Shown: positions 1-64,000 of the stretch, piece after piece
Layout: each line of letters starts with the position of its first letter
How positions within the stretch are numbered: the first letter of the stretch is position 1
Translations under genes and position numbers: made by a program
Assembly: GCA_017987895.1 (NCBI GenBank)
Contig: JAGNSU010000009.1
Location: 1 to 64,000, forward strand
Direction of reading: 5' to 3'
DNA length: 64,000 nucleotides
From: Flavobacteriales bacterium
GTDB taxonomy: Bacteria > Bacteroidota > Bacteroidia > Flavobacteriales_F > PHOS-HE28
The notes under the pieces: model-generated
Told to the model about the DNA's origin: nothing
The model's database searches: none
Seen by the model: the letters and a program-made list of their open reading frames with translations, nothing else

Positions 1-479
1 AGCGTTTCAGCAAGATCGGCTCCGCGCCGGAACTCACGCCGGAGAAGCTCTATCATACCCTGCGCGCCACCGTGCTCTACCTGCGACCGCGGCTGCCCAA
101 CAAGGCGTTGATCGAAGTGCGCCAGCCGCTCGATACCGAACTGCTCGTACCGCTGAACCGCCCGCTCTTCAGTTGGGTGCTGGAGAACCTGATCCGCAAC
201 GCGATCGACGCGATGGAGGGGACGGGCTCCATCACGATCAGCATCGAGCAAGAGCCGGGGGCCGTGCATGTGGATGTGGCCGACACCGGTAAAGGCATTC
301 CGGTAGCACAACAGCGCACGGTGTTCCAACCCGGCTTCACCACCAAGAAACGCGGCTGGGGGCTCGGGCTCTCACTGAGCAAACGGATCATCGAACAGTA
401 CCACGGCGGGCGGATCTTCGTGAAGAGGAGCGCCCCGGGGAAAGGGACGACGTTCCGGATCACGTTGAACAATACTTAG
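1..479 (+). CDS. Sensor histidine kinase, C-terminal part (5' end outside window)
   Basis: The reading frame is open from base 3 and ends at TAG 477-479, so only about 158 C-terminal residues are visible. They form a GHKL ATPase domain. The N box is ENLIRNAIDAM, the G1 box is DTGKGI, and the G2 region is GWGLGLSLSKRII, followed by a terminal FRITLNN strand. This is the ATP-binding half of a sensor histidine kinase. The dimerisation/phosphoacceptor and sensing domains lie to the left of the window, so neither the subfamily nor the signal can be given. A GC-rich inverted repeat follows the stop directly. Confidence 0.9.
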   Translation, partial: RFSKIGSAPELTPEKLYHTLRATVLYLRPRLPNKALIEVRQPLDTELLVPLNRPLFSWVLENLIRNAIDAMEGTGSITISIEQEPGAVHVDVADTGKGIPVAQQRTVFQPGFTTKKRGWGLGLSLSKRIIEQYHGGRIFVKRSAPGKGTTFRITLNNT

Positions 480-481
480 GA

Positions 482-540
482 GCAGGGGCAGGGGCAGGCG
501 CAAGGAACGTTCTCTTGCTCCTGCCCCTGGTCCTGCCCCC
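482..540. repeat. GC-rich inverted repeat, copy 1 of 2 (possible terminator)
   Basis: The left arm (GCAGGGGCAGGGGCAGG then CGCAAG) and right arm (CTTGCTCCTGCCCCTGG then TCCTGCCCCC) form a long imperfect hairpin between the kinase stop and the hemW start. A clearly related element lies at 2769-2819, at the end of the hemW operon. Position suggests transcription termination. Recurrence of the same word suggests a dispersed repeat family. Confidence 0.7.
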
Positions 541-545
541 GCACA

Positions 546-1661
546 ATGAGCGGTCTCTACTTCCATATCCCCTTCTGCCGGAAAGCCTGTACGTATTGCG
601 ACTTCCATTTCAGCACGTCACTGGGCGCGCAGGACCGGGTGCTGGACGCGATGACGAAGGAACTCAACGAGCGTGCGAGCGAGTTCGGTGGTGATAGCGT
701 CGGCACGATCTACTTCGGCGGTGGCACGCCCAGCTTGATCGATCCGGCGCGCATCGCGACGTTCATCCAACAGGCGCACGCGTTGTTCCGTGTTGTCGAT
801 GCGGAGATCACACTGGAGGCCAACCCGGACGACATCACACCGGAACGGCTGGATGCATGGAAAGCGGCGGGCATCACCCGCATCAGCCTGGGTACGCAGA
901 GCTTTCGGGAAGATCGTTTGAAGTGGATGGGCCGCGCACATACCGCGACGCAAGCCTTGGAGAGCATCGCCGCCATCGCACGCGCTGGATTCGCCAGCTG
1001 GACGATCGATCTGATCTACGGCCTGCCGGAAATGACGCTTGCGGAATGGGACGAACAACTCACCATCGCGCTGGACCACGGCATGCCGCACCTGAGCGCG
1101 TATGGTCTCACGGTGGAACCACGCACCGCGCTGGCGCACCAGGTGAAACAGGGCTTCATCGTGCCAGGTGACGATGAAGCGCAATCCGCGCAGTTCGATC
1201 GCCTGATGGGGCGCATGAAAGCGGCCGGTCTCGTGCATTACGAGATCAGCAACTTCGGTCGCGAGGGTCATTTCAGCCGCCACAACACGAGCTACTGGAA
1301 CGGCACTCCTTATCTCGGCCTCGGTCCTTCGGCGCACAGCTTCAATGGCAACGTGCGCCGTTGGAACGTATCCAACAACCAGCGCTACTTGGTTTCTGTC
1401 GAAGGAGGAACAGCCTTCAGCGAAATGGAAACGCTCACACCGAGCCAGCGCACCAACGAGTTGCTTCTTACCGGTCTCCGCACCCAGTGGGGCGTGGACC
1501 TCGATGCGTTACCCTTGGATGTGCGCATGGTGAATGAGCGCACGATCGTTAGTTACCACGATCGAGGGATGCTGGAGCGCCATGGTGCGCGATTAGTTTT
1601 GACCGAACGAGGGCGCCACTTCGCGGACCGCATCGCGATGGACCTCTTCGTCACCGAATGA
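546..1661 (+). CDS. hemW: HemW-type radical SAM protein (coproporphyrinogen III oxidase family)
   Basis: 371 residues, normal length for HemW. The radical SAM cluster motif CxxxCxxC is at C11, C15 and C18 near the N-terminus, followed by the GGGTPS SAM-binding motif at about 58-63 and the HemN_C-like C-terminal region. HemW is a heme-binding radical SAM protein linked to heme handling. Older annotations call it oxygen-independent coproporphyrinogen oxidase; true HemN carries extra cysteine-rich features not seen here. The stop overlaps the start of the next gene (ATGA at 1658), so translation of the two is probably coupled. Confidence 0.92.
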   Translation: MSGLYFHIPFCRKACTYCDFHFSTSLGAQDRVLDAMTKELNERASEFGGDSVGTIYFGGGTPSLIDPARIATFIQQAHALFRVVDAEITLEANPDDITPERLDAWKAAGITRISLGTQSFREDRLKWMGRAHTATQALESIAAIARAGFASWTIDLIYGLPEMTLAEWDEQLTIALDHGMPHLSAYGLTVEPRTALAHQVKQGFIVPGDDEAQSAQFDRLMGRMKAAGLVHYEISNFGREGHFSRHNTSYWNGTPYLGLGPSAHSFNGNVRRWNVSNNQRYLVSVEGGTAFSEMETLTPSQRTNELLLTGLRTQWGVDLDALPLDVRMVNERTIVSYHDRGMLERHGARLVLTERGRHFADRIAMDLFVTE

Positions 1662-2422
1662 TCGCGGAGATCGAGCACCACGGACGTCGCTTCAAGGTGG
1701 ACCTCGCCAGGCCCATCGACCTGAGCATCCCGCTGCACAGCGGGCCCGATCAGGTGCGCGCGTGGTACGTGGATCCCGTGCGCATGGAACCGGTGCGCAA
1801 TGGCGACGTGGTGTATGCTGTGAAGGAAGGCGCTCCGGTGAACTTCCGTAACCTCTTCATCAATCCGCACGGCCACGGCACGCATACCGAAAGCGTGGGA
1901 CACATCGATACCGCGATCACACCCGTGGGTGGCATGCTCGATCGCTACTTCTTCACCGCCGAAGTGGTGAGCGTGCGTCCGGAAGAACGCCGTGCCCCCG
2001 ATGGCCGCACCGATCAGGTGATCACCCTGGAGCAGTTGCGTAGTGCATTGGATGAACGTCCGCGCGAAGCGCTCGTGCTGCGCACTTTGCCCAATAGCAC
2101 GGACAAGCGTTCGCGCGATTGGTGCAACATGAACGCCGCCTATCTGCAGAGCACCGCCGCTGCCTGGTTGCGCAGCATCGGGGTGCGACATCTGCTCGTA
2201 GACCTTCCCAGCGTGGACCGCGAGGAGGATGGCGGCGTGCTGGCGGCGCACCACGCCTTCTGGGATTTCCCCGCTTCGCTGGACACCACGCGCACGATCA
2301 GCGAGATGATCTTCGTTCCCGAGAGCGTACCCGATGGACATTTCCTACTGGAGCTGCAGCTACCGCACCTGATGAACGACGCCGCTCCCAGCCGTCCCGT
2401 GCTGTACGCCTTGCTCGCATGA
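1658..2422 (+). CDS. Cyclase family protein (kynurenine formamidase-like hydrolase)
   Basis: 254 residues. The family signature HGxGTHxE is present at about residues 71-78; it provides metal-binding residues in bacterial kynurenine formamidase (KynB-type) and related cyclases. The N-terminal segment DLARPIDLSIPLHSG is also typical. The likely reaction is metal-dependent hydrolysis of an amide or ester, but the substrate cannot be deduced: no tryptophan catabolism genes are adjacent. Start and stop overlap the neighbouring genes by 4 bp each, giving a tightly coupled three-gene unit with hemW and the MmcQ/YjbR protein. Confidence 0.82.
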   Translation: MIAEIEHHGRRFKVDLARPIDLSIPLHSGPDQVRAWYVDPVRMEPVRNGDVVYAVKEGAPVNFRNLFINPHGHGTHTESVGHIDTAITPVGGMLDRYFFTAEVVSVRPEERRAPDGRTDQVITLEQLRSALDERPREALVLRTLPNSTDKRSRDWCNMNAAYLQSTAAAWLRSIGVRHLLVDLPSVDREEDGGVLAAHHAFWDFPASLDTTRTISEMIFVPESVPDGHFLLELQLPHLMNDAAPSRPVLYALLA

Positions 2423-2766
2423 CCCTGGAAGTGTTCCGCGCGCACTGCGCGAAGAAGCCCGGCTTCAGCGAGGACATGCCGTTCGGCCCCGATGTGCTCG
2501 TGTTCCGCGTCGCGGGCAAGATCTGGGCACTGATGGACGTCGATACGTTCGCCAGCGTGAACCTGAAGTGCGATCCGGAGCGCGCGGTCGATCTACGCGA
2601 GCGCTACCCCGGCATCACGCCGGGTTACCACATGAACAAGCAGCATTGGAACACCGTGATCACGGATGGCAGCGTTCCGGCGAAGCTGATCCTTGAACTG
2701 GCGGACCATAGCTATGATCTCGTGCGAGCATCGTTGCCGAAGAAGCTGCGTGACGGTCTGAAATAG
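2419..2766 (+). CDS. MmcQ/YjbR family protein
   Basis: 115 residues from ATG 2419, which overlaps the upstream stop. The open frame extends further left, but that part is the upstream gene read in another frame. The sequence shows the MmcQ/YjbR (CyaY-like fold) pattern: LEVFRAHCAKKPG at the start, the central FRVAGKIWALMDVD strand pair, PGYHMNKQHWNTV, and a final SYDLVRASLPKKLR helix. The family is described as putative double-wing DNA-binding proteins; no specific role is established. Last gene of the hemW unit, followed 2 bp later by a GC-rich hairpin. Confidence 0.88.
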   Translation: MTLEVFRAHCAKKPGFSEDMPFGPDVLVFRVAGKIWALMDVDTFASVNLKCDPERAVDLRERYPGITPGYHMNKQHWNTVITDGSVPAKLILELADHSYDLVRASLPKKLRDGLK

Positions 2767-2768
2767 GC

Positions 2769-2819
2769 GCAGGGGCGGGGGCAGGCGCAAGCTGTCGGTC
2801 ACTTGCACCTGCCCCTGCC
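2769..2819. repeat. GC-rich inverted repeat, copy 2 of 2 (probable operon end)
   Basis: Left arm GCAGGGGCGGGGGCAGG then CGCAAG, right arm CTTGCACCTGCCCCTGCC. It shares nearly the whole stem sequence with the element at 482-540 but has a different loop. It sits directly after the stop of the hemW operon. Confidence 0.7.
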
Positions 2820-2836
2820 TACTGCACCTGGCGTTC

Positions 2837-2844
2837 TACCTTCG
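2837..2844 (+). promoter_or_regulatory. -7 promoter element of the DUF502 gene
   Basis: TACCTTCG matches the Bacteroidota -7 consensus TAnnTTTG with the common C variant. Only five bases (CCGCC) separate it from the ATG at 2850, so the transcript should start at or next to the initiation codon. Confidence 0.6.
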
Positions 2845-2849
2845 CCGCC

Positions 2850-3431
2850 ATGCCCCTCCCCCATTTCTGGCGTAGCCTTCTGGGCCACTTCTTGCGCGGC
2901 CTCCTGTTACTCGTGCCCATCACCATCATCCTCTGGGCGGTCTGGCAATCATTGACATTCCTGGACGGCATCGTCAAAACCGACATTCCCGGGCTGGGGC
3001 TGCTGATCCTCATCGGCATCATCACCGTGACCGGCTGGTTGGGCAGCACTATTCTCTTCCATCCGCTCGCGGACCTGGGCGAAGAGATCCTCCAACGGAT
3101 CCCTTTTCTCAAGACGTTCTATGGCGCGATCAAGGACCTGATGGAGGCTGTGGTGGGCAACAAGCGGAAGTTCGATCGGCCGGTACTCGTGCGGCTGGGG
3201 AAAGGCACGGACATCGAGAAGATCGGCTTCATCACGCAGGACGACCTCGCCCACCTGGGTGTGGCCAGCGGCAAGGTGGCGGTGTACATGCCGCACGCGT
3301 TCAACTGGAGCGGCAACCTGGCGATCGTACCGATAGAGAACGTAACCCCTCTGGACGCACGCGCTGCCGACGTGATGAAGTTCGCTGTGAGCGGTGGCGT
3401 CTCCATGGTGGACGATGAGCACGAGGCCTGA
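2850..3431 (+). CDS. DUF502 family membrane protein
   Basis: 193 residues with two N-terminal membrane helices (about 10-32 and 48-70: LRGLLLLVPITIILWAVW and LGLLILIGIITVTGWLGS). A conserved soluble part follows, containing RIPFLKTFYGAIKDL and the VAVYMPHAFNWSGN region. This is the DUF502 pattern; the family has no assigned biochemical role. It is preceded by its own promoter element and overlaps or abuts the EamA transporter gene downstream, so the two are probably co-transcribed. Confidence 0.9.
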   Translation: MPLPHFWRSLLGHFLRGLLLLVPITIILWAVWQSLTFLDGIVKTDIPGLGLLILIGIITVTGWLGSTILFHPLADLGEEILQRIPFLKTFYGAIKDLMEAVVGNKRKFDRPVLVRLGKGTDIEKIGFITQDDLAHLGVASGKVAVYMPHAFNWSGNLAIVPIENVTPLDARAADVMKFAVSGGVSMVDDEHEA

Positions 3432-3438
3432 GGGAACC

Positions 3439-4353
3439 ATGCCCGCGGCCCGACGTCAGGCGCTGATCCTGCTGCACGTCACCGTATTCGTCTGGGGCTT
3501 CACGGGCATCCTGGGCAAGTTGATCCAGCAGCCCGCGGACCAGCTCACTTATGTGCGCTGTGCGATCGCCTTGGGCGGCATCGCGGCCGCAGCGTGGTGG
3601 ATGAAGACCTCCCTCTCCCCCCGCACGCCCGATCTGAAGAACTACCTCCTGGTCGGCGTCGTGATCTGCGCGCACTGGATCACTTTCTATGGAGCCATCA
3701 AGCTCAGCACCGCGAGCATCGCAGCAGGCTGCTTGAGCACCAGCACGGTGTTCACCGCACTGCTGGAACCCTTCTGGTTCAAGCGCCGCATCCGCACCTA
3801 CGAAGTGGTGCTCGGCCTGATCGTGATCGCCGCGCTGCTCTTGATCTTCGGCTTGGAGACCGACTACCGGCTGGGCATCGCGGTGAGCGTATTGAGCGCA
3901 TTGCTCAGCGCGTGGTTCAATGTGATCAATGGCGTGCTGGTGAAACGCGACAGCGCGCTGCGCATCGGTTTCTACGAAATGGTGAGCGCGCTGGTGATCG
4001 TCGGGATCTGGCTCGCCTGGCAACACCGCCTACCACCACCGTTGTGGGAAATGCCTACGAGCGATATCATCTATCAACTGCTCCTCGGCCTGGTCTGCAC
4101 CAGCTTCGCCTTCGCCGCAGGGATCGCGGTAATGCGCCAGCTCACACCCTTCACCGTGATGCTCGCGGTGAACCTGGAACCGGTGTACACCATCCTCATC
4201 GCGCTGCTCATCTGGGGCGAAGAGGAACGCATGCGTACCGGCAGTTACCTCGGCATCGCGCTGATCCTTGTCTGCCTTTTCGTGAACGGCTGGCTGCAAC
4301 GTCGCCGCGATCCGGACACCATCACGGAACCCGATCCGCTGGCGCAGGGATAG
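3439..4353 (+). CDS. EamA/DMT family transporter
   Basis: About 304 residues with ten predicted membrane helices in two repeats of five, the EamA (drug/metabolite transporter) architecture. The first helix is HVTVFVWGFTGILGK, and the characteristic LTPFTVMLAVNLEPVYTIL segment lies near the end. Substrate unknown; members export amino acids, nucleosides or other metabolites. ATG 3439 is chosen because it lies just before helix 1. ATG 3415, which overlaps the DUF502 stop, is an equally possible start and adds eight residues. Confidence 0.87.
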   Translation: MPAARRQALILLHVTVFVWGFTGILGKLIQQPADQLTYVRCAIALGGIAAAAWWMKTSLSPRTPDLKNYLLVGVVICAHWITFYGAIKLSTASIAAGCLSTSTVFTALLEPFWFKRRIRTYEVVLGLIVIAALLLIFGLETDYRLGIAVSVLSALLSAWFNVINGVLVKRDSALRIGFYEMVSALVIVGIWLAWQHRLPPPLWEMPTSDIIYQLLLGLVCTSFAFAAGIAVMRQLTPFTVMLAVNLEPVYTILIALLIWGEEERMRTGSYLGIALILVCLFVNGWLQRRRDPDTITEPDPLAQG

Positions 4354-4429
4354 AGATCGGGCGCCGCCGATCCGGCTTCCGAGTTGATAACTCAATGCCG
4401 ACGTCTTCGCCGTGCGCGGTCCGTGCGCC

Positions 4430-4437
4430 TACGTTTG
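4430..4437 (+). promoter_or_regulatory. -7 promoter element before the T9SS cargo gene
   Basis: TACGTTTG is an exact match to TAnnTTTG, 39 bases upstream of ATG 4477. The 4354-4476 gap holds no gene; the long frame that extends left from 4477 would overlap this promoter and is therefore unlikely to be translated. Confidence 0.55.
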
Positions 4438-4476
4438 AGGCTGCGTATCAGCGCATTGTCCGCCATTCCTGATCCC

Positions 4477-6786
4477 ATGAAGCACATCGCCAGCTTCTTC
4501 CTCTCGTGCCTCGCGCTCACCAGTGCCGCGCAGAACTGCACGGTGACCGATTGCGGTTTCATCCCGAACATCAACGCGGGCTGGAAGTCCATGGCCGTCC
4601 GGCCGGATGGTGGTATGGTCGGCGCGCTTGAGCAAGGTGTGGACGTTGGGGATGTGCTCGCCATACGGCTCGATCCACAAGGCCAGGTGCTCTGGACCAA
4701 GCGCCTGGCCACCACGAACCCCTTGATCCATTTGCACGCGCACAAAGTGGCGAGCACCACCGATGGTGGTATGCTGGTGTTCGGTTACACTCGCATCTAT
4801 GCCGACGCCACCATGACAACGTATTACCCGAACTACTTCGCGGTGAAGATCGACGATGTAGGTACTGTGGAATGGGCCCGGTACTACATGAAGATCAACA
4901 CCCCCCTATCCGATCGGCGCGAGCACTCGACCATTGCTGCCGTGGATGCCGGAGGCTATATCATGTTGCTCTCACGCCACGATGGCTTGAGCGCGGTCCG
5001 GCTGGATGACAACGGTCTTCCGGTCTGGCATAAGCGCTACTCCGGGGCGCTGGGGATCTACAACTACTCATCCCGCCAGGGAGGTGGCGCCATCGTCGTG
5101 GAGAGCGATGGTTCCTTCTGTTTCGCCGGCCGCTGTGCATACCAGCCCTTCGTGGTTCGTACCGATGCGAACGGTGATGTGCTCTGGGCCTATAACTACT
5201 CCACGGCCGCTTCGGCCCCCATGCATATGGTGAAGAAAAGCAATGGTGGCTACCTGGTGGGGGGATTCCTAGGGTTCGAGGATACCGGCACCGCGTTCGG
5301 CATGTCCCTGCTGAGCGATGGGACCAAGGAATGGTACAAGTACTATGATATGTATCCGCTCGGTGGATCATCCGCGCTGGAGCTCGCGAACGGAGAATTG
5401 CTCATCGCTACCGGCTACGCCGGACCGATCGTTTGGGCCGATGCGAACGGAACGCCCCTGTTGGAATGGACCAGCACGGTGCCCGTCACGGGCGAGAATG
5501 TGATGGCCCTTAATAACGATACGCTCCTGATCGCGGTCACGGAAGGAAGCGGGATCTCGATGCAACCCAAGCTGGTCATTGCTCCGGAGCCCTCCGACCT
5601 GGATTGCCAATACACCTCGGCGACATCAGCGGTCTGGAACCAGAACGGAACCGTCAACGACTCCATCGCCGTGGCGATCGATTCCCTGAAGACCTGGACC
5701 ATGTCCCTCGGAGAAGCGGTGGAACTCGCGCAGCTTGATCTGGATGTGATGATGGCGAGCGGCCGGGCACGGCCGGGCTTCGACTTCTCTTACGATGCCT
5801 TCATCGGGAACGAAGGTGGGCTGGCCTCCGGAGACCTGGATATCACCATGACCTTCGATCCCGCGCTGACCTTTGTGAACGCGACACCCGCGCCTACGAG
5901 CGTCGGCGGCAATACGCTTACCTGGTCGGCACAGCCGAGCCTGCCGGGCTTCAATGCGTTCGGCATCCATGTGCGACTGAACGTGCCGGTCGGCCTCGCC
6001 TTGGGCACGCCGATCTCCGCAACAATCACCGTAGCACAGGATAGTACGGAGGTCTCGCTCGCGAACAACGCGGCTACTGTGGATCAAGAGATCACGGGTT
6101 CCTACGATCCAAACGACAAGATCGTGTCTCCTGCGGACTTCTACCACATCGAGAACGATTCGGTGCTTTTCTACACCATCCGATTCCAGAACACCGGCAC
6201 GGACACGGCGTTCACCGTGGTGGTGCACGACACCCTGCCCTTGGATCTCTCCGCATCGACCTTCGAGGCTGGTCCCAGCTCCCACGCCTACACTTACTCC
6301 CTCACTGGCAACGGTATACTCACATTCACCTTCGCGAACATCCTGCTCCCGGACAGCAATACCAATGAACCGGCAAGCCACGGCATGGTGAGTTTCCGTA
6401 TCCGGCCGCACGCCCCACTCACCATCGGACAGGTGATCAGCAACGCCGCGGACATCTACTTCGACTTCAATACGCCGATCCATACCGCGGATGCCACCGT
6501 TGTCGTAACCGATGATACGGGCATGCGACCTGTCGTTCGTCGGGAGCATCTCAAGGTGTTCCCAGTGCCGGTGAAGAACATCTTGAACGCTGTACCGCCC
6601 GCGGGCTTCAAGGCAACGAGCGCCTGGGCCACCGGTGTGGATGGACGACGCTTCGGCATGGCATTGCCGCCGGTACGCGAAGGACAACTTCAGTTCAGCA
6701 CGCAACACCTTGGCGCGGGATCCTTCGTGCTCACCTTGCAAGGCCAGGATGGGCGGCTGGTGAGCGCGCGCTTTACGAAGGAGTAG
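4477..6786 (+). CDS. Secreted T9SS cargo protein with DUF7619-like domain
   Basis: About 769 residues. ATG 4477 gives a clean signal peptide (MKHIASFFLSCLALTSAAQ). The first ~350 residues are a repetitive beta-propeller-like region with recurrent DGG, G..LW and W..Y motifs, typical of surface proteins of this phylum. Around residues 540-680 there is a conserved GSYDPNDKIVSP...RFQNTGTDTAF...AADIYFDFN-type domain (DUF7619/DUF11-like). The C-terminus (LKVFPVPVKNILN onward, about 85 residues) resembles a type A T9SS sorting domain that is removed at the cell surface. The gene ends two bases from the convergent stop of the next gene. Function at the surface is unknown. Confidence 0.82.
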   Translation: MKHIASFFLSCLALTSAAQNCTVTDCGFIPNINAGWKSMAVRPDGGMVGALEQGVDVGDVLAIRLDPQGQVLWTKRLATTNPLIHLHAHKVASTTDGGMLVFGYTRIYADATMTTYYPNYFAVKIDDVGTVEWARYYMKINTPLSDRREHSTIAAVDAGGYIMLLSRHDGLSAVRLDDNGLPVWHKRYSGALGIYNYSSRQGGGAIVVESDGSFCFAGRCAYQPFVVRTDANGDVLWAYNYSTAASAPMHMVKKSNGGYLVGGFLGFEDTGTAFGMSLLSDGTKEWYKYYDMYPLGGSSALELANGELLIATGYAGPIVWADANGTPLLEWTSTVPVTGENVMALNNDTLLIAVTEGSGISMQPKLVIAPEPSDLDCQYTSATSAVWNQNGTVNDSIAVAIDSLKTWTMSLGEAVELAQLDLDVMMASGRARPGFDFSYDAFIGNEGGLASGDLDITMTFDPALTFVNATPAPTSVGGNTLTWSAQPSLPGFNAFGIHVRLNVPVGLALGTPISATITVAQDSTEVSLANNAATVDQEITGSYDPNDKIVSPADFYHIENDSVLFYTIRFQNTGTDTAFTVVVHDTLPLDLSASTFEAGPSSHAYTYSLTGNGILTFTFANILLPDSNTNEPASHGMVSFRIRPHAPLTIGQVISNAADIYFDFNTPIHTADATVVVTDDTGMRPVVRREHLKVFPVPVKNILNAVPPAGFKATSAWATGVDGRRFGMALPPVREGQLQFSTQHLGAGSFVLTLQGQDGRLVSARFTKE

Positions 6787-6788
6787 GC

Positions 6789-8240
6789 TCAGCGATCAGC
6801 GGATAGGGGGATGCGCTCATCGCCCGGACTGTGATCGATGTACGTGATGAAGAACTGGAACATCTCGTCCGTCGTGCGCATGAAGCGGCTGTCGGTGCCT
6901 ATCACGTCGCGCGGCGGATCGAAGGGCTGGTTCGGATTGGCCGAGGTGTTGTCGAAAGTGCCGGTGACACGCACCACCGTCCCTTTCGTGAGCGGGAGAA
7001 GCTTGGGGAACGTGTAGGCATATTGCCACCGGAAGTCCCAGTCGTTGATGCGCACGAGCGGGATCGTATCCCCAGAAGGAGCGATCGCAAAGGCCACGAA
7101 CTGCTTGCCGAGCAAATGCATGTGCGGGTTCACGGTGAGCACGCTGATATCCTGCGTGAGCGTATAGCTCGTGCCAAAAGTCCTCACCTCACCAGGTCCA
7201 AGATGAAGCGGCGGTTCGATGGGCGTATGGTTGCTGCCCATGGAGATCTCCTGCAACGGGCGCGCGGGCGGCTGCGATGCGAACCACAGGTTGAAGCGCG
7301 AGCGATCCGTGGTGTCCCGCGAAGAAGGACCGTAGTGCAACGAGTTCAGCAGGAAGGCACCCTTCCTTTTCACGAAGAGCCCACCGATCCCCGCTGGCGG
7401 CAACACCGGCGCCATGCCGGGCAGATAGTTCACCGCGGAAGGAACCAGCGCGGGCCAGGAGCCATCGTCGTTTTCCAAGGCGAGCGCCTTGAACGCCGCC
7501 GGACCCGAGGCCATTTCCGCGTTCACGTAGCTCACATTGCTCTGGAACACATCGCGCTTCGCACCGTCGGCATAGTTGATCATCGCCCCGTTCATGTGAT
7601 GCACGAGACGACGGTTGCCCGGAACGAATTCGATGGCGCGCAAGAAGGTGTCGCGTTCCAATTCGAACGGCGCCTTTGTGATCATGAAGTGATCACGGCC
7701 ATCCCCTGGAACGTGCAAGGTGTCCGGCAACCAAACCACCGCGTCGGGCTCACCGAGCAGGGAGGCCCCACTGAATACAGGTGGCGCCGGTAACGTGATC
7801 GTATCCCCGGGAAGTGTTCCCTGATCCACCCATTTCGCGATCAAGGCGATCTGCGCTTCGTTCAAGACGCGCTCCCCCAGAAAGCGGCTGTAGGAGGTGT
7901 CCGCCGGCCAGGGCGGCATATAACGCTTGTTTGTGACCAAGCGGATCGTCTTCGCCTTACGACGCGCATCCTGGTAAGTGATCAAAGAGAAGGGGCCGGC
8001 CTGACCGGGACGATGACAGGGCGTGCAGTTCTCCCAGAGCAACAGCGCGATGTGCTGGGCGAATGTGACCGTGTCGGGAAGGTCGATCCCATCCCGCTCT
8101 TCTTCGCGGGCGGTCTCGCTACAACCAAAGAGGAGGACGATGCAAGCCACTAGAAACGAGAAGCTGGAACGGATCAGCTCCCCTCCTGGCGATCGAGCGC
8201 TCGATCGCTGCGCGCAGGGAGGGGTTGGGGTGGGTTCCAT
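6789..8240 (-). CDS. Lipoprotein with cytochrome c domain fused to a PHM-like copper monooxygenase
   Basis: 483 residues. After a hydrophobic stretch ending in the lipobox-like LLFGC (C40) comes a c-type heme motif, CTPCH (C72-H76), with MPPW at 108-111 as a possible distal methionine. The C-terminal ~300 residues match the two-domain fold of copper type II ascorbate-dependent monooxygenases (PHM/DBM). All expected copper ligands are visible: HH 214-215, H302, HMH 373-375 and M460. In that family CuH binds three His and CuM binds His, His, Met, so oxidation of an organic substrate at the outer membrane with electrons from the attached heme is plausible. The substrate is unknown. It is transcribed after the thioredoxin-like lipoprotein, 68 bp away. 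No internal ATG is present, so the 22-residue leader before the hydrophobic part is kept. Confidence 0.8.
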   Translation of the reverse strand: MEPTPTPPCAQRSSARSPGGELIRSSFSFLVACIVLLFGCSETAREEERDGIDLPDTVTFAQHIALLLWENCTPCHRPGQAGPFSLITYQDARRKAKTIRLVTNKRYMPPWPADTSYSRFLGERVLNEAQIALIAKWVDQGTLPGDTITLPAPPVFSGASLLGEPDAVVWLPDTLHVPGDGRDHFMITKAPFELERDTFLRAIEFVPGNRRLVHHMNGAMINYADGAKRDVFQSNVSYVNAEMASGPAAFKALALENDDGSWPALVPSAVNYLPGMAPVLPPAGIGGLFVKRKGAFLLNSLHYGPSSRDTTDRSRFNLWFASQPPARPLQEISMGSNHTPIEPPLHLGPGEVRTFGTSYTLTQDISVLTVNPHMHLLGKQFVAFAIAPSGDTIPLVRINDWDFRWQYAYTFPKLLPLTKGTVVRVTGTFDNTSANPNQPFDPPRDVIGTDSRFMRTTDEMFQFFITYIDHSPGDERIPLSADR

Positions 8241-8308
8241 GCTCTCTAACTCGATCCCCTCAGATCAACGGTCAAAGATGCACGGCATCCAGGCACACAC
8301 CCGCAGAT

Positions 8309-8902
8309 TCATGGATCATACTCCAGGATGCAGCCCACTGCGGTCACTTCATTCTCCACCGGTCGTTCGCCGCGCAGCACGGCATCGAGCGCATCGTTGA
8401 GATAGTGTCGCGTGGCTTGGATGCGCTTTTGTCCGGCACGCACCGCGCGATCGTCGATCGCCCCGCTATACACCAACCGGCCTTCGCCATCGAGCACAAA
8501 GACCTCCGGCGTCACGCGCGCGCCGAGCGCCTTGCACAGCACGAACTCCGGATCCATGATCCCATCGAACGCGGCCGGGCTCGCACCCATGAACTTCACC
8601 GCACTATCACGCGGGATGTATGGCGAGGCGAAGACACCGACAAAGCGAACCGCCCCGTATGCGGGCAATGCCACCAGGCTGTCCAACAGAGGTAGGTACA
8701 TCTGGCAGAAAGGACATTCGGGATCGAGCGTGATGAGGACCGTGGCCTTCGAGCCAAGCGGGTCCTTCAACAGGCCAGAACCGGTGCGCACGGGATCGAA
8801 CGTCCTTCCGGACAATTCCTGCAAGGGCTTGTCAGGAACGGAGCATGCGCTCGCCAGCCACATGACAAGGATCGGAAGAAATAGGGATCGCGAGCGCACC
8901 AC
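8309..8902 (-). CDS. Thioredoxin-like (redoxin) lipoprotein
   Basis: About 197 residues starting at GTG 8902 (or the adjacent GTG 8899). A TACATTCG promoter element ends four bases upstream, which argues against the longer frame. The signal peptide ends in the lipobox LASAC (C20). A thioredoxin-fold domain follows with the motif CPFC, then a cis-Pro-like VTPEVFVLD strand. It resembles AhpC/TSA-type redoxin domains of Bacteroidota and Planctomycetota. The next gene carries cytochrome c and copper monooxygenase domains; I infer the pair forms one redox unit, since related proteins in other phyla can combine redoxin, cytochrome and PHM-like parts in one chain. Confidence 0.82.
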   Translation of the reverse strand: MVRSRSLFLPILVMWLASACSVPDKPLQELSGRTFDPVRTGSGLLKDPLGSKATVLITLDPECPFCQMYLPLLDSLVALPAYGAVRFVGVFASPYIPRDSAVKFMGASPAAFDGIMDPEFVLCKALGARVTPEVFVLDGEGRLVYSGAIDDRAVRAGQKRIQATRHYLNDALDAVLRGERPVENEVTAVGCILEYDP

Positions 8903-8975
8903 GCTGCGAATGTAGACGGGGGCGCTCGCGCACTTTCGCCGGAGACTGCTGAACTTCGCATCGCTCCACGATGCC

Positions 8976-9596
8976 ATGAAACGATCCATCGGCCTGCTCC
9001 TTCTCCTCGGCATCTCCCTTCTCGTGTTCTTCATCACGCGCGAGGTCTATCGCCCGGACCCGCCCGCCGAACAGGTCACCTCAGACGTGCTCCTGGAGCG
9101 CATCCGCCCGGTGATGAAGCTGGTGACCGTGGAGGGTGACTTCAGCGAGCTCTACACCTACACGCACGCCGACGCCACCTTCGATTGGCTGAAGCAGTTC
9201 TCGCCCTTCCAGAAGAAGGCCATCCTACGGGTGAAGGCGACGGCGAGCATCGGCTATGATCTGGAGGGAATGGGTCTGGTGTTCGATGAGGCCAGCCGAA
9301 CGGTGCGGTTCACAGGAATGGGCAAGCCGCAGGTGCTCGCGCTTTCCCACGACGTGGACTACTACGATCTGGAGGAGGGCAGCTTCAACGACTTCACTGC
9401 AGCGGACCATACCCGCATCAATGCCCAGGCCAAGCAGCTCATCGAACGCAAAGTCGCCGGAAGCGGTCTTTTCCAAGCGGCCGAAGCGCAAAAGAGCGGG
9501 TTCCTGGTGATCCTTCGCGCCGTGGTCGAGAATGGAGGTTGGCGCTTCGAGGATGCCACAGCACCTGTCGATGGCCGCACACGGCTGAAGAGCTGA
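8976..9596 (+). CDS. DUF4230 domain protein
   Basis: 206 residues. One N-terminal membrane anchor (GLLLLLGISLLVFFITREVY) is followed by a periplasmic DUF4230 domain: the RIRPVMKLVTVEGDFSELYTY segment, the KAILRVKATASIGYDL strand, and the C-terminal helix with IERKVAGSGLFQAAE. The family is common in Bacteroidota and Firmicutes and has no established role. It diverges from the redoxin gene on the other strand. A 149-bp dispersed repeat follows the stop. Confidence 0.85.
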   Translation: MKRSIGLLLLLGISLLVFFITREVYRPDPPAEQVTSDVLLERIRPVMKLVTVEGDFSELYTYTHADATFDWLKQFSPFQKKAILRVKATASIGYDLEGMGLVFDEASRTVRFTGMGKPQVLALSHDVDYYDLEEGSFNDFTAADHTRINAQAKQLIERKVAGSGLFQAAEAQKSGFLVILRAVVENGGWRFEDATAPVDGRTRLKS

Positions 9597-9611
9597 TCGG
9601 CGTGAGCGCCT

Positions 9612-9760
9612 GTTCATGATCTCTTGCGTGATGGAACCCGAGACTATTTTTTGATCAGGGTTTGCCGGAAAAGTTCCGCGTAGCGGTGTCTACGGGGAAC
9701 TTTTCTGGTGAAGCATGAGCGGAAAAGAGGCCGGGGGACGCACGCGAAGGGGTCGTGAAC
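9612..9760 (+). repeat. Dispersed structured repeat, copy 1 (149 bp)
   Basis: The ends are inverted (GTTCATGATCTC and GGGGTCGTGAAC). Inside lie CCGAGACTATTTTTTG, a stem CCGGAAAAGTTCC/GGGAACTTTTCTGG, an apex CGCGTAGCGGTGTCTACGGG and GCGGAAAAGAGGCCGG. The same blocks in the same order occur on the minus strand at 54005-54153, also 149 bp; a more distant relative is at 58466-58664. It fills the gap between the DUF4230 gene and ispG and overlaps the over-extended ispG frame. Confidence 0.85.
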
Positions 9761-9785
9761 AGGCGCTAAGACGGACCTTCCCTCC

Positions 9786-9793
9786 TACCTTCG
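9786..9793 (+). promoter_or_regulatory. -7 promoter element of ispG
   Basis: TACCTTCG, 14 bases before ATG 9808. It supports the downstream start of ispG rather than the frame start at 9715, which would lie inside the dispersed repeat. Confidence 0.55.
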
Positions 9794-9807
9794 TTCCGTA
9801 TTGCCGC

Positions 9808-11763
9808 ATGAGCACCACGACCGCATCCTCCTCGCCCTACTGTCCTTCGCTCACACGCTATGAGCGTTGGCGGACGTTGGTCGTTCCGGTCGGCGATATC
9901 GGCATCGGTGGCGACCACCCGATCCGCGTGCAGAGCATGACCACCACGGACACAATGGATACCGCGGGCACGGTGGCGCAGAGCATCCGCATGATCGAGG
10001 CCGGCTGCGAATTGGTGCGCATCACCGCACCGAGCAAGAAGGAAGCGGAGAACCTCGCGGAGATCAAAAAACAACTGCGTGCGGCCGGGTTCAACACCCC
10101 GTTGGTCGCGGATATCCACTTTACCCCGAACGCCGCCGAGATCGCGGCGCGCTTCGTGGAAAAGGTGCGCGTGAACCCGGGCAACTATGCCGACAAGAAG
10201 AAGTTCGATGTGCGCGAGTACACCGATGCACAGTACCAGGACGAGCTCGACCGTATCCGCGAGCGTTTCACGCCGCTGGTGCGCATTTGTAAGGAGCACG
10301 GTACCGCCATGCGCATCGGCACCAACCATGGTTCGCTGAGCGACCGCATCCTGAACCGCTACGGCGACACGCCGCTCGGCATGGTGGAGAGCGCCATGGA
10401 ATTCCTCCGGATCTGCCGCGAGGAGAACTACCATGCGGTGGTGCTGAGCATGAAGGCGAGCAATCCGCAGGTAATGGTGCAGGCCTATCGCCTCCTCGTG
10501 AACCACATGCTCCAAGAAGGCATGCAGTATCCCTTGCACCTGGGCGTCACCGAAGCGGGCGACGGTGAAGACGGCCGCGTGAAGAGCGCCGTGGGGATCG
10601 GCGCATTGCTAGAGGATGGGCTCGGCGATACGATCCGCGTTTCGCTCACCGAAGAACCCGAGGCCGAGATTCCGGTGGCCAAGGCGCTCGCCGATCGCTA
10701 CACGGCACGGCGCGGCCATGATCCAATACACGAGGTCCATCATGTGCCTATTGATCCCTTCAGCCATTCGCGTCGGCATGCGCGCGAAACGCTGAACATC
10801 GGCGCACGGCATGTACCCGTGGTGATCGCCGACCTGAGCACCAAGACCAAGATCACGCCCGCCACACTGTTCCCCTGGGGCTATCACTACAGCATCCCGC
10901 TGGACAAGTGGAACCTCACCGACCAGGCCTGCGACTATCTCTTCCTCGGTGATCATCATCTGGACTTTGAGATCCCAGGTACGCTCGGTGTCATCCAGGA
11001 ACATGCGACCTGGGTGAAGGACCGGAACAAGCCCCGCCACTATCCGCTCGTCACCGCGGAAGACCTTCTTGCGAACGTGCCGGTGCATCGCGAGCTCAAC
11101 TTCGTCTATGCCACGTTGAAGGACTTGACCTCTGATCTGATCGAGGCATTGGAAGAGGACGATAGCTGCGTGCTGCTGCTCGACACCTTCAACGAACACG
11201 GTTACGCAGAACAACGCGCCGCCTTCTTCAAATTGATGGAGGCGAAGTGCGAAGCGCCTGTGATCATCGGGCGCGACTACATGAACCTCGATCCGGAGCA
11301 CTTGATGCTGCATGCCAGCACGGATCTCGGTGCGCTCCTACTCGATGGCTTTGGGGATGGGATCATGATCTGCCCGGAGAAGAGCGGAGGCGATGAACTG
11401 GTGAACCGCACCGCCTTCGGCATCCTGCAGGCCACCCGCACACGCATCAGCAAAACGGAGTACATCAGCTGCCCGAGCTGTGGGCGTACGCTCTTCGATC
11501 TACAAGAGACCACGGCGAAGATCCGCTCGCGCACCAGCCACCTGAAAGGTGTCAAGATCGGCATCATGGGCTGCATCGTGAACGGCCCCGGCGAAATGGC
11601 CGATGCCGACTACGGCTACGTGGGTACGGGCCCCGGTGTCATCACGCTTTATAAGGAGAAGGACGTCGTGAAACGGAATGTGCCCAGCGAACGCGCAGTG
11701 GACGAGCTCATCGCATTGATCAAAGAGGGTGGGGATTGGGTGGAGATGGAAGTGAAGAGCTAG
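9808..11763 (+). CDS. ispG: 4-hydroxy-3-methylbut-2-en-1-yl diphosphate synthase
   Basis: 651 residues, the long form with a central insertion found in Bacteroidota, Chlamydiae and plants (the short form is about 370-400). IspG is an Fe-S enzyme of the MEP isoprenoid pathway. The N-terminal TIM barrel begins VPVGDIGIGGDHPIRVQSMTT. The C-terminal cluster domain has CPSCGRTLFDLQ and GCIVNGPGEMADADYGYVG, supplying the Cys/Cys/Cys/Glu cluster ligands. ATG 9808 is chosen from the promoter position and the absence of conservation upstream. A second MEP gene, ispD, lies at 31.6 kb, and a polyprenyl synthase lies at 36.5 kb. Confidence 0.95.
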   Translation: MSTTTASSSPYCPSLTRYERWRTLVVPVGDIGIGGDHPIRVQSMTTTDTMDTAGTVAQSIRMIEAGCELVRITAPSKKEAENLAEIKKQLRAAGFNTPLVADIHFTPNAAEIAARFVEKVRVNPGNYADKKKFDVREYTDAQYQDELDRIRERFTPLVRICKEHGTAMRIGTNHGSLSDRILNRYGDTPLGMVESAMEFLRICREENYHAVVLSMKASNPQVMVQAYRLLVNHMLQEGMQYPLHLGVTEAGDGEDGRVKSAVGIGALLEDGLGDTIRVSLTEEPEAEIPVAKALADRYTARRGHDPIHEVHHVPIDPFSHSRRHARETLNIGARHVPVVIADLSTKTKITPATLFPWGYHYSIPLDKWNLTDQACDYLFLGDHHLDFEIPGTLGVIQEHATWVKDRNKPRHYPLVTAEDLLANVPVHRELNFVYATLKDLTSDLIEALEEDDSCVLLLDTFNEHGYAEQRAAFFKLMEAKCEAPVIIGRDYMNLDPEHLMLHASTDLGALLLDGFGDGIMICPEKSGGDELVNRTAFGILQATRTRISKTEYISCPSCGRTLFDLQETTAKIRSRTSHLKGVKIGIMGCIVNGPGEMADADYGYVGTGPGVITLYKEKDVVKRNVPSERAVDELIALIKEGGDWVEMEVKS

Positions 11764-11768
11764 ACCTC

Positions 11769-12860
11769 CTAGAACGACTTCCCGTTCGGCAGCACCCGCC
11801 TCTTATCGCTGAACGCGCCGATCCACTGGAGGCTCAGCTCCGCACCACCACGCATGTGGGTGGCCGCACGCAATTTGCTCACATTGAGATCATAGCTCAG
11901 GCCGATCGCCAGTTTGCGTTTGTACTCGAACTGGGCCATCGGCACCACGGCATCGTTCCAGCGGTAGAAACACCCGATGTGGAAGGCGTTCGAGGTCTTG
12001 TCCGTGGTGTACCGAGAATCCTGGCCGATGCGACGGTGCATGAGCGTACCGAAAATGATCTCGCGGCTGCTGCCTTGTTGGGAGATGTAGACCTTCGGCA
12101 TCCAAGTCCAGCGGTCGCCGGTGATCCGCAGTTCCGCATGCGCGGTGTAACGGCGGAACAACCGATCCTCTGAGGAACCGAAGAGCGATACGCTGGGTTC
12201 GTTCAGGTGCATCACCGCGATCCCGCTGCGCCATTGCATGCCGCCCTTCGTCTCGCCGCGCCACAGGAAGCCGGCACCGAGATCAACGAAGCCGCTGGTG
12301 CTGCTCGCCATCGTTTCCCCGGTGGGAAGGTTCTCATCATATCCGGCGCCGTTGTACTGACTGTCCCATCGCATGCCGTTCAGCACGGCGCTACGCTGTC
12401 CGTAGCCACCTTGCAATCCGAAGGCGAGCAAGGATCGATCGCCACTGCGCAATGCGTACGATATACTGAGGCTGCCCTGTGTATCGCCGAACCGCGTGCT
12501 TCCAGCACGGTCACTGAACCCGTGCACGCCGACGCCGAGATAACGGCCACGCATCCGTCTACGAAAGAGCGGGACATCATAACTCATCGCGTAGGTGCGG
12601 AAAGGGCTGCCTGCACTTTGCCATTGGCTGCGATGCATCAATGCCGCCCGCTGGTCCCCTTCGATATCGCCCGCGTTCGCGGGGTTCAATACCAGTGGGG
12701 CAGTGAAGAACTGGGAGAAATGGACATCTTGCGCGGAGAGGGTGTCTGGCAATGCTGCGAGCCACAAGCCGCAAGCCACAAGCTTTCCTGCGACGCGAAG
12801 AAGCTTGTGGCTTGTGGCTCGCAGTTTGAAGCCCTCGTGCGTGAGGCTGAAGTTCTTCAT
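11769..12860 (-). CDS. PorP/SprF family type IX secretion membrane protein
   Basis: 363 residues. The mature start, AQDVHFSQFFTAPLVLNPAN, and the later YRSQW-like and GLSYD segments are the hallmarks of PorP/SprF outer-membrane barrels. Members pair with a type B T9SS substrate and are needed for its secretion or surface attachment. Here the gene overlaps the stop of the giant CTD-B protein by 4 bp, the classic pairing. Oddly, the signal-peptide coding region is built from an inverted repeat (12755-12824), which supplies the residues SHKLLRVAGKLVACGLWLA. Last gene of the 20.6-11.8 kb operon. Confidence 0.92.
   Translation of the reverse strand: MKNFSLTHEGFKLRATSHKLLRVAGKLVACGLWLAALPDTLSAQDVHFSQFFTAPLVLNPANAGDIEGDQRAALMHRSQWQSAGSPFRTYAMSYDVPLFRRRMRGRYLGVGVHGFSDRAGSTRFGDTQGSLSISYALRSGDRSLLAFGLQGGYGQRSAVLNGMRWDSQYNGAGYDENLPTGETMASSTSGFVDLGAGFLWRGETKGGMQWRSGIAVMHLNEPSVSLFGSSEDRLFRRYTAHAELRITGDRWTWMPKVYISQQGSSREIIFGTLMHRRIGQDSRYTTDKTSNAFHIGCFYRWNDAVVPMAQFEYKRKLAIGLSYDLNVSKLRAATHMRGGAELSLQWIGAFSDKRRVLPNGKSF
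12755..12824. repeat. AGCCACAAGC-type inverted repeat inside the porP signal peptide
   Basis: The left arm CTGCGAGCCACAAGC... and the right arm ...CTTGTGGCTCGCAG pair over about 24 bp. The related element at 24557-24596 shares AGCCACAAGCTT/AAGCTTGTGGCT. Here it lies in frame within coding sequence. Confidence 0.75.
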
Positions 12861-15800
12861 CGCACCAAAGTGATATTGCCCGTCCGTTCCAATTCGTCCC
12901 CTTCCGCCGTGCGCGCCCTGATCGTATACAGGTAAACTCCGCTCGGGCTAGGTCGGCCATCGGTGATGCCGTCCCAACCGTGATCCACCTGCGTGCTTCG
13001 AAAGACCTGTGTGCCCCAGCGATCGTAGAGCGCGAACTCCATCTCCACCAAGCTGGGTCCGCGCACATACAGCACCTCGTTGCTGCCGTCGCCGTTCGGA
13101 CTGAAGGCATCGGGCAGGAAGATGGCCTCGCTATCGCTGATGCACACATCCAGCTGCATGCTGTCCGTGCATTGGCCTTCGTTCCACACCACGAGCTGTA
13201 CGTTGTAGTATCCCGCATGCCCGAGATCATAGTTCGGGTCGGTACCGAAGGCATAGGGCACGGTGTCGCCATCGATCACCCAATAGCCGTCCACCGCATT
13301 GTTGCTCAAGTCGATGAAGGTGACATCGCTCTGCTCGAAGGGCACACAAGGTTCGTCCGGGTTCGCACTGAAGAGCGCCGTGATCGCCGGCCAGCCGGGC
13401 ACTTGCAAGAGCGTGTCGTGGGCACAACCGGTCTGGTCGTTGGCCACTTCCACGTTCACTAGAGCGCCGGCCGAAAGCACGATGCTATCACCGCTCTCGA
13501 CCGGCGAAGTGTCCCAAGTGAAGGTGTAGGTACCTTGTCCAGCTACGGTGCCTGTGATGTACCCTGGCTCACCATAGCATTGCAGCGCGCTGAAGGTGAA
13601 GCTCTCCTGGAATGGAGGATGCACGACGATGGTGATGCTGTCGATCACTGGATCGCTGCAACCATCCGTGGTGGAAACGACATAGGTATGCGTGCTGTCC
13701 GGTGTGACGCTTTGCGTGGCGACCGGGAAAAGTCCATCGCTCCATTGGTGGAACACGGGATATCCCGGCGGGCCATCCACCACGTTCACGGTGATCGTGC
13801 TGCCGCCGTCTTCACAAACGGTCAGGTTCGTGGCGGAGATCTGGGTGGCAAGCCCTGGATGATCGACAAAAACGAGCGTGTCGCTGCTCATGCAATTGCC
13901 ACTGCCGCTGGAGTAGATCAGTGTGTAGGTGCCATCAGCCAGTGTCGAGGGGTTGAACACCGTGTCATTGATGCCGGATAGCACACCGCCTGATGGATAG
14001 AGGCCGATCACCACATCCACGTCGTTCGAGCAATAGGTATCGTCCACTCCGCTGATCGAGGCCTGTTCAAAGAGCAGCACGGTGACCACGATGCTATCAC
14101 TGCAACCGGCTGGCGTGTCGTAGTGGATCGTGTACGTTCCCACACCCGCCTGCGCCGGATCGAACACACCTGAAGCGCTGGTTCCTGCACCAGACCAAGT
14201 CGCTCCCGGTGGCACTTGCTCCAGCTGGAAGGGAGCATCCTGACTGCACAACGTGAGGGTGTTCGTGGTCAACTGAGCTGGGTGGACCACCGCCAGGATG
14301 GAATCACCGCAGGTATTCGCGTCGTAGTGCAACATGAACGCGCCGATCCCGGACACCACCGGATCGAACACCGGATCACCGTCGCCGTTCGTTCCGATCC
14401 CGCTGCCGCCCCAGAGGCCATCCCATGGCGTCCGGCCGGTGCTGTTCTCGTCCAACACCAACGCACCATCTCCTGCACAGAAGAAGAGCGTGTCGTCATT
14501 CACCTCGGTCCAGCCGACGAGGATCCCGATCGTATCCACACAACCATTGAGCGCAGCATAGGTGACCTCATCCCAGCCATTGCCCGCTTGAACGGGATCA
14601 TACGTGCCCGCGGTCCCATCCACGATCCCGTTCCCGAACCAGGTTCCGCCGGAGGGAATAGCCGCGGGTGTCAGCGTGAACACACCTTGCGATGGGCATG
14701 CACTACGGCCGTCGCCGATATCCACGGGCTTCACATGGATGGTGAACTGCACGTCGCAGCCATGCAGCACATAGTCGATCACATGGTCGCCGCCGCCCGC
14801 CTCGTCCGGATCGAAGGTCCCGTAGATCGAGTCCACAATGCCGGGTCCGTACCAACGCCCGCCGAAAGGCGAGGCCGCGATGTCGAACGGATAGGTGCTC
14901 TGGCAAACCGTGTCCAAGACGGTCTGTGCAACGATGTTGGCGACGTTCACGGTGACGGTGTCGGTGCACGCACCAGCGGCATAGGTGAGCAGGTAGCTAC
15001 CGACCGTGCTCGGGTCGAACACGCCATTGGGTTGAACGAACGGACCGCTCCATGATCCGCCTGACGGTGTCGTTTCGTCCAAAAGGAAGGGCGCAGTTCC
15101 GGGGCAGGCCGCCTCGGTGACACCGGCGTCCATGCTATCAACGGTGATCACGATCGCTTCGCTGCAACCGCCTGGGAGCGTATAGAGGATGGTATGAACT
15201 CCTGGCCCTGCGGTATCTGGATCCAACGTGCCCAACAAGGTGTCCAGGATGCCCGGCCCGCTCCAGGATCCACCGGGAGGGGTGGCGGTCAGATCGAACG
15301 CTGCGGCCGATTGGCAGATCGCCGAGGAAGGTCCGGTTACCTGGGGATCGAACACCACGACCGTCGCACTTCCGGTGGCGGTTTGCCCCGTGCCGTTCTC
15401 CGTCACCGTGACATTGTAGGTGGTGGTGGTGGTCGGACAAACACCGTGCGGACCCGCCCCGCCGGTGATACCATTGTCCCAGACAAAAGTGTACGTGAGG
15501 CAGCCTTGAACATCGGCAAAGAGCTGTGTGCACGATCCCGCGCAGATCGTATCCTCAGTGAGCTCCATCAGCACACCGAGCGGACAGGTGGTGATCTGTG
15601 TGCTCGCGGTTATGGTGAAGTACCATAGCGAATCGCAACGGTCGCGCAGCCCGATCGTGAAGGCGATGTCATACGGGCAGTTACGATCGAAGGCGGGGTC
15701 GATACCCAGCTGCATGGTGCTCGTTTCGCCACCCACGCAATTCGTGGGCGTGGCGCTTGTAACTACCGGTGAATTGGCACCCGTGATGACGAAAGCGCCC

Positions 15801-16324
15801 GACGAGATCGAATCGCACGGGATCGGATAACTGAAAGCAAGGTTGATCACGTTGACCGCGCAGAGCGGTGCGACAGGCACGGTCATCACCGGCGGGACCG
15901 GCGGAAGGGCCACGCTCGTCCACTGCGCTTCGAACCCACAGTAGGCGACGTTCTCATCGCTCACGAAATGGATCGTGAGCTGCCCACTGCTCGCGACGAT
16001 CGGTGGTGGCGCCACGATACCGGTGTACGCAGGCCCGATCTGCGGACTGGCGATGCTCGGACCATCGTGGAACGTGAGGATGTCCAACCCCTGCTCAAGG
16101 CAGAAAGTGGGCTCGAAGGTCAACGTGATCGTGCTACCCGCGTCGATGGTGAAGGTGAAGTCCTCGTTGTTGCCATAGATATTGCTTCCCGGTCCCTCCT
16201 CACTGTCCAGCAGGATCCCCTTGCAGATCGTCACCGTAGTGTCCGTCATGTTGAACTCCGGCAGCAATTGCGCGCGGAGCGCGGAGGATGCCAGAAGCGC
16301 GATGACCAGGGTGCTGCGCTTCAT
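12857..16324 (-). CDS. Giant secreted protein with type B T9SS (gliding-motility-associated) C-terminal domain
   Basis: 1155 residues with an N-terminal signal peptide (MKRSTLVIALLASSALRAQ). Residues ~45-140 resemble a CUB-like domain (FTFTIDAGSTITLTFEPTF...LDILTFHDGP). A long array of repeated ~80-residue modules follows, with the recurring core PP(G/S)GGxWSGPGI..., as in Bacteroidota adhesins. The final ~90 residues (IFLPDAFSPNGDGSNEVLYVRG ... YDRWGTQVF ... PSGVYLYTI) are the gliding-motility-associated C-terminal domain, a type B sorting signal. It is expected to be exported by T9SS and held at the surface with the adjacent PorP. Cysteine is frequent in the repeats (CSDSI, CVDTI), suggesting disulfides. 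Confidence 0.92.
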   Translation of the reverse strand: MKRSTLVIALLASSALRAQLLPEFNMTDTTVTICKGILLDSEEGPGSNIYGNNEDFTFTIDAGSTITLTFEPTFCLEQGLDILTFHDGPSIASPQIGPAYTGIVAPPPIVASSGQLTIHFVSDENVAYCGFEAQWTSVALPPVPPVMTVPVAPLCAVNVINLAFSYPIPCDSISSGAFVITGANSPVVTSATPTNCVGGETSTMQLGIDPAFDRNCPYDIAFTIGLRDRCDSLWYFTITASTQITTCPLGVLMELTEDTICAGSCTQLFADVQGCLTYTFVWDNGITGGAGPHGVCPTTTTTYNVTVTENGTGQTATGSATVVVFDPQVTGPSSAICQSAAAFDLTATPPGGSWSGPGILDTLLGTLDPDTAGPGVHTILYTLPGGCSEAIVITVDSMDAGVTEAACPGTAPFLLDETTPSGGSWSGPFVQPNGVFDPSTVGSYLLTYAAGACTDTVTVNVANIVAQTVLDTVCQSTYPFDIAASPFGGRWYGPGIVDSIYGTFDPDEAGGGDHVIDYVLHGCDVQFTIHVKPVDIGDGRSACPSQGVFTLTPAAIPSGGTWFGNGIVDGTAGTYDPVQAGNGWDEVTYAALNGCVDTIGILVGWTEVNDDTLFFCAGDGALVLDENSTGRTPWDGLWGGSGIGTNGDGDPVFDPVVSGIGAFMLHYDANTCGDSILAVVHPAQLTTNTLTLCSQDAPFQLEQVPPGATWSGAGTSASGVFDPAQAGVGTYTIHYDTPAGCSDSIVVTVLLFEQASISGVDDTYCSNDVDVVIGLYPSGGVLSGINDTVFNPSTLADGTYTLIYSSGSGNCMSSDTLVFVDHPGLATQISATNLTVCEDGGSTITVNVVDGPPGYPVFHQWSDGLFPVATQSVTPDSTHTYVVSTTDGCSDPVIDSITIVVHPPFQESFTFSALQCYGEPGYITGTVAGQGTYTFTWDTSPVESGDSIVLSAGALVNVEVANDQTGCAHDTLLQVPGWPAITALFSANPDEPCVPFEQSDVTFIDLSNNAVDGYWVIDGDTVPYAFGTDPNYDLGHAGYYNVQLVVWNEGQCTDSMQLDVCISDSEAIFLPDAFSPNGDGSNEVLYVRGPSLVEMEFALYDRWGTQVFRSTQVDHGWDGITDGRPSPSGVYLYTIRARTAEGDELERTGNITLVR

Positions 16325-16327
16325 GGA

Positions 16328-16777
16328 TCACGGAGTGGTGGTGGTATCGGCTACCACGGTGATCAATGAGGTGACCAGCTCGTTGCTCTTGTTCCCTGCG
16401 CGATCGGTGATGTAGAAGGTGTAGGTCATCACTTCCTGCCCGCTGCTTCCCAGCAAGAAGAGTGGGGTCAAAACGACCTCCAACTCCCCTTGGATTGGCA
16501 CTTCGGTATCAGGCGGCGATAGCGGCGGGATATGGTAACCGTCGGCGGCATTGAGCCGGCTGTCCTTCACCCAGAGCGTGTACGCATCGGGATCCGCTTC
16601 GCCCAGATCGCCATCACCATCCTTGTAGCTGAAGCGCAGCACCACACCTTCGGCGAATTCATCCACTTGTGTGGGGCTTGCGGACACGATCTCGATCTCT
16701 GGCGTGGTTGGCATCACCGACTCCTTCTTGCAGGAGAGGAACGCAGCGGCCATCGCCAGGATCAAAGCGCTTCTCAT
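16328..16777 (-). CDS. Small lipoprotein with Ig-like fold
   Basis: 149 residues, signal peptide with lipobox AFLSC (C16) followed by KKES. A single beta-rich domain follows: VVLRFSYKDGDGDLGEADPDAYTLWVKDSR... and a final YTFYITDRAGNKSN strand. It looks like an immunoglobulin-like/cadherin-like domain seen in many Bacteroidota lipoproteins. Function unknown. The start overlaps the stop of the next upstream gene (ATGA), and the giant T9SS protein gene follows after 3 bp, so it is embedded in the operon. Confidence 0.75.
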   Translation of the reverse strand: MRSALILAMAAAFLSCKKESVMPTTPEIEIVSASPTQVDEFAEGVVLRFSYKDGDGDLGEADPDAYTLWVKDSRLNAADGYHIPPLSPPDTEVPIQGELEVVLTPLFLLGSSGQEVMTYTFYITDRAGNKSNELVTSLITVVADTTTTP

Positions 16778-17712
16778 GGGACGATCTTCAGGGTGAAGAG
16801 ATCCGTCATATCCGAGCTGCTGCCATCGTTCGGCAATTCAGCGGTATCGGCATGGTCGCCATCGTTCACATGCACGCGCACCAGCAACAGCGTGCCCACC
16901 GGTTGTGCGCTGAGATCCAGCACCGCGCGATGCGTGAACGTCGCTGCACTCCCTCCGAAGTCGGGACCCACGCACGTCGCGCCGATCTCCAAGGGCAGCT
17001 CTGGCACCGTGCCGAAGGCGAGCGGTCCGGTCGCCAGTTGATAGGTCTGGTAGGTGAACGCGGAGGCGTCGGTACTGTCGTCCTCGAACGCGAACCACAA
17101 GTCCACTTGAGCGGCGGGAACTTCGATCGGCCGGATCCCGGCACCCTGCTCGCGCGGATACGCCGCGTTCGTGTTTCCCGCTGGGAATGCACGGAATCCG
17201 ATGGCTTGTGGCTGTCTGTTCCCCAAGGTCGGCGCTTGACCGAACATGTCCTTCGCACCGTTGTTGATCCATGCGGTGATCGCGCTGATGTACGCATCAT
17301 CGTTCGCGGGCCAGTCACTGTCCGTCGTTACATCCAAGGGCATCACGCCGCTCGTGTTCGCGACAAAGACGGTGAGCCTTTCGTGCAGGAAGGAAGCCTG
17401 CGCGCTCCCCGGCAATACGCGGTAGGTGAAGCTCTCCTGCGGATCATTGGCGATCACCGGATGGTACACCAGCGAGTTGTATGCGCTGGCGATGGTGCGG
17501 AACTCCGGTTCGAAGGTGCCATCGTGGCAACCGCTCACGGCGCAGGTGGGGCGGAAGATCCGCTGGTGCAGGCCGGCGAAATTGGTGAGGGGCAGTTGCT
17601 GCGACACCGTGGCCTCCTCCGTATGCTCGATCGTATCGAAGGGGTTCTCCTCCTTCTTGCACGCGCTGAAGAACAGCACGCTCAGCAGGCCGTATGCGAG
17701 GAGGCGCTCCAT
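16774..17712 (-). CDS. Surface lipoprotein with CX4CH heme-like motif (PSCyt-like)
   Basis: 312 residues. Lipobox FFSAC (C18) is followed by KKEEN, which fits the Bacteroidota lipoprotein export signal C-x-K-(D/E)2 for transport to the cell surface. Residues ~50-165 resemble a planctomycete-type cytochrome c domain: IFRPTCAVSGCHDG, MPLDV and AITAWINNGAKD. The cysteine spacing CX4CH is unusual for heme c (normally CX2CH), so heme binding is uncertain. The remaining ~150 residues are beta-rich. It sits directly after the DUF1501-like gene (1 bp gap), an association familiar from Planctomycetota. Confidence 0.72.
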   Translation of the reverse strand: MERLLAYGLLSVLFFSACKKEENPFDTIEHTEEATVSQQLPLTNFAGLHQRIFRPTCAVSGCHDGTFEPEFRTIASAYNSLVYHPVIANDPQESFTYRVLPGSAQASFLHERLTVFVANTSGVMPLDVTTDSDWPANDDAYISAITAWINNGAKDMFGQAPTLGNRQPQAIGFRAFPAGNTNAAYPREQGAGIRPIEVPAAQVDLWFAFEDDSTDASAFTYQTYQLATGPLAFGTVPELPLEIGATCVGPDFGGSAATFTHRAVLDLSAQPVGTLLLVRVHVNDGDHADTAELPNDGSSSDMTDLFTLKIVP

Positions 17713-17713
17713 G

Positions 17714-19045
17714 TCAGATCCGATCGAAGAGGCTCATGGCCTCCGGGTCGATGAGGCCGGCCGACATCACTTCGCTCTTGATGCCGAGCAGTTCGGCGAT
17801 GGTGGGCACCAGATCCGTGGTGAGACCGATGGGGTTACCCTCGCTACCGACCTGCAAGTTCCCTTGCACGCCCGCACCGGCCATGATGCCGAACACGCGG
17901 TAGGCGTTCTCATCGCTGTGGTCGAAGGAGTACCAATCGTTCTCGTCGCGGATGGCGTTCGGATCGTCGTTGCGGCCGCATTCCGGTACGGCGATGATCG
18001 TCGTGTTACCCGCCATCTCCGGCACTTGGGTCTGGATGTAGTTCCATAGGTGACCCACCGCATGGTCCGCGCGGTGCAATGCGCCGAGGTAACCGGTAAA
18101 GCTGCTGTGACAACCATCCACGCCGCTCATGTTCACCACGGTGAGCGCGGGCTTGAACCACTTCATCACTTCACAGGCGTAACCCACCGTGGTGAGATCC
18201 CCGCCATCATGGACCGGGGGATGAGCGATGGCGCCGTTCTGTGTTTTGTTGAACATCTCCACCATGAAGGCCTTGATATCGGCCTTCTCCGCAGCCGTAT
18301 TGCCGATGCCGGTGGGCGCGTTCACGATATGCTCGAAGCTGTTGTCCAGGAACGCCTTCATGGCATACACCGGAGCGAGCTGCTCGTCGGGGTGATAGAC
18401 TTTCGCATCACCCAGGTATTGCTGGCCGAGCGCACCGAACGTGACGTTCGGTGCGAAGAAGTTGGCGCCGTAGCGCGCACCGTAGTTGGGATGGATGCTG
18501 TAGTTGAGCAGCGGCACGCTGTTGCCGATGCTGTTGCCCAGGAACCAGGTCTTGGTGGCCGGTAATCCCGCATGTCTCCGCAGGTATTCGAAAATGGTCG
18601 GGTTCAGCGGCTTCTGCTGGAGGCCTTGTGTGGCGGCCGTGCTTCCTTGGAGCAGCGAGTTCAATCCGCCGAAGTGGCCCGTGCTCACCGCGCGCATCTC
18701 TCGGAACAAGGTGCCCTGGGACTGTAACGTCTGGCCGAGGATCGATGGGATCGGATTGATGCCACCGAGGCCGGTGCCGTACACGATCTTCATTTCGGGC
18801 GGCGTGCCGTTGAGCAGATTATACATCACGTTGCCCTCGTAGGGTTCGTTCTGGCTATCGGCCAGATAGCGTTGCAACACGCTCTCCTGCTGGCGCACGC
18901 CGCCGGCGAAGAGCACGAAGACCACATGCTGCGCCATGCCGCCACCGCTGGCCGCGAAGAGGCGGCCGCTCGGAAGGATGTATGGTGCCGCGAACATCGC
19001 CGCCGCTGCGGCACCGGTCTGTCGGATGAATTTCCTGCGGTCCAT
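17714..19045 (-). CDS. DUF1501-like, Tat-exported protein (alkaline phosphatase/sulfatase-like superfamily)
   Basis: 443 residues with a twin-arginine signal peptide (MDRRKFIRQTGAAAAAMFAAPYIL). The rest fits DUF1501 and the alkaline-phosphatase-like fold. An HVVFVLFAGGVRQQES strand stands where the family has its nucleophile/metal region. Later come TTIIAVPECGRNDDPN and WYSFDHSDENAYRVFGIMAG, with Asp/His residues where metal ligands would be, and TTDLVPTIAELLGI near the end. DUF1501 proteins are hugely expanded in Planctomycetota, always near DUF1549/DUF1553 cytochromes; their reaction is unknown. The canonical GGxSQ-like start is modified here, so catalysis is not assured. Confidence 0.8.
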   Translation of the reverse strand: MDRRKFIRQTGAAAAAMFAAPYILPSGRLFAASGGGMAQHVVFVLFAGGVRQQESVLQRYLADSQNEPYEGNVMYNLLNGTPPEMKIVYGTGLGGINPIPSILGQTLQSQGTLFREMRAVSTGHFGGLNSLLQGSTAATQGLQQKPLNPTIFEYLRRHAGLPATKTWFLGNSIGNSVPLLNYSIHPNYGARYGANFFAPNVTFGALGQQYLGDAKVYHPDEQLAPVYAMKAFLDNSFEHIVNAPTGIGNTAAEKADIKAFMVEMFNKTQNGAIAHPPVHDGGDLTTVGYACEVMKWFKPALTVVNMSGVDGCHSSFTGYLGALHRADHAVGHLWNYIQTQVPEMAGNTTIIAVPECGRNDDPNAIRDENDWYSFDHSDENAYRVFGIMAGAGVQGNLQVGSEGNPIGLTTDLVPTIAELLGIKSEVMSAGLIDPEAMSLFDRI

Positions 19046-19056
19046 GGACGTGGGGT

Positions 19057-19545
19057 TCAGTAGTAGAGGTACTCGTTGCTGAGGGCGAACGAGAAGTAGA
19101 CCAGCTCGGGCGTCACGTTGGGATCGGCCTCGATCATGTTGCGGAACCAGGTGCGCTCGGCCTCGGAAGGGTCGCGCACCAGGAAACGGTTGTAGGTCCC
19201 ATGCACGAACGCGTCGATGTCCGCGCGCATCACGGTATCGCTCGGGATGATCACCCCGGGCTTGTTCATGAAGTTGCTGATGATCACCTCCCGCGCCAGC
19301 TCCTTATCGCCGATGCTCTCGATGCACTGCCCGAGTTCGAACAGGTCGTTAGCGGATAGCGCGGTCTGGAAGAGATTGGCGTGCAAGATGGCCGCGTACT
19401 CCTCGTTGGTCTTCTCTTGATCCTTGTTCGGACTGGGCGGACGCAGGTCCACTTGGTCCAATTCATAGATCGGTTCCTTGCGGCAGGCGCTCTGGGGCAG
19501 CGCCGCCAGCAGCAGGAGCGGAAGAAGGAGGTGACGGCGTTGCAT
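19057..19545 (-). CDS. Lipoprotein resembling a DUF1553 C-terminal module
   Basis: 162 residues from ATG 19545; the frame could extend 8 residues upstream, but this ATG precedes the signal peptide. Lipobox LPQSAC (C21) is followed by RKEPIYELD. The C-terminal part, YNRFLVRDPSEAERTWFRNMIEADPNVTPELVYFSFALSNEYLYY, resembles the end of DUF1553 proteins, where a domain ends with a (S/N)NEF(L/Y) motif. Assignment rests on this pattern only. It lies 11 bp upstream of the DUF1501-like gene and its start region overlaps the small gene before it. Confidence 0.65.
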   Translation of the reverse strand: MQRRHLLLPLLLLAALPQSACRKEPIYELDQVDLRPPSPNKDQEKTNEEYAAILHANLFQTALSANDLFELGQCIESIGDKELAREVIISNFMNKPGVIIPSDTVMRADIDAFVHGTYNRFLVRDPSEAERTWFRNMIEADPNVTPELVYFSFALSNEYLYY

Positions 19546-19565
19546 GGCGCGGGAGGGTCCCTGGG

Positions 19566-19697
19566 TCACTCCGCCATTGCGGCTACGGTCGCCTCAGGAG
19601 GCGTTGTGTGCTGGCCAGGGGTGCGGGTGAGGAGGATGCCTGCGATGATCGCGACGATCAGCAGCGCTTGTACGAGGGTGCGGTTCTTCGGTTCCAT
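19566..19697 (-). CDS. Small single-helix membrane protein (43 aa)
   Basis: The frame starts at ATG 19697 and stops at TGA 19566-19568. The protein begins MEPKNRTLVQALLIVAIIAG and has one membrane helix (LVQALLIVAIIAGILL), then a short Thr/Pro/Ala-rich tail. It fills the gap between two lipoprotein genes of the operon; the intergenic distances (25 bp upstream, 20 bp downstream) suit a real gene. I recognise no family. It may be a small accessory or anchor protein. Confidence 0.55.
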   Translation of the reverse strand: MEPKNRTLVQALLIVAIIAGILLTRTPGQHTTPPEATVAAMAE

Positions 19698-19722
19698 GGT
19701 GTTTGTGTTTGGTGTTCGGTGT

Positions 19723-20625
19723 CTATGGTATGTTGGCGTATTCGTCCGTGGTGAGGATGGCGCGTTGCAGCTTCTGCAGGTCCAGGTCCTGGGTGAAGCT
19801 GTTCATCGCCGTGTAGGTTTCGTAGCTGTTGGGCTCGCGGCCCATGAAGGTCACGTAGCACCAGCGCACCAGCCCTTCGAGCGAGCCCATGCTACCGGCC
19901 ATGATCGCCGCGTACTCGCCTTTGTTCTGGCCGCTCTGCCCGAAGAGGACCCCGGGGCTGTTGCTGTCCACCATGCCATAACCCGTGGCGAACTCGGCGT
20001 TGGTGGGGTAGCGCATCATCAGGTTGTCGAACGTGGCGTTCACATAGTTGAAGCTGTTCATGTTGATCTCGTCGTACACGCTGTTCAACACCATGCGCCG
20101 CATCACCTCTGTGATGCCGATGAGATGGTCGCGGTAATCCGTACGACCGCGCTTCAATGCGCGCAGGCGGCCCAGTTCACTGTTGGCAGCGTTCAGACCT
20201 GCGGTGTTCCCTCCGAGGGAATCGGCCAGCGCCTGTTGTTCCGCGTTCCCGATGAAGCCGTCGATCACCTCATCGCTCACTCCTTCCAGGAACCGCGCCT
20301 TGTACAGCTCGTACTGGCGCATGTAGTACTTGTTCGTGTAGCTGCTGTCGTCCGCCAGGTAAGCGGTGCTCGTCATCAGTTTGCTCACCAGCGCTTCGCG
20401 CGAAGTCATGGAGAGCGAGGCGCTTTCCAGCGCGTTCACTTCCGCGGTCATCTCCACATCCAGTGGTTCGCGACCCAGGAGATCGATGAAGAGGCGGTTC
20501 ACGTAGTTCTCCGTGACCACCGTCGGCACGCCCGCATAGTCGGGGGCCTGGTTCCCAGGGATCACTTCCACCTCTTTCTTACAGCCGGACAGAAGAACCA
20601 AGGCCCAAACGGCCATTCCGCGCAT
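19723..20625 (-). CDS. Lipoprotein resembling DUF1549 modules, first gene of the operon
   Basis: 300 residues from ATG 20625, chosen because it directly precedes the signal peptide; the frame extends 17 residues further. Lipobox LLSGC (C15) is followed by KKEVEV. The segment VNRLFIDLLGREPLDVEM, followed by REALVSKLMTSTAYL, resembles the start of DUF1549 (typically a hydrophobic-FIDxLLGRxP pattern). A second related segment, WCYVTFMGREPNSYETYTAMN, lies near the C-terminus and ends in LTTDEYANIP, matching the DUF1553-like end of the next lipoprotein. This suggests an internal repeat. Function unknown. About 128 bp separates it from the regulator gene upstream, enough for a promoter. Confidence 0.65.
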   Translation of the reverse strand: MRGMAVWALVLLSGCKKEVEVIPGNQAPDYAGVPTVVTENYVNRLFIDLLGREPLDVEMTAEVNALESASLSMTSREALVSKLMTSTAYLADDSSYTNKYYMRQYELYKARFLEGVSDEVIDGFIGNAEQQALADSLGGNTAGLNAANSELGRLRALKRGRTDYRDHLIGITEVMRRMVLNSVYDEINMNSFNYVNATFDNLMMRYPTNAEFATGYGMVDSNSPGVLFGQSGQNKGEYAAIMAGSMGSLEGLVRWCYVTFMGREPNSYETYTAMNSFTQDLDLQKLQRAILTTDEYANIP

Positions 20626-20712
20626 AGCGGCGCGGAATGCGATGGAACGATGGAGAGGTCCCGGTGCGGAGAACATGCCCGGTTCAACGGGCAGTGGTGG
20701 TCAGGGGTGCGG

Positions 20713-20727
20713 TCCTTCGACGAAGGA
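20713..20727. promoter_or_regulatory. Perfect palindrome upstream of the lipoprotein operon
   Basis: TCCTTCGACGAAGGA is a 15-bp perfect inverted repeat about 90 bp before the start at 20625 and 27 bp after the regulator stop. It could be an operator of the operon or part of a terminator for the regulator unit; there is no adjacent T run. Confidence 0.35.
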
Positions 20728-20753
20728 TCGCTCCGGCCCGACCACCACGGGGA

Positions 20754-21041
20754 TCACGGCTTCAAATAGTCCTGGATCGCCTTCACATATTGCTCGAAGG
20801 CTTTGATCCCCTTGGGAGCAAGCTTGCAGGTGGTGAGCGGATAGTTGTCCCGGTAACCTTTGGTGATGGTGATATAGCCCTCGTCCTTCAGCTTGGTGAG
20901 TTGCACGCTGAGGTTCCCCCGCGTGGCCCCGGTCTTCTCCAGGATGAAATTGAACTCCGCGCTCTCCACCCCCACCAGCAGGCTCACCACGGCAAGCCGC
21001 AGTTGGTTGTGCAGGATGGGATCAAGCGGTGCGAAGGACAT
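20754..21041 (-). CDS. Winged-helix transcriptional regulator
   Basis: 95 residues from ATG 21041, which overlaps the 3' end of the membrane protein gene. The longer frame to 21125 lies within that gene and is discounted. It is a compact winged helix: HNQLRLAVVSLLVGVESAEFNFILEKTGATRGNLSVQLTKLKDEGYITITKGYRDNYPLT, with recognition helix TRGNLSVQLTKL and a wing. It resembles the small ArsR/MarR-like regulators annotated as winged helix DNA-binding domain (PF13601-type). It is co-transcribed with the membrane protein behind a promoter that contains a palindromic operator, so autoregulation is likely. Confidence 0.85.
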   Translation of the reverse strand: MSFAPLDPILHNQLRLAVVSLLVGVESAEFNFILEKTGATRGNLSVQLTKLKDEGYITITKGYRDNYPLTTCKLAPKGIKAFEQYVKAIQDYLKP

Positions 21042-21609
21042 CCTCTTGCCGTTTGAGAAGTACCCCGGGAACGATGTAGCCGAGCAACATCGCACCGCAG
21101 TAAAGGCCCACCAGTATAGCCGCATCCTGTGTGAACTGCATGGCGATACCGGCCACCCAGAAAAGGATGCCGCCGAGGATCAAGGGCCGGAAGCGTATGA
21201 TCTGCCCCGTGAGGAAAGTGGGTAGGCCGGTGAGCAGGGTGATGTTCGCCCCTGGATCGATCCCGTTCTTCACCGAGCATACGATCATGATGATCATGGT
21301 GATCACGAAGGTGGCCCATACCCAGCCTATGATGCGGTCCATCGGATTGGCCACCTGCTCCTTCCTGCCTTCGCGCGCACCGTGGATGGAGCTGATCAGC
21401 CCACCCAGTGCACCGGCTACTCCCCAAGGGATCCCCTGCATCGCAGGTGAACCGTTCGTGCGCAGCAAGTAAGCCGCGATCATGGCCGCGATGAGCAACA
21501 CCCCCCAAAGAAGGAAGTAGAAGCTCATGCGGGAGAAACTCCTTTTGGCCTGGCCGATCATGCTCTCGATCAGCTTCAGGCTCTCGGCGGGGGTCATGTT
21601 TTGTTCCAT
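21022..21609 (-). CDS. Multi-pass membrane protein co-transcribed with the regulator
   Basis: 195 residues from ATG 21609; the 9-residue upstream extension overlaps the promoter and is rejected. A short soluble N-terminus (MEQNMTPAESLKLIESMIGQ) precedes about five to six membrane helices (FYFLLWGVLLIAAMIAAYLL; GVAGALGGLISSI; IGWVWATFVITMIIMIVC; ITLLTGLPTFLTGQII; LILGGILFWVAGIAMQF; AILVGLYCGAMLLGYIV). No family name is certain; similar proteins in Bacteroidota are paired with the same kind of small winged-helix regulator. It could be the controlled effector or a sensor. Confidence 0.75.
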   Translation of the reverse strand: MEQNMTPAESLKLIESMIGQAKRSFSRMSFYFLLWGVLLIAAMIAAYLLRTNGSPAMQGIPWGVAGALGGLISSIHGAREGRKEQVANPMDRIIGWVWATFVITMIIMIVCSVKNGIDPGANITLLTGLPTFLTGQIIRFRPLILGGILFWVAGIAMQFTQDAAILVGLYCGAMLLGYIVPGVLLKRQEDVLRTA

Positions 21610-21629
21610 TGAAATGGTGTTTGATGATG

Positions 21630-21659
21630 CAAACATAGACTAGTTTATGATATAAACAA
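21630..21659 (-). promoter_or_regulatory. Consensus Bacteroidota promoter of the membrane protein/regulator operon
   Basis: Reading the minus strand, TTG (21659-21657) and TATGTTTG (21637-21630) are separated by exactly 19 bases. This matches the -33 TTG / -7 TAnnTTTG promoter of the phylum. It is 20 bases upstream of ATG 21609 and the best promoter match in the window. Confidence 0.8.
21643..21657. promoter_or_regulatory. Palindromic operator GTTTAT-GAT-ATAAAC
   Basis: A perfect 6-3-6 inverted repeat lying in the spacer between the -33 and -7 elements of the minus-strand promoter, and 14 bases from the -7 element of the divergent gene. Its position would block both promoters. The winged-helix regulator encoded in the same operon is the obvious candidate ligand. 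Confidence 0.6.
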
Positions 21660-21670
21660 CAAACACCGAA

Positions 21671-21678
21671 TACTTTTG
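21671..21678 (+). promoter_or_regulatory. -7 promoter element of the NAD(P)-binding protein gene
   Basis: TACTTTTG matches TAnnTTTG exactly and ends three bases before GTG 21682. The transcript would start on or beside the start codon, implying a leaderless or nearly leaderless mRNA. Confidence 0.65.
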
Positions 21679-21681
21679 ATC

Positions 21682-22350
21682 GTGGCCGTCACTCTCCTTC
21701 TCGCAGGCGCGACCGGCCTTGTCGGCGCCGAAACCCTTGCTCAAGCGCTCGTGGACGCCCGGATAACCAAGGTGCATGCGCTCGCGCGGAGACCCATGTC
21801 CGCTTCACATCCGAAGCTGGAGGCTTGGCTAGCACCCGATCCCGACGACCTGCTCTCCGCGCTTCGACCCGCTGCGGTGGATGCCGTGATCTGCTGCCTG
21901 GGCACCACCATTCGGAACGTGGGCGGTGACAAGCAGCGCTTCACCCATGTGGACAAGGACCTGGTGGTGGCGCTCGGACAATGGGCCAAGACGAACGGGG
22001 TGCGGACCTTCTGTGTGGTCAGCGCTATGGGCGCCGATGCACGATCTTCCGTCTTCTACAACCGCGTGAAGGGCGAAATGGAAGAGGCGCTAAAAGCGCT
22101 TGACCTTCCCGCCTTGTACATTTTCCAACCCTCGATACTCACCGGCCCACGGAAAGAGGTGCGCCGGGGAGAACGTGCCGGGATAGTGGTGATGAACGCC
22201 TTGGCCCCCTTGCTGCGCGGTCCTTTGGCCAGTTACCACCCCATGCCGCACCAAGTGCTGGCCGCTGCGTTGCTCAGTGCGGCAACCCGCGGTACAGCGG
22301 GCGTGCATGTTCATCGGTACCTGGAGATCCGCGGGCTGGCGGAGGGCTAG
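21682..22350 (+). CDS. NAD(P)-binding oxidoreductase (atypical SDR, HTATIP2-like)
   Basis: About 222 residues. The N-terminus (VTLLLAGATGLVGAETL) holds the Rossmann glycine motif GATGLVG. CCLGTTIRNVGG, VSAMGADARSSVFYNRVKGEMEEAL and YIFQPSILTGPR follow, the pattern of NAD(P)H-binding atypical short-chain dehydrogenases near HTATIP2/YbjT. The YNRVKGEME segment contains the Tyr-x3-Lys pair. GTG 21682 is preferred over TTG 21676, which lies within the promoter. The stop codon overlaps the stop of the convergent M23 gene within a CTAG. Confidence 0.85.
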   Translation: MAVTLLLAGATGLVGAETLAQALVDARITKVHALARRPMSASHPKLEAWLAPDPDDLLSALRPAAVDAVICCLGTTIRNVGGDKQRFTHVDKDLVVALGQWAKTNGVRTFCVVSAMGADARSSVFYNRVKGEMEEALKALDLPALYIFQPSILTGPRKEVRRGERAGIVVMNALAPLLRGPLASYHPMPHQVLAAALLSAATRGTAGVHVHRYLEIRGLAEG

Positions 22351-23615
22351 AACACCACCGTCTGATCCGCCCGCCCGGAGGCTTGCGCCAGGGCCTCGAC
22401 CAACCGGTCGCGCTCCTGCGCGAAACGAGCCCGATGCACCTCCGCGACCGGCTCCGCGCTCGGGAACTCTTCGCGGCGGTGGTCCACTTGCTGGCCGTTC
22501 TTCCAGAAACGGAAGCAGACGTGCGGTCCGGTGGCCAGGCCCGTGCTGCCCACCTCGCCGAGCACATCACCCTGCGATACCCGCTGCCCTTGCTTCACCA
22601 GGATCTTGCGCATGTGCAGGTATTGCGTGCTGTAGGTGCCGTTGTGTCGGAGTTTCACGTAGTTGCCGTTGCCCGCGGTGCGTCCGGCTTTTTCCACCAC
22701 CCCATCGCCCACCGCGAGGATCGGCGTGCCGTACGGCGCCGCGTAGTCCGTGCCCAGGTGTGCCTTGAACCGCTTCTGCACCGGGTGGAAGCGCTTTCGG
22801 CTGAAGCCCGATGAGATCCGACTGAACTTGATGGGCGCTTGTAGGAAGGCCTTGCGCAAACTATTGCCCTCGGCATCGAAGTAGGTGGTGGCTTCCTCCT
22901 GGGTGAACCGGAACGCCTCCTTCTCTTTGTCGCCGCTACGATAGCGGGCAGCGAGCACTTCGGGATCTCCGTACCGCTCGCCGTCCACCGTGCGCTCCAG
23001 GAACACCACGGTGAACTTGTCCCCCTTCTGGATCCGGTAGAAATCCACCGTCCAGGCGAAGACCTCGGCCAGTTGCATGCTCAGCATCGGGTCCACACCC
23101 GCGCGTGCCAGATCGTTGTATAGAGCGCCGGTCACCTCCACTTCCAAGGCGTGGTGCTCCTCCTTGATCGACTTGTGGTGCGTATTCACCGCGAGCGGAT
23201 CGGCGGTGGCGAAGATCACCTGCTGCACCTGGTCGGCTTCGTAAACGAAGTAGCGCAGTTCACGGTGCTCGTCATCGGTGAAGATGAAGGCGATGGGATG
23301 ACCGGTGCGCAACTTCCGGACATCGAAGGTGCCCTCGGCCAGGCGCACCAGGCTATCCACCGTGGCGTAATCCACTCCATGTTGCGCCAGTAGATCGCCG
23401 AAGGTCGCCCCAGCTCCTACGCGTCCACGTTCCACAATGAAACCGGAAAGCGGAATGCCGTAGGCGCTGGGTGGATCGGGGATCGTGTCCTCGACCACGG
23501 CCGAAACCGGCTCCGGCACATACTCCTCACGCGGTGTCAGGTCCACCGTGAGCACGATCACCAACGCCATCCCCAGGAGCGCGACGAGCGAGCCCCACAT
23601 CCTCAGCTTCCTCAT
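22347..23615 (-). CDS. M23 family peptidoglycan endopeptidase with HxC zinc motif
   Basis: About 422 residues from ATG 23615, which starts a membrane anchor (LRMWGSLVALLGMALVIVLTV). An extended N-terminal region (~60-260) precedes the LytM domain. The first metal motif is HLGTDYAAP (H-x3-D); YLHM follows. Where M23 enzymes normally have GPHxH, this protein has GPHVCFRF, so the second histidine, normally a zinc ligand, is Cys. Cys can also bind zinc, and the domain is otherwise intact (GDGVVEKAGRTAGNGNYVKL). Expected role: cleavage of peptidoglycan cross-links in the periplasm. Confidence 0.88.
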   Translation of the reverse strand: MRKLRMWGSLVALLGMALVIVLTVDLTPREEYVPEPVSAVVEDTIPDPPSAYGIPLSGFIVERGRVGAGATFGDLLAQHGVDYATVDSLVRLAEGTFDVRKLRTGHPIAFIFTDDEHRELRYFVYEADQVQQVIFATADPLAVNTHHKSIKEEHHALEVEVTGALYNDLARAGVDPMLSMQLAEVFAWTVDFYRIQKGDKFTVVFLERTVDGERYGDPEVLAARYRSGDKEKEAFRFTQEEATTYFDAEGNSLRKAFLQAPIKFSRISSGFSRKRFHPVQKRFKAHLGTDYAAPYGTPILAVGDGVVEKAGRTAGNGNYVKLRHNGTYSTQYLHMRKILVKQGQRVSQGDVLGEVGSTGLATGPHVCFRFWKNGQQVDHRREEFPSAEPVAEVHRARFAQERDRLVEALAQASGRADQTVVF

Positions 23616-23634
23616 GGTAGGGCAAGAAACAGCA

Positions 23635-23660
23635 CCGCCCCGATAAGAACGCCGGGGCGG
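23635..23660. terminator. Hairpin after the DUF3108 gene
   Basis: Arms CCGCCCCG and CGGGGCGG flank a 10-base loop, about 40 bp past the minus-strand stop at 23701. A T-rich stretch (TGCTGTTTCTTG) follows in the minus direction. Probably a terminator placed just before the M23 gene. Confidence 0.5.
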
Positions 23661-23700
23661 CAAGGATCATTTCAACCAGTGATCGGGGAAAGCGGGGCGG

Positions 23701-24504
23701 TCACTCCTTCGCGATGGGGTGCACCAAGCCCTCGTATTTGTGCAGCTCCATCTTGATGGAACCTACGAGCACCTTGGCCTGCGCGAGCACGGGAATGTGG
23801 TTGCCGTCGTCGGTGATCCACACGTTGAGGTCCTCGTTCGTTTCGAAGATGCGGCCTTCCTGCACGATGGGCTGGAACTTCAGGCAGCGGTATTTGCCGT
23901 TGCGCAACTTGATGGTCTCCCTGCCCGAGAAGCGCATGCGCAGCGGCCACACTTCATCATCGAAGAAGCAATCGATGGTGTACTCCTGACCGGGTTGTGC
24001 GCTGCCGAAGTCGATGGTGCGGGCGAAGTAGAAGGCGCTGAGCATGTCCTGCACGTGCGGTGGCACATCGTGCGTTACTTCCTTCTGGGTCTTCACTTGC
24101 CGCTTGTTCTGTAAGTAGGTATAGTCCTGCGTGAACTCGTAGCCGCCTTCGCTCACGCTCCGCTGAAAGAGCCAGGGGAACACCCCGTCGCGATCGAAAT
24201 AGGTGTCGTAGCGGTCGTCCACTTTGAAGAACCAACTGAACGCTCCGAGACTACGACCCACCCCTTTCGCATGGAGCAACTTGCGACCCTGCATGGTGAT
24301 GTCGCTCTCCTGTAGTTCGATCACGGCCTCACCAGCGTCCAAGGCGCCATAGTGTACCACGTACGTGAGCTTCTCGCCGACTTGAAAGGCGTTGTGTTGC
24401 AACCTACGCAAGGACACCTCCCCTTTCGGGGTCGAAGGAGCTTGTGCGAAACCAAGGCCGAAGGCGGAGAAGCCCACGACAAAGACCAACGAAAGACGCG
24501 TCAT
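23701..24504 (-). CDS. DUF3108 domain secreted protein
   Basis: 267 residues from ATG 24504, the start of a signal peptide (MTRLSLVFVVGFSAFGLGFA). The 36-residue extension to 24612 would be translated from an inverted repeat and is rejected. The body matches DUF3108: AFQVGEKLTYVVHYGALDAGEAVIEL, FSWFFKVDDRYDTYFD..., FFDDEVWPLRMRFSGRETIKL and RCLKFQPIV. These are beta-rich periplasmic proteins of unknown function, common in Bacteroidota and Proteobacteria. Confidence 0.88.
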   Translation of the reverse strand: MTRLSLVFVVGFSAFGLGFAQAPSTPKGEVSLRRLQHNAFQVGEKLTYVVHYGALDAGEAVIELQESDITMQGRKLLHAKGVGRSLGAFSWFFKVDDRYDTYFDRDGVFPWLFQRSVSEGGYEFTQDYTYLQNKRQVKTQKEVTHDVPPHVQDMLSAFYFARTIDFGSAQPGQEYTIDCFFDDEVWPLRMRFSGRETIKLRNGKYRCLKFQPIVQEGRIFETNEDLNVWITDDGNHIPVLAQAKVLVGSIKMELHKYEGLVHPIAKE

Positions 24505-24556
24505 GGCCTGCGGAACGCAAATGGGGTGCCGAACGGCCGCAACAAGCTCCTTGCTT

Positions 24557-24596
24557 CTAGCCACAAGCTTGTTCACGGTATCAAGCTTGTGGCTAG
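24557..24596. repeat. AGCCACAAGC-type inverted repeat, intergenic copy
   Basis: Perfect 15-bp arms CTAGCCACAAGCTTG and CAAGCTTGTGGCTAG with a 10-base loop, between leuS and the DUF3108 gene. It is related to the element inside porP at 12755-12824. It lies 16 bp downstream of the leuS stop in the minus direction and could act as its terminator. Confidence 0.75.
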
Positions 24597-24611
24597 AGGC
24601 TTGCGGCCGCA

Positions 24612-27600
24612 TCAGACCACGATATTCACGATACGCTTCGGCACCACGATCACCTTCTTAGGCGCTTTGCCCTCCAGGCGGCTTTGCACTTCGGGGTTGG
24701 CGAGCACGGCGGCTTCCACGCTCTTCGCATCCAGCCCTACGGGAAATTCCAGTTGCAGGCGGGTTTTGCCGTTGAAGCTGATCGGATAGCTGAAGTTGTC
24801 CTCCACTAGATGTTGGGCATCCCATTGGGGCCATTGTGCCCCGGTCACACTTTCGGCATGGCCCAGCAGGCTCCATAGCTCTTCGGCGATATGCGGGGCG
24901 AACGGTGCCAACGCAACGGTGAGCGGCTCCAGCACGGCACGCTTGGTACACTTCAGGGCGGCCAACTCGTTCACGGCGATCATGAACTGGCTCACACTGG
25001 TGTTGAAGCTCATCTTCTCGATGTCCTCGGTCACTTTCTTCAATGTCGCATGTAAGACTTTCAACTCAGACTTGGAGGCCTCCTCTTCGGACACGGTGAA
25101 CGATTCACTGATTCCTGATTCCTGATTTCGGGCATCAGGATGGAACAGGTTCCAGAATTTCTTCAGGAAACGGCTGGTGCCTTCGATGCCGTTGGTGTCC
25201 CAGGGCTTGCTCTGCTCAATGGGGCCAAGGAACATCTCGTACAACCGCAAGGTGTCCGCGCCGTACTTCTCGATGATGTCGTCGGGGTTCACCACGTTGA
25301 ACTTCGACTTGGACATCTTCTCGACCGGCCTGTTTGCCAAGAAAGTATTGTCCCACTTGAAGAAGAAGGCATCGCGGAACTCCGGTAGTGCATCAGCAGC
25401 CTTTTGAACATCCACGGTCCCTACCGAACCAGGAATGATATTCTCAATCGGGACAAGAACACGACTTGTTTCGAACGTGTCACTCGACATCATCCATGCG
25501 TTCATCCATGCTCGTGCTGAACTGTCTTGGATTGCTTCCTGAGGATGCTCGCGATTGAAGCGGGCCACTTCAGCTTCATAGTTTCGTTTGAACAAATCCC
25601 TTTGCTCTGTGCCACCTTCAGGCAATAGAGCCAAGTAGTATTCGTAAGACCAGTAGATCTTTGTTTGTGGTCTGGGATGGGGGCCTGCATTCTGGGACTC
25701 TGGCTTCCATCGCAACAATTCCGCCGACACCCCCTGGATCATCCCCTGGTTCACCAATTTCTTCGCCGGCTCATCAAAGGGCAACCAACCGCGGTCGTTC
25801 AGGAACTTGGTCCAGAAGCGGAAATAGAGCAGGTGGCCGGTGGCGTGCTCGCTGCCACCCACGTAGAGATCCACTTGCTGCCAGTAGTTGATCGCTTCCG
25901 ACCCAGCGAAGCGGCCTTCGTTCTGCGGATCCATGTAGCGCAGGAAGTACCAGCTGCTGCCCGCCCAGCCGGGCATTGTCGTCGTCTCATACGGCAGGCC
26001 CTTGTAGTTCCAGTTCGTAGCGCGCGCAAGGGGTGGCTCGCCATCTTCTGTTGGTAGGAACTTGTCCACTTCCGGAAGTACCACGGGTAGATCGCCTTCG
26101 GCCACGCCATAAGGCACACCGTCCTTGTAGTAGATCGGGATCGGCTCGCCCCAATAGCGCTGGCGACCAAAGGCGGCATCGCGCAAACGGAAGTTGATGC
26201 GGCGCTCGCCTACGCCTTTCGCTTCGAGCTCATCGATCGCACGCGGGATGGCATCGGCCACCTTCAGCCCGTTCAGGAAAACACTATTGGTGAGCGTTGC
26301 CTCCTTGCTTTCGTCGGCGCCGGTGCTGATGTCCCAGTTCTCCGTAACGGCGACGAACGGGATCTTGAAGTGCGTCGCGAAATTCCAGTCGCGCTGATCG
26401 CCAGCGGGCACGGCCATCACGGCGCCGGTGCCATAGCCGCCCAGCACGTAGTCGCCCACCCAGACAGGGATATCGAGATGCGTGAACGGATGCTTCACGT
26501 ACGCTCCGGTGAACACGCCGCTCACCTTCTTCACATCGGTGAGGCGTTCGCGCTCGCTGCGGTTCTTGGCTTGCGTGACGTAGGCCATCACTTCCGCGCG
26601 GTTCTCCGCCGGTGTGATCTTCTCGATCAGCTCATGCTCCGGTGCGAGCGTGACGAAGCTGACGCCGAAGATGGTGTCGGGTCTCGTCGTAAAGACTTCA
26701 ATGGCCTCGCTGCGCTCGGCCATTGCAAAGCGGATCAACGCACCCTCGCTCCTGCCGATCCAATTGCGTTGCGCCTCCTTGATGCTCTCGCTCCAGTCGA
26801 GGTCGTTCAAGCCGTCGAGCAGGCGTTGTGCGTACGCGGTGATGCGCATGCTCCACTGCGGCATGCGCTTGCGTTCCACGGGATGTCCGCCGCGCTCGCT
26901 CACGCCGTCCTTCACTTCATCATTGGCGAGCACGGTGCCCAGGGCGGGGCACCAGTTCACCCAGGCCTCGCTCAAGTAAGCCAGTCGGAAGCGCAGTAGG
27001 ATCTGCTGTTGGTGCTTCTCGCTGAACGTCGCCCAGTCGCTGTGGCTGAACTGCGTGAGCGGATCCAATTCCTCGTTACCGGTGATCGCGCTATCATCCT
27101 CACCGGTCCAACCATGCTTCTCGAAGCGTTCCACCAATTCCTGGATCGGCCGTGCCTTCTGCGCGGCGTGGTCGTACCAGCTCTCGAAAAGCTGGAGGAA
27201 GATCCACTGCGTCCACTTGTAATAGGTGGGATCGCTGGTGCGCACTTCGCGGCTCCAATCGAAGCTGAAGCCGATGCGATCCAACTGTTCGCGATAGCGT
27301 GCGATGTTCACCTCCGTGGTCTTCGCGGGATGCTGGCCCGTCTGGATGGCGTACTGTTCCGCGGGCAGGCCGAAGGAATCGTAGCCCATGGGATGCAGCA
27401 CGTTGAAGCCACTGTGCCGCTTGTAGCGCGCTACGATGTCGCTGGCGATGTAGCCGAGCGGATGGCCCACGTGCAAGCCGGCACCGCTGGGATACGGGAA
27501 CATGTCGAGCACGTAGTACTTGGGCTTCGCGGTGTCGTTCTCCACCCGGTAGGTCTTCGCGTCCTTCCAGTGCTTCCGCCACTTCTCCTCGATCCGCTTG

Positions 27601-27614
27601 TGCTCGTAAGCCAT
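24612..27614 (-). CDS. leuS: Leucyl-tRNA synthetase with unusual insertion
   Basis: 1000 residues. The class I signatures are present: GLHVGHPLGY (HIGH-type) near residue 47 and KMSKSKFN in the C-terminal half; the CP1 editing domain lies between. It charges tRNA-Leu in the cytoplasm. Before KMSKS there is an extra ~100-residue stretch (around ESQNAGPHPRPQTKIYW to SRVLVPIENIIPG), encoded by 25400-25690, with a visibly lower GC content than its surroundings (48% by hand count over 25441-25680). A second odd patch is NQESGISES, encoded by repeated AATCAGG units. TACTTTCG ends four bases before the ATG. Confidence 0.95.
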   Translation of the reverse strand: MAYEHKRIEEKWRKHWKDAKTYRVENDTAKPKYYVLDMFPYPSGAGLHVGHPLGYIASDIVARYKRHSGFNVLHPMGYDSFGLPAEQYAIQTGQHPAKTTEVNIARYREQLDRIGFSFDWSREVRTSDPTYYKWTQWIFLQLFESWYDHAAQKARPIQELVERFEKHGWTGEDDSAITGNEELDPLTQFSHSDWATFSEKHQQQILLRFRLAYLSEAWVNWCPALGTVLANDEVKDGVSERGGHPVERKRMPQWSMRITAYAQRLLDGLNDLDWSESIKEAQRNWIGRSEGALIRFAMAERSEAIEVFTTRPDTIFGVSFVTLAPEHELIEKITPAENRAEVMAYVTQAKNRSERERLTDVKKVSGVFTGAYVKHPFTHLDIPVWVGDYVLGGYGTGAVMAVPAGDQRDWNFATHFKIPFVAVTENWDISTGADESKEATLTNSVFLNGLKVADAIPRAIDELEAKGVGERRINFRLRDAAFGRQRYWGEPIPIYYKDGVPYGVAEGDLPVVLPEVDKFLPTEDGEPPLARATNWNYKGLPYETTTMPGWAGSSWYFLRYMDPQNEGRFAGSEAINYWQQVDLYVGGSEHATGHLLYFRFWTKFLNDRGWLPFDEPAKKLVNQGMIQGVSAELLRWKPESQNAGPHPRPQTKIYWSYEYYLALLPEGGTEQRDLFKRNYEAEVARFNREHPQEAIQDSSARAWMNAWMMSSDTFETSRVLVPIENIIPGSVGTVDVQKAADALPEFRDAFFFKWDNTFLANRPVEKMSKSKFNVVNPDDIIEKYGADTLRLYEMFLGPIEQSKPWDTNGIEGTSRFLKKFWNLFHPDARNQESGISESFTVSEEEASKSELKVLHATLKKVTEDIEKMSFNTSVSQFMIAVNELAALKCTKRAVLEPLTVALAPFAPHIAEELWSLLGHAESVTGAQWPQWDAQHLVEDNFSYPISFNGKTRLQLEFPVGLDAKSVEAAVLANPEVQSRLEGKAPKKVIVVPKRIVNIVV

Positions 27615-27618
27615 GGTG

Positions 27619-27626
27619 CGAAAGTA
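27619..27626 (-). promoter_or_regulatory. -7 promoter element of leuS
   Basis: TACTTTCG on the minus strand, four bases (CACC) before ATG 27614: another nearly leaderless arrangement. Confidence 0.6.
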
Positions 27627-27633
27627 GAAGGCC

Positions 27634-27663
27634 GGTTGTCAGTTACGGGTTGTCAGTTGTCGG
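27634..27663. repeat. Short direct repeat GGTTGTCAGTT
   Basis: GGTTGTCAGTT occurs at 27634 and again at 27649, followed by GTCGGG. This is a slippage-type direct repeat in the gap between leuS and ftsX, of the kind (repeated CTGACAAC words) seen in many Bacteroidota intergenic regions. Confidence 0.5.
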
Positions 27664-27713
27664 GCGCGGGGAGGTCTGTGGGGGGGTTATCGCCGCCCCT
27701 ACCTTCGCCGCCG

Positions 27714-28589
27714 ATGGCCATGGACCGCATCTACCGCACCCGCGTGCGCACCGCTACGGCGGGCACGGTGATCGGGATCGCGCTCGTGCTCTTCATGCTG
27801 GGGGTGCTGGGTTTCCTGGTGCTGAACGCCCGCGCATTGGAGCGCTATTTCAAGGAGAACGTGCGCGTGGAGGTCTTCCTGAAGCGCGGCTTGAAGGAGC
27901 AGGATGTGATGCAGTTCCGCAAGGAGCTGGACACCGAACCTTGGACCCTCGAAACGCGCTACGTGACCGCCGATGAGGCCGCCGAGCAGTTGAAACAGGA
28001 CTTGGGTGAGGACTTCCTCGGTGTGCTGGGGAGCAATCCCCTGTTGGCCAGCATTGAGTTGCGCTTGAACGCGGACCATGCGCATCCCGACAGCCTGAAA
28101 TGGATCGTGGAGCACCTGCAGCAGGACAGCCGCTCGCACGAAGTGGCCTACAACGCCGCGGTGGTGCGGAACATCGAGAACAACATGAACAAGCTGGGGC
28201 TGGCGGTGCTCGGCTTCAGTGCGCTGCTGTTGATCATCGCCGTGGCGCTGATCAACAACACCATCCGCCTGGCCATTTACAGCCAGCGCTTCCTGATCCG
28301 CACCATGCACTTGGTGGGCGCCACGCGTTGGTTCATCAAGAAACCTTTCCTCGGGCAGAGCCTCTGGCAGGGGATCCTGAGCTCCGTGCTGGCCATCGGC
28401 CTGCTGGTTCTGGCGCTGCGGCTGGTGCTTCGTTACGTACCGGATCTGCTCGCTTTCACGGATGCCACTGTGCTGGGCGCCCTTTTCGGTGGCGTGCTGG
28501 TGCTGGGCCTGGTCCTTTCGCTCACCAGCACGTGGTTCGCGGTGCGGCGCTACATTCGCATGAATTCCGAGGACCTGTACTGGAGTTGA
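27714..28589 (+). CDS. ftsX: Cell division protein FtsX-like permease
   Basis: 291 residues with the FtsX layout. A cytoplasmic start (MDRIYRTRVRTATAG) and helix 1 (VIGIALVLFMLGVLGFLVLNA) precede a periplasmic domain of about 130 residues (VRVEVFLKRGLKEQDVMQF...). Three further helices follow, with INNTIRLAIYSQRFLIRTMHLVGAT typical of the family. FtsEX transmits ATP hydrolysis to peptidoglycan hydrolases at the septum. ftsE is not nearby. TACCTTCG at 27700-27707 ends six bases before ATG. First gene of a unit with DUF3098, uppP and truB. Confidence 0.93.
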   Translation: MAMDRIYRTRVRTATAGTVIGIALVLFMLGVLGFLVLNARALERYFKENVRVEVFLKRGLKEQDVMQFRKELDTEPWTLETRYVTADEAAEQLKQDLGEDFLGVLGSNPLLASIELRLNADHAHPDSLKWIVEHLQQDSRSHEVAYNAAVVRNIENNMNKLGLAVLGFSALLLIIAVALINNTIRLAIYSQRFLIRTMHLVGATRWFIKKPFLGQSLWQGILSSVLAIGLLVLALRLVLRYVPDLLAFTDATVLGALFGGVLVLGLVLSLTSTWFAVRRYIRMNSEDLYWS

Positions 28590-28599
28590 GCATACGAGC

Positions 28600-28839
28600 A
28601 TGGCAGCGAACAACGACAACGAAATGCCCTTCACCCGGACCAACTACCGGTTGCTGATCATCGGCTTGGTGGTGGTGGTGGCGGGCTTCATCCTGATGAG
28701 CGGCGGTGGCAGCGGCGACCCGAAGGTCTTCGATGCGGAGGAGATCTTCAGCGTGCGCCGGATCACCGTCGCACCGATCGTGGCATTGATCGGCTACCTC
28801 TTCATCGCCTACGCCATCCTGAAGCGGCCGTCGGCCTAG
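28600..28839 (+). CDS. DUF3098 family small membrane protein
   Basis: 79 residues with two membrane helices (LLIIGLVVVVAGFILM and ITVAPIVALIGYLFIAYAIL) joined by SGGGSGDPKVFDAEEIFSVRR. The MPFTRTNYRLLIIGL and FSVRRITVAPIVALIGY segments are diagnostic of DUF3098. In Bacteroidota it is regularly found between ftsX and uppP, as here (10-bp and 15-bp gaps), suggesting a link to septal wall synthesis, but no function is established. Confidence 0.92.
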   Translation: MAANNDNEMPFTRTNYRLLIIGLVVVVAGFILMSGGGSGDPKVFDAEEIFSVRRITVAPIVALIGYLFIAYAILKRPSA

Positions 28840-28854
28840 GCTACCTAGCCTTCC

Positions 28855-29652
28855 ATGACGACACTGGAGGCGATCGTCCTCGCCATCATCGAGGGCCTTA
28901 CTGAATTCCTTCCGGTGAGCAGCACCGGCCACATGATCATCGGCTCCACGCTGATGGGCATCGCGCAGGACGATTTCGTAAAACTCTTCACCGTGGCCAT
29001 CCAGTTCGGGGCGATCCTGAGCGTGGTGGTGCTCTATTGGAAGCGCTTCTTCCAGAGCTTCGATTTCTACCTGAAGCTCTTCGTGGCCTTTATCCCAGCG
29101 GTGATCGCTGGCCTGCTGTTCAAGGACCGGATCGATGCCCTGCTGGAGAACGTGACCGTGGTGGCCATCGCCCTGCTGGTGGGTGGTGTGGTCTTCCTTT
29201 TCATCGATCGTTGGGCGCCGGGCGGAACGGATCGCTCCCCGACCACCGTGAACTTCAAGCAGGCCTTTTTGATCGGCTGTTTCCAATGTCTGGCGATGGT
29301 GCCGGGCGTCTCCCGCTCGGCCGCCACCATCATCGGAGGCACCAGCCAGGGCCTCACGCGCACCCACGCGGCGGAGTTCAGCTTCTTCCTAGCCGTGCCA
29401 ACGATGTTCGCCGCAACAGTGAAGTCCATCTACGATTACATCAAGGATGGAGGGACCATCACCTCCGAGCACCTACAGGTGTTCGCGATCGGCAACGTGG
29501 TGGCCTTCATCGTGGCGATCATCGCGATCCGTTCGTTCATCACCTATTTGACGAAGCACGGGTTCAAGGCCTTCGGTTGGTACCGCATCGCCGTGGGGGG
29601 CTTGATCCTCTTACTGGCCGCGTTGGGCATACCCCTTCAACTGGTGGGATGA
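28855..29652 (+). CDS. uppP: Undecaprenyl-diphosphate phosphatase
   Basis: 265 residues, about eight membrane helices. The family motifs [17 protein letters not shown] (near residue 13) and [13 protein letters not shown] carry the catalytic Glu, Ser/Thr, His and Arg residues of BacA/UppP. It recycles the lipid carrier for peptidoglycan and O-antigen synthesis by removing a phosphate at the membrane. It overlaps truB by 4 bp. Confidence 0.95.
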
Positions 29653-30365
29653 TCCCGGCACCTGTGGGGCTGAACGAGCCCGTCGATCTGGAGGCCGGTG
29701 GCCTTCTCTTGGTGGACAAGCCCGTGACCTGGACCAGCTTCAATGCGGTCGCCAAGATCCGCAGCGCCATGCGCGCCAAGGCCGGGCACAAAATGAAGGT
29801 GGGGCATGGCGGCACGCTCGATCCGCTGGCCAGCGGTCTATTGATCCTCGGGTTCGGGCGGGGCACCAAGTCCCTGCTCCAACTGACCGGTTTGGACAAA
29901 CGCTACACCGGAACACTGACGCTCGGGGGGATCACCCCCAGCCAAGATGCTGAGACCGAGGTGGTGGAACAAAAACCTTGGGCGCATCTGGATGAAGCCT
30001 CCGTGCGGAACGCATTGGCCCGCTTCGTCGGCCCTTTGCAACAGCGTCCCCCGATCTATTCGGCCAAGCACCACCAGGGTGAACGCGCCTACTGGAAGGC
30101 CCGGGATGGCCGCGAAGCGGAGATGGAACTCGCCAGCGTGCTTGTACATCGCCTCGAGTTGCTTTCCATCGATGGACCACTTGTCACCTTCGATACGACC
30201 GTGAGCAAGGGCACTTATGTACGCACACTTGCCCACGATATCGGCCAGGTGCTCGGCTGCGGGGCCTATTTGAGCGCATTGCGGCGCACGCACATCGACC
30301 GCTATGATGTGGCCGATGCACTGGACCCCATGGCTTGGGCCCAACGCATCGCTCCGCGCGGCTAA
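29649..30365 (+). CDS. truB: tRNA pseudouridine(55) synthase
   Basis: 238 residues from ATG 29649 (GGGATGATC overlap with the uppP stop). The long frame reaching 29037 reads uppP out of frame and is not used. [22 protein letters not shown] is the typical N-terminus, and [15 protein letters not shown] carries the catalytic Asp (D58). [20 protein letters not shown] and [13 protein letters not shown] are further family motifs. It isomerises U55 in the tRNA T-loop. Confidence 0.95.
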
Positions 30366-30420
30366 AATCGACCTATTTCTCTGACGGTCAGTGCAATTAA
30401 CGCTGGCTTCACGATCGCAC

Positions 30421-30428
30421 TATCTTCG
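30421..30428 (+). promoter_or_regulatory. -7 promoter element of queA
   Basis: TATCTTCG, 40 bases before ATG 30469. This is one of the few promoters in the window with a leader of ordinary length. Confidence 0.5.
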
Positions 30429-30468
30429 CCGCCCCTAAACGGCTGGCCCGTAAGCCATTCTTCACACC

Positions 30469-31518
30469 ATGAAGCTTACTTCCTTCAAATTCGTGCTCCC
30501 CAAGGAGCAGATCGCCCTCTACCCCACCAAGGACCGCGACGGCAGCCGCCTGATGGTGCTGGACCGCAAAACGGGCAAGATCGAGCACAAGAAGTTCAAG
30601 AACATCATCGACTACTTCGAGGAAGGCGACACCTTCATCGTGAACGATACCAAGGTGTTCCCAGCCCGCATGTGGGGCAACAAGGAGAAGACCGGCGCCA
30701 AGATCGAAGTGTTCATGCTGCGCGAACTGAACCGCGACAGCCTGCTGTGGGACGTGATCGTGGATCCCGCCCGCAAGATCCGCATCGGCAACAAGCTCTA
30801 CTTCGGCAAGGACGATGAGCTCGTCGCCGAGGTGATCGACAATACGACCAGCCGCGGCCGCACGCTGCGCTTCCTGTTCGACGGCACCTACGAAGAGTTC
30901 AAGACGGCCATCACCGAGATGGGCGAAACGCCGCTGCCGCGCTACATCAAGCGTGAGACCGAGGCCAGCGACGCCGAACGCTACCAGACCATCTACGCCC
31001 AGAACGAGGGCGCTGTCGCCGCACCGACCGCCGGCCTGCATTTCAGCCGCGAGCTGATGAAGCGGATGGAACTGAAGGGCATCCACTTCGCGAACGTCAC
31101 CCTGCACGTCGGCTTGGGCACTTTCCGCCCGGTGGAAGTGGAGGACCTCACCAAGCACAAGATGGACAGCGAGCAGGTGATCATCACCCAGGAGGCTTGC
31201 AACATCGTGAACAAGGCGAAGGACGCCAAGAAGAAGGTGTGCTGTGTGGGCACCACCACCATGCGCGCCATCGAGAGCAGCGTGAGCACGGAGAACCACA
31301 TGAAGCCGTACAACGGGTGGACGAACAAGTTCATCTTCCCGCCCTACGATTTCAGCATCGCCGACCGCATGGTCACCAATTTCCACATGCCCGAAAGCAC
31401 CCTGTTGATGCAGGTGGCCGCCTTCGGGGGGTATGACAATGTGTGGAACGCTTACAAGGTGGCCATGAAGGAGAAGTACCGCTTCTTCTCGTACGGCGAT
31501 GCGATGCTCATCCTCTAA
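30469..31518 (+). CDS. queA: S-adenosylmethionine:tRNA ribosyltransferase-isomerase
   Basis: 349 residues, standard length. The sequence follows QueA throughout: [64 protein letters not shown] and [19 protein letters not shown]. It transfers the ribosyl moiety of SAM to preQ1 in the tRNA wobble position, giving epoxyqueuosine. It stands alone with its own promoter; no other queuosine genes are nearby. Confidence 0.95.
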
Positions 31519-31525
31519 TGCGTTG

Positions 31526-31598
31526 AACCGCCACGACGCCACGAACGAAGCGGTTGCGCTACGTGGCGGGTCCTTGGCGTCCTTTGCGCCGTGGCGGT
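31526..31598. repeat. ACCGCCACG-type palindrome overlapping the ispD start
   Basis: ACCGCCACGACGCC at 31527 pairs with the GGCGTCC...CGTGGCGGT block ending at 31598; additional CCACGAA and TACGTGGCGG words lie between. It fills the queA-ispD gap and supplies the GTG used as ispD start. Confidence 0.55.
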
Positions 31599-32274
31599 GA
31601 AAGACCCTTCCTTGTCGCGTACCGCGATCATCGTAGCTGGCGGTAGCGGCAAGCGCCTGGGCGGGCCGGTCCCGAAGCAGTTCCAGATGATCAAGGGGCG
31701 TCCGCTCTTGATGTGGACGATCGAAGCCTTTCATCACTTCGATGCGTCGATGCCGATCATCGTCGTGCTGCCGGAAGCGCACTTCGACATCTGGAAAGCG
31801 CTCTGCATGGGCCACCGCTTCTTGCTCGAACACCAGGTGGTGGCCGGTGGCGAACAGCGCTTCCACAGCGTGAAGGCGGGACTCGACAAAGTGAAAGGCG
31901 ATGGGCTCGTCGCCGTGCATGATGGGGTGCGTCCGCTGGTGAGCAAGGAACTTATCACGCGTTGCTTCGCCGCCGCGCATGAACATGGTGCGGCGGTGCC
32001 TGTCGTGCCCGTCGTACCGAGCATACGCGAGACCACTCCCGAGGGCAGTCGCGCGCTGGATCGCTCGAAACTTCTGGCCGTGCAAACGCCCCAATGCTTC
32101 CACGCCGACCTCTTGCGCAAGGCCTTCGCGCTGCCCTACGATCCCGCCTTCACCGATGAAGCAACGCTGGTCGAACGTCTCGGCCTGAAAGTGAGCTTGG
32201 TGGAGGGCGAGGAGCGCAACATCAAAGTGACCACGCCATCGGACCTGCGCGTAGCGGAACTCCTCATCGGCTAA
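31591..32274 (+). CDS. ispD: 2-C-methyl-D-erythritol 4-phosphate cytidylyltransferase
   Basis: 227 residues. The nucleotidyltransferase motif AIIVAGGSGKRLGGPVPKQF opens the protein. VAVHDGVRPLVSKELI, LAVQTPQCFHADLL and TDEATLVERLG are the other IspD signatures. It makes CDP-methylerythritol, step 3 of the MEP pathway (ispG is at 9.8 kb). There is no ATG start; GTG 31591 or GTG 31597 must be used, both within the palindromic repeat. Confidence 0.94.
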   Translation: MAVKDPSLSRTAIIVAGGSGKRLGGPVPKQFQMIKGRPLLMWTIEAFHHFDASMPIIVVLPEAHFDIWKALCMGHRFLLEHQVVAGGEQRFHSVKAGLDKVKGDGLVAVHDGVRPLVSKELITRCFAAAHEHGAAVPVVPVVPSIRETTPEGSRALDRSKLLAVQTPQCFHADLLRKAFALPYDPAFTDEATLVERLGLKVSLVEGEERNIKVTTPSDLRVAELLIG

Positions 32275-32300
32275 CCTCTATCCCAGGCTTCCCGCCTGAT

Positions 32301-32388
32301 GCGGTATGCCGACCTTTACCACATGGCCAGCCAAGTCGATATCCGCACTCTCGCCCGCGAGCAAGTGATCCAGCACAACACGATATGA
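32301..32388 (+). pseudogene. Partial diverged copy of the rlmN promoter and 5' end
   Basis: Bases 32301-32370 match 34564-34634 closely, including the GACCTTTACCACATGGCCAG block before and across the rlmN start. Translated from ATG 32323 it reads MASQVDIRTLAREQVI, compared with MASPVDIRTLAREEVI in RlmN, then leaves the homology and stops at TGA 32386. Four of the differences are synonymous third-base changes, so the copy diverged while still coding before it was truncated. It directly precedes the T9SS cargo gene. Confidence 0.85.
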
Positions 32389-34538
32389 TGAACAACACCC
32401 TACGAACGCTATCGCTCCATGGGATGCGGTTGACCTACTGCGTGCTGCTACTCCTGGCCTTTTTCCCTTGCGTACCTGTGGCCGCCCAGTGGAACTCGAT
32501 CCAGACACGCCCTACGCCGATCACGCTCAGTTCGGTGCGCTTCTTCAACGCCAATACCGGCATTGCGGTAGGAGGATATGGCACGCTCATCAGGACCACC
32601 GATGCCGGTGTCACTTGGTCGCACGTCGCGTCCGGTACAGAGCAGTGGCTCACGCGGATCGCCATTTTGGACGCGCAGACGGCCGTGGTCTGCGGCGACT
32701 ATTCCACCGTGATCAGGACCACGGACCAGGGGCTCACCTGGACGACCGTTACTACCCCCGGGCCGCTGGACACTTACCACGACATGAGCTTTCCCACACC
32801 ACTCGTGGGCTACCTCGGGTCCTCCTCGAACTCGACGAATTCCCTATTGAAGACCCTGGACGGTGGTCTCTCCTGGTCCATCGTTCCACTCGCTGCAGCG
32901 AACAATATCTGGTCCGTGTTCTTCCTCACCGACCTCCTCGGCTATGCTGGCGTGAACGACGGCAAACTGATGCGGACAATGGACGGCGGTACTTCATGGG
33001 CCGAGGTCTACGATGATCAGAACAACATCGATCTGATCTATTTCCGCAATGCCAGCCTCGGCTTTTTCGGCACTTCCGCAGGACTGCGAAAAACCACCAA
33101 CGGGGGTACGAACTGGGGGGGGCTGTACCAGGACCAGGGAAAAGTGTACTCGATGTGGCACACCCCTGGATCCAACCTTCTTTTCGCTGGCGGGACCTAT
33201 GGGACCGTCGCGCGCACGGACACGAACGCGCTTTTCTGGACCCCCTTGTTCTCGTTGCTTGACCCGTTCGACATCCAGGGCCTCTGCTCGCCCTCGGACT
33301 CCTTGGTGATCGCGGTAGGCTCCGCCGGGTTGATCTACCGCTCCACCAATGCCGGCGGGGTGTGGACCAAGATCCAGACCGGATACCCTTACACGATCCG
33401 CGACGTCCACTTCCGCGATGACTCCCTGGCCTTCTCTTGTGGAGAGCGTGGGACCATCCTGAAGACAACGGACGGATTCTGGAATGAAAGCCGCAAGAAC
33501 GACAATGCGAACGTGATCCTGTACCGAATAAAGTTCCCTTCACCGGACACGGGGTTCGCCTGTGGGACGGGACGGCGGATCCTACGTTCCATCAATGGGG
33601 GTTCAAATTGGTCGCTCGCACTACCATCGATCCCTGGAGGCTCTCCGATCGTGGACATCGAGTTCGCCGGGAACGGGGTCGCTTACGCATGCATGCGCGA
33701 TGAGGAGTTGATCGTACGCACCCCGGATGGGGGCAGCACATGGGATACGATCCATCGCGTGCCCGCCGCGCTCCCGGACCTGAACGACCTTCACCTCATC
33801 AATGATTCCACACTGCTCCTGGCCGGCACCGCCGGCGTGCTGATGCGCTCCACGGATGCAGGCGCCAGTTTTCAACCGTGTACGGTCGTGGGCGGAAACC
33901 CCTCTGCGAACATGTTGGAATTCGAGTTCCCTTCCCCAATGATCGGATACGTGCGTAGCGGGAACAACCTCTATATGCGGACCACGGACGGAGGCATCAC
34001 TTGGACACCTTTTCCGTTCCCGCTCGGGTACCTCAACGACCTCCAGTTCATCAATGATAGCGTGGGATATTTCCTTGCAGGAGATCGACTCTTCTGGACG
34101 AACGACGGAGGAAGCACACTTGCCTCGCAGCCCATCCCGAAGGGTTTCGACATGTTCCAGATCCACGTGAACACGGCGGGAACGGTCTATCTCTTCGGCG
34201 TGAACGGAGCCATCCTGACCAACGATAGCGCAGTGACGGCCACAGTGTTGGAACGGCCACTCCCGACCTCCGAAGCGTTAGCGATGTCCGTATACCCGAA
34301 TCCGTCATCGGCCGAATTCACCATTGCGCTCGATCCGGACATTGTGGATGACACAGCGGAACTGATGATCACCGACATTTCAGGTCGCGTCCTTTACAGG
34401 TCTCTGGTGGCGCGTCAAGCGCGGCTCACCTTGAACCTCCATTCGCTGAAGTACGGTGTCTATCTCATTCATCTACTGAGCGGCACCGAGAGGTTCACTA
34501 CCCGATTGGTCCGATCGGGACCACTGGAACAACCCTGA
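32385..34538 (+). CDS. T9SS cargo protein with YCF48/BNR-like propeller repeats
   Basis: 717 residues. The signal peptide (LTYCVLLLLAFFPCVPVAAQ) is preceded by a short basic stretch. About a dozen repeats with TTDGGxTW and xxAGxxGTxxRTTD motifs form a beta propeller of the photosystem II assembly factor YCF48/sialidase BNR type. The C-terminus (MSVYPNPSSAEFTIAL ... ISGRVLYRS ... LKYGVYLIHL) is a type A T9SS sorting domain. It is expected to be an extracellular, cell-attached protein; ligand unknown. It separates ispD from rlmN and is preceded by the truncated rlmN copy, so it looks like an acquired gene. Confidence 0.88.
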   Translation: MMNNTLRTLSLHGMRLTYCVLLLLAFFPCVPVAAQWNSIQTRPTPITLSSVRFFNANTGIAVGGYGTLIRTTDAGVTWSHVASGTEQWLTRIAILDAQTAVVCGDYSTVIRTTDQGLTWTTVTTPGPLDTYHDMSFPTPLVGYLGSSSNSTNSLLKTLDGGLSWSIVPLAAANNIWSVFFLTDLLGYAGVNDGKLMRTMDGGTSWAEVYDDQNNIDLIYFRNASLGFFGTSAGLRKTTNGGTNWGGLYQDQGKVYSMWHTPGSNLLFAGGTYGTVARTDTNALFWTPLFSLLDPFDIQGLCSPSDSLVIAVGSAGLIYRSTNAGGVWTKIQTGYPYTIRDVHFRDDSLAFSCGERGTILKTTDGFWNESRKNDNANVILYRIKFPSPDTGFACGTGRRILRSINGGSNWSLALPSIPGGSPIVDIEFAGNGVAYACMRDEELIVRTPDGGSTWDTIHRVPAALPDLNDLHLINDSTLLLAGTAGVLMRSTDAGASFQPCTVVGGNPSANMLEFEFPSPMIGYVRSGNNLYMRTTDGGITWTPFPFPLGYLNDLQFINDSVGYFLAGDRLFWTNDGGSTLASQPIPKGFDMFQIHVNTAGTVYLFGVNGAILTNDSAVTATVLERPLPTSEALAMSVYPNPSSAEFTIALDPDIVDDTAELMITDISGRVLYRSLVARQARLTLNLHSLKYGVYLIHLLSGTERFTTRLVRSGPLEQP

Positions 34539-34586
34539 TCGACCGCACAAGTCAACGCCACAACCCGGTACCCCGACCTTTACCAC

Positions 34587-35660
34587 ATGGCCAGCCCCGT
34601 CGACATCCGCACCCTTGCGCGCGAGGAAGTGATCCTGCTCGTGGAGGAGTTGGGCGAAAAGCCCTACCGGGCCAAGCAGCTCTGGGAATGGCTTTGGAAG
34701 AAGCACGCGCATAGCTGGGACGCCATGAGCGATCTGCCCAAGGCCTTCCGCGCGGAACTGGCGGAACGCTTGCTGCTGCGCCCCTTGGTATTGGCCGAAG
34801 AGCAGCGCAGCGAGGACGGCACGGTGAAATGCGCCTTTCGCACCTGGGACGGCCATGTGGTGGAGGGTGTGCTGATCCCAACGCCTACCCGGCTCACCGC
34901 GTGCATCAGCAGCCAGATCGGATGCAGCCTTTCATGCACTTTCTGCGCTACGGGCAAGCTCAAACGCATCCGCAACCTCGACGCGGCGGAGATCGTGGAC
35001 CAGGTGGTGCTGATCAACGCATTGGCGGAGAAGTACTACAAGCAGGGCCTCACGAACATCGTGTACATGGGCATGGGCGAGCCATTGCTCAACTATGCCA
35101 ATACGATGCGCAGCGCGGAACGCATTTGCGCCGAGGACGGCCTGGGCATGAGCACGCGCCGCATCACCGTGAGCACGGCGGGCATCGCCAAGATGATCCG
35201 CAAGCTCGCGGACGATGATGCCAAGTTCAACCTCGCCCTCAGCCTGCATGCCGCGAACGATGCCAAGCGAGATCGGATCATGCCCATCAACGAGGAGAAC
35301 TCCTTGGGCGACCTGAAGGATGCGTTACGTTATTACACCCGCAAAACCCGCAGAGCCGTCACCTTCGAGTATATCCTGCTGCGTGGCTTCAACGATTCAC
35401 TGGCCGATGCCCAGGAACTGGTGCGCTATGCCAGCGACGTGCATGCCAAGGTGAACCTGATCGAGTACAACCCGATCGATGGTGGTGGCTTTGGCCGGAC
35501 CGACCCCAAGGATGCGGAGGCGTTCCAGCAATACCTCGATCAGAAGGGGATCATCGCCCGGATCCGAAGAAGCCGCGGCCGGGATATCGATGCGGCTTGC
35601 GGACAGCTCGCCAACAAGAACGAGCCGGCATTGAAAGAAGGGGAACGGGTGATGAAGTGA
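34587..35660 (+). CDS. rlmN: 23S rRNA (A2503-C2)/tRNA (A37-C2) methyltransferase
   Basis: 357 residues. The radical SAM motif CSLSCTFC is at C113, C117 and C120. MGMGEPLLNY, STAGI and LHAAND follow, and the C-terminal cysteine in AACGQL acts as the transient methyl carrier. RlmN methylates A2503 in the peptidyl-transferase centre and A37 in some tRNAs. The N-terminal helical domain (VDIRTLAREEVILLVEELGEKPYRAKQLWEWL) is intact. Its first 16 codons and upstream region have a diverged duplicate at 32301-32370. Confidence 0.96.
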   Translation: MASPVDIRTLAREEVILLVEELGEKPYRAKQLWEWLWKKHAHSWDAMSDLPKAFRAELAERLLLRPLVLAEEQRSEDGTVKCAFRTWDGHVVEGVLIPTPTRLTACISSQIGCSLSCTFCATGKLKRIRNLDAAEIVDQVVLINALAEKYYKQGLTNIVYMGMGEPLLNYANTMRSAERICAEDGLGMSTRRITVSTAGIAKMIRKLADDDAKFNLALSLHAANDAKRDRIMPINEENSLGDLKDALRYYTRKTRRAVTFEYILLRGFNDSLADAQELVRYASDVHAKVNLIEYNPIDGGGFGRTDPKDAEAFQQYLDQKGIIARIRRSRGRDIDAACGQLANKNEPALKEGERVMK

Positions 35661-35669
35661 ATGCGCTCC

Positions 35670-35685
35670 CCGCCGCTCGCGGCGG
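35670..35685. terminator. Hairpin between convergent genes
   Basis: CCGCCG-CTCG-CGGCGG lies between the stops of rlmN (35660) and the minus-strand outer membrane protein gene (35689), so it could serve both. No T run follows. Confidence 0.4.
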
Positions 35686-35688
35686 CGC

Positions 35689-36426
35689 TCAGAACCCTAG
35701 TCCCACCTTGAGCCCCAGGAAGAACACCGGCACGATATCACTGCTGGCCTCCTCCGTGTAGATATAGTCGATCGGGTCGCTGGTGAGGTCCAGCGTCTCC
35801 TTCACCAGGTTCAGGTCCCGACTACGCATGCCGACCCCTCCGTAAATATCGAACAGCCAATTGCTGGACGCGCTTAGGAGCTGATAACCGGCGAGCAATC
35901 GAATGTCGTTGTAGATCTTCTTGTCGGTGTGTTTTGTTGTACCGATGCTACCATCGGGCTCGACCTCCTTGATGTTCTTGACATACTCCACGTGCGCGAA
36001 CTCGAGCTGATTGTACCAGCCTTGGGGTTCGAAGTCCACTTGGTGGTACCAACGCAGGCCAACATGATACGTGGGGCGGGCGATGATGTCGGTCCCTCCG
36101 CCGTAGTCGTCGGCATCACCGCCACCGAAATTCAAATTCAAGTAGTCCCGCCAGGTGAATCCCAGTCCCAGCTCCACGCTCAAGCGCGGCGTCAATGCGC
36201 GTTCGTAGTGGATGGGTATCTCGCCCCGGAAGAAGAGAAGGGGGTTGATCTTGATAGCGTTCTTCACGCACTTCACCGTATCCCACTGGGCGCTCACCAT
36301 GTCCTTGTAGAGGATCACCTGGGGCTTCTGCTTCACGGGCTTATCCTGCGCCAGTGCTTTGGGTGCGGGACAGCCTAGGATCGAAAGCGCCAGAAGCCAG
36401 CCGGGAAGAAAGGGGCGGAACGACAT
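35689..36426 (-). CDS. Outer membrane beta-barrel protein
   Basis: 245 residues from ATG 36426, chosen because TACTTTCG (36440-36433) ends six bases upstream and because a signal peptide begins there (MSFRPFLPGWLLALSILG...ALA). The body alternates amphipathic strands rich in aromatic residues (YERALTPRLSVELGLGFTW; YHVGLRWYHQVDF; WLFDIYGGVGMRS) and ends in VFFLGLKVGLGF with a terminal Phe, as in Omp85-inserted barrels. No specific family is recognised. Confidence 0.75.
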   Translation of the reverse strand: MSFRPFLPGWLLALSILGCPAPKALAQDKPVKQKPQVILYKDMVSAQWDTVKCVKNAIKINPLLFFRGEIPIHYERALTPRLSVELGLGFTWRDYLNLNFGGGDADDYGGGTDIIARPTYHVGLRWYHQVDFEPQGWYNQLEFAHVEYVKNIKEVEPDGSIGTTKHTDKKIYNDIRLLAGYQLLSASSNWLFDIYGGVGMRSRDLNLVKETLDLTSDPIDYIYTEEASSDIVPVFFLGLKVGLGF

Positions 36427-36544
36427 GCCGGACGAAAGTAAGGCGCCATACGCGCACAGCCCGCATCCGGGGGGGCGAAACACACCGGGTGCCCACGCCG
36501 GTTCGCCATCTTTGCGCCCTCCCAGAGGATCGGGACGAAGACGC

Positions 36545-37528
36545 ATGCCCACTCTTGCCGAGGTACAACGGCCCATCGCCGCGGAAATGCAGGTGTTCGA
36601 GACCCGCTTCCGCGAGGCCATGCGGAGCCGCACGGCGCTACTGGACCGCGTGATGCACTACATCGTGAAGCGCAAGGGCAAGCAGATGCGGCCCATGTTC
36701 ACCTTGCTCAGCGCGCGTTTGTTCGGACCGGTGAACGACAACGGATTCACCGCCGCCAGCTTGATCGAGCTGTTGCATACGGCCACCCTGGTGCATGACG
36801 ATGTGGTGGACGGCAGCCCGTTACGCCGGGGATTCTTCAGCATCAACGCCTTGTGGAAGAACAAGATCGCCGTGCTGGTGGGCGATTACCTCTTGAGCCG
36901 CGGCCTGCTTCTCGCGGTGGAGAACCGCCAGTTCGAACTGCTGGGCATAGTGAGCCGTGCGGTGAAAGAAATGAGCGAGGGCGAGCTGTTGCAGCTCGAG
37001 AAGGCCCGGGGGCTCAACTTCAGCGAGGAGGTGTACTTCGATATCATCCGCCAAAAAACGGCCAGCTTGATCGCCGCCTGCTGCGCCAGCGGTGCCCATG
37101 CCGGGGGTGCCTCCACCGATGAAGTGGAACGTATGCGCTCCTTCGGCGAACTCGCCGGTATCGCTTTCCAGATCAAAGACGACCTGTTCGACTATCCTGG
37201 AGGGGGCATGGAAGGCGCCACTGGTAAGCCCACCGGTCTGGACATCAAGGAACGCAAGCTCACCCTCCCCTTGATCCATGCCCTGCACCAAGTGCCGGAA
37301 AGCGATCGGCGCTGGATGGTACGCACCGTGAAAGCCACTCGCCAGGATGCCAAGGAAGTGGCGCGCGTGGTGCAGCGCGTCGTGGAAGCGGGGGGGATCT
37401 CCCATGCCCGGAAACGCATGCTGCACTACCGCGACCAGGCCCTGGTGGTCCTCCATACCTTTCCAGACAACGATGCGCGCCGATCCCTGGAAGGGTTGGT
37501 GCAGCTCACCGTCGACCGCGAGAAATGA
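36545..37528 (+). CDS. Polyprenyl diphosphate synthase
   Basis: 327 residues from ATG 36545; the frame extends left through the promoter of the opposite gene and is trimmed. The first Asp-rich motif is HDDVVD (D85-D89) followed by GSPLRRG. The second is KDDLFDY. KGKQMRPMFTLLSARLFG at the start is typical of long-chain trans-prenyl synthases (octaprenyl/solanesyl type) that make quinone side chains. Product length cannot be read from sequence here. The stop overlaps the next start (ATGA). Confidence 0.92.
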   Translation: MPTLAEVQRPIAAEMQVFETRFREAMRSRTALLDRVMHYIVKRKGKQMRPMFTLLSARLFGPVNDNGFTAASLIELLHTATLVHDDVVDGSPLRRGFFSINALWKNKIAVLVGDYLLSRGLLLAVENRQFELLGIVSRAVKEMSEGELLQLEKARGLNFSEEVYFDIIRQKTASLIAACCASGAHAGGASTDEVERMRSFGELAGIAFQIKDDLFDYPGGGMEGATGKPTGLDIKERKLTLPLIHALHQVPESDRRWMVRTVKATRQDAKEVARVVQRVVEAGGISHARKRMLHYRDQALVVLHTFPDNDARRSLEGLVQLTVDREK

Positions 37529-37935
37529 GGTCCGCTCCGTTGCTTTTCACATTGGTGCTGGCGGCCTGTGACCCGACCCCGGCACCACGACCCGCTGAAC
37601 CCGCAGAGGCGGATAGCTTGCCGGCTCCGCACGAGGACACTTATACCGAGACCATGCCCGATGGCACCCGTTTACAAGGAGGCATGCACAATGGCGCGCG
37701 CACCGGCATTTGGCGCAGCTTCACGCCCGACGGCAAATTGCTGAGCCAGACCGAGTACAGAGAGGGCGAACCCCATGGACCTTCGGTCGTGTTCCATCCG
37801 AACGGGGGCGTTTACTATACCGGCGATAACCATCACGGCAAGCCCGTGGGCGACTGGCGGTTCCAGGATGAGCAGGGCACCTTGCTGAAGATCGTGGTCT
37901 ACGACAGCACCGGCCATAAGATCGCGGAACGGTAA
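37525..37935 (+). CDS. Small lipoprotein with MORN-like repeats
   Basis: 136 residues. The signal peptide ends with the lipobox LVLAAC (C15), then a Pro-rich linker. The rest holds MORN-type repeats of the YwqK family: MPDGTRLQGGMHNGARTGIWRSFTPDGKL, YREGEPHGPSVVFHPNGGVYYTGDNHHGKPVGDWRF. Such proteins are common in Bacteroidota and are often labelled toxin-antitoxin YwqK-like; nothing here supports a toxin-antitoxin role. Translationally coupled to the prenyl synthase gene. Confidence 0.8.
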   Translation: MRSAPLLFTLVLAACDPTPAPRPAEPAEADSLPAPHEDTYTETMPDGTRLQGGMHNGARTGIWRSFTPDGKLLSQTEYREGEPHGPSVVFHPNGGVYYTGDNHHGKPVGDWRFQDEQGTLLKIVVYDSTGHKIAER

Positions 37936-37997
37936 GCGCGACCTATCCCGCCATCGGCCCGGTCAAGCGTAATTTCGATCCCCTTTCCCCGACCCCT

Positions 37998-39947
37998 GTG
38001 ATCGCCCCGGATGCCATTCAACGCGTGAAGGACGCCGTCCGCGTGGAGGAGGTCGTGGGCGAGTTCGTGGCGCTGAAGCGCAAAGGTCCCCGCTACCTCG
38101 GCCTCTGTCCGTTCCACAACGAGAAGACGCCTTCGTTCAACGTGAGCCCCCACCTGGGCATTTACAAGTGCTTCGGATGCGGTGAGAGCGGCGATGCGAT
38201 CGGCTTCCTGCGCAAGCATGAACATCTGGGCTACGTCGAAGCGGTGCGCTGGCTCGCGAAGCGCTACAACATCGACCTGCCGGAAGAGGAGAGCACACCA
38301 GAACAACAACTTGAACACAGCGAGCGGGAGAGCCTCGCCGCCATTCAACGCTTCGCTACGGAGTGGAGCATCGCACAGCTTTGGGACACCGATGAGGGCC
38401 GCCGTATCGGCCTCGCCTATTTCCACGAGCGCGGGTTCCGCGATGACATCATCCGCACGTTCCAGTTGGGCTATATACCTGAGATGGGCGCAGCTTTCGC
38501 GACCGCTGCGCGCGCGCAGGGGTATGATGCCGAACTGCTGGAGCGCGCCGGCTGGATCAAACGGCGCGAGGATGGCACCGCCTGGGATTTTTTCGCCGGC
38601 CGGGTCACTTTTCCTGTGCATGGCCTGAGCGGCCAGGTGATCGCCTTCGGGGCCCGTACGCTGAAGAGCGACAAGAAGCTCCCGAAGTATTTCAACAGCC
38701 CGGAGAGCGCGCTGTATGTGAAGAGCCGGTCGCTCTACGGCATCCACTTCGCGAAGAAGTCCATCGCCGATAGCGGCATCTGCTGCCTGGTGGAAGGCTA
38801 CACCGATGTGATCAGCCTGCACCAAGCGGGCGTACACAACGTGGTGGCCAGCAGCGGCACCAGCCTCACCGAAGACCAGGTGCGTTTGATCAAGCGCTAC
38901 GCGCAGCAGGTCACCATTCTCTACGATGGGGATCCGGCCGGTATCAAAGCAAGCCTGCGCGGCATCGACCTGATCCTCGCGGAAGGGCTCGGCGTGAAGG
39001 TGGTGCTCTTCCCCGATGGCGAGGATCCGGACAGCTTCGCGCGCACCCGTCCGAGCGCAGAGGTGGAAGCGTATATCCGCGACAGCGCGAAGGACTTCCT
39101 GGCCTTCAAGACCGAACTACTGGTGCAGGACACCGAGGGCGATCCGGTGAAGAAGGCCGCCGCCATCCACGACATCGTGGAGAGCATCGCCAAGATCCCC
39201 GACCAGGTGCTGCGCCAACTCTACATCAAGCAGTGCAGTCGCCTGTTGGATGTGAGCGAGCAGGCGCTGTTGAGCGAGATGAACAAGGTGCTGCGCAAGC
39301 AGTACCGCAAACAGATCGGCGGCGAACGGGTCGCAGAAGAAGTTGTCGCACCGGAGCTCGCGCCGCCGCAACCCGAGCCCACCGCCACAGGCACATTGGC
39401 GCAGGAGCGCGATCTGCTACGCATGCTGCTCAACTACGGCCACGAACGCATCCTTGTTCCCTTCCAGAACGATGATGGCAGCACCAGTGAAGAAGAGACG
39501 ACCCTCGCGGAAACGCTCTTCCTGATGCTCGCTGTGGACGATATCCTCTTCGACGAGCCCCTGTTCAAGGAGATCTACATCGACTACCGCCACGCCAGCA
39601 ACCTGGGCACGGCAGTGGATGGAACACGTTATGCCTCGCACGACGACCAGAACTGGCGGAACCTGTGCATCGACCTGCTCACGGACCGCCACCTGCTCTC
39701 TCCCAACTGGAAGGACCGCCATCACATCAGCACCACGCACGAGCGCGACATCCTGCTGGACGCACTGGAGGAGGGTATCGACATCCTGCGCGAACGCCGC
39801 GTGGACCGCATGATCCGCGATAAGCAGGAATTGCTGCGCACCGAAAAGGAGGTCGATGCGGTGACCGGACTGCTCACCGAGATACAGATCTTGAACGAGG
39901 CCAAGAAAGGCCTGGCGAAGCGCACGGGTCGCGTTGTGGTCGGTTGA
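37998..39947 (+). CDS. dnaG: DNA primase
   Basis: 649 residues starting at GTG 37998, which gives the conserved beginning IAPDAIQRVKDAVRVEEVVGEFVALKRKG. The zinc-binding CHC2 domain has C37, H40, C58 and C61 (CPFHNEKTPSF...YKCFGCGESGDAI). The Toprim domain includes LVEGYTDVISLHQAGVHNVVASSGTSLT and YDGDPAGIKASLRGID. The C-terminal part serves helicase interaction. It makes RNA primers for replication. TAATTTCG at 37970-37977 is the probable -7 element. Confidence 0.95.
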   Translation: MIAPDAIQRVKDAVRVEEVVGEFVALKRKGPRYLGLCPFHNEKTPSFNVSPHLGIYKCFGCGESGDAIGFLRKHEHLGYVEAVRWLAKRYNIDLPEEESTPEQQLEHSERESLAAIQRFATEWSIAQLWDTDEGRRIGLAYFHERGFRDDIIRTFQLGYIPEMGAAFATAARAQGYDAELLERAGWIKRREDGTAWDFFAGRVTFPVHGLSGQVIAFGARTLKSDKKLPKYFNSPESALYVKSRSLYGIHFAKKSIADSGICCLVEGYTDVISLHQAGVHNVVASSGTSLTEDQVRLIKRYAQQVTILYDGDPAGIKASLRGIDLILAEGLGVKVVLFPDGEDPDSFARTRPSAEVEAYIRDSAKDFLAFKTELLVQDTEGDPVKKAAAIHDIVESIAKIPDQVLRQLYIKQCSRLLDVSEQALLSEMNKVLRKQYRKQIGGERVAEEVVAPELAPPQPEPTATGTLAQERDLLRMLLNYGHERILVPFQNDDGSTSEEETTLAETLFLMLAVDDILFDEPLFKEIYIDYRHASNLGTAVDGTRYASHDDQNWRNLCIDLLTDRHLLSPNWKDRHHISTTHERDILLDALEEGIDILRERRVDRMIRDKQELLRTEKEVDAVTGLLTEIQILNEAKKGLAKRTGRVVVG

Positions 39948-39983
39948 TAGAACACCAAGCCCCGCGCTAGCTTTCGCCCCGGG

Positions 39984-40580
39984 ATGGACACCACCGACGC
40001 GAAAGAGCAGGGCCACCGCACCTTCGCGATGTGGGTGAAGGCGCACACCGCCGATCTTCTGCGCTACGCCAGCGCACGCGTGAAGGAGAAGGCCGTGGCC
40101 GAGGACTTGGTGCAGCTCACCTTCGTGGCCGCCTGGGAGACGATGGACCGCTTCGCCGGGGAAAGTTCACCACGCACCTGGCTATTCGCCATCCTGAAGC
40201 ACAAGCTGGCCGATCACTACCGCCGCGTTTATCGCGAGGGCACACCGGTGTCAGGCATCGACCTGTCCAACGACGAAGAGCCCGGCCGCTACTTCACCAC
40301 CAATGGGCATTGGGATGGCACCCATGCCCCTGCCGAAGCAGCCGCCTTCGACGATGAGGATCAGCCCGAACGCCTCGACCGTGCCTTGCGGCATTGCCTG
40401 GACGCCTTGCCGCCCCATTGGCGCAGCGCGGTGGAAATGAAGTATCTGATGAACAAGGACAGCGGGAAGATCCAGGAGGCGCTCGGCCTATCCGAGACGA
40501 ACTACTGGCAGCAGCTACATCGCGCGAAACTCAAATTGCGCGCATGCATCCAAAGCCGCCTGAACGAACGAACCCACTGA
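39984..40580 (+). CDS. ECF-type RNA polymerase sigma factor
   Basis: 198 residues. Region 2 (HTADLLRYASARVKEKAVAEDLVQLTFVAAWETMDRF) is followed by SSPRTWLFAILKHKLADHYRR. Region 4 is LDALPPHWRSAVEMKYLMNKDSGKIQEALGLSETNYWQQLHRAKLKLRACI. A ~50-residue linker with DEEPGRYFTTNGHWDGTHAPAE is typical of a Bacteroidota subgroup. TAGCTTTC lies eight bases before ATG. The next gene, 4 bp away, encodes its likely zinc-finger anti-sigma factor. Confidence 0.92.
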   Translation: MDTTDAKEQGHRTFAMWVKAHTADLLRYASARVKEKAVAEDLVQLTFVAAWETMDRFAGESSPRTWLFAILKHKLADHYRRVYREGTPVSGIDLSNDEEPGRYFTTNGHWDGTHAPAEAAAFDDEDQPERLDRALRHCLDALPPHWRSAVEMKYLMNKDSGKIQEALGLSETNYWQQLHRAKLKLRACIQSRLNERTH

Positions 40581-40584
40581 CCCC

Positions 40585-40842
40585 ATGGCCGCGACCTCTA
40601 CCCACGAGACCCACTGCCGCAAGGCCACGGAACTCATCGAAGTGCGGGAGCTTCGTGCGTTGCACATGCGTGAACGCATCGGGTTGTGGATGCATATGCG
40701 GATCTGTGCGGCCTGCCGGGCCTACCGGAAGCAAAGCCGGATGATCGATCGCTGGTTGGAGAAGCGCACCGGCGCGGGCGAGGCCATTGAAAGCCTTGAC
40801 CTCGAAGCACGGATCATCAACGGGGTCGCACGACGACCGTAA
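40585..40842 (+). CDS. Zinc-finger anti-sigma factor (zf-HC2-like)
   Basis: 85 residues, no membrane helix. The pattern CRKATELIEVRELRALHMRERIGLWMHMRICAACRAYRKQ matches the short zinc-binding anti-sigma domain: His followed by CxxC, with an earlier Cys. It is expected to bind the adjacent ECF sigma factor and release it on a signal. Without a membrane segment it is a cytosolic, probably redox- or metal-sensitive regulator. Same strand, 4 bp after the sigma gene. Confidence 0.82.
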   Translation: MAATSTHETHCRKATELIEVRELRALHMRERIGLWMHMRICAACRAYRKQSRMIDRWLEKRTGAGEAIESLDLEARIINGVARRP

Positions 40843-40860
40843 CAGTGCCCCCGTGGAGGT

Positions 40861-41955
40861 TCACCGCATGATGACGAAGCGGCCTGCCATGCGTTCTGCG
40901 AGACGATAGGAATAGACTCCGGGCACCAGGTCGTGTACCTCGATCACGGTGATCGAACCCGCACCACCGAGCATTTCGGCATGCACCACGCGGCCACTCG
41001 CATCGCGCAATTCGAGAAGTCCACCGGCCCCTGCTGCTTCCACCGGAACGAAGAGGTGGGTCGTCGCCGGGTTCGGATAGGGAACGCCTATCCCCGCAGC
41101 GCGCTGTTCTTCCATGAACCCGGTAGACCCGTTGTTCGAAGCCGCCGAGGCGACCTGGTACACTTCGCCATAGGTGCTGCCCACAGACGCTTCGCTCACA
41201 AAGACCACGGTCCGGCATTGCGCGATATCCCAGTCGGTCGGCACCGTGTACGCGTAAGTGCGCATGACCGCATCGCCTGCGGACGTGGTGGTCACTTCAT
41301 CACCCTCTAGCGGGGTGAGGTACGCGCGCAGCACATGGCGATGATCGTAGTTCGGTTGGTTGCCACCAGCCCCGTAATCGGTCTGCCAGCCGGTAATGTG
41401 ATCCTGCGTGATCAGCACATGGATCCGGTCGTTGCCTGTGGGGCTGTTCGCGGTGTAGTAGAGGTCCGCCGTAACCGTGAGCTCGCGTGTGCCGACGTTG
41501 AAGCTATTGGTGACACCGATGTTCACCGGAGCCGGTAGCTGAAGCACCGCATCCACCGCACTGCTCCATGCGCCGCTGGAAAGCAGATCGGTCCCGTTAT
41601 AGTCCCTACGGTTCACCACGGCAAGTGGGGTGAAGGGTACATTGAAGTGATCGTGCAGGTCCGTGCTCCACATGGTACGGAAGTCGGGCTGCCCTGCCGA
41701 AGGGACCGCGAGCGACCCGGCATGCAACCCGACCACCACGACATCCTGCGGATGGGCGTTCATGATGACATTGGAGATGACATGCCCTTCCGGGCAGTTA
41801 CCGCAATGCAACGCTGTGAACTGTTCCACCAGCGCCTTGCGCGGCTGTGGGTCCTGGCCCACCTGCGCGAACGCGGAGGCCGAGGATATCAGAAGCGCGA
41901 ATACCAGAACTCCGCTTGGTGTTGCGGATCGGCGAGTGTGGGTCGATCGGAGCAT
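40861..41955 (-). CDS. Omp28-related T9SS cargo protein
   Basis: 364 residues from ATG 41955, which precedes the signal peptide (SGVLVFALLISSASAFAQ); the 72-residue extension has no signal. The segment RKALVEQFTALHCGNCPEGHVISNVI is a thioredoxin-like Omp28 start with a CGNC motif. The region PFTPLAVVNRRDYNG also fits the family (first described as an outer membrane protein of Porphyromonas). The last ~80 residues (GVPYPNPATTHLFVPVE ... VPGVYSYRLAERMAGRFVIMR) are a type A T9SS sorting domain. Probably a secreted protein with a possible disulfide-related role. Confidence 0.87.
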   Translation of the reverse strand: MLRSTHTRRSATPSGVLVFALLISSASAFAQVGQDPQPRKALVEQFTALHCGNCPEGHVISNVIMNAHPQDVVVVGLHAGSLAVPSAGQPDFRTMWSTDLHDHFNVPFTPLAVVNRRDYNGTDLLSSGAWSSAVDAVLQLPAPVNIGVTNSFNVGTRELTVTADLYYTANSPTGNDRIHVLITQDHITGWQTDYGAGGNQPNYDHRHVLRAYLTPLEGDEVTTTSAGDAVMRTYAYTVPTDWDIAQCRTVVFVSEASVGSTYGEVYQVASAASNNGSTGFMEEQRAAGIGVPYPNPATTHLFVPVEAAGAGGLLELRDASGRVVHAEMLGGAGSITVIEVHDLVPGVYSYRLAERMAGRFVIMR

Positions 41956-42052
41956 AGGCGCGTGCGATGATGATATGGCCGAGTTCGTAACGCTGCGTGT
42001 CGGCCCTGCACTATCAATGGTCGCCTTGCCCGGAAGGACCTGACGATCCTGC

Positions 42053-42523
42053 TCAGTGCCCCAATGGTGAACGCCCACTATCCGGCTGCGCTGGCGTTGC
42101 GTTGCGCTCCAGATGCGTGACGAAGTAGGTGGTCTCACCACGCCACGGCAGTCGTGCATAACGTTCCACATAGTGCAGGTTCACCCGTTCGCCGCTCAAC
42201 GAAGCTTCTTCGAGCTCGCGGTAGAGCGCATCCTCCCCCGTTTCCACGCTGAAATTGAACACCTCGCTCAATGCGCTGGTCCCCGCGCCTGCGGCACCGA
42301 AGGTCTGTAGGTTCATCTGCCCTTCCCAGGTCTTGAACACCATGCCGCGTTTGCTCAATTTGATCACCATGCCGCTGCGGCTGCCTTCGCTGTAGCTCGC
42401 GTAGTAAAGGAACAGCACCCACGCGATCAGTAACGCCCCCACTACGAGCAGCAGGCGCCATGCGGTGCGTTTCAACATGCTACCGAACGATCGCTTCGGG
42501 GTGGGTGTGGTCGTATCGCTCAT
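42053..42523 (-). CDS. Conserved membrane-anchored protein of unknown function
   Basis: 156 residues: one helix (LLLVVGALLIAWVLFLYYASY) and a periplasmic part with the conserved block YSEGSRSGMVIKLSKRGMVFKTWEGQMNL. This block recurs in many Bacteroidota proteins, some of which carry an unsupported label of 6-phosphogluconate dehydrogenase. No catalytic motif is visible. Monocistronic, divergent from the CDF transporter gene. Confidence 0.7.
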   Translation of the reverse strand: MSDTTTPTPKRSFGSMLKRTAWRLLLVVGALLIAWVLFLYYASYSEGSRSGMVIKLSKRGMVFKTWEGQMNLQTFGAAGAGTSALSEVFNFSVETGEDALYRELEEASLSGERVNLHYVERYARLPWRGETTYFVTHLERNATPAQPDSGRSPLGH

Positions 42524-42552
42524 GTGCTAAAGATAGGCGTGGAGCCTGGACG

Positions 42553-42560
42553 TACTTTCG
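42553..42560 (+). promoter_or_regulatory. -7 promoter element of the CDF transporter gene
   Basis: TACTTTCG, four bases before GTG 42565. It also shows that the frame start at 42460 is not the real start. Confidence 0.6.
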
Positions 42561-42564
42561 CGGT

Positions 42565-43464
42565 GTGTCGCACCACGATCATGCGCATGGGCATGCCCAC
42601 CCACATGCGCCCGCTACCGGGACATTGCGCGCGGCCTTCTTCCTCAACCTGTCCTTCACGTTGGTGGAACTGGCCGGGGGACTGTGGACCAACAGCTTCG
42701 CCGTGCTCAGTGATGCGCTGCATGATCTGGGCGATTGCCTGGTCCTAGGCACCGCGTGGTATCTGCAACGCGTGGCTTTGAAGGGACGCGATGCGCACTA
42801 CAGTTATGGCTATGCCCGCTACAGCATGCTGGGAGGCTGGGGCAGCGCCATGGTTCTGCTCCTCGGCGCGATGCTCGTGTTCGGTGCGGCCATCCCGCGG
42901 TTGCTGCATCCGCCGCTGCCCTACACCCAAGGCATGATGGCCCTCGCCGTGTTCGGCCTGGTGATGAACGGCGCCGCCGCGTGGATGCTGCATCGCGGCT
43001 CTTCGCTGAACGAACGCGGAGCCTACCTCCACCTGCTCGAGGATGTGCTCGGCTGGGCAGCGGTATTGGTGGGTGCGGTCGCGATGTACTTCACGCGATG
43101 GGCGGTGATCGATCCGTTGCTCAGCATGGCCATCAGCGCGTTCATCGCGGTGAACGCCTTGCGCACCCTGCGGGCCGGCACGGGCATTCTCATGCAGCGT
43201 TTACCGGAACACGTCGATGCCGAACGCATCCGCACCGCGCTCACCGCACTGCCGCATGTGCGCGATGTACATGACCAGCATGCCTGGTCGCTGGACGGGA
43301 ACTACGTGGTGCTTACCGTTCATTTGGTGGTGGACACCACTGATGCCGACCTCCTCCGCAGCGTGAAGGAGCAAGCACGCCATGCCTTGCACCACCAGGG
43401 CGTGCATCATGCCACCATTGAGATGGAACAGCCGGATGAGGTCTGCGAACTCCAGAGCCACTAG
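42565..43464 (+). CDS. Cation diffusion facilitator (CDF) family metal efflux transporter
   Basis: 299 residues from GTG 42565. A His-rich N-terminus (SHHDHAHGHAHPHAP) precedes six membrane helices. The metal site motifs are SDALHDLGD in helix 2 (D50, H53/D54, D57) and LHLLEDVLGW in helix 5. The cytosolic C-terminal domain contains LPHVRDVHDQHAWSLDGNYVVLTVHLVV. This is the zinc/cadmium/cobalt exporter type (CzcD/ZitB-like); the metal cannot be fixed. The small protein gene follows after 1 bp. Confidence 0.93.
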   Translation: MSHHDHAHGHAHPHAPATGTLRAAFFLNLSFTLVELAGGLWTNSFAVLSDALHDLGDCLVLGTAWYLQRVALKGRDAHYSYGYARYSMLGGWGSAMVLLLGAMLVFGAAIPRLLHPPLPYTQGMMALAVFGLVMNGAAAWMLHRGSSLNERGAYLHLLEDVLGWAAVLVGAVAMYFTRWAVIDPLLSMAISAFIAVNALRTLRAGTGILMQRLPEHVDAERIRTALTALPHVRDVHDQHAWSLDGNYVVLTVHLVVDTTDADLLRSVKEQARHALHHQGVHHATIEMEQPDEVCELQSH

Positions 43465-43465
43465 T

Positions 43466-43615
43466 ATGGACCTCCGCAAGTCCATGTTCCGTGGGCTGGC
43501 ACGTTTGAACAAAGCGCTGCTGCCGAAGTTGTGGAGCAAGGACTTGATCCGGCTTACACCGCTCCAAAAGGCGCTGGTGGCCTACCGCTATTGGGTGACG
43601 CGCAACGCGCTCTAG
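43466..43615 (+). CDS. Small conserved basic protein (49 aa)
   Basis: MDLRKSMFRGLARLNKALLP followed by KLWSKDLIRLTPLQKALVAY and RYWVTRNAL. The arrangement (F.GLARLNKALLP...L.KAL.AYRYWVT.NAL) recurs in small Bacteroidota proteins, sometimes given a doubtful SsrA-binding label. Net positive and probably helical. It starts 1 bp after the CDF gene stop and is followed by a terminator hairpin, so it is the last cistron of that unit. Confidence 0.65.
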   Translation: MDLRKSMFRGLARLNKALLPKLWSKDLIRLTPLQKALVAYRYWVTRNAL

Positions 43616-43632
43616 AACAGGCTCAAAAGCAC

Positions 43633-43668
43633 ATCGCCCCCGCCGTTCCATAGAACAACGGGGGCGAT
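43633..43668. terminator. Bidirectional terminator hairpin
   Basis: Arms ATCGCCCCCG (43633-43642) and CGGGGGCGAT (43659-43668), with inner complementary bases CGTTC/GAAC, lie between convergent stops at 43615 and 43684. Confidence 0.7.
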
Positions 43669-43683
43669 CGAGAGAAGCGACGA

Positions 43684-45075
43684 TCAGCGCAGCACCAACC
43701 TTCGCGAGGCGGAGCCCGTGCTGTTGATCACGCGCAGTACGTAGAGACCGGCGCGCAGCTCGCTTAGATCAAGCACCTGCCGCAGGGTGCGCTGGCCTTC
43801 GCTGCGCAAATTGGTGGTGTAGGCGATGCGGCTGTCGGCGTTCAGCACCTCGACACGCAGGTCTTCCAATGGATCGGACGAGCCCAGGTCCATGGTCACG
43901 ATCCCTTCCGTGGGGTTGGGCAACAGTTCGAAACGATCGAGCCCCGCCATCCGCTCCTCCATACCAACGGTACAATCGACCGATGTGGAGTCGAGCAGCA
44001 CCACTTCCACATACGCGGTATCTGAGGGACAGAAAGGACTCGTAACGATGTAGGTGTAGATACCTCCACCATTGATCGCCGGGATGATCTCGACCATGTA
44101 GCTCCCCAGAATGAACGGACCGGTATACCATGTACCGGATTGGTTCGGCGTTCCCGTAAGCCCCGTGCTCAAGGCGAAAATGGAATCGTTCTCGCACACC
44201 TCTACTGTATTGCCAGTACCTGCGCTAGGCGGCACTTCCAATGTTACCGTTACACTCGCGCTTACAGTAGGGCAGGGTGCGGTGCCCGGCAATGTGTAGG
44301 TATAGACCCCTTGTTGATCGGCAAGCGGGTTGAACTGTGGCCCATGGTTCTGCCCATTGAACGACCATTGGCCACCGGGATCGGGCGTACCTCCCAAATA
44401 AGAGAACAGGGTTATGGGTGCCCCTCCCTGGCACACACTGGCATAGCCTGACGTGCCGGGGTCGTTCGTCTGCGGCACATACTGCACATAAACCTGCTGG
44501 TACGCAGAGGTGCAGGGTGGTAAAACCTCGATGGAATAGGTGTAATACCCCTCCAGTGACACACCCGGATCGAAGGTCGCGCTACACGGCTGGTTCAAGG
44601 GATCGGTCCAGGACCCGCCGGGGTCCGCACCGGTGAGCAGCGTGAACAAGTTGAAGTTGGGGTCAGAGGTGCATACCGTGTCGGAGCCGAACTGTCCAGC
44701 ATCCGGATTGACACCGGCCGTCACCACCTTCGCGATGGTCTCAGTATCCACGATCGTACCGTTCACATCCATCTGGATGATGAAGGTGTAGGAGCCGGGC
44801 GCGTACGGTCCGAACGGCCCTACCGGCTGGCTGAAACTGGCCGGGCCTCCGCCCGGCGAAACCAAGAGCGGAATGGTAATGGTGTTACCGACTTGGCTGT
44901 AGCCGAACGATTGCGGCGATGCACCACCGGGAATGTTGCCGTTGATGGTGATCATCACTAGGTTGCACTCCGAGATGTTGTTCGGGCTGAACGTGACACT
45001 GGTGAGTTGGCCCTGCCCGGAGCAGAGCGAAGCGAAGGACACGATGCCGGTGACGAGCGTAAGGGTGCGGAGCAT
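43684..45075 (-). CDS. Secreted T9SS cargo protein with repeated PKD/Ig-like modules
   Basis: 463 residues from ATG 45075 (signal peptide MLRTLTLVTGIVSFASLCSG). Three or so repeated modules carry (A/T)DPGGSWTDP, PDPGGQWSFNG and TPNQSGTWYTGP cores, related in style to the repeats of the giant protein at 12.9-16.3 kb; each contains a paired cysteine. The C-terminal ~80 residues (FELLPNPTEGIVTMDLG ... LSELRAGLYVLRVINSTG) are a type A sorting domain. Surface protein, ligand unknown. Confidence 0.87.
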   Translation of the reverse strand: MLRTLTLVTGIVSFASLCSGQGQLTSVTFSPNNISECNLVMITINGNIPGGASPQSFGYSQVGNTITIPLLVSPGGGPASFSQPVGPFGPYAPGSYTFIIQMDVNGTIVDTETIAKVVTAGVNPDAGQFGSDTVCTSDPNFNLFTLLTGADPGGSWTDPLNQPCSATFDPGVSLEGYYTYSIEVLPPCTSAYQQVYVQYVPQTNDPGTSGYASVCQGGAPITLFSYLGGTPDPGGQWSFNGQNHGPQFNPLADQQGVYTYTLPGTAPCPTVSASVTVTLEVPPSAGTGNTVEVCENDSIFALSTGLTGTPNQSGTWYTGPFILGSYMVEIIPAINGGGIYTYIVTSPFCPSDTAYVEVVLLDSTSVDCTVGMEERMAGLDRFELLPNPTEGIVTMDLGSSDPLEDLRVEVLNADSRIAYTTNLRSEGQRTLRQVLDLSELRAGLYVLRVINSTGSASRRLVLR

Positions 45076-45144
45076 GAATGGCTTTCTTTTGTCGACCGCA
45101 AGGTAATAGGGCGGGACCAAGTTGTGCCACCACCTTCGCCGTCA

Positions 45145-47241
45145 ATGAGGCACATCGCATTGTGGACAGCCTTGATCGTATGGGCCCTCGGGCCAGCGGT
45201 GGCGCAGGGGTTGTTGGTCAATGAAGTGTGTCCCATCTGCCCGCTGGTCCCCGGTGCGAAGGGGTGGGTGGAGCTCATCAATAACGGGCCGACCACGGTC
45301 GAATTAGAGGGCGTGGTCCTACAGGTCGGGCCGTACAGAGCGCAACTGGATACCCAACGCCTGCTCGCTCCCGGCATGCTACATCTCATCTCGCTGAACC
45401 CCACTTCCGACGGTCCACACGCAAAGCCGCTCGCCTTATCCGCATCGGGGGGAAGCCTTCTGCTCTTCGCCGCAGGAGGCACGAGGATGCTCGATGCTTT
45501 CACCTGGCCTGCGGTGTCGCCCGGGATCTCGGTCGGCCGATGGCCGGACGGCGGGGCGGACTGGAGCTTTTTCCCAACACCTGGACCCGGCGAACCGCAG
45601 GGTTCCGCTCTGCCACGCATACACGCACGGGCTCCCGCGCCCACCATCCAATTGCGCCCTGGAGCCCTGGAGATCGAGGCTTGCGAAGGATGCGAGGTAA
45701 GGTACACCACAGACGGCGCACCGCCGGAAGGACCACGGGCGCAAGCCTACCATGGCCCGCTCGACACATCCGGGATCGCGGTTTTGCGTACGTCGGCATC
45801 GCGTAGTGATCTTCTGTCCTCGCAGGCAACTCCCTGGGTCAAAGACATGGATGATGCCGGGGTCGCGGTCCTGATCGATCCTGAGGACTTGTGGGATGCC
45901 GAGAGCGGCCTCCTCGCCGAAGGTGAACGCGCCAATTTCGCACGCGAAGGACCGGCTTGGACCCGTACCGCCCAGTTGGTAATGCGCAACAGGCAGATCG
46001 AAGTGGATCGACCCGTCGCTCTGCGCGTGTCCGGCAGTGGTTCGCGGAGTTTCGCGAAGCGGTCCTTCAATGTGTCCGGCAGCGCAACGCTTGGCAGCAG
46101 AGGTCAATTGAGGCTTCCGGACAGTACCCCATGGAACAATCTGGTACTGCGCGCCGATGCCACGCCGCACGCCATGTTGCACAATCTGCTCGCCACTGAA
46201 TTGGTCCATCGTGCCGGCGACCGGCTGGCGGTGCAACCGGGAACCGCGGTGCCGCTCTATTTGAACGGCGCCTACTGGGGAGCCTATCGCGCGATGCCCG
46301 CCAAGAACGAGGAACTGTTGTGCAAGTTGAGCGGAGCGGAGAAGCTTGACATTGTGGAGGGTGCGGAAGGACGCATCGTGCGCGGCGGGCGAACACACTA
46401 TGAACACGCCATGGCCTTGTTGGAGCGCGCAGCTCCGCTGGACAGCCTGGCGGCCCTGATCGACGTGGAGAGCCTGATCGAACTAGCATGCTTCGACCTA
46501 TGGACAGGCCGTGCGGACGCCGACCTGAACATGCGTTGCTATCGCCCCGCGCAACCCGGTGGGCGGTGGCGCTGGGTGCTCTATGACATGGATCTGTGGG
46601 CGCCGCCGGACGATCCGAGCGTGGAGCGCCTCTGCGATGGCCACTTCCCCTCCGCACCTTATTTGCCCCAGCTGCTCGGACATCCCGAACTGCGCCCGCT
46701 GCTGCTTGCGCGATTAAGCACGTTGCTCGCCACGGTGTTCTCGGAGGCGCAAGCCCTACCGCTGGCGGACAGTCTGTATCGCGCGCATGCCGTCCTGCTC
46801 ATGTCCGATCATCAGCGGTGGAAGGACGCGATGGAGGTGCCGCTACCCGAAGAGACACAGGCCGTGATCAAGGAGCATATTACGCGGCGCGCGGAGTTCC
46901 TGCTCCGGGACCTCGCGAGGTACGTTGGCATACGCGCCACTGAGATCCGCATCACCGCGCCGTCCGCGCACGAGGGATCGATGGTTCTGGAAGGGATCGT
47001 GCTCACCCCGGGCAAACATGTCCTCCGCACTTTCGAACACGTACCGTTACGATGGCGCGCCGTGCCAGCAGAAGGCATGGAGTTCGCGGGCTGGAAGGGG
47101 ATCGATGCGACCCTGCCCGAGGTATCCGTCAGAGCCGGCACGGCGAACCAGGTGCAACCCCTGTTCCGCGCGGAAGGCCGGTCAGGCCGGAACGGCCTGC
47201 AGCAACGACTCGAAGATCGCCTTGCCGTCCGTGTTCCCTAG
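45145..47241 (+). CDS. CotH-like secreted protein with lamin-tail domain, 3' end overlapping purQ
   Basis: 698 residues from ATG 45145 (signal peptide [20 protein letters not shown]). Residues ~20-130 resemble a lamin-tail domain ([11 protein letters not shown]...WVELINNGP). Residues ~165-210 match a chitobiase C-terminal-like CHB_HEX domain. The central part fits CotH kinase-like proteins: [21 protein letters not shown] and [12 protein letters not shown] carry motifs linked to nucleotide/metal binding. Unlike its relatives it has no T9SS sorting domain: the last ~20 codons run antisense through the 3' end of purQ, suggesting loss of the original C-terminus. CACCTTCG ends six bases before ATG. 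Confidence 0.8.
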
Positions 47242-47871
47242 TCGCGCGTCGGCTGCGCGCTCGGGGTGCGGCATCATGCCGAAGACATTGCGTCCCTCGT
47301 TGGTCACCCCTGCGATGCTGTCCCGGCTTCCGTTCGGGTTCGCTTCCAAGGTCACTTGCCCGGCGGCATCGCAGTAGCGGAACAGCACTTGATCCTTGTC
47401 CTGGATCCGTTTGATCTGGTCCGTAGCAGCGAAATACCGGCCCTCACCATGTGCGATGGGGATGCGGAGCGCCTTGCGTTGGATAGAAGCGGTGAGCGGC
47501 GTGCGGCGCGTCGCCGGGGTGATATGCACGTTGCGGCAGATGAACCGCTGTCCGTCATTGTGCAGCAACGCCCCGGGCAACAACCCGGCCTCGCAAAGCA
47601 CTTGGAAGCCGTTGCATACACCGAAGACAAGCCCTCCCTTTTTCGCATGGGCGGCCACCTCCTGCATGATCGGTGAGAACCGGGCGATGGCGCCGGAACG
47701 CAGGTAGTCCCCGTAGGAAAAGCCGCCGGGGAGCACGATCAGTTCGCACCCTTTCAGGTCGTGCTCCTTGTGCCAAAGGCGTTCCACCTTCTTTCCCAGG
47801 GTGGTGCCCAGCACATGCACCATGTCCTCATCGCAGTTGGACCCCGGAAAAATGACGACCCCACACTTCAT
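47182..47871 (-). CDS. purQ: Phosphoribosylformylglycinamidine synthase subunit PurQ
   Basis: 229 residues from ATG 47871 ([17 protein letters not shown], the conserved start). Class I glutamine amidotransferase: the nucleophile Cys is in [17 protein letters not shown], the His/Glu pair in [10 protein letters not shown], and [17 protein letters not shown] is also diagnostic. It supplies ammonia for the FGAM synthase step of purine synthesis. It is a separate subunit rather than part of a large PurL fusion; purL is not in the window. The 3' 60 bp overlap the CotH-like gene on the other strand. Confidence 0.94.
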
Positions 47872-47910
47872 GCGCCTTGCCCCCGGCGGAAAGTGCGCGG
47901 GATGCATGGG

Positions 47911-47918
47911 CAAAAGTA
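47911..47918 (-). promoter_or_regulatory. -7 promoter element of purQ
   Basis: TACTTTTG on the minus strand, 39 bases before ATG 47871, overlapping the start of the gap after the DUF6427 gene. Confidence 0.5.
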
Positions 47919-47920
47919 GC

Positions 47921-48892
47921 TCACGCCCACTGCCCGGCCAGCGCTACCGCCAGCAGTGCATAAACCGCCAGCTCGGCCAACCAGGTCCTGCGCGCTGTTT
48001 GCAAGGGGTACGCGAGCAGAATGGCCATGGGGCAGGCTACGAGCACCCCCGGCATGGGCCGCCCGAGCAGCCATTGTAGACCGAGCAACAAGGCCATGGC
48101 GAAAGCGAACGCCAGATACGCCGCCCGGGCGTTCTTCTCGCGCATGATGCTGCGCCCATATAGCCGCGCGAACGCGATCGTCGCCGGCAACGCCACCAGG
48201 GCCACCAGCACAGGTGCGATGCGGTCATGAAGAAGCCCGACATCCGTGTCTGACGATCGGACGACCGACATCGTGGCCGCGAGGTGCCACGATCCTGGAG
48301 CGAACAACCCGGCAAGGGACCACGCGGAGATCATCACCACCCCGATGCCCAAGACGGGCACCAGATAATCGCGCCAGCCGAACGGTCGCATCACCGCGGT
48401 CGAGGCCCACAGAACCACTAGGAGGAAGCTATACGGTGCATAGAACAACGCCGCCAGACCCACAAGCGCCCCTGCATCGAAGAGATCGCCCAGCGCCCGG
48501 GCCCGCCCTTGTGTTCCCCACGTTCGGCGTAGCGCGAACAACACCAAGGGCATGCCGAGCAAGGCGGGGTCCGGGGCCATATGCCAAGGCCCAATGGCCA
48601 AAAGGAGGGGGAAAAGCAGCGCGGCCAAATGGTTGCGCCGCTCGAACAGTTCCCGGTCGTTCGCCAAGGCGTCCACCTGCACCGCGAGCCCCATGGTGAC
48701 GAGCGCCCCGATCAGCGCCGCGCTCCAGGGCACGGTCGCGAAAAGGCGGGCGAACGGCTGGTAGAACAGCATGTGCTGTCCCGGTTCCACGGGCGATCCT
48801 TTCCACAACACCCCGGACCACAGTGCCGGCACCAGCACCAACAGGCCCAGCAGCAGCGTGGGTTGATGGGTCCGGTAGATGCGTACGAGCAT
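47921..48892 (-). CDS. DUF6427-like multi-pass membrane protein
   Basis: 323 residues with about nine to ten membrane helices. The start LVRIYRTHQPTLLLGLLVLVPALW and the internal VLVVLWASTAVMRPFGWRDYLVPVLG fit the Bacteroidota family DUF6427. In this phylum the family is usually found beside a tiny membrane protein (DUF6341) and purD, as seen here across the strand switch. No function is known. Confidence 0.72.
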   Translation of the reverse strand: MLVRIYRTHQPTLLLGLLVLVPALWSGVLWKGSPVEPGQHMLFYQPFARLFATVPWSAALIGALVTMGLAVQVDALANDRELFERRNHLAALLFPLLLAIGPWHMAPDPALLGMPLVLFALRRTWGTQGRARALGDLFDAGALVGLAALFYAPYSFLLVVLWASTAVMRPFGWRDYLVPVLGIGVVMISAWSLAGLFAPGSWHLAATMSVVRSSDTDVGLLHDRIAPVLVALVALPATIAFARLYGRSIMREKNARAAYLAFAFAMALLLGLQWLLGRPMPGVLVACPMAILLAYPLQTARRTWLAELAVYALLAVALAGQWA

Positions 48893-48945
48893 GCGTGGCG
48901 ATCCGGCTGCGATCCTATCTTTGGCCGCACTTAAGCCCTTCCTCC

Positions 48946-49128
48946 ATGCGTGCGATCTGGTTCGGCGTCGGACACTTCTTCCAGGACACCTTCGACTGGT
49001 TCCTTACACCGTTCGGCTGGATGCCTCCCATTCTTTTCACACTGGTGCTGACTTTCGGGTTCTTCTATTGGCTGGTGCTACAGGGGCGCTACAACCGCAA
49101 AGCGAGAGAGACGGGCAGCCGCGCCTGA
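48946..49128 (+). CDS. Small membrane protein (DUF6341-like)
   Basis: 60 residues from ATG 48946: amphipathic start (MRAIWFGVGHFFQDTFDWFLTPF), one clear helix (PPILFTLVLTFGFFYWLVL), basic tail. The longer frame (from 48823) overlaps the divergent gene and the TATCTTTG promoter element at 48916-48923. Position between DUF6427 and purD supports the DUF6341 assignment, which is otherwise based on general resemblance. Confidence 0.65.
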   Translation: MRAIWFGVGHFFQDTFDWFLTPFGWMPPILFTLVLTFGFFYWLVLQGRYNRKARETGSRA

Positions 49129-49133
49129 TCCGA

Positions 49134-50450
49134 TCAGGCCTGCTGAGCCGCGCTCGTCTTCACGGTTGGTTGCCGCACCAGGTCGTGACCGATGTCGTGG
49201 CGGTGCTGTTTTCCTTCGAAATCGATCAACGTGGTCTGTAAGTAGGTGTTCAGGATCGCGTGTTCCAGATCCTTGCCCACGGCGGTCACCGCGACCACAC
49301 GCCCACCCGCGGTCACCAAGCCTTTGGGACCTTCCGCTGTACCGGAGTGGAACACGAGCGCGTCCTTCACCAGGTCAAGACCCACAATGGGGCGACCCGT
49401 CAGCACCTTGCCCGGATAGTTCTCGCTGGCCAGCACCACGGTCACACAGGTGCGATCATCCACATCCACATGGCGTTCGCTCAGGGTATTGCTCGCGATC
49501 CCCTCGAACAGATCGAGCAGGTCGCTCCGTAGCCGCGGCAGGATCACCTCCGCTTCGGGATCGCCCAAACGCACATTGTACTCGATCACATAAGGCTCGC
49601 CGTTCACGTTCATCAGGCCCATGAAAATGAAGCCCTGGTACGGAATGCCTTCCGCAGCCAGACCGCGCACGGTGGGTGCGGCGATGCGGTCGTGCACCTT
49701 CTGCATGAAGTCCTTATCCGCGAAAGGCACAGGAGATACCGCACCCATACCGCCGGTGTTCGGGCCGGTGTCGCCATCGCCGATGCGCTTGTAGTCCTTC
49801 GCGGCCGGCAACATCTTGAAAGCGGTGCCATCGGTGATCAGAAAGGCGCTTACCTCGATGCCTTTCAAATGGTCCTCGATCACCACCGTGTCGCCCGCGC
49901 TACCGTATTTGCCTTCCTGTAGCATATGCTTCAGCACGCGCGCCGCCTCGGCACGGTCCTCGGTGATCACCACGCCCTTGCCTGCGGCCAGTCCGTCGGC
50001 TTTCAGCACATAGGGAGGACGCACACGTTCCAGGTGCTCCACGGCTTCTTTCAATTCGCCTTTGCGGAAGGTGCGGTGCGCCGGCGTGGGGATGTTGTGC
50101 CGGAACATGAACTCCTTCGCGAAGTCCTTGCTGCCTTCCAACTGCGCGCCGATCTTCCGCGGACCGATCACTGTGACTTTGCCCGCCAACTTCGGATCGT
50201 CCGCGATGCGGTCGTGCAAACCATCTACCAAGGGCCCCTCTGGACCCACCACCACGATGCTGATGTTCTTGCCGAGCAGGAAGGTGCGAAGCCCTTTCTG
50301 ATCCTCCAGATCGAGGTCCACCAACCTGCCATGCCGTTTCATGCCGGGGTTGCCCGGGGCGATGTAGAGAGCATCGAGCAACGAGCTCTGCGCGAGTTTC
50401 CAAGCCAGCGCGTGCTCGCGGCCACCGCTACCGATCAACAGGACATTCAT
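49134..50450 (-). CDS. purD: Phosphoribosylamine-glycine ligase
   Basis: 438 residues from ATG 50450 (MNVLLIGSGGREHALAWKLAQS, the invariant start). ATP-grasp enzyme: PYVLKADGLAAGKGVVI, TGPNTGGMGAVSP and VIEYNVRLGDPEAEVILPRL are the family signatures. It makes glycinamide ribonucleotide, step 2 of purine synthesis; purQ lies 1.3 kb away in a separate unit. The stop is 6 bp from the convergent small membrane protein gene. Confidence 0.95.
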   Translation of the reverse strand: MNVLLIGSGGREHALAWKLAQSSLLDALYIAPGNPGMKRHGRLVDLDLEDQKGLRTFLLGKNISIVVVGPEGPLVDGLHDRIADDPKLAGKVTVIGPRKIGAQLEGSKDFAKEFMFRHNIPTPAHRTFRKGELKEAVEHLERVRPPYVLKADGLAAGKGVVITEDRAEAARVLKHMLQEGKYGSAGDTVVIEDHLKGIEVSAFLITDGTAFKMLPAAKDYKRIGDGDTGPNTGGMGAVSPVPFADKDFMQKVHDRIAAPTVRGLAAEGIPYQGFIFMGLMNVNGEPYVIEYNVRLGDPEAEVILPRLRSDLLDLFEGIASNTLSERHVDVDDRTCVTVVLASENYPGKVLTGRPIVGLDLVKDALVFHSGTAEGPKGLVTAGGRVVAVTAVGKDLEHAILNTYLQTTLIDFEGKQHRHDIGHDLVRQPTVKTSAAQQA

Positions 50451-50511
50451 CGTTCCGCGCTTTCGGGCAAAGGAACGCATGAAGAAGGCTGCGCTCCGGC
50501 CCTTGTTTTCA

Positions 50512-50546
50512 ACAGCGAAGCCGACCTGTTGGGTCGGCTTCGCTGT
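50512..50546. terminator. Strong hairpin after the redoxin gene
   Basis: Perfect 15-bp arms ACAGCGAAGCCGACC and GGTCGGCTTCGCTGT with loop TGTTG, starting 18 bp past the minus-strand stop at 50565. A short run TTGAAAAC follows. The strongest simple hairpin in the window; probably the terminator between the redoxin gene and purD. Confidence 0.75.
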
Positions 50547-50564
50547 GCGTTATGCACGATCGGT

Positions 50565-51194
50565 TCAATGCTGGTGCTCCACGCGCTTGATGCTGCAACC
50601 GATGTTGCGCGTGGTGGCCGGATCGATGGGTTTGCCCGCTGCCAGATTGGTGATGGCATTGCGCACATACGGCACCTGCACTTTGGAAGCGCTCTCCACA
50701 TTGTCGTCGATGGCGCCTTTGTAAACGAGCTTCATGTCCTTATCGAAGAGGAACACATGCGGGGTGGTGCGCGCGCCAAAAGCATCGGCTACCGCATGGC
50801 CTTTGTCCAACAAGTAGTAGTGGGTGTACTTCTTCTCAGTGAAGTGCGCCTTCATATCCTCCAGGCCATCGCCCATGGCGCGCTTGGCCTCGTTGCTGTT
50901 CACCAATGCCAGACCCACGCCGTTCTGCCGGGCGAATACGCCCAGTTCCGGATAGCGGCCCTCCCAACCTTCGCTGCCTTCGCTGCCCACCACGAACGGG
51001 CAGGTGTTGCAGGTGAAGACCACGAGCAGTCCGTTCTTGGCGGCCAGTTGCTTCAGGTTGAACTCCTTGCCGCTCACGTCCATCATGGGGTGGTCGGCCA
51101 TCGGCAGGGCATCGCCGATGTTCATGTCTTTCAGTTCTCCATGCGGGGTGAAGGCCATCAGGGTCAGGGCGGATAGGGCAGCGATCTTGATCAT
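50565..51194 (-). CDS. Thioredoxin-family (AhpC/TSA-like) secreted protein
   Basis: 209 residues with a weak signal peptide (MIKIAALSALTLMAFTPHG). The thioredoxin-fold body contains LLVVFTCNTCPFVVG with a CNTC motif, then THYYLLDKGHAVADAFGARTTPHVFLFDKDMKLVYKGAIDDN. This is the redoxin family often annotated as thioredoxin family protein in Bacteroidota. Probably periplasmic. TACCTTCG (51230-51223) lies 28 bases upstream. Confidence 0.87.
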   Translation of the reverse strand: MIKIAALSALTLMAFTPHGELKDMNIGDALPMADHPMMDVSGKEFNLKQLAAKNGLLVVFTCNTCPFVVGSEGSEGWEGRYPELGVFARQNGVGLALVNSNEAKRAMGDGLEDMKAHFTEKKYTHYYLLDKGHAVADAFGARTTPHVFLFDKDMKLVYKGAIDDNVESASKVQVPYVRNAITNLAAGKPIDPATTRNIGCSIKRVEHQH

Positions 51195-51266
51195 CGGTCA
51201 GGGGTTGTGCGGAATAGACGCACGAAGGTAGCCATGCGTTCGCCGATCGGGAAAGCGGCGTGGCGG

Positions 51267-51274
51267 TAAGTTCG
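51267..51274 (+). promoter_or_regulatory. -7 promoter element of the TauE/SafE permease gene
   Basis: TAAGTTCG, four bases (CTCC) before GTG 51279. Confidence 0.5.
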
Positions 51275-51278
51275 CTCC

Positions 51279-52043
51279 GTGCTAACCGCCGCCCTGCTCC
51301 TGCTGGCCGCCTTCGGGGCCTCCTTGCTCACCTTCGTCAGTGGGTTCGGCCTGGGCACCTTGCTCCTTCCCGCCTTCGCGCTTTTCGTGCCGCTGCCCGT
51401 GGCGGTCACCCTCACGGCCGTGGTACACGTACTGAACAACTTGTTCAAATTCAGCCTGTTGCGTCAGCACGTACACCGCCCTACGGTGTTCCGCTTCGGA
51501 CTTCCGGCGATCGGGGGAGCGCTGCTGGGCGCCTGGCTCCTCGTGCGCCTGGGGAAATTGGAACCGCTCTACTACGGTGTGAACCATCCCGTGGGTCCTC
51601 TCCAGGTCACCATCGCTTTGCTCATGGTGTTGTTCGCTTTTCTGGAACTCACCCCGGCCATGCGCAACTACCGTTTCCCGGCACACGTCCAGACACTCGG
51701 GGGACTGGTGAGCGGTTTCTTCGGTGGCCTTAGCGGACACCAAGGCGCATTGCGCAGCATGTTCCTAGTGCATGGCGGCTTGAGCAAGGAGGGTTATGTG
51801 GCCACCGGCACGGCCATCGCGTTGCTTGTGGACTTCACTCGGATCCCTTTCTACCTAGGGAGCATGGACTTCACCCTGCTCACCGAACAACTGCCCTTGC
51901 TCATGGGCTGCGTGCTGGCCGCCTTCGCGGGCGCTTGGTGGGGACGCAAGCTTTTGCCCTCGCTCACGTATCGCGGTGTGCAATTCGCGGTGGCGGTGTT
52001 GCTGCTTGGTATCGCGGCAGGGTTGCTTGGCGGGGTGATCTGA
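51279..52043 (+). CDS. TauE/SafE family permease
   Basis: 254 residues, about eight membrane helices. SGFGLGTLLLPAFALF near the start and SGFFGGLSGHQGALRSMFLVHGG in the middle are the paired glycine-rich motifs of the sulfite exporter TauE/SafE family (PF01925). Substrate unknown; members transport small anions such as sulfite or sulfoacetate. The start is GTG. Nothing adjacent points to sulfur metabolism. Confidence 0.9.
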   Translation: MLTAALLLLAAFGASLLTFVSGFGLGTLLLPAFALFVPLPVAVTLTAVVHVLNNLFKFSLLRQHVHRPTVFRFGLPAIGGALLGAWLLVRLGKLEPLYYGVNHPVGPLQVTIALLMVLFAFLELTPAMRNYRFPAHVQTLGGLVSGFFGGLSGHQGALRSMFLVHGGLSKEGYVATGTAIALLVDFTRIPFYLGSMDFTLLTEQLPLLMGCVLAAFAGAWWGRKLLPSLTYRGVQFAVAVLLLGIAAGLLGGVI

Positions 52044-52050
52044 TCCTTTC

Positions 52051-52156
52051 CGTCATCGCGAGCGTCGGAAGGCGCGAAGTGATCCACAGGTCGTGAAATG
52101 GATCGCTTCGGACAGCTCCTCGGGCAAAGCCCGCGGATCTGATCCTCGCGATGACG
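52051..52156. repeat. CGTCATCGCGAG...CTCGCGATGACG element
   Basis: 12-bp perfect inverted ends (CGTCATCGCGAG at 52051, CTCGCGATGACG at 52145-52156) enclose about 80 bp with CGAAGTGATCCACAGG and GGATCGCTTCGGACAG words. It is the GTCATTGCGAG-type intergenic element known from many bacterial genomes, here in a GC-rich form. Confidence 0.65.
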
Positions 52157-52220
52157 TTCCTCTGCATAGGTCACAGATCCGCACCAGCGAATGTTGGCGT
52201 TAACCGGGGTATCATCTGTC

Positions 52221-52352
52221 TTAACGCCTGCGGCGGAAACATCTGTAAGTCCATCTCACGAGCAACAGCACACATAGAACCCCGACCACGAGCGCCATCC
52301 ATCCAAGTGGCGTTAGTGTGATGAAGTACTGGTCCTCGAGCTCTATATCCAT
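52221..52352 (-). CDS. Small single-helix membrane protein (43 aa)
   Basis: ATG 52352 to TAA 52221-52223. The protein starts MDIELEDQYFITLTPLGWMA, has one membrane helix (MALVVGVLCVLLLVRW) and ends in a Cys/Arg-rich cytoplasmic tail (CFRRRR). The acidic start and basic tail satisfy the positive-inside rule. No family is recognised. It is the only candidate gene in the 52044-52440 gap. Translation is plausible but unproven. Confidence 0.45.
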   Translation of the reverse strand: MDIELEDQYFITLTPLGWMALVVGVLCVLLLVRWTYRCFRRRR

Positions 52353-52440
52353 GGATCAGCGATAGCGAAAATTGACGTTGGTCGAGGGTCCTCGGGACGA
52401 CGATTATTGTCACAGATCCTGGATCCGTGTCAAAAAAAAA

Positions 52441-53982
52441 TCACAACGGAATATTCCCATGCTTCTTCCGCGGCAGCTTGTCCACCTTGTTGCGCAGCAT
52501 GCGCAAAGCGTGCATCACTTTGATGCGCGTATCGCTGGGGCGGATCACTTCGTCCACATAACCGCGCGCGGCCGCCTCGTACGGGTTGGCGAACTGTTCC
52601 TTGTACTCGGCCTCCTTCTCCTGCCACTTCTTCTGGGGATCTTGCGATTTCGCGATCTCGTTCTTGAAAATGATCTCCGCGGCGCCCTTCGCGCCCATCA
52701 CGGCGATCTCCGCACTGGGCCAGGCGTAGTTCATGTCGCAGCCGATGTGTTTGCTGTTCATCACGTCGTACGCGCCGCCGTACGCCTTGCGCGTGATGAT
52801 GGTGATGCGCGGCACCGTGGCCTCACTGAACGCATAGAGCAGCTTCGCGCCGTGATCGATGATGCCGCGCCATTCCTGCTCGGTGCCGGGGAGGAAGCCG
52901 GGCACGTCCACGAAAACGACGAGCGGAATGTTGAAGGCATCGCAGAAACGCACGAAGCGCGCGGCCTTGATGCTGGCATCGATGTCGAGCACGCCGGCGA
53001 GCACGGCCGGTTGGTTCGCCACGCAACCCACCGTGCGGCCTTCGATGCGCGCGAAGCCGATCACCATGTTGCGAGCGTACTCGGTGTGTACCTCCATGCT
53101 GCTGTCCGGATCGATCACCGCGTTCATCACCTGCCGGATGTCGTACGGCTGGTTCGGATTCGCGGGAATGACCGTGTCCAACTCGGGGCGGCGTTCATCA
53201 CTTGGCGTGTACGGTAGTGCCGGTGGCTCTTCCTCGCAATTGCTCGGCATGTACGCCACCAACTGGCGCAGTTGCCGGATCGCATCCAGTTCGTTCGGCG
53301 CGGTGAAGTGCGCCACACCGCTCTTCGATGCGTGCGTTGTTGCCCCACCCAATTCTTCGGCGGTCACTTCTTCGTGCGTCACGGTCTTCACCACGTTGGG
53401 GCCGGTGACGAACATGTAGCTGGTGCCTTCCACCATCATCACGAAATCGGTGAGCGCTGGGGAATACACCGCACCGCCGGCGCAGGGCCCGAGGATCGCG
53501 CTGATCTGCGGCACCACGCCGCTGCTGCGCACGTTGCGGAAGAAGATGTCGGCATAACCGCCGAGGCTCACCACGCCTTCCTGGATGCGGGCGCCGCCGC
53601 TGTCGTTCATACCGATCACGGGCGCACCGTTCTGCATGGCGAGGTCCATGATGCGGCAGATCTTCTCCGCATGCGCTTCCGCGAGCGATCCACCGAGCAC
53701 GGTGAAGTCCTGGCTGAAGACATAGACCAGCCGCCCACCGATCGTTCCGTAGCCGGTAACGACCCCATCGCCGAGGAAGACCTGGTCTTCCAATCCGAAG
53801 TTGGTGCTGCGGTGCGTGACCAATTGGCCGATCTCCTGGAAAGAACCTTCATCCAGCAGCATGTCCACGCGTTCGCGGGCGGTGAGCTTTCCCTTCTTGT
53901 GCTGCGCGGCGATGCGGTCGGCACCACCGCCCAGCAGGGCTTGTTCTTCGCGGGCGGCCAGGGTCTTGAACGGATCGCTCAT
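52441..53982 (-). CDS. Acyl-CoA carboxylase carboxyltransferase (beta) subunit
   Basis: 513 residues, standard for propionyl/methylcrotonyl/acetyl-CoA carboxylase beta chains. [23 protein letters not shown] opens the crotonase-like fold; the oxyanion-hole glycines are in [11 protein letters not shown] and [44 protein letters not shown] and [14 protein letters not shown] also match PccB. It carboxylates an acyl-CoA using a biotinylated partner; the biotin carboxylase and carrier subunits are not in the window. A copy of the 149-bp dispersed repeat lies upstream. Confidence 0.94.
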
Positions 53983-54004
53983 CGGGCTCTCGGTTTAAGA
54001 GACT

Positions 54005-54153
54005 GTTCGGGATCTCTTCAAATGCGCTCTCCGGCCTCTTTTCCGCCGATGCTGCGCCGGAGAATGTTCCCGTAGACACCGCTACGCGAAAATTCTCCGA
54101 CTTCGCCTCAGCAAAAAATAGTCTCGGAGCCCATCATTCAAGAGATCCCAAAC
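54005..54153 (-). repeat. Dispersed structured repeat, copy 2 (149 bp)
   Basis: Read on the minus strand, this shares with 9612-9760 the blocks CCGAGACTATTTTTTG, CGCGTAGCGGTGTCTACGGG and GGCGGAAAAGAGGCCGG in the same order and over the same total length. The inner stem is GTCGGAGAAT/ATTCTCCGGC, different in sequence from copy 1 but still complementary. The ends GTTTGGGATCTCTT / AAGAGATCCCGAAC are inverted. Like copy 1 it lies upstream of, and in the same orientation as, a gene start (53982). Confidence 0.85.
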
Positions 54154-54231
54154 AATCCCTAAGAGGGCGGCTAAGTTAGACGGGCGCCGATGGCGCCACC
54201 GCCCCGTGCGCCTTCCGTACTTTGCCCCATT

Positions 54232-56151
54232 ATGGCCTGGCGCTTCGCCGACCTTCCCGTCCGCACCAAGTTCCTGGTGACCTTGGGCATTCCTGTGCTC
54301 GGGTTGGTGCTGCTCATTGGCAAACAGGTGGACGGCAGCCTGAAGCGTCGCGATGTGCTGCGCTACATCAACATCCAGACGCGGAACATCGATCGGTTGG
54401 CCGGGCTATTGCACGAACTACAGGAAGAGAACGCGCAGAGCATCGCCTACCTCGGGGGGGTCCAGGTGAACCAGCCCCGGTTGGAACTGCAATACAGCCG
54501 CACCGATGCCGCCGCGGAACGGCTGAACGATCCCGAGCTGGCCTTGAGCCAGGAGGTGCAAGGGGCCAACGCGCTGACGGGGATCAGCCTGTTGCGCCAA
54601 CGCGTATCCGAACAACGCATCACCTTGGGCGATGCCGACCAGAGCTACCGGCAGATGCGGACCGCCGTGCTGGAAGATCTGAGCCGCGTAGCCAAACTCG
54701 CCCTGGACCCCGAGACCAAGGACCGGCTGTATTCCCACCTCAGCCTGTTGAACTCCACCGATGCCTTGGCGAACGTGCGCACCTCGCTGGGCCGCGGCTT
54801 CACCAATGGATGGCTGCCAGCGGGCGACCTCGGCTGGCTCTACGATCAGCTCGCCCGCTATTCCACGAGCCTGTTCCTTTTCGAGCGCGATGCGCCGACC
54901 GAAGTGCTCGCCGCGTTCCGCGAAACCTACCAGGGACCGGACGTCAACTTCGTGCGCACGGTGATCGGTACCGTGCAGGAGAAACGCAGCCTCACCGGCC
55001 TCAACGTGGAGGCCGAGGAATGGAAGCAGCACAGCGATCAGGCCATGGCCAAATTGGACGATGTGGAGGCGATCTCCATTGCCCGCATCGTGGAGGCCAC
55101 CGATGCCAACCGCCGCGATGCGGAGTCCCGTCTGTTCATCGTTCTCTTCGCGCTCTTCGGGGTGGTGTCGGCGGTGGCCATCATGGCTTTCGTGATCATG
55201 CGCGGCATACGGCGCACGGTGAGCGAGATCACCGAAGCGGCGGGCGCGCTCGCCGAAGGCGACATCCGGGTGGCCGTGCCGGTGACCAGCGATGATGAGT
55301 TCGGCACCATGGCCCGCTCCTTCAACCGCATGATCGAGAACGTGCGCGCGTTGAGCGACAGCGCCGAGGCCATCGGCAAGGGCAACTACGATACGCCCGT
55401 GCCCGTGCGCGGACCCGATGATGTGCTCGGGGTGGCCCTGAGCCGGATGAAGGAGAACCTGCGCGCGGCACGCACCATGGACGCCGAACAGAAGAAGGCC
55501 TTACGCCAGGAAAAGGAGAAGCTGGAGCAGGCCAACGTGCGCATCAATGTGTTGATCAAGGAGATACACCACCGCGTGAAGAACAACCTGCAGGTGGTGG
55601 CCAGCCTGCTACGCCTGCAACGGGCCACGATCGACGATGAGCGCTTGCAGGAGGTCTTCGACCAGAGCCAGAGCCGCGTGGCCTCCATGGCCTTGATCCA
55701 TGAGAAGCTCTACCGCGGGGATGAACTGGTCCATCTGGACCTGGGCATCTATATCAAGGAGCTCTTCGCCGAGCTGATCCAGCTGAACAATGTGCGCGAC
55801 ACCATCCGTTACACCGCTCAGGTCGAACCGGGCCTGATCTTCGACCTGACCACGATGGTGCCCTTGGGCCTCGTGCTGAACGAGCTGATCACCAATTCCT
55901 TCAAGCATGCCTTCAAGGGCCGTGACGGCGGAGCCATCTCACTCACCGTGCAGCGCGCGGCGGAAGGCGCCTTCGACCTCCTCTATGCCGATGATGGCGT
56001 GGGCATCCCACAGGAGAAGATCAGCGGAGAAGGAAGTAACACGCTCGGTGTGTCATTGATCGAGAGCCTGGTGGAACAGATGAACGGAAGGCTCTCCGTG
56101 GAGAGCGGCCCGCAGGGCACCAAGTACCACATCCGCTTCCGGGCGGAATAG
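54232..56151 (+). CDS. NIT-HAMP sensor histidine kinase of the HisKA_2 class
   Basis: 639 residues from ATG 54232 (GTACTTTG is 7 bp upstream). Helix 1 (FLVTLGIPVLGLVLLIG) precedes a ~260-residue periplasmic all-helical sensor resembling the NIT domain (HELQEENAQSIAYLGG start). Helix 2 (LFIVLFALFGVVSAVAIMAFVIM) leads to HAMP-like segments and a coiled coil. The dimerisation box is KEIHHRVKNNLQVVASLLRLQ, with phosphoacceptor His in EIHHRVKNNL (HisKA_2). The ATPase has LVLNELITNSFKHAF, DDGVGIP and GVSLIESLVEQMNG. No response regulator is adjacent. NIT domains sense nitrate/nitrite in some proteins, but the ligand here is unknown. Confidence 0.9.
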   Translation: MAWRFADLPVRTKFLVTLGIPVLGLVLLIGKQVDGSLKRRDVLRYINIQTRNIDRLAGLLHELQEENAQSIAYLGGVQVNQPRLELQYSRTDAAAERLNDPELALSQEVQGANALTGISLLRQRVSEQRITLGDADQSYRQMRTAVLEDLSRVAKLALDPETKDRLYSHLSLLNSTDALANVRTSLGRGFTNGWLPAGDLGWLYDQLARYSTSLFLFERDAPTEVLAAFRETYQGPDVNFVRTVIGTVQEKRSLTGLNVEAEEWKQHSDQAMAKLDDVEAISIARIVEATDANRRDAESRLFIVLFALFGVVSAVAIMAFVIMRGIRRTVSEITEAAGALAEGDIRVAVPVTSDDEFGTMARSFNRMIENVRALSDSAEAIGKGNYDTPVPVRGPDDVLGVALSRMKENLRAARTMDAEQKKALRQEKEKLEQANVRINVLIKEIHHRVKNNLQVVASLLRLQRATIDDERLQEVFDQSQSRVASMALIHEKLYRGDELVHLDLGIYIKELFAELIQLNNVRDTIRYTAQVEPGLIFDLTTMVPLGLVLNELITNSFKHAFKGRDGGAISLTVQRAAEGAFDLLYADDGVGIPQEKISGEGSNTLGVSLIESLVEQMNGRLSVESGPQGTKYHIRFRAE

Positions 56152-56154
56152 GAT

Positions 56155-56907
56155 CTAGCCCTTCGCCAACTCGGCTTCCACCTCTTCGCTCAACTCCATG
56201 TTGTGGTACACGGCGTTCACGTCCTCGTCCTCATCCAGCAGATCCACCAGCTTCATCACGTTACGGGCGGTGGTGAGGTCGGCGGGGATGAAGGACAGGG
56301 GGAAACGCTTCAACTCCGCGCTCTTGGTCTCCACGCCGAGTTGTTCGAGCTTCTGCGCCATGGCACCGAAGCTGGTGAAGGGTGCGAGGATGATGAACCC
56401 TTCCTCATCGCGGATCACATCATCGGCACCGGCATCGATGGCTTCCATCTCGAACTCGTCGGCATCCTTGCCTTTCAGCGCGGCGTTCTCCACCACGAAC
56501 TCCGCCTTACGTTCGAACACATGCGCCAGCGATCCGCTGGTGCCCAGGGTGCCTTCGCACTTGCTGAAGAAGCTGCGCACATTGGCCACCGTACGGGTGG
56601 TGTTGTTGGTGGCCGCGTCGATGAAGATGGCCACACCACCGGGCGCGTAGCCCTCGTAGGTGATCTCGGCGAAATCCACGCCCTCCCCCCCGGCGGCCTT
56701 TTTGATGGCGCGGTCCACATTGTCCTTGGGCATGTTCATGCCCCGGGCGTTCTGGATGGCCATGCGCAGCCGTGTATTGGTCTCCGGATTGGGACCGCCG
56801 GCCTTCACGGCCATGGCGATCTCCTTGCCAATGCGGGTGAACAGCTTGCTGAGCTTCGCGTTGCGTGCGAAGATCCGGTGCTTGCGTTTTTCGAATACTC
56901 GGCCCAT
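56155..56907 (-). CDS. YebC/PmpR family protein
   Basis: 250 residues from ATG 56907. MGRVFEKRKHRIFARNAKLSKLFTRIGKEI is the conserved start; family members usually read AGHSKWANIKHRK, and the Bacteroidota subgroup has this variant. NTRLRMAIQNARGMNMPKDNVDRAIKKA, EITYEGYAPGGVAIFIDAATNNTTRTVANVR and the C-terminal three-domain pattern are clear. The family includes transcription regulators and proteins that relieve ribosome stalling at proline stretches. TATTTTCG (57013-57006) would give a leader of about 95 bases. Confidence 0.93.
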   Translation of the reverse strand: MGRVFEKRKHRIFARNAKLSKLFTRIGKEIAMAVKAGGPNPETNTRLRMAIQNARGMNMPKDNVDRAIKKAAGGEGVDFAEITYEGYAPGGVAIFIDAATNNTTRTVANVRSFFSKCEGTLGTSGSLAHVFERKAEFVVENAALKGKDADEFEMEAIDAGADDVIRDEEGFIILAPFTSFGAMAQKLEQLGVETKSAELKRFPLSFIPADLTTARNVMKLVDLLDEDEDVNAVYHNMELSEEVEAELAKG

Positions 56908-57014
56908 GGTATGCGCCGAAGCCGGCGTAGGTGTATGGTGGTGGTTATCGTTCGGTGAGGGGTTCGCCTTCGCTATGGACAGGGCAGTGGCTTCGGCGAG
57001 CGCGGCGAAAATAC

Positions 57015-57049
57015 GCAGGCCGCGCCCAGCTTTCGCTAGCGCGGCCTGC
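57015..57049. terminator. Hairpin between the barrel protein gene and the YebC gene
   Basis: 11-bp perfect arms GCAGGCCGCGC and GCGCGGCCTGC with a 13-base loop, 60 bp past the stop of the minus-strand barrel gene and just upstream of the YebC promoter element. Confidence 0.55.
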
Positions 57050-57109
57050 CCCAACCGGCCTGCCCGATGGCTCTTTCCCCTTGTTGCGCTCGCAGCGGCC
57101 AGCGATCGA

Positions 57110-58093
57110 TCAATTGAAGCCCACCAGGGCTATGCCCGCGTTCACCGGGATCAATTCGGGGCCGGTGCCCTCCTCGAAGAGCGGGGTAAGGCTGTACTCC
57201 GCGAAGAGGTTGAGCCCCCCCCAGCCGATCTGGGCGCGCGCCGCCAGGCGGTACTTCAGCAGGTTGAAGTCGCCCTTGCTGCGGTCCTTTTCGGTCTCGC
57301 CTTCCACGCGGTACTTCACCTTGTACATGGTGTCGAAGTACCAGCTGCCCACCACGCCGACGGCGACATGGAAGTTGTTCTTTCGCGAGAAGTCGTTGCC
57401 CTTCCAACTGCCATCGCGCAGTTGTGCCTCGGTCGGCAGCGGCGCCCGCTTGGTGTTGAACTCCAGCATCAGCGGAACACGCAGGCCGATCTCGCGCAAT
57501 TTGTTCTTGCGGTACTCGGGCGAGATCACTTGCACACCGAAGACGGAATCGTTGTTGTAGGCGAGCTGCACATTGTTGCTCAACCTGTAGTTCACGAACT
57601 CCAGACCCAGGCCCGTGAACAAGCCCACGTGGTGGCTGCCGAAGTCGATCTTCTGTTCCCACACGTTCAGCGCGAAGAAGCGGGAGTTCGCATCCTCCAG
57701 TGCCATGAACTCGGCCTCCTGCGGTAGGTCGAAGCCTCCATTGGGGCTCATGTAGTTGTTCAGCCCGAGCTCCACCCCGGTCCAGTAGGTGAAGGTGCTG
57801 CGACGGTCCCTGCGCGCTTGTTTAAGCCGCTCCTTGATGCTGCTGGCGGTGGTGTCGCCCTCCTTGTCCTCGGTAAGGATGGTGATCACCTTGTGCTTTA
57901 GCTGAAAAGTGAGCGTGTCGCGCTTGCGCCCATCGGCATCGGGCTTATCGCCCGACACTTCGGCGTAGACACCTTTCTTGCTGTTGATGCCAAGTTCCAG
58001 CTTATGTTGTTGTTCGGTCCCGGTGGTATCCTCCTGCGCCTGGACGGTAAGGCCGAGGGTCAACGCGGTGATCAAGGGGATCAAGGTTCTCAT
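57110..58093 (-). CDS. Outer membrane beta-barrel protein of the ECF regulon
   Basis: 327 residues, signal peptide MRTLIPLITALTLGLTVQAQ. A charged N-terminal region (KHKVITILTEDKEGDTTASSIKERLKQARRDRRSTF) precedes a barrel-like part with alternating strands (FTYWTGVELGLNNYMSP; HHVGLFTGLGLEFVNYRL; NNFHVAVGVVGSWYFDTMYKVKYRV; GWGGLNLFAEYSLTPLF), resembling PorT/OmpW-type barrels of Bacteroidota. Its promoter carries the TGTAACT/CGTCCTA motif shared with the ECF sigma gene and the TonB-C-like gene, so it is probably induced by envelope stress. Confidence 0.8.
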   Translation of the reverse strand: MRTLIPLITALTLGLTVQAQEDTTGTEQQHKLELGINSKKGVYAEVSGDKPDADGRKRDTLTFQLKHKVITILTEDKEGDTTASSIKERLKQARRDRRSTFTYWTGVELGLNNYMSPNGGFDLPQEAEFMALEDANSRFFALNVWEQKIDFGSHHVGLFTGLGLEFVNYRLSNNVQLAYNNDSVFGVQVISPEYRKNKLREIGLRVPLMLEFNTKRAPLPTEAQLRDGSWKGNDFSRKNNFHVAVGVVGSWYFDTMYKVKYRVEGETEKDRSKGDFNLLKYRLAARAQIGWGGLNLFAEYSLTPLFEEGTGPELIPVNAGIALVGFN

Positions 58094-58112
58094 GGTCGTT
58101 CGGTTCTATGGG

Positions 58113-58141
58113 TAGGACGGTCTGCTCGTTCGGGAGTTACA
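58113..58141 (-). promoter_or_regulatory. ECF-type promoter of the barrel protein gene
   Basis: TGTAACT (58141-58135), 15-bp spacer, CGTCCTA (58119-58113), 19 bases before ATG 58093. The same two boxes occur upstream of the genes starting at 59037 and 61118. Confidence 0.75.
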
Positions 58142-58417
58142 GGGGGTGTGAAAATTCATCCGAGGGAATGCCATCCGCACTGCTTCGCCAAGCCTCGCAG
58201 GGACCGTCGCGGATGACGCAGATGGAATGACCGTAGCGACGCGAACGCTCGGAAGAATGCCATCCGCAGATGGCGCGGATGCACACCGCTGCGATCGAGA
58301 TGAACAGAGGGGCCTCACACGGAGGCGCGGAGAATGCAGGTTCATTCGCTGATGTCCGTGCAAGGACATGTCCGCATGGGCGCACAAGATCCCGATACGG
58401 ACCACGCAGAACGGAAA

Positions 58418-58435
58418 GCGCCCCTTGCGGGGCGC
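58418..58435. terminator. GC-rich hairpin with T-rich flank
   Basis: GCGCCCC, loop TTGC, GGGGCGC, then CTTTCC on the plus strand and CTTTCCG on the minus strand. No plus-strand gene precedes it, so a role for the minus-strand TonB-C-like gene is more likely, though the stop is 230 bp away. Confidence 0.4.
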
Positions 58436-58465
58436 CTTTCCTCTGGTGGAGGTCCGAAGAGGGTC

Positions 58466-58664
58466 AGAGCTTATCTCAAGATCGCTTTTTGGAAGCGAGC
58501 GGGAGGTATTTCGCGATCAGGCGAGGCGCCGGAACCGAGCATAGTCGGTCTCCTACGCGCCATAGCCGCTTCGGCGACGGAGCGGTACTCTGTGAGGTTC
58601 CGGCAACGAAGCATGAGCGTGAAAGATCCTCGCGTAGCCCGAAGGCGCTCTTGAGATACGCTCT
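58466..58664 (+). repeat. Dispersed structured repeat, divergent copy 3 (199 bp)
   Basis: The ends AGAGCTTATCTCAAGATCGC and GCGCTCTTGAGATACGCTCT are inverted with two mismatches. The inner stem is GCCGGAACC/GGTTCCGGC. It shares GATCAGG, GCCGGAA and GAAGCATGAGCG with copy 1 in the same order, but is 50 bp longer and has a different apex. It ends within the stop codon region of the TonB-C-like gene. Confidence 0.6.
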
Positions 58665-59037
58665 AGGCTTTCTCCGGACGGAAGACAAAGCGCACGTGGC
58701 TGGTCCTCCAGATGCCATCGGGGTTCTCACCGATATCGATCTTGGCGAGCTTGCCGAGCACGTACTGGCGCAGGGGCTCGTTCTGGCTGAAGCTCTCCAG
58801 CACTTCCAGGCGGCCTTCCTTGTTCACTACGAAGCTCACGAACACTTCGCCGGTCATGTTGTGCTCACGCTCCAGCAGGGGGAACACAACGTGCTTGTTA
58901 AGGGCTTGCTCCACAGCGCGCTCCAGGGCGTCGGTGTTGCGGGTGGGGATGCGTACAGGTTCGGCGGCGCGGGTGTACCCGAAGGTGAACACGGTGGCGA
59001 GCAGAAGCAGGGCGGTCTTGGCGATGCGGGTTCTCAT
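58663..59037 (-). CDS. Periplasmic TonB-C-like protein of the ECF regulon
   Basis: 124 residues from ATG 59037 (signal peptide MRTRIAKTALLLLATVFTFGYTRA). The body NKHVVFPLLEREHNMTGEVFVSFVVNKEGRLEVLESFSQNEPLRQYVLGKLAKIDI resembles the C-terminal domain of TonB energy transducers, but without a membrane anchor or Pro-rich spacer. Likely a free periplasmic TonB_C-fold protein. It has its own TGTAACT/CGTCCTA promoter. Confidence 0.75.
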   Translation of the reverse strand: MRTRIAKTALLLLATVFTFGYTRAAEPVRIPTRNTDALERAVEQALNKHVVFPLLEREHNMTGEVFVSFVVNKEGRLEVLESFSQNEPLRQYVLGKLAKIDIGENPDGIWRTSHVRFVFRPEKA

Positions 59038-59063
59038 GGTGTCTGGTGTTTGGTATTCGGCCA

Positions 59064-59093
59064 TAGGACGGCCTGTGCGCGGCGGTAGTTACA
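59064..59093 (-). promoter_or_regulatory. ECF-type promoter of the TonB-C-like gene
   Basis: TGTAACT (59093-59087), 16-bp spacer, CGTCCTA (59070-59064), 26 bases before ATG 59037. Confidence 0.75.
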
Positions 59094-59172
59094 GATGCAA
59101 CGTGCCTTCGTGATGAGCGGCTACGCATCTGGGATGAGCGGTATGAAATGGGAGAGCAGCATTGCTTCCGCG

Positions 59173-59280
59173 ATGCCGGGTCGAGCCCGGCATGACATGT
59201 TGCACTAACGGGCTGGGATCCGCGCTTCACGCGGATCCCAGCCCGTTCCCGCAGTTGTCACCCCGGCCTTGAGCCGGGGT
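59173..59280. repeat. Three consecutive hairpins in the gap after the anti-sigma gene
   Basis: ATGCCGGG/CCCGGCAT (59173-59193); a perfect 16-bp stem CGGGCTGGGATCCGCG/CGCGGATCCCAGCCCG with loop CTTCA (59209-59245); and ACCCCGGC/GCCGGGGT (59260-59280). The last two lie just past the minus-strand stop at 59293 and can terminate the sigma/anti-sigma operon. Confidence 0.7.
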
Positions 59281-59292
59281 CGCGAAAATCCC

Positions 59293-60636
59293 TTACCGGC
59301 TGGCCGTAATGCCCATGCCATTGCCCAGACGCAGGTCGAAGCGCTTCAGGCGGTGGCCATCGCGCTGTACCGCGAGGCCGGCATCGTTGCCGCCCAGCCG
59401 CTTCAGGCCCTTGTCCACGGCGGCCACGGCATCGGCCTCTTGGAAGCCATGGGCATCCGGAGCGCTCTGGTCCAACACGGCGCCGCGGACGCGCTGCGCC
59501 AACATGCCACCGAGCGTAGGTACCTCTTTGGCTGGCGCGGCGGCAAGGAACTCATCCGGCGGCGGGATGGCAGCGGGGGTCTGCTCTTCCACCTGTACCG
59601 GAGTGGCGTTCACTGCGTCCGGTGTCCCCTGGGCGGGTTCCAGGTGGGCCAGGGATGGGCTCGCCTCACGCAGGCTCTGCTGAGGTGCCGGTGCGACGGG
59701 TTCCTCCCGTTGCGTAGGAACACTCTCATGGGCCGGGCGCTCCACCGAAGGAGAAGGTGCCTGCGGTTGTGCTAGCACTGGCTCCTTCTCTTCAACGCGT
59801 TCCTGCACCCCGACTTCCGGGGTCTTCGCCTCAGGTATCGTCCCCTGCACTTCGGCCACCTGTCGCACCTCGCCAGAGCCGGCTTCGGCGACGGCGCGTG
59901 GCTCCTGCTGGGGCTCGCGCATCAGCGACCAAATGCCCAAGCCCAACAACAAGGCGATGCTCGCCGCAGCGGCCAAACGCACCACGGTGGTGCGGCTCCA
60001 CAAGCCGATCACCTTGCCTTCGCGCTTTCGAAGCCCTGCCTTGTGCGCATACACTTCGCCGCCAGCCATCACTTTAGTGGCCGCGATCAAGCTCCGTTCG
60101 CGCGCGAGTTCCGGATGGTCCTTTATGTAGGCCCCGAGCGCGGCCTGCTGCGCAGGGCTCAGATCCCCTTCCAGTTCGGCGATCAGAAAGTCGTGCAGCC
60201 GGTGGCGGTCGGGTACCCCGCTGGGCGGGAAGGTGCGCAGCAGCGCATCGCGTTCCATCGAGAACCCGGGGCCAGCGACCGCGCGGGCCAATTCCATCAG
60301 GCGCGCATCGCGCTGCGCCTCCGGATGCTCGTAGAGATAACGTTGCAGCTCGCGCACTTGATCCGCGCTCAGGTCACCTTCGCCATGCGCTACTAGAAAG
60401 TCGTTCAAGCGGTCCGCATCGGGCTGGCCACGTGGCGGCAGTTCCCGGTGCAAGGCTTCCTTCCCGGCGAACCGGATCGCATCACCACCCAGATCCAAAG
60501 CCTCCCCGGAACCGAACGCGGGCAGGTCCGGGTTGGCCGCCAAAAAAGCGTCCAATGCCTGCACACCGGCGGGCGTGAGCCGACCCTCGATGCGGTCGAG
60601 CAGCCAGGCTTCGTAGGTATCGCGGTCCAGGTTCAA
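59293..60636 (-). CDS. Membrane anti-sigma factor with three N-terminal repeats
   Basis: 447 residues. Three related ~45-residue helical units begin at about residues 4, 72 and 141 (YEAWLLDRIEGRLTPAGVQAL; LNDFLVAHGEGDLSADQVREL; LHDFLIAELEGDLSPAQQAAL), each ending in a (N/H)P(D/E) pattern. One membrane helix (RLAAAASIALLLGLGIWSLM, ~218-237) is followed by a long Pro/Glu-rich periplasmic stretch and a C-terminal basic end. The start overlaps the ECF sigma stop by 4 bp, so it is the cognate anti-sigma factor: repeats bind sigma in the cytoplasm, the tail senses the envelope. The fold of the repeats is not a recognised anti-sigma domain. Confidence 0.78.
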   Translation of the reverse strand: MNLDRDTYEAWLLDRIEGRLTPAGVQALDAFLAANPDLPAFGSGEALDLGGDAIRFAGKEALHRELPPRGQPDADRLNDFLVAHGEGDLSADQVRELQRYLYEHPEAQRDARLMELARAVAGPGFSMERDALLRTFPPSGVPDRHRLHDFLIAELEGDLSPAQQAALGAYIKDHPELARERSLIAATKVMAGGEVYAHKAGLRKREGKVIGLWSRTTVVRLAAAASIALLLGLGIWSLMREPQQEPRAVAEAGSGEVRQVAEVQGTIPEAKTPEVGVQERVEEKEPVLAQPQAPSPSVERPAHESVPTQREEPVAPAPQQSLREASPSLAHLEPAQGTPDAVNATPVQVEEQTPAAIPPPDEFLAAAPAKEVPTLGGMLAQRVRGAVLDQSAPDAHGFQEADAVAAVDKGLKRLGGNDAGLAVQRDGHRLKRFDLRLGNGMGITASR

Positions 60637-61118
60637 AGCACGAGTTCCAGTTTGCCGATGTATTCCTTCAAAGCGGTGCGCCCCCGGTAGATGTACACTT
60701 TCACTTGCGTCACGTTCAGGCCGGTGAGCTCGGCGATCTCCTCGTAGCTGTACCCCTCCAGGTCGCGCAAAAGCACCACGCTGCGTTGCACTTCAGGCAG
60801 TTGCGCCAGGCCGGCATCGAGCACCTTTTGCAGGTCGGGCTGTGATTGGCTGCTCCATTGCAGGTCCTCGTGGTGCTCTTCCATCCGGGTGCTGCGCGAG
60901 CCCTTGCGCACCTCGTCCACCATAATGTGGTGCGCGGTGGTGAACAGGTAGCTCTTGGCTTTGGCGGTTTCCACGTCTTCCACTTTCACCCAAAGGCGGG
61001 CGTATGTTTCCTGCACTACGTCCTTCGCCAGATCACGGTCGCGCAAGTGCTTCACGGCGAAGCGGAAGATCCCATCGGAGTGGGCGTCCACAGCGGCGTT
61101 ATAGTCGGCGAGCGTCAT
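60633..61118 (-). CDS. ECF-type RNA polymerase sigma factor, autoregulated
   Basis: 161 residues. Region 2: YNAAVDAHSDGIFRFAVKHLRDRDLAKDVVQETYARLWVKV. Region 4: LAQLPEVQRSVVLLRDLEGYSYEEIAELTGLNVTQVKVYIYRGRTALKEYI. Compact, no extra domain. Its own upstream region contains the TGTAACT-N15-CGTCCCA promoter also present before two neighbouring envelope genes, which points to autoregulation. It is translationally coupled to the anti-sigma factor. Confidence 0.93.
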   Translation of the reverse strand: MTLADYNAAVDAHSDGIFRFAVKHLRDRDLAKDVVQETYARLWVKVEDVETAKAKSYLFTTAHHIMVDEVRKGSRSTRMEEHHEDLQWSSQSQPDLQKVLDAGLAQLPEVQRSVVLLRDLEGYSYEEIAELTGLNVTQVKVYIYRGRTALKEYIGKLELVL

Positions 61119-61142
61119 CGGAGGAAGGGGGCCTCTTGTGCG

Positions 61143-61171
61143 TGGGACGGGCGGCTTGGGGGAAAGTTACA
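61143..61171 (-). promoter_or_regulatory. ECF-type promoter of the sigma/anti-sigma operon
   Basis: TGTAACT (61171-61165), 15-bp spacer, CGTCCCA (61149-61143), 24 bases before ATG 61118. Confidence 0.75.
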
Positions 61172-61280
61172 GGCCGGCTGAATATCCTGCGTGATCCCCC
61201 TGTATGGCGCAAAGCGCATGTCGAAGACTCAAAAACCTTCGACGAAGTCTGCCGTAGGAAGGGCTCCTGCTCCCTACCCT

Positions 61281-64000
61281 ATGACGAACACCATCGCGTT
61301 CCTTCGTCTGCCAGCGGCCATTGTGCTGCTGGTGCTGCACACGGGCGCCATGGCCGCTACCGTGACCAGCAATGGCACGGGGGGTGGCAACTGGTCGGTA
61401 GGTGGTAGCTGGGCTGGTGGCGCGGTGCCCTTGGCCACGGACCATGTGGTGATCGCCGCGGGCGACCAGGTGAACTTGAACAGCGATCGCACCTGTGTGA
61501 ACCTCACGGTACACGGTGTTCTGAACCTGAACACCAACACCCGCACGCTTACGGTGAACGGTAGCTTGACCTTCACCGGAGTGGGCAGCACCAATGGGAA
61601 CGGCGCGAGCCGCGTGGTGAACGTGGGCAACGGCCTGGTGACCAGCCCAGGAGCCACCACCAGCATAAGCGGTTTTACCCTGGCGGTGACCGGTGCCAGC
61701 GCGGTACAGGGCAGTTTGACCTTTACCAGTGCCGCCTCTTCGCGCACCTTCAATAGCGATGTGACAGTGACCGGTTCGCTGCTTTTCACCGCGAACACCA
61801 CCGTGAATTTCGTTGCGAAGCTGATCGCCGGGAACGGCGCCGTGATCGGTGGCGGTGGCAGCACGGGGACACTTGCCATAGCAAGCGATCTGCAAATACC
61901 TGCTGCTGCGTCGGCCACCATCGGGAGCGTGGTGCTCACTTGCAATGCCATCTGCGATGTGCAGGGCAATGCCACACTGAACGGTGGTACGTTCCAATTC
62001 AACGCGGTGCATATCAGTGGCAGCGGCGTGCTGGATGTGAGCCCCGCAGTGAACACGATCGCGGCATCGGGGAATTGGATCAACACGAGCAGTGCTGGCG
62101 ACCCTTATGTGGAAGGCACCACCAGCCCGGTAACCTTGAACGGCGCGATCGGTACACAGCAGATCACCGCATCGAGCGGCACGGAGACATTCTTCGATCT
62201 GATCATCGCGAACACCTCGGTCACCAGCCCGGCCATCGCCATGGGCGCGAACGTGGCGGTGACCAACGATCTGGACCATTCGAGCGGCGTGCTGGACCTC
62301 GCGGGCTATGCGCTCACGCTAACGGGCAGCCCGGGAGCGGAGACGCATGCCTTCAATGGCGCGACAATGATCACCAGCGTGAACGGCGGCGCGTTCACCG
62401 TCACCGATCCTTCGAACGTGAACCGTATCACCTTCACCAACTACCGCATGGGCGACAACGTGCGCGGTGTGACCACGAACGTTACGTGCGGCCGGATCTC
62501 CTTCGTGGGCTTCACGCAATGGGGCACGGCGTTCTTCACCAAGACCTTGAACGTGGACGATGTGTTCGGCGGTGGCAACTACTACCATGGTCCGGTCACC
62601 TTCACGGCCGATCCAAGTGCAAGCCGCTGGCGCATGGGCGACAACCTGGCCCTGCCCGATACGTTCGTGAACGCCTCCTTCCGCGCCAACGCGCTCGGCG
62701 GAACGAACAACAACTTCATACTCGGTGCCAACTCGCACGGCAATGCGTTCTACGGCCTTACACGCATCACCTCCACCACCATCGGTGGCGTGTTCATTTG
62801 CCGCCAGAACGGGAACGGTACTTCCAGCGCCACCTTCCACGGACCGGTGGTGGCGCGCGTAACACTCACGGGCAACATCACCTTCGCCGATTCGGATTCC
62901 GCCCACGCCAATGTGGTCACCTTCCACGACCTGGTGCAATCGCAATCCGCGACCACTTCCACGGGCGATATCTACTATGGGAATTCCGGTTACTCCACGG
63001 TGAATGTGAGCCCCACGGGGCAGTTCATCCCCGGCACGGTGCAGGGCATGACGTCGATCCACTTCCGCAAGGTGACGCAGACCGGTTCGTTGCAACAGAG
63101 CCTGCTCGGCATTAGCAATTCGCGTGTGTATTGCGGCGGCGCCGCTTACCCGAACGTCTTCAACGGCCCGGTGGACCTGAAGGCCGATACCCTGCAAGTG
63201 GCCTACACCACCTTCCACGCGAACTGCGATCTGACCGGTCTTTCGCATGTCACCACGGCGCACAGCACTTACAACGGTCCCACGAACACGTTCACCAAAC
63301 AAGGCTCGGGCAACAGCAGTTGCGTTGGCGGGAACACCTTCGACGCTGGCTCGACCAACACGTTCTACAACTACGGAACAGGCTACTTCCGCCTGGCCAA
63401 TTCGGTGCCGGACGATATGAACGGCATTGCGCGCTACCAGCAACATGGCAGCGGTGCCTTGCTGCCTGCGTATGGAACGGCATGCACCTATTCCAATAAC
63501 ATTTCCACCGTCGCTACCCTCACCGCGATCCAGTTCGGCGTGGGTGGTGGCACCGTGGTGCTGGACGGAACGAACCAGACGATCAACGGCGAGGCCGTGC
63601 AGCCCCCGTTGTTCTATCGGCTCAACCTGAGCCACTCCGGCACGCTCACGTTGCTCACGCCCACCGCGGTGCGCAACACATTCACAATGAACAGCGGCCT
63701 CACCAATTTGAACGGGAATACGCTGACCCTTGGCATTAGCACGGGCACGCCAGGCACGCTGAGTTACACCGCTGGCTGGTGTTATGGTGGGACGCTTACG
63801 CGTTGGCTCAACAACACGGCGATCGCGGTGGGTGGGGTGAACGGCCACTTCCCCATGGGTTCTTCCACCACCGACTACCGGCCCTTGTGGTTCGGCTCCA
63901 CGGTCAATCTCACCGCTGGTGGCACACTCTCCGTGCAACACTCCCCGACCACCAGCGGCAGCAACGCTGCGAGCCACGCGGACGCGAGTTGGGGGAACAC
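61281..64000 (+). CDS. Large secreted repetitive surface protein, 5' part (3' end outside window)
   Basis: The frame from ATG 61281 stays open to base 64000 without a stop (about 906 residues seen). Signal peptide MTNTIAFLRLPAAIVLLVLH...MA. The mature protein begins TVTSNGTGGGNWSVGGSWAGGAVPLATDHVVI, a motif common at the start of Bacteroidota surface proteins. It then shows long Gly/Thr/Asn-rich stretches of short strands (LTVHGVLNLNTNTRTLTVNGSLTFTG) suggesting a parallel beta-helix. Recurrent TF.GPV.. and NxFxG motifs follow from ~residue 430. It is probably a T9SS cargo, but the sorting domain would lie beyond the window. Confidence 0.85.
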   Translation, partial: MTNTIAFLRLPAAIVLLVLHTGAMAATVTSNGTGGGNWSVGGSWAGGAVPLATDHVVIAAGDQVNLNSDRTCVNLTVHGVLNLNTNTRTLTVNGSLTFTGVGSTNGNGASRVVNVGNGLVTSPGATTSISGFTLAVTGASAVQGSLTFTSAASSRTFNSDVTVTGSLLFTANTTVNFVAKLIAGNGAVIGGGGSTGTLAIASDLQIPAAASATIGSVVLTCNAICDVQGNATLNGGTFQFNAVHISGSGVLDVSPAVNTIAASGNWINTSSAGDPYVEGTTSPVTLNGAIGTQQITASSGTETFFDLIIANTSVTSPAIAMGANVAVTNDLDHSSGVLDLAGYALTLTGSPGAETHAFNGATMITSVNGGAFTVTDPSNVNRITFTNYRMGDNVRGVTTNVTCGRISFVGFTQWGTAFFTKTLNVDDVFGGGNYYHGPVTFTADPSASRWRMGDNLALPDTFVNASFRANALGGTNNNFILGANSHGNAFYGLTRITSTTIGGVFICRQNGNGTSSATFHGPVVARVTLTGNITFADSDSAHANVVTFHDLVQSQSATTSTGDIYYGNSGYSTVNVSPTGQFIPGTVQGMTSIHFRKVTQTGSLQQSLLGISNSRVYCGGAAYPNVFNGPVDLKADTLQVAYTTFHANCDLTGLSHVTTAHSTYNGPTNTFTKQGSGNSSCVGGNTFDAGSTNTFYNYGTGYFRLANSVPDDMNGIARYQQHGSGALLPAYGTACTYSNNISTVATLTAIQFGVGGGTVVLDGTNQTINGEAVQPPLFYRLNLSHSGTLTLLTPTAVRNTFTMNSGLTNLNGNTLTLGISTGTPGTLSYTAGWCYGGTLTRWLNNTAIAVGGVNGHFPMGSSTTDYRPLWFGSTVNLTAGGTLSVQHSPTTSGSNAASHADASWGN

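Follow-up and report, generated by a model that had tools for sequence, protein, structure and literature searches.

On the minus strand of the 64,000-nucleotide stretch analysed here (the window, within which all features below lie on that strand), the genes for an ECF sigma factor, a putative membrane anti-sigma factor and two envelope proteins are preceded by the same two-box motif. The arrangement is best explained, with a probability of about 0.83, as an ECF sigma/membrane anti-sigma circuit that drives TGTAAC-N16/17-CGTCNYA promoters. A first-pass annotation of this DNA had proposed a shared ECF-type promoter, autoregulation of the sigma factor and two envelope targets; comparative genomics supports each of these, and the annotation's reading as a whole holds in part.

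Predicted promoter sites across genome, genus and phylum

The motif TGTAACT-N15/16-CGTCCYA has three exact matches in the window. The site before the sigma/anti-sigma operon, which is predicted to be autoregulatory (61143..61171, TGTAACT-N15-CGTCCCA), ends 24 nt from the start codon (61143 to 61118), the predicted promoter of a TonB-C-like gene (59064..59093, TGTAACT-N16-CGTCCTA) ends 26 nt from its ATG (59064 to 59037), and that of an outer-membrane barrel gene (58113..58141, TGTAACT-N15-CGTCCTA) ends 19 nt from its ATG (58113 to 58093). Positions, spacers (15, 16 and 15 bp) and the distance of about 19-26 nt to the ATG all agree with what had been reported from the first reading, and 100 dinucleotide shuffles of the window gave no match. 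A genome-wide search, which the first-pass annotation had suggested as a check, returned only four matches to TGTAAC-N16/17-CGTCNYA in the organism's own genome (4.1 Mb, 92% complete), each upstream of a gene: the three window sites and a fourth lying 22 nt upstream of an unlinked lipoprotein gene.

The comparison of upstream regions in relatives that it had likewise suggested shows the site recurring before the same genes, namely in 20/20 genus loci for the sigma factor, 18/19 for the barrel and 11/19 for the TonB-C-like gene. In the TonB-C sites the spacer after TGTAAC is 17 in 11/11, and the TonB-C loci that lack a site form one clade, except for L067, which has a near match. Across the consensus the TGTAAC and CGT boxes are near-invariant. 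Among 39 genus genomes, the true spacing N16/17 yields about 150 matches (added up from the table), as against 8 for N21/22, 7 for N11/12 and about 55 for the pattern read backwards. Outside the genus, a site lies within 120 nt of the sigma gene in 57 of 72 loci, with none in 100 shuffles; additionally, a barrel homologue adjoins the sigma gene in 40 of 61 loci, and 25 of these 40 adjacent homologues carry a site of their own. Cultured Bacteroidota strains that have the locus include Mariniphaga sediminis (L273) and Carboxylicivirga linearis (L274). Because the site is conserved within the genus, depends on spacing and recurs at this proportion of distant loci, comparative genomics points to an ECF circuit that regulates itself and is kept throughout Bacteroidota. 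A CGT -10 box is likewise found in the SM6 promoters of Flavobacterium psychrophilum, where mapped starts include one before an ECF/anti-sigma pair, although the reported SM6 targets are T9SS and other genes (PMC9723704). A literature search on the promoter motif string found no papers.

The sigma factor and its putative anti-sigma factor

The sigma factor (60633..61118, 161 aa) consists of regions 2 and 4 with region 3 missing, the arrangement of ECF (group 4) factors, and scores above the curated cutoffs of PF04542 (8.6e-13; 48.3 bits against 24), PF08281 (3.3e-18; 65.5 against 25.7) and TIGR02937 (75.9 against 42.9). The autoregulated two-box promoter that is a further ECF trait is indicated through conservation only. 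In the region predicted to read the -35 box, QVKVY...R.R is invariant. Seven genus paralogues (41-54% identity) have neither the site nor the repeat anti-sigma. The top-scoring curated NCBIfam model is NF058625 (GFO_1088/PG0214 family), which matches 13/13 members of the sigma alignment; at 116 bits against a cutoff of 130, the window sigma is not assigned to that family. A Porphyromonas gingivalis member, PGN_0319 (W83 number PG0214), has been knocked out (PMC4324044); the literature examined held no description of its promoter or regulon, and a search on GFO_1088 found no papers.

The gene for the putative membrane anti-sigma factor (59293..60636, 447 aa, start codon TTG) overlaps the 3' end of the preceding sigma gene by 4 nt, and across loci the two genes overlap or abut. 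The protein carries three HMM-defined modules of about 60 aa, at residues 5-64 (60445..60624), 74-134 (60235..60417) and 144-204 (60025..60207). Module 1 is helical in the AF2 model, and modules 2 (helices 77-85, 91-103, 105-117 and 129-132) and 3 (helices 144-155, 161-173, 177-187 and 199-202) each form three helices plus a short fourth, with pLDDT >90 for most helices, as in the class I fold. The repeats described in the first-pass annotation are real, in that an HMM built from first modules alone recovers window modules 2 and 3 (i-E 2e-7 and 2e-9). They are not, however, unusual as had been supposed: the type is common in the phylum, with 1-4 copies of the module among 106 homologues and 2 the commonest number.

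Beyond the modules, a K/R-rich segment precedes a single transmembrane helix at residues 215-239 (59920..59994; an AF2 helix and hydropathy peak). There follow an unconserved Pro/Glu-rich periplasmic linker at residues 240-373 (59518..59919), with column conservation of 26-40% over residues 241 to 380, and a conserved C-terminal periplasmic domain at residues 374-447 (59296..59517), composed of helices and then three beta strands (conservation 52-70%; AF2 pLDDT about 80 over residues 405-447). The long Pro/Glu-rich tail of the earlier description is present (across the entire periplasmic part, P makes up 12% and E 11%), but it is not terminal and instead links to this conserved domain. Searches of the PDB gave no fold match for the C-terminal domain and nothing useful by sequence for the anti-sigma profile.

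The 447-aa protein falls under no Pfam or NCBIfam family, and the best PDB fold match of the modules, RsiW bound to SigW, is not significant (E 2.6). Matches to zf-HC2 are found in 13 of 36 aligned homologues (best 0.0016) and not in the window protein; one orthologue reaches the zf-HC2 cutoff when in-frame neighbours are counted, others fall just below it, and homologues also match DUF4880. The module resembles a class I anti-sigma domain that lacks zinc. It shares the three-helix bundle and short fourth helix of that domain (RsiW, ChrR and RskA type; zf-HC2), but differs from it in lacking zinc ligands, in its tandem arrangement and in having no Pfam match.

The closest known design is that of the dual membrane-spanning anti-sigma factors (Dma) that act with ECF21 sigmas in Bacteroides thetaiotaomicron (PMC13088901). 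Shared features are an N-terminal anti-sigma region, one transmembrane helix, a long tether and a terminal folded domain, as well as a Bacteroidota ECF partner and an outer-membrane theme, whereas the window protein has three tandem modules and its barrel is encoded by a separate co-regulated gene. It is not itself a Dma protein, since the defining C-terminal beta-barrel is missing and a domain of about 75 residues with three strands, matching no barrel family, stands in its place. L076, a relative with a single module, is a fusion with a PorP/SprF barrel (PF11751, 5e-30), as in Dma. The "undescribed sensing design" of the first-pass annotation thus stands as to the missing family model, but not as to novelty of type, the repeats being common and class I-like and the layout recalling Dma. 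FecR-type cell-surface signalling was rejected, as there is no FecR match and the neighbours are the TonB-C-like protein and the barrel.

Predicted envelope targets and extent of the regulon

The TonB-C-like gene (58663..59037) encodes a 124-aa protein predicted to be exported, with a signal peptide in its sequence and a PF03544 match (E 0.006) below the cutoff; its start is placed at 59037 rather than at the ORF start 59064, which overlaps the -10 box. The 327-aa outer-membrane beta-barrel protein (57110..58093) shares 32% identity (E 3e-38) with the barrel half of L251, a protein with DUF2807 and OMP_b-brl_2 domains. At distant loci the gene that follows the anti-sigma gene and bears the site encodes the same barrel, sometimes with DUF2807 in front as in the head-GIN proteins of Bacteroidota, a domain that the window barrel lacks; a literature search on GIN with sigma factor found no papers. 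A second barrel, barrel-2, was rejected as a core regulon member, having the site in few of 21 loci. In some relatives, M61 peptidases and other envelope proteins have a site upstream. A site before a TonB-dependent receptor (G000:C83:15037), which ends in CGTCCGA and lies near another ECF, is not assigned to a sigma factor.

That the regulon is self-contained, as first claimed, is not supported: the unlinked lipoprotein gene, which encodes an HMA domain (G000:C119:7766-8305, site at 8328-8357), has a site that is also present in 23 of 28 orthologues. The genus has a second ECF whose consensus, [CT]GTAACC-N-CGTCCCA, overlaps with this one; upstream of it, boxes of the same kind, with GTAACC and a spacer of 17, lie in 14/30 loci (<=1 mismatch). 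The consensus therefore does not tie a site to one sigma factor only, least of all at the HMA gene, where most sites have GCGTC instead of CCGTC. The HMA lipoprotein is nonetheless probably a target of the window sigma, to judge from the distribution of sites. Ownership of its site by the second ECF is less likely because no orthologue of that factor is present in the organism's own genome; HMA sites are also kept in other genomes that lack it (G013, G020, G043), and in the clade lacking the TonB-C site 4/4 genomes tested have no HMA site though 4/4 have the second ECF.

Proposed circuit and alternative readings

In the preferred reading, the window sigma would direct RNA polymerase to TGTAAC-N16/17-CGTCNYA promoters and so drive its own operon, with the anti-sigma factor and the co-conserved barrel and, in this lineage, also the TonB-C-like protein and probably the HMA lipoprotein. 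The anti-sigma factor would retain sigma at the inner membrane through its tandem cytoplasmic modules, while its transmembrane helix, flexible linker and C-terminal beta-rich domain may monitor the periplasm or the outer membrane; a signal from the envelope would then free sigma and amplify sigma, inhibitor and envelope targets.

Another ECF sharing the GTAAC/CGTC consensus might instead be responsible, in part or in full, for reading these promoters, as the boxes upstream of the second genus ECF suggest and as proposed for the SM6 CGT motif, which may be read by several ECFs (PMC9723704). We regard this as unlikely, since at all 20 genus sigma loci and 57/72 distant ones the site lies before this sigma type, the seven paralogous ECFs have no site, the second ECF is missing from the own genome and the extended -35 differs (TGTAACTTT versus GTAACC). 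An operator bound by a repressor or activator could also take the form of a conserved two-box element upstream of genes; however, these boxes are neither inverted nor direct repeats of each other, they are 16/17 bp apart and some 20-25 nt ahead of the start codon, they match the ECF type, and they track the ECF gene across the phylum, which makes an operator very improbable. That the three matches to a short motif, the only sites available to the first-pass annotation, arose by chance is ruled out by the shuffles, the spacing controls and the conservation of sites across the phylum.

A different doubt concerns the 447-aa protein, which might be a membrane scaffold or activator of sigma, or an inhibitor only after modification, given that no anti-sigma family model exceeds its cutoff. 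The overlapping gene, single transmembrane helix, three-helix modules with RsiW as best fold match, the zf-HC2 and DUF4880 matches of homologues, and the ASD-TM-tether-barrel layout that the one-module relative shares with Dma anti-sigmas (PMC13088901) leave little room for that idea, and we favour an anti-sigma factor. More tentatively, the circuit may embody a split dual membrane-spanning design, in which tether and C-terminal domain dock on the separate barrel, the circuit gauges barrel insertion or the state of the outer membrane, and the tandem modules (1-4 in Bacteroidota) determine how strong or how numerous the contacts with sigma are; this remains speculative.

Bacteroidota have many ECF sigma factors but few known promoters, and a recognised class I domain lies near only 6% of Bacteroidetes ECFs (PMC7406223). 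If the split design were true, it would represent a widespread anti-sigma class for which there is as yet no model and fill part of this gap in ECF control. The variable module number together with the PorP/SprF-fused relative suggests a relationship between the split and the fused membrane-spanning designs. The locus supplies a clear consensus, a target list and a module missed by existing models, and regulons of this type should therefore be predictable across the phylum and directly testable.

Promoter sites in the window, the genome and the genus

Pattern matching in the window bore out the three two-box sites (TGTAACT-N15/16-CGTCCYA) that the first-pass annotation had placed there with spacers of 15, 16 and 15 bp. 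These minus-strand candidates precede the barrel gene (58113-58141; N15, ending 19 nt before the start codon), the gene for an exported TonB-C-like protein (59064-59093; N16, 26 nt) and the sigma/anti-sigma operon (61143-61171; N15, 24 nt), and shuffled windows gave 0 matches to the pattern. The TonB-C-like gene likely starts at 59037, where a signal peptide (MRTRIAKTALLLLATVFTFGYTRAA) is predicted; the -10 box would be overlapped by a longer ORF from 59064. Two intergenic stretches, 59140-59290 and 58470-58670, contain inverted repeats spotted by eye (GGCTGGGATCCGCG...CGCGGATCCCAGCC and TATCTCAAGA...TCTTGAGATA), which are possibly terminators or dispersed intergenic elements.

Genome-wide, the looser pattern TGTAAC-N16/17-CGTCNYA occurs four times: at the three window sites and at C119:8328-8357, 22 nt upstream of a gene for an HMA-domain lipoprotein. 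Upstream regions of same-genus relatives agree, as the site recurs before orthologues of all three window genes. Among loci with enough upstream DNA, 20/20 sigma genes, 18/19 barrel genes, 11/19 TonB-C-like genes and 23/28 HMA lipoprotein genes have it, and spacer length is gene-specific and kept (counted after TGTAAC, 17 in all TonB-C-like sites and 16 in 17 of 18 barrel sites). Since the correct spacing yields approximately 150 matches over 39 genus genomes (summed from the per-genome table), as against 8 for N21/22 and 7 for N11/12, the majority of these matches probably represent genuine promoters. The eight loci that lack the TonB-C site include seven from one clade (tree support 100/98), and in that clade the HMA site is missing as well from all four genomes with a tested HMA locus, a pattern that indicates the regulon contracted once. 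At the remaining locus, L067, there is a near match that ends in CGTCCAA.

Several further sites were observed. In one relative (locus L052, genome G007), the TonB-C-like gene is tandemly duplicated, with a site or near-site before each copy. Another (L125, G015:C99) has a perfect site at the barrel gene and no sigma orthologue in a '100% complete' assembly, probably through an assembly gap, because the contig spans only 3.6 kb. M61 aminopeptidase genes of some relatives (L202-L209, L212) have a site (<=1 mismatch) 20-35 nt before their starts; this gene is absent from the source genome. Strict sites also precede genes for other exported proteins in single relatives (L319, L327, L330, L333, L342); these proteins are possible lineage-specific regulon members, and some of them are homologous to each other (two pairs, at 35% and 58% identity). 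In the source genome, a TonB-dependent-receptor-like gene whose protein likely begins MKTIAF has TGTAACAATGGGGAAGAGCTGGTCGTCCGA (C83:15037-15066, L131) 29 nt upstream of that start; a different ECF gene (C83:11496-11936) is ~3 kb away.

A second genus ECF (L323, L331, L336, L338, L340, L348-L377) is preceded in 14 of 30 loci by [CT]GTAACC-N16-CGTCCCA (<=1 mismatch), with a constant 17 bases between GTAAC and CGTC, and thus the two ECF types have a common consensus. Often a gene for a small membrane protein (motif VTAKHRQRMAMIEKGL) lies nearby and likewise has a site. The source genome has no orthologue of this ECF at E 1e-30, three other genomes without it keep the HMA sites, and four genomes that do have it lack them. 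On this distribution, the window sigma is the likelier regulator of the HMA gene.

Sites outside the genus

With the sigma alignment as query, 80 loci were fetched from Bacteroidota and two records labelled Chlorobiota. TGTAAC-N16/17-CGTNNYA was present at 57 of the 72 non-genus sigma loci with 120 nt upstream (0 in 100 shuffles). Most loci without a strict site have a visible variant, e.g. TGTAAC...TTGTCATA or TGTAAC...AGTCTTA. A window-barrel homologue lies within 4.5 kb in 40/61 non-genus loci, 25 of these 40 having their own site near the ORF start, and a DUF2807 (head GIN) domain stands in front of some distant barrel homologues. Both the site and a repeat anti-sigma are missing from seven paralogous genus ECFs that share 41-54% identity with the window sigma. 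Because these loci share some genomes with the genus set, not all of the counts are independent.

The sigma factor and its putative repeat anti-sigma

Regions 2 and 4 of the window sigma (60633-61118) are clear in a Pfam profile search, and its best curated family is NF058625 (GFO_1088/PG0214; 116 bits vs a cutoff of 130). QVKVY..R.R, the segment that reads the -35 box, does not vary across 13 aligned sigmas from six families. In F. psychrophilum, mapped starts have a CGT -10 box, one of them upstream of an ECF/anti-sigma pair (PMC9723704).

The putative anti-sigma (59293-60636) comprises three modules of ~60 aa (residues 5-64, 74-134 and 144-204; HMM and AF2 model), a single TM helix (215-239; AF2 model and hydropathy) and, after a Pro/Glu-rich stretch of low conservation, a C-terminal domain that is conserved (374-447). 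Of 106 proteins, 94 have a later module that an HMM built from first modules only can detect. By the final module HMM, whose E-values are circular because all modules went into it, there are two modules in 60 proteins, three in 42, one in 3 and four in 1. AF2 modelling from 36 sequences (mean pLDDT 84.9, pTM 0.45) gives modules 2 and 3 three helices each plus a short fourth; how the modules sit relative to one another is uncertain. The top PDB fold match of the modules, ranked first twice but at E 2.6, is RsiW complexed with SigW. A whole-genome search with the zf-HC2 model gave matches within two orthologous anti-sigmas; one of these matches attains the cutoff once neighbours in frame are added. 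Sub-threshold matches occur in 13/36 aligned homologues. With moderate confidence, the modules are assigned to a tandem, zinc-less class I type; class I domains adjoin only 6% of Bacteroidetes ECFs (PMC7406223). The C-terminal domain is modelled as helices and three strands (pLDDT ~80 over the last 40 residues), and a fold search found no PDB relatives.

The Dma anti-sigmas of B. thetaiotaomicron, partners of ECF21 sigmas, combine an anti-sigma domain, a TM helix, a disordered tether and a C-terminal beta-barrel (PMC13088901). Membership was rejected for the window protein, which lacks that barrel; whereas the Dma barrel is part of the anti-sigma, the barrel here is a separate, putatively co-regulated gene (57110-58093). 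The Dma layout is seen at L076 (G032:C44, 6665-8332, minus strand), where a one-module anti-sigma is fused to a T9SS-type PorP/SprF barrel (PF11751, 5.2e-30) and adjoins a sigma 43% identical to the window sigma.

Proposed circuit

In the best-supported mechanism, an envelope signal would free the sigma from the tandem modules, perhaps by proteolysis or a conformational change; the freed sigma would then direct transcription of its own operon, the barrel, the TonB-C-like protein and, in all probability, the unlinked HMA lipoprotein gene, and fresh anti-sigma from the sigma operon would close the loop. The signal may be metal or outer-membrane stress, as suggested only by target content, i.e. 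the HMA lipoprotein, the barrel and, in some relatives, the M61 peptidase.
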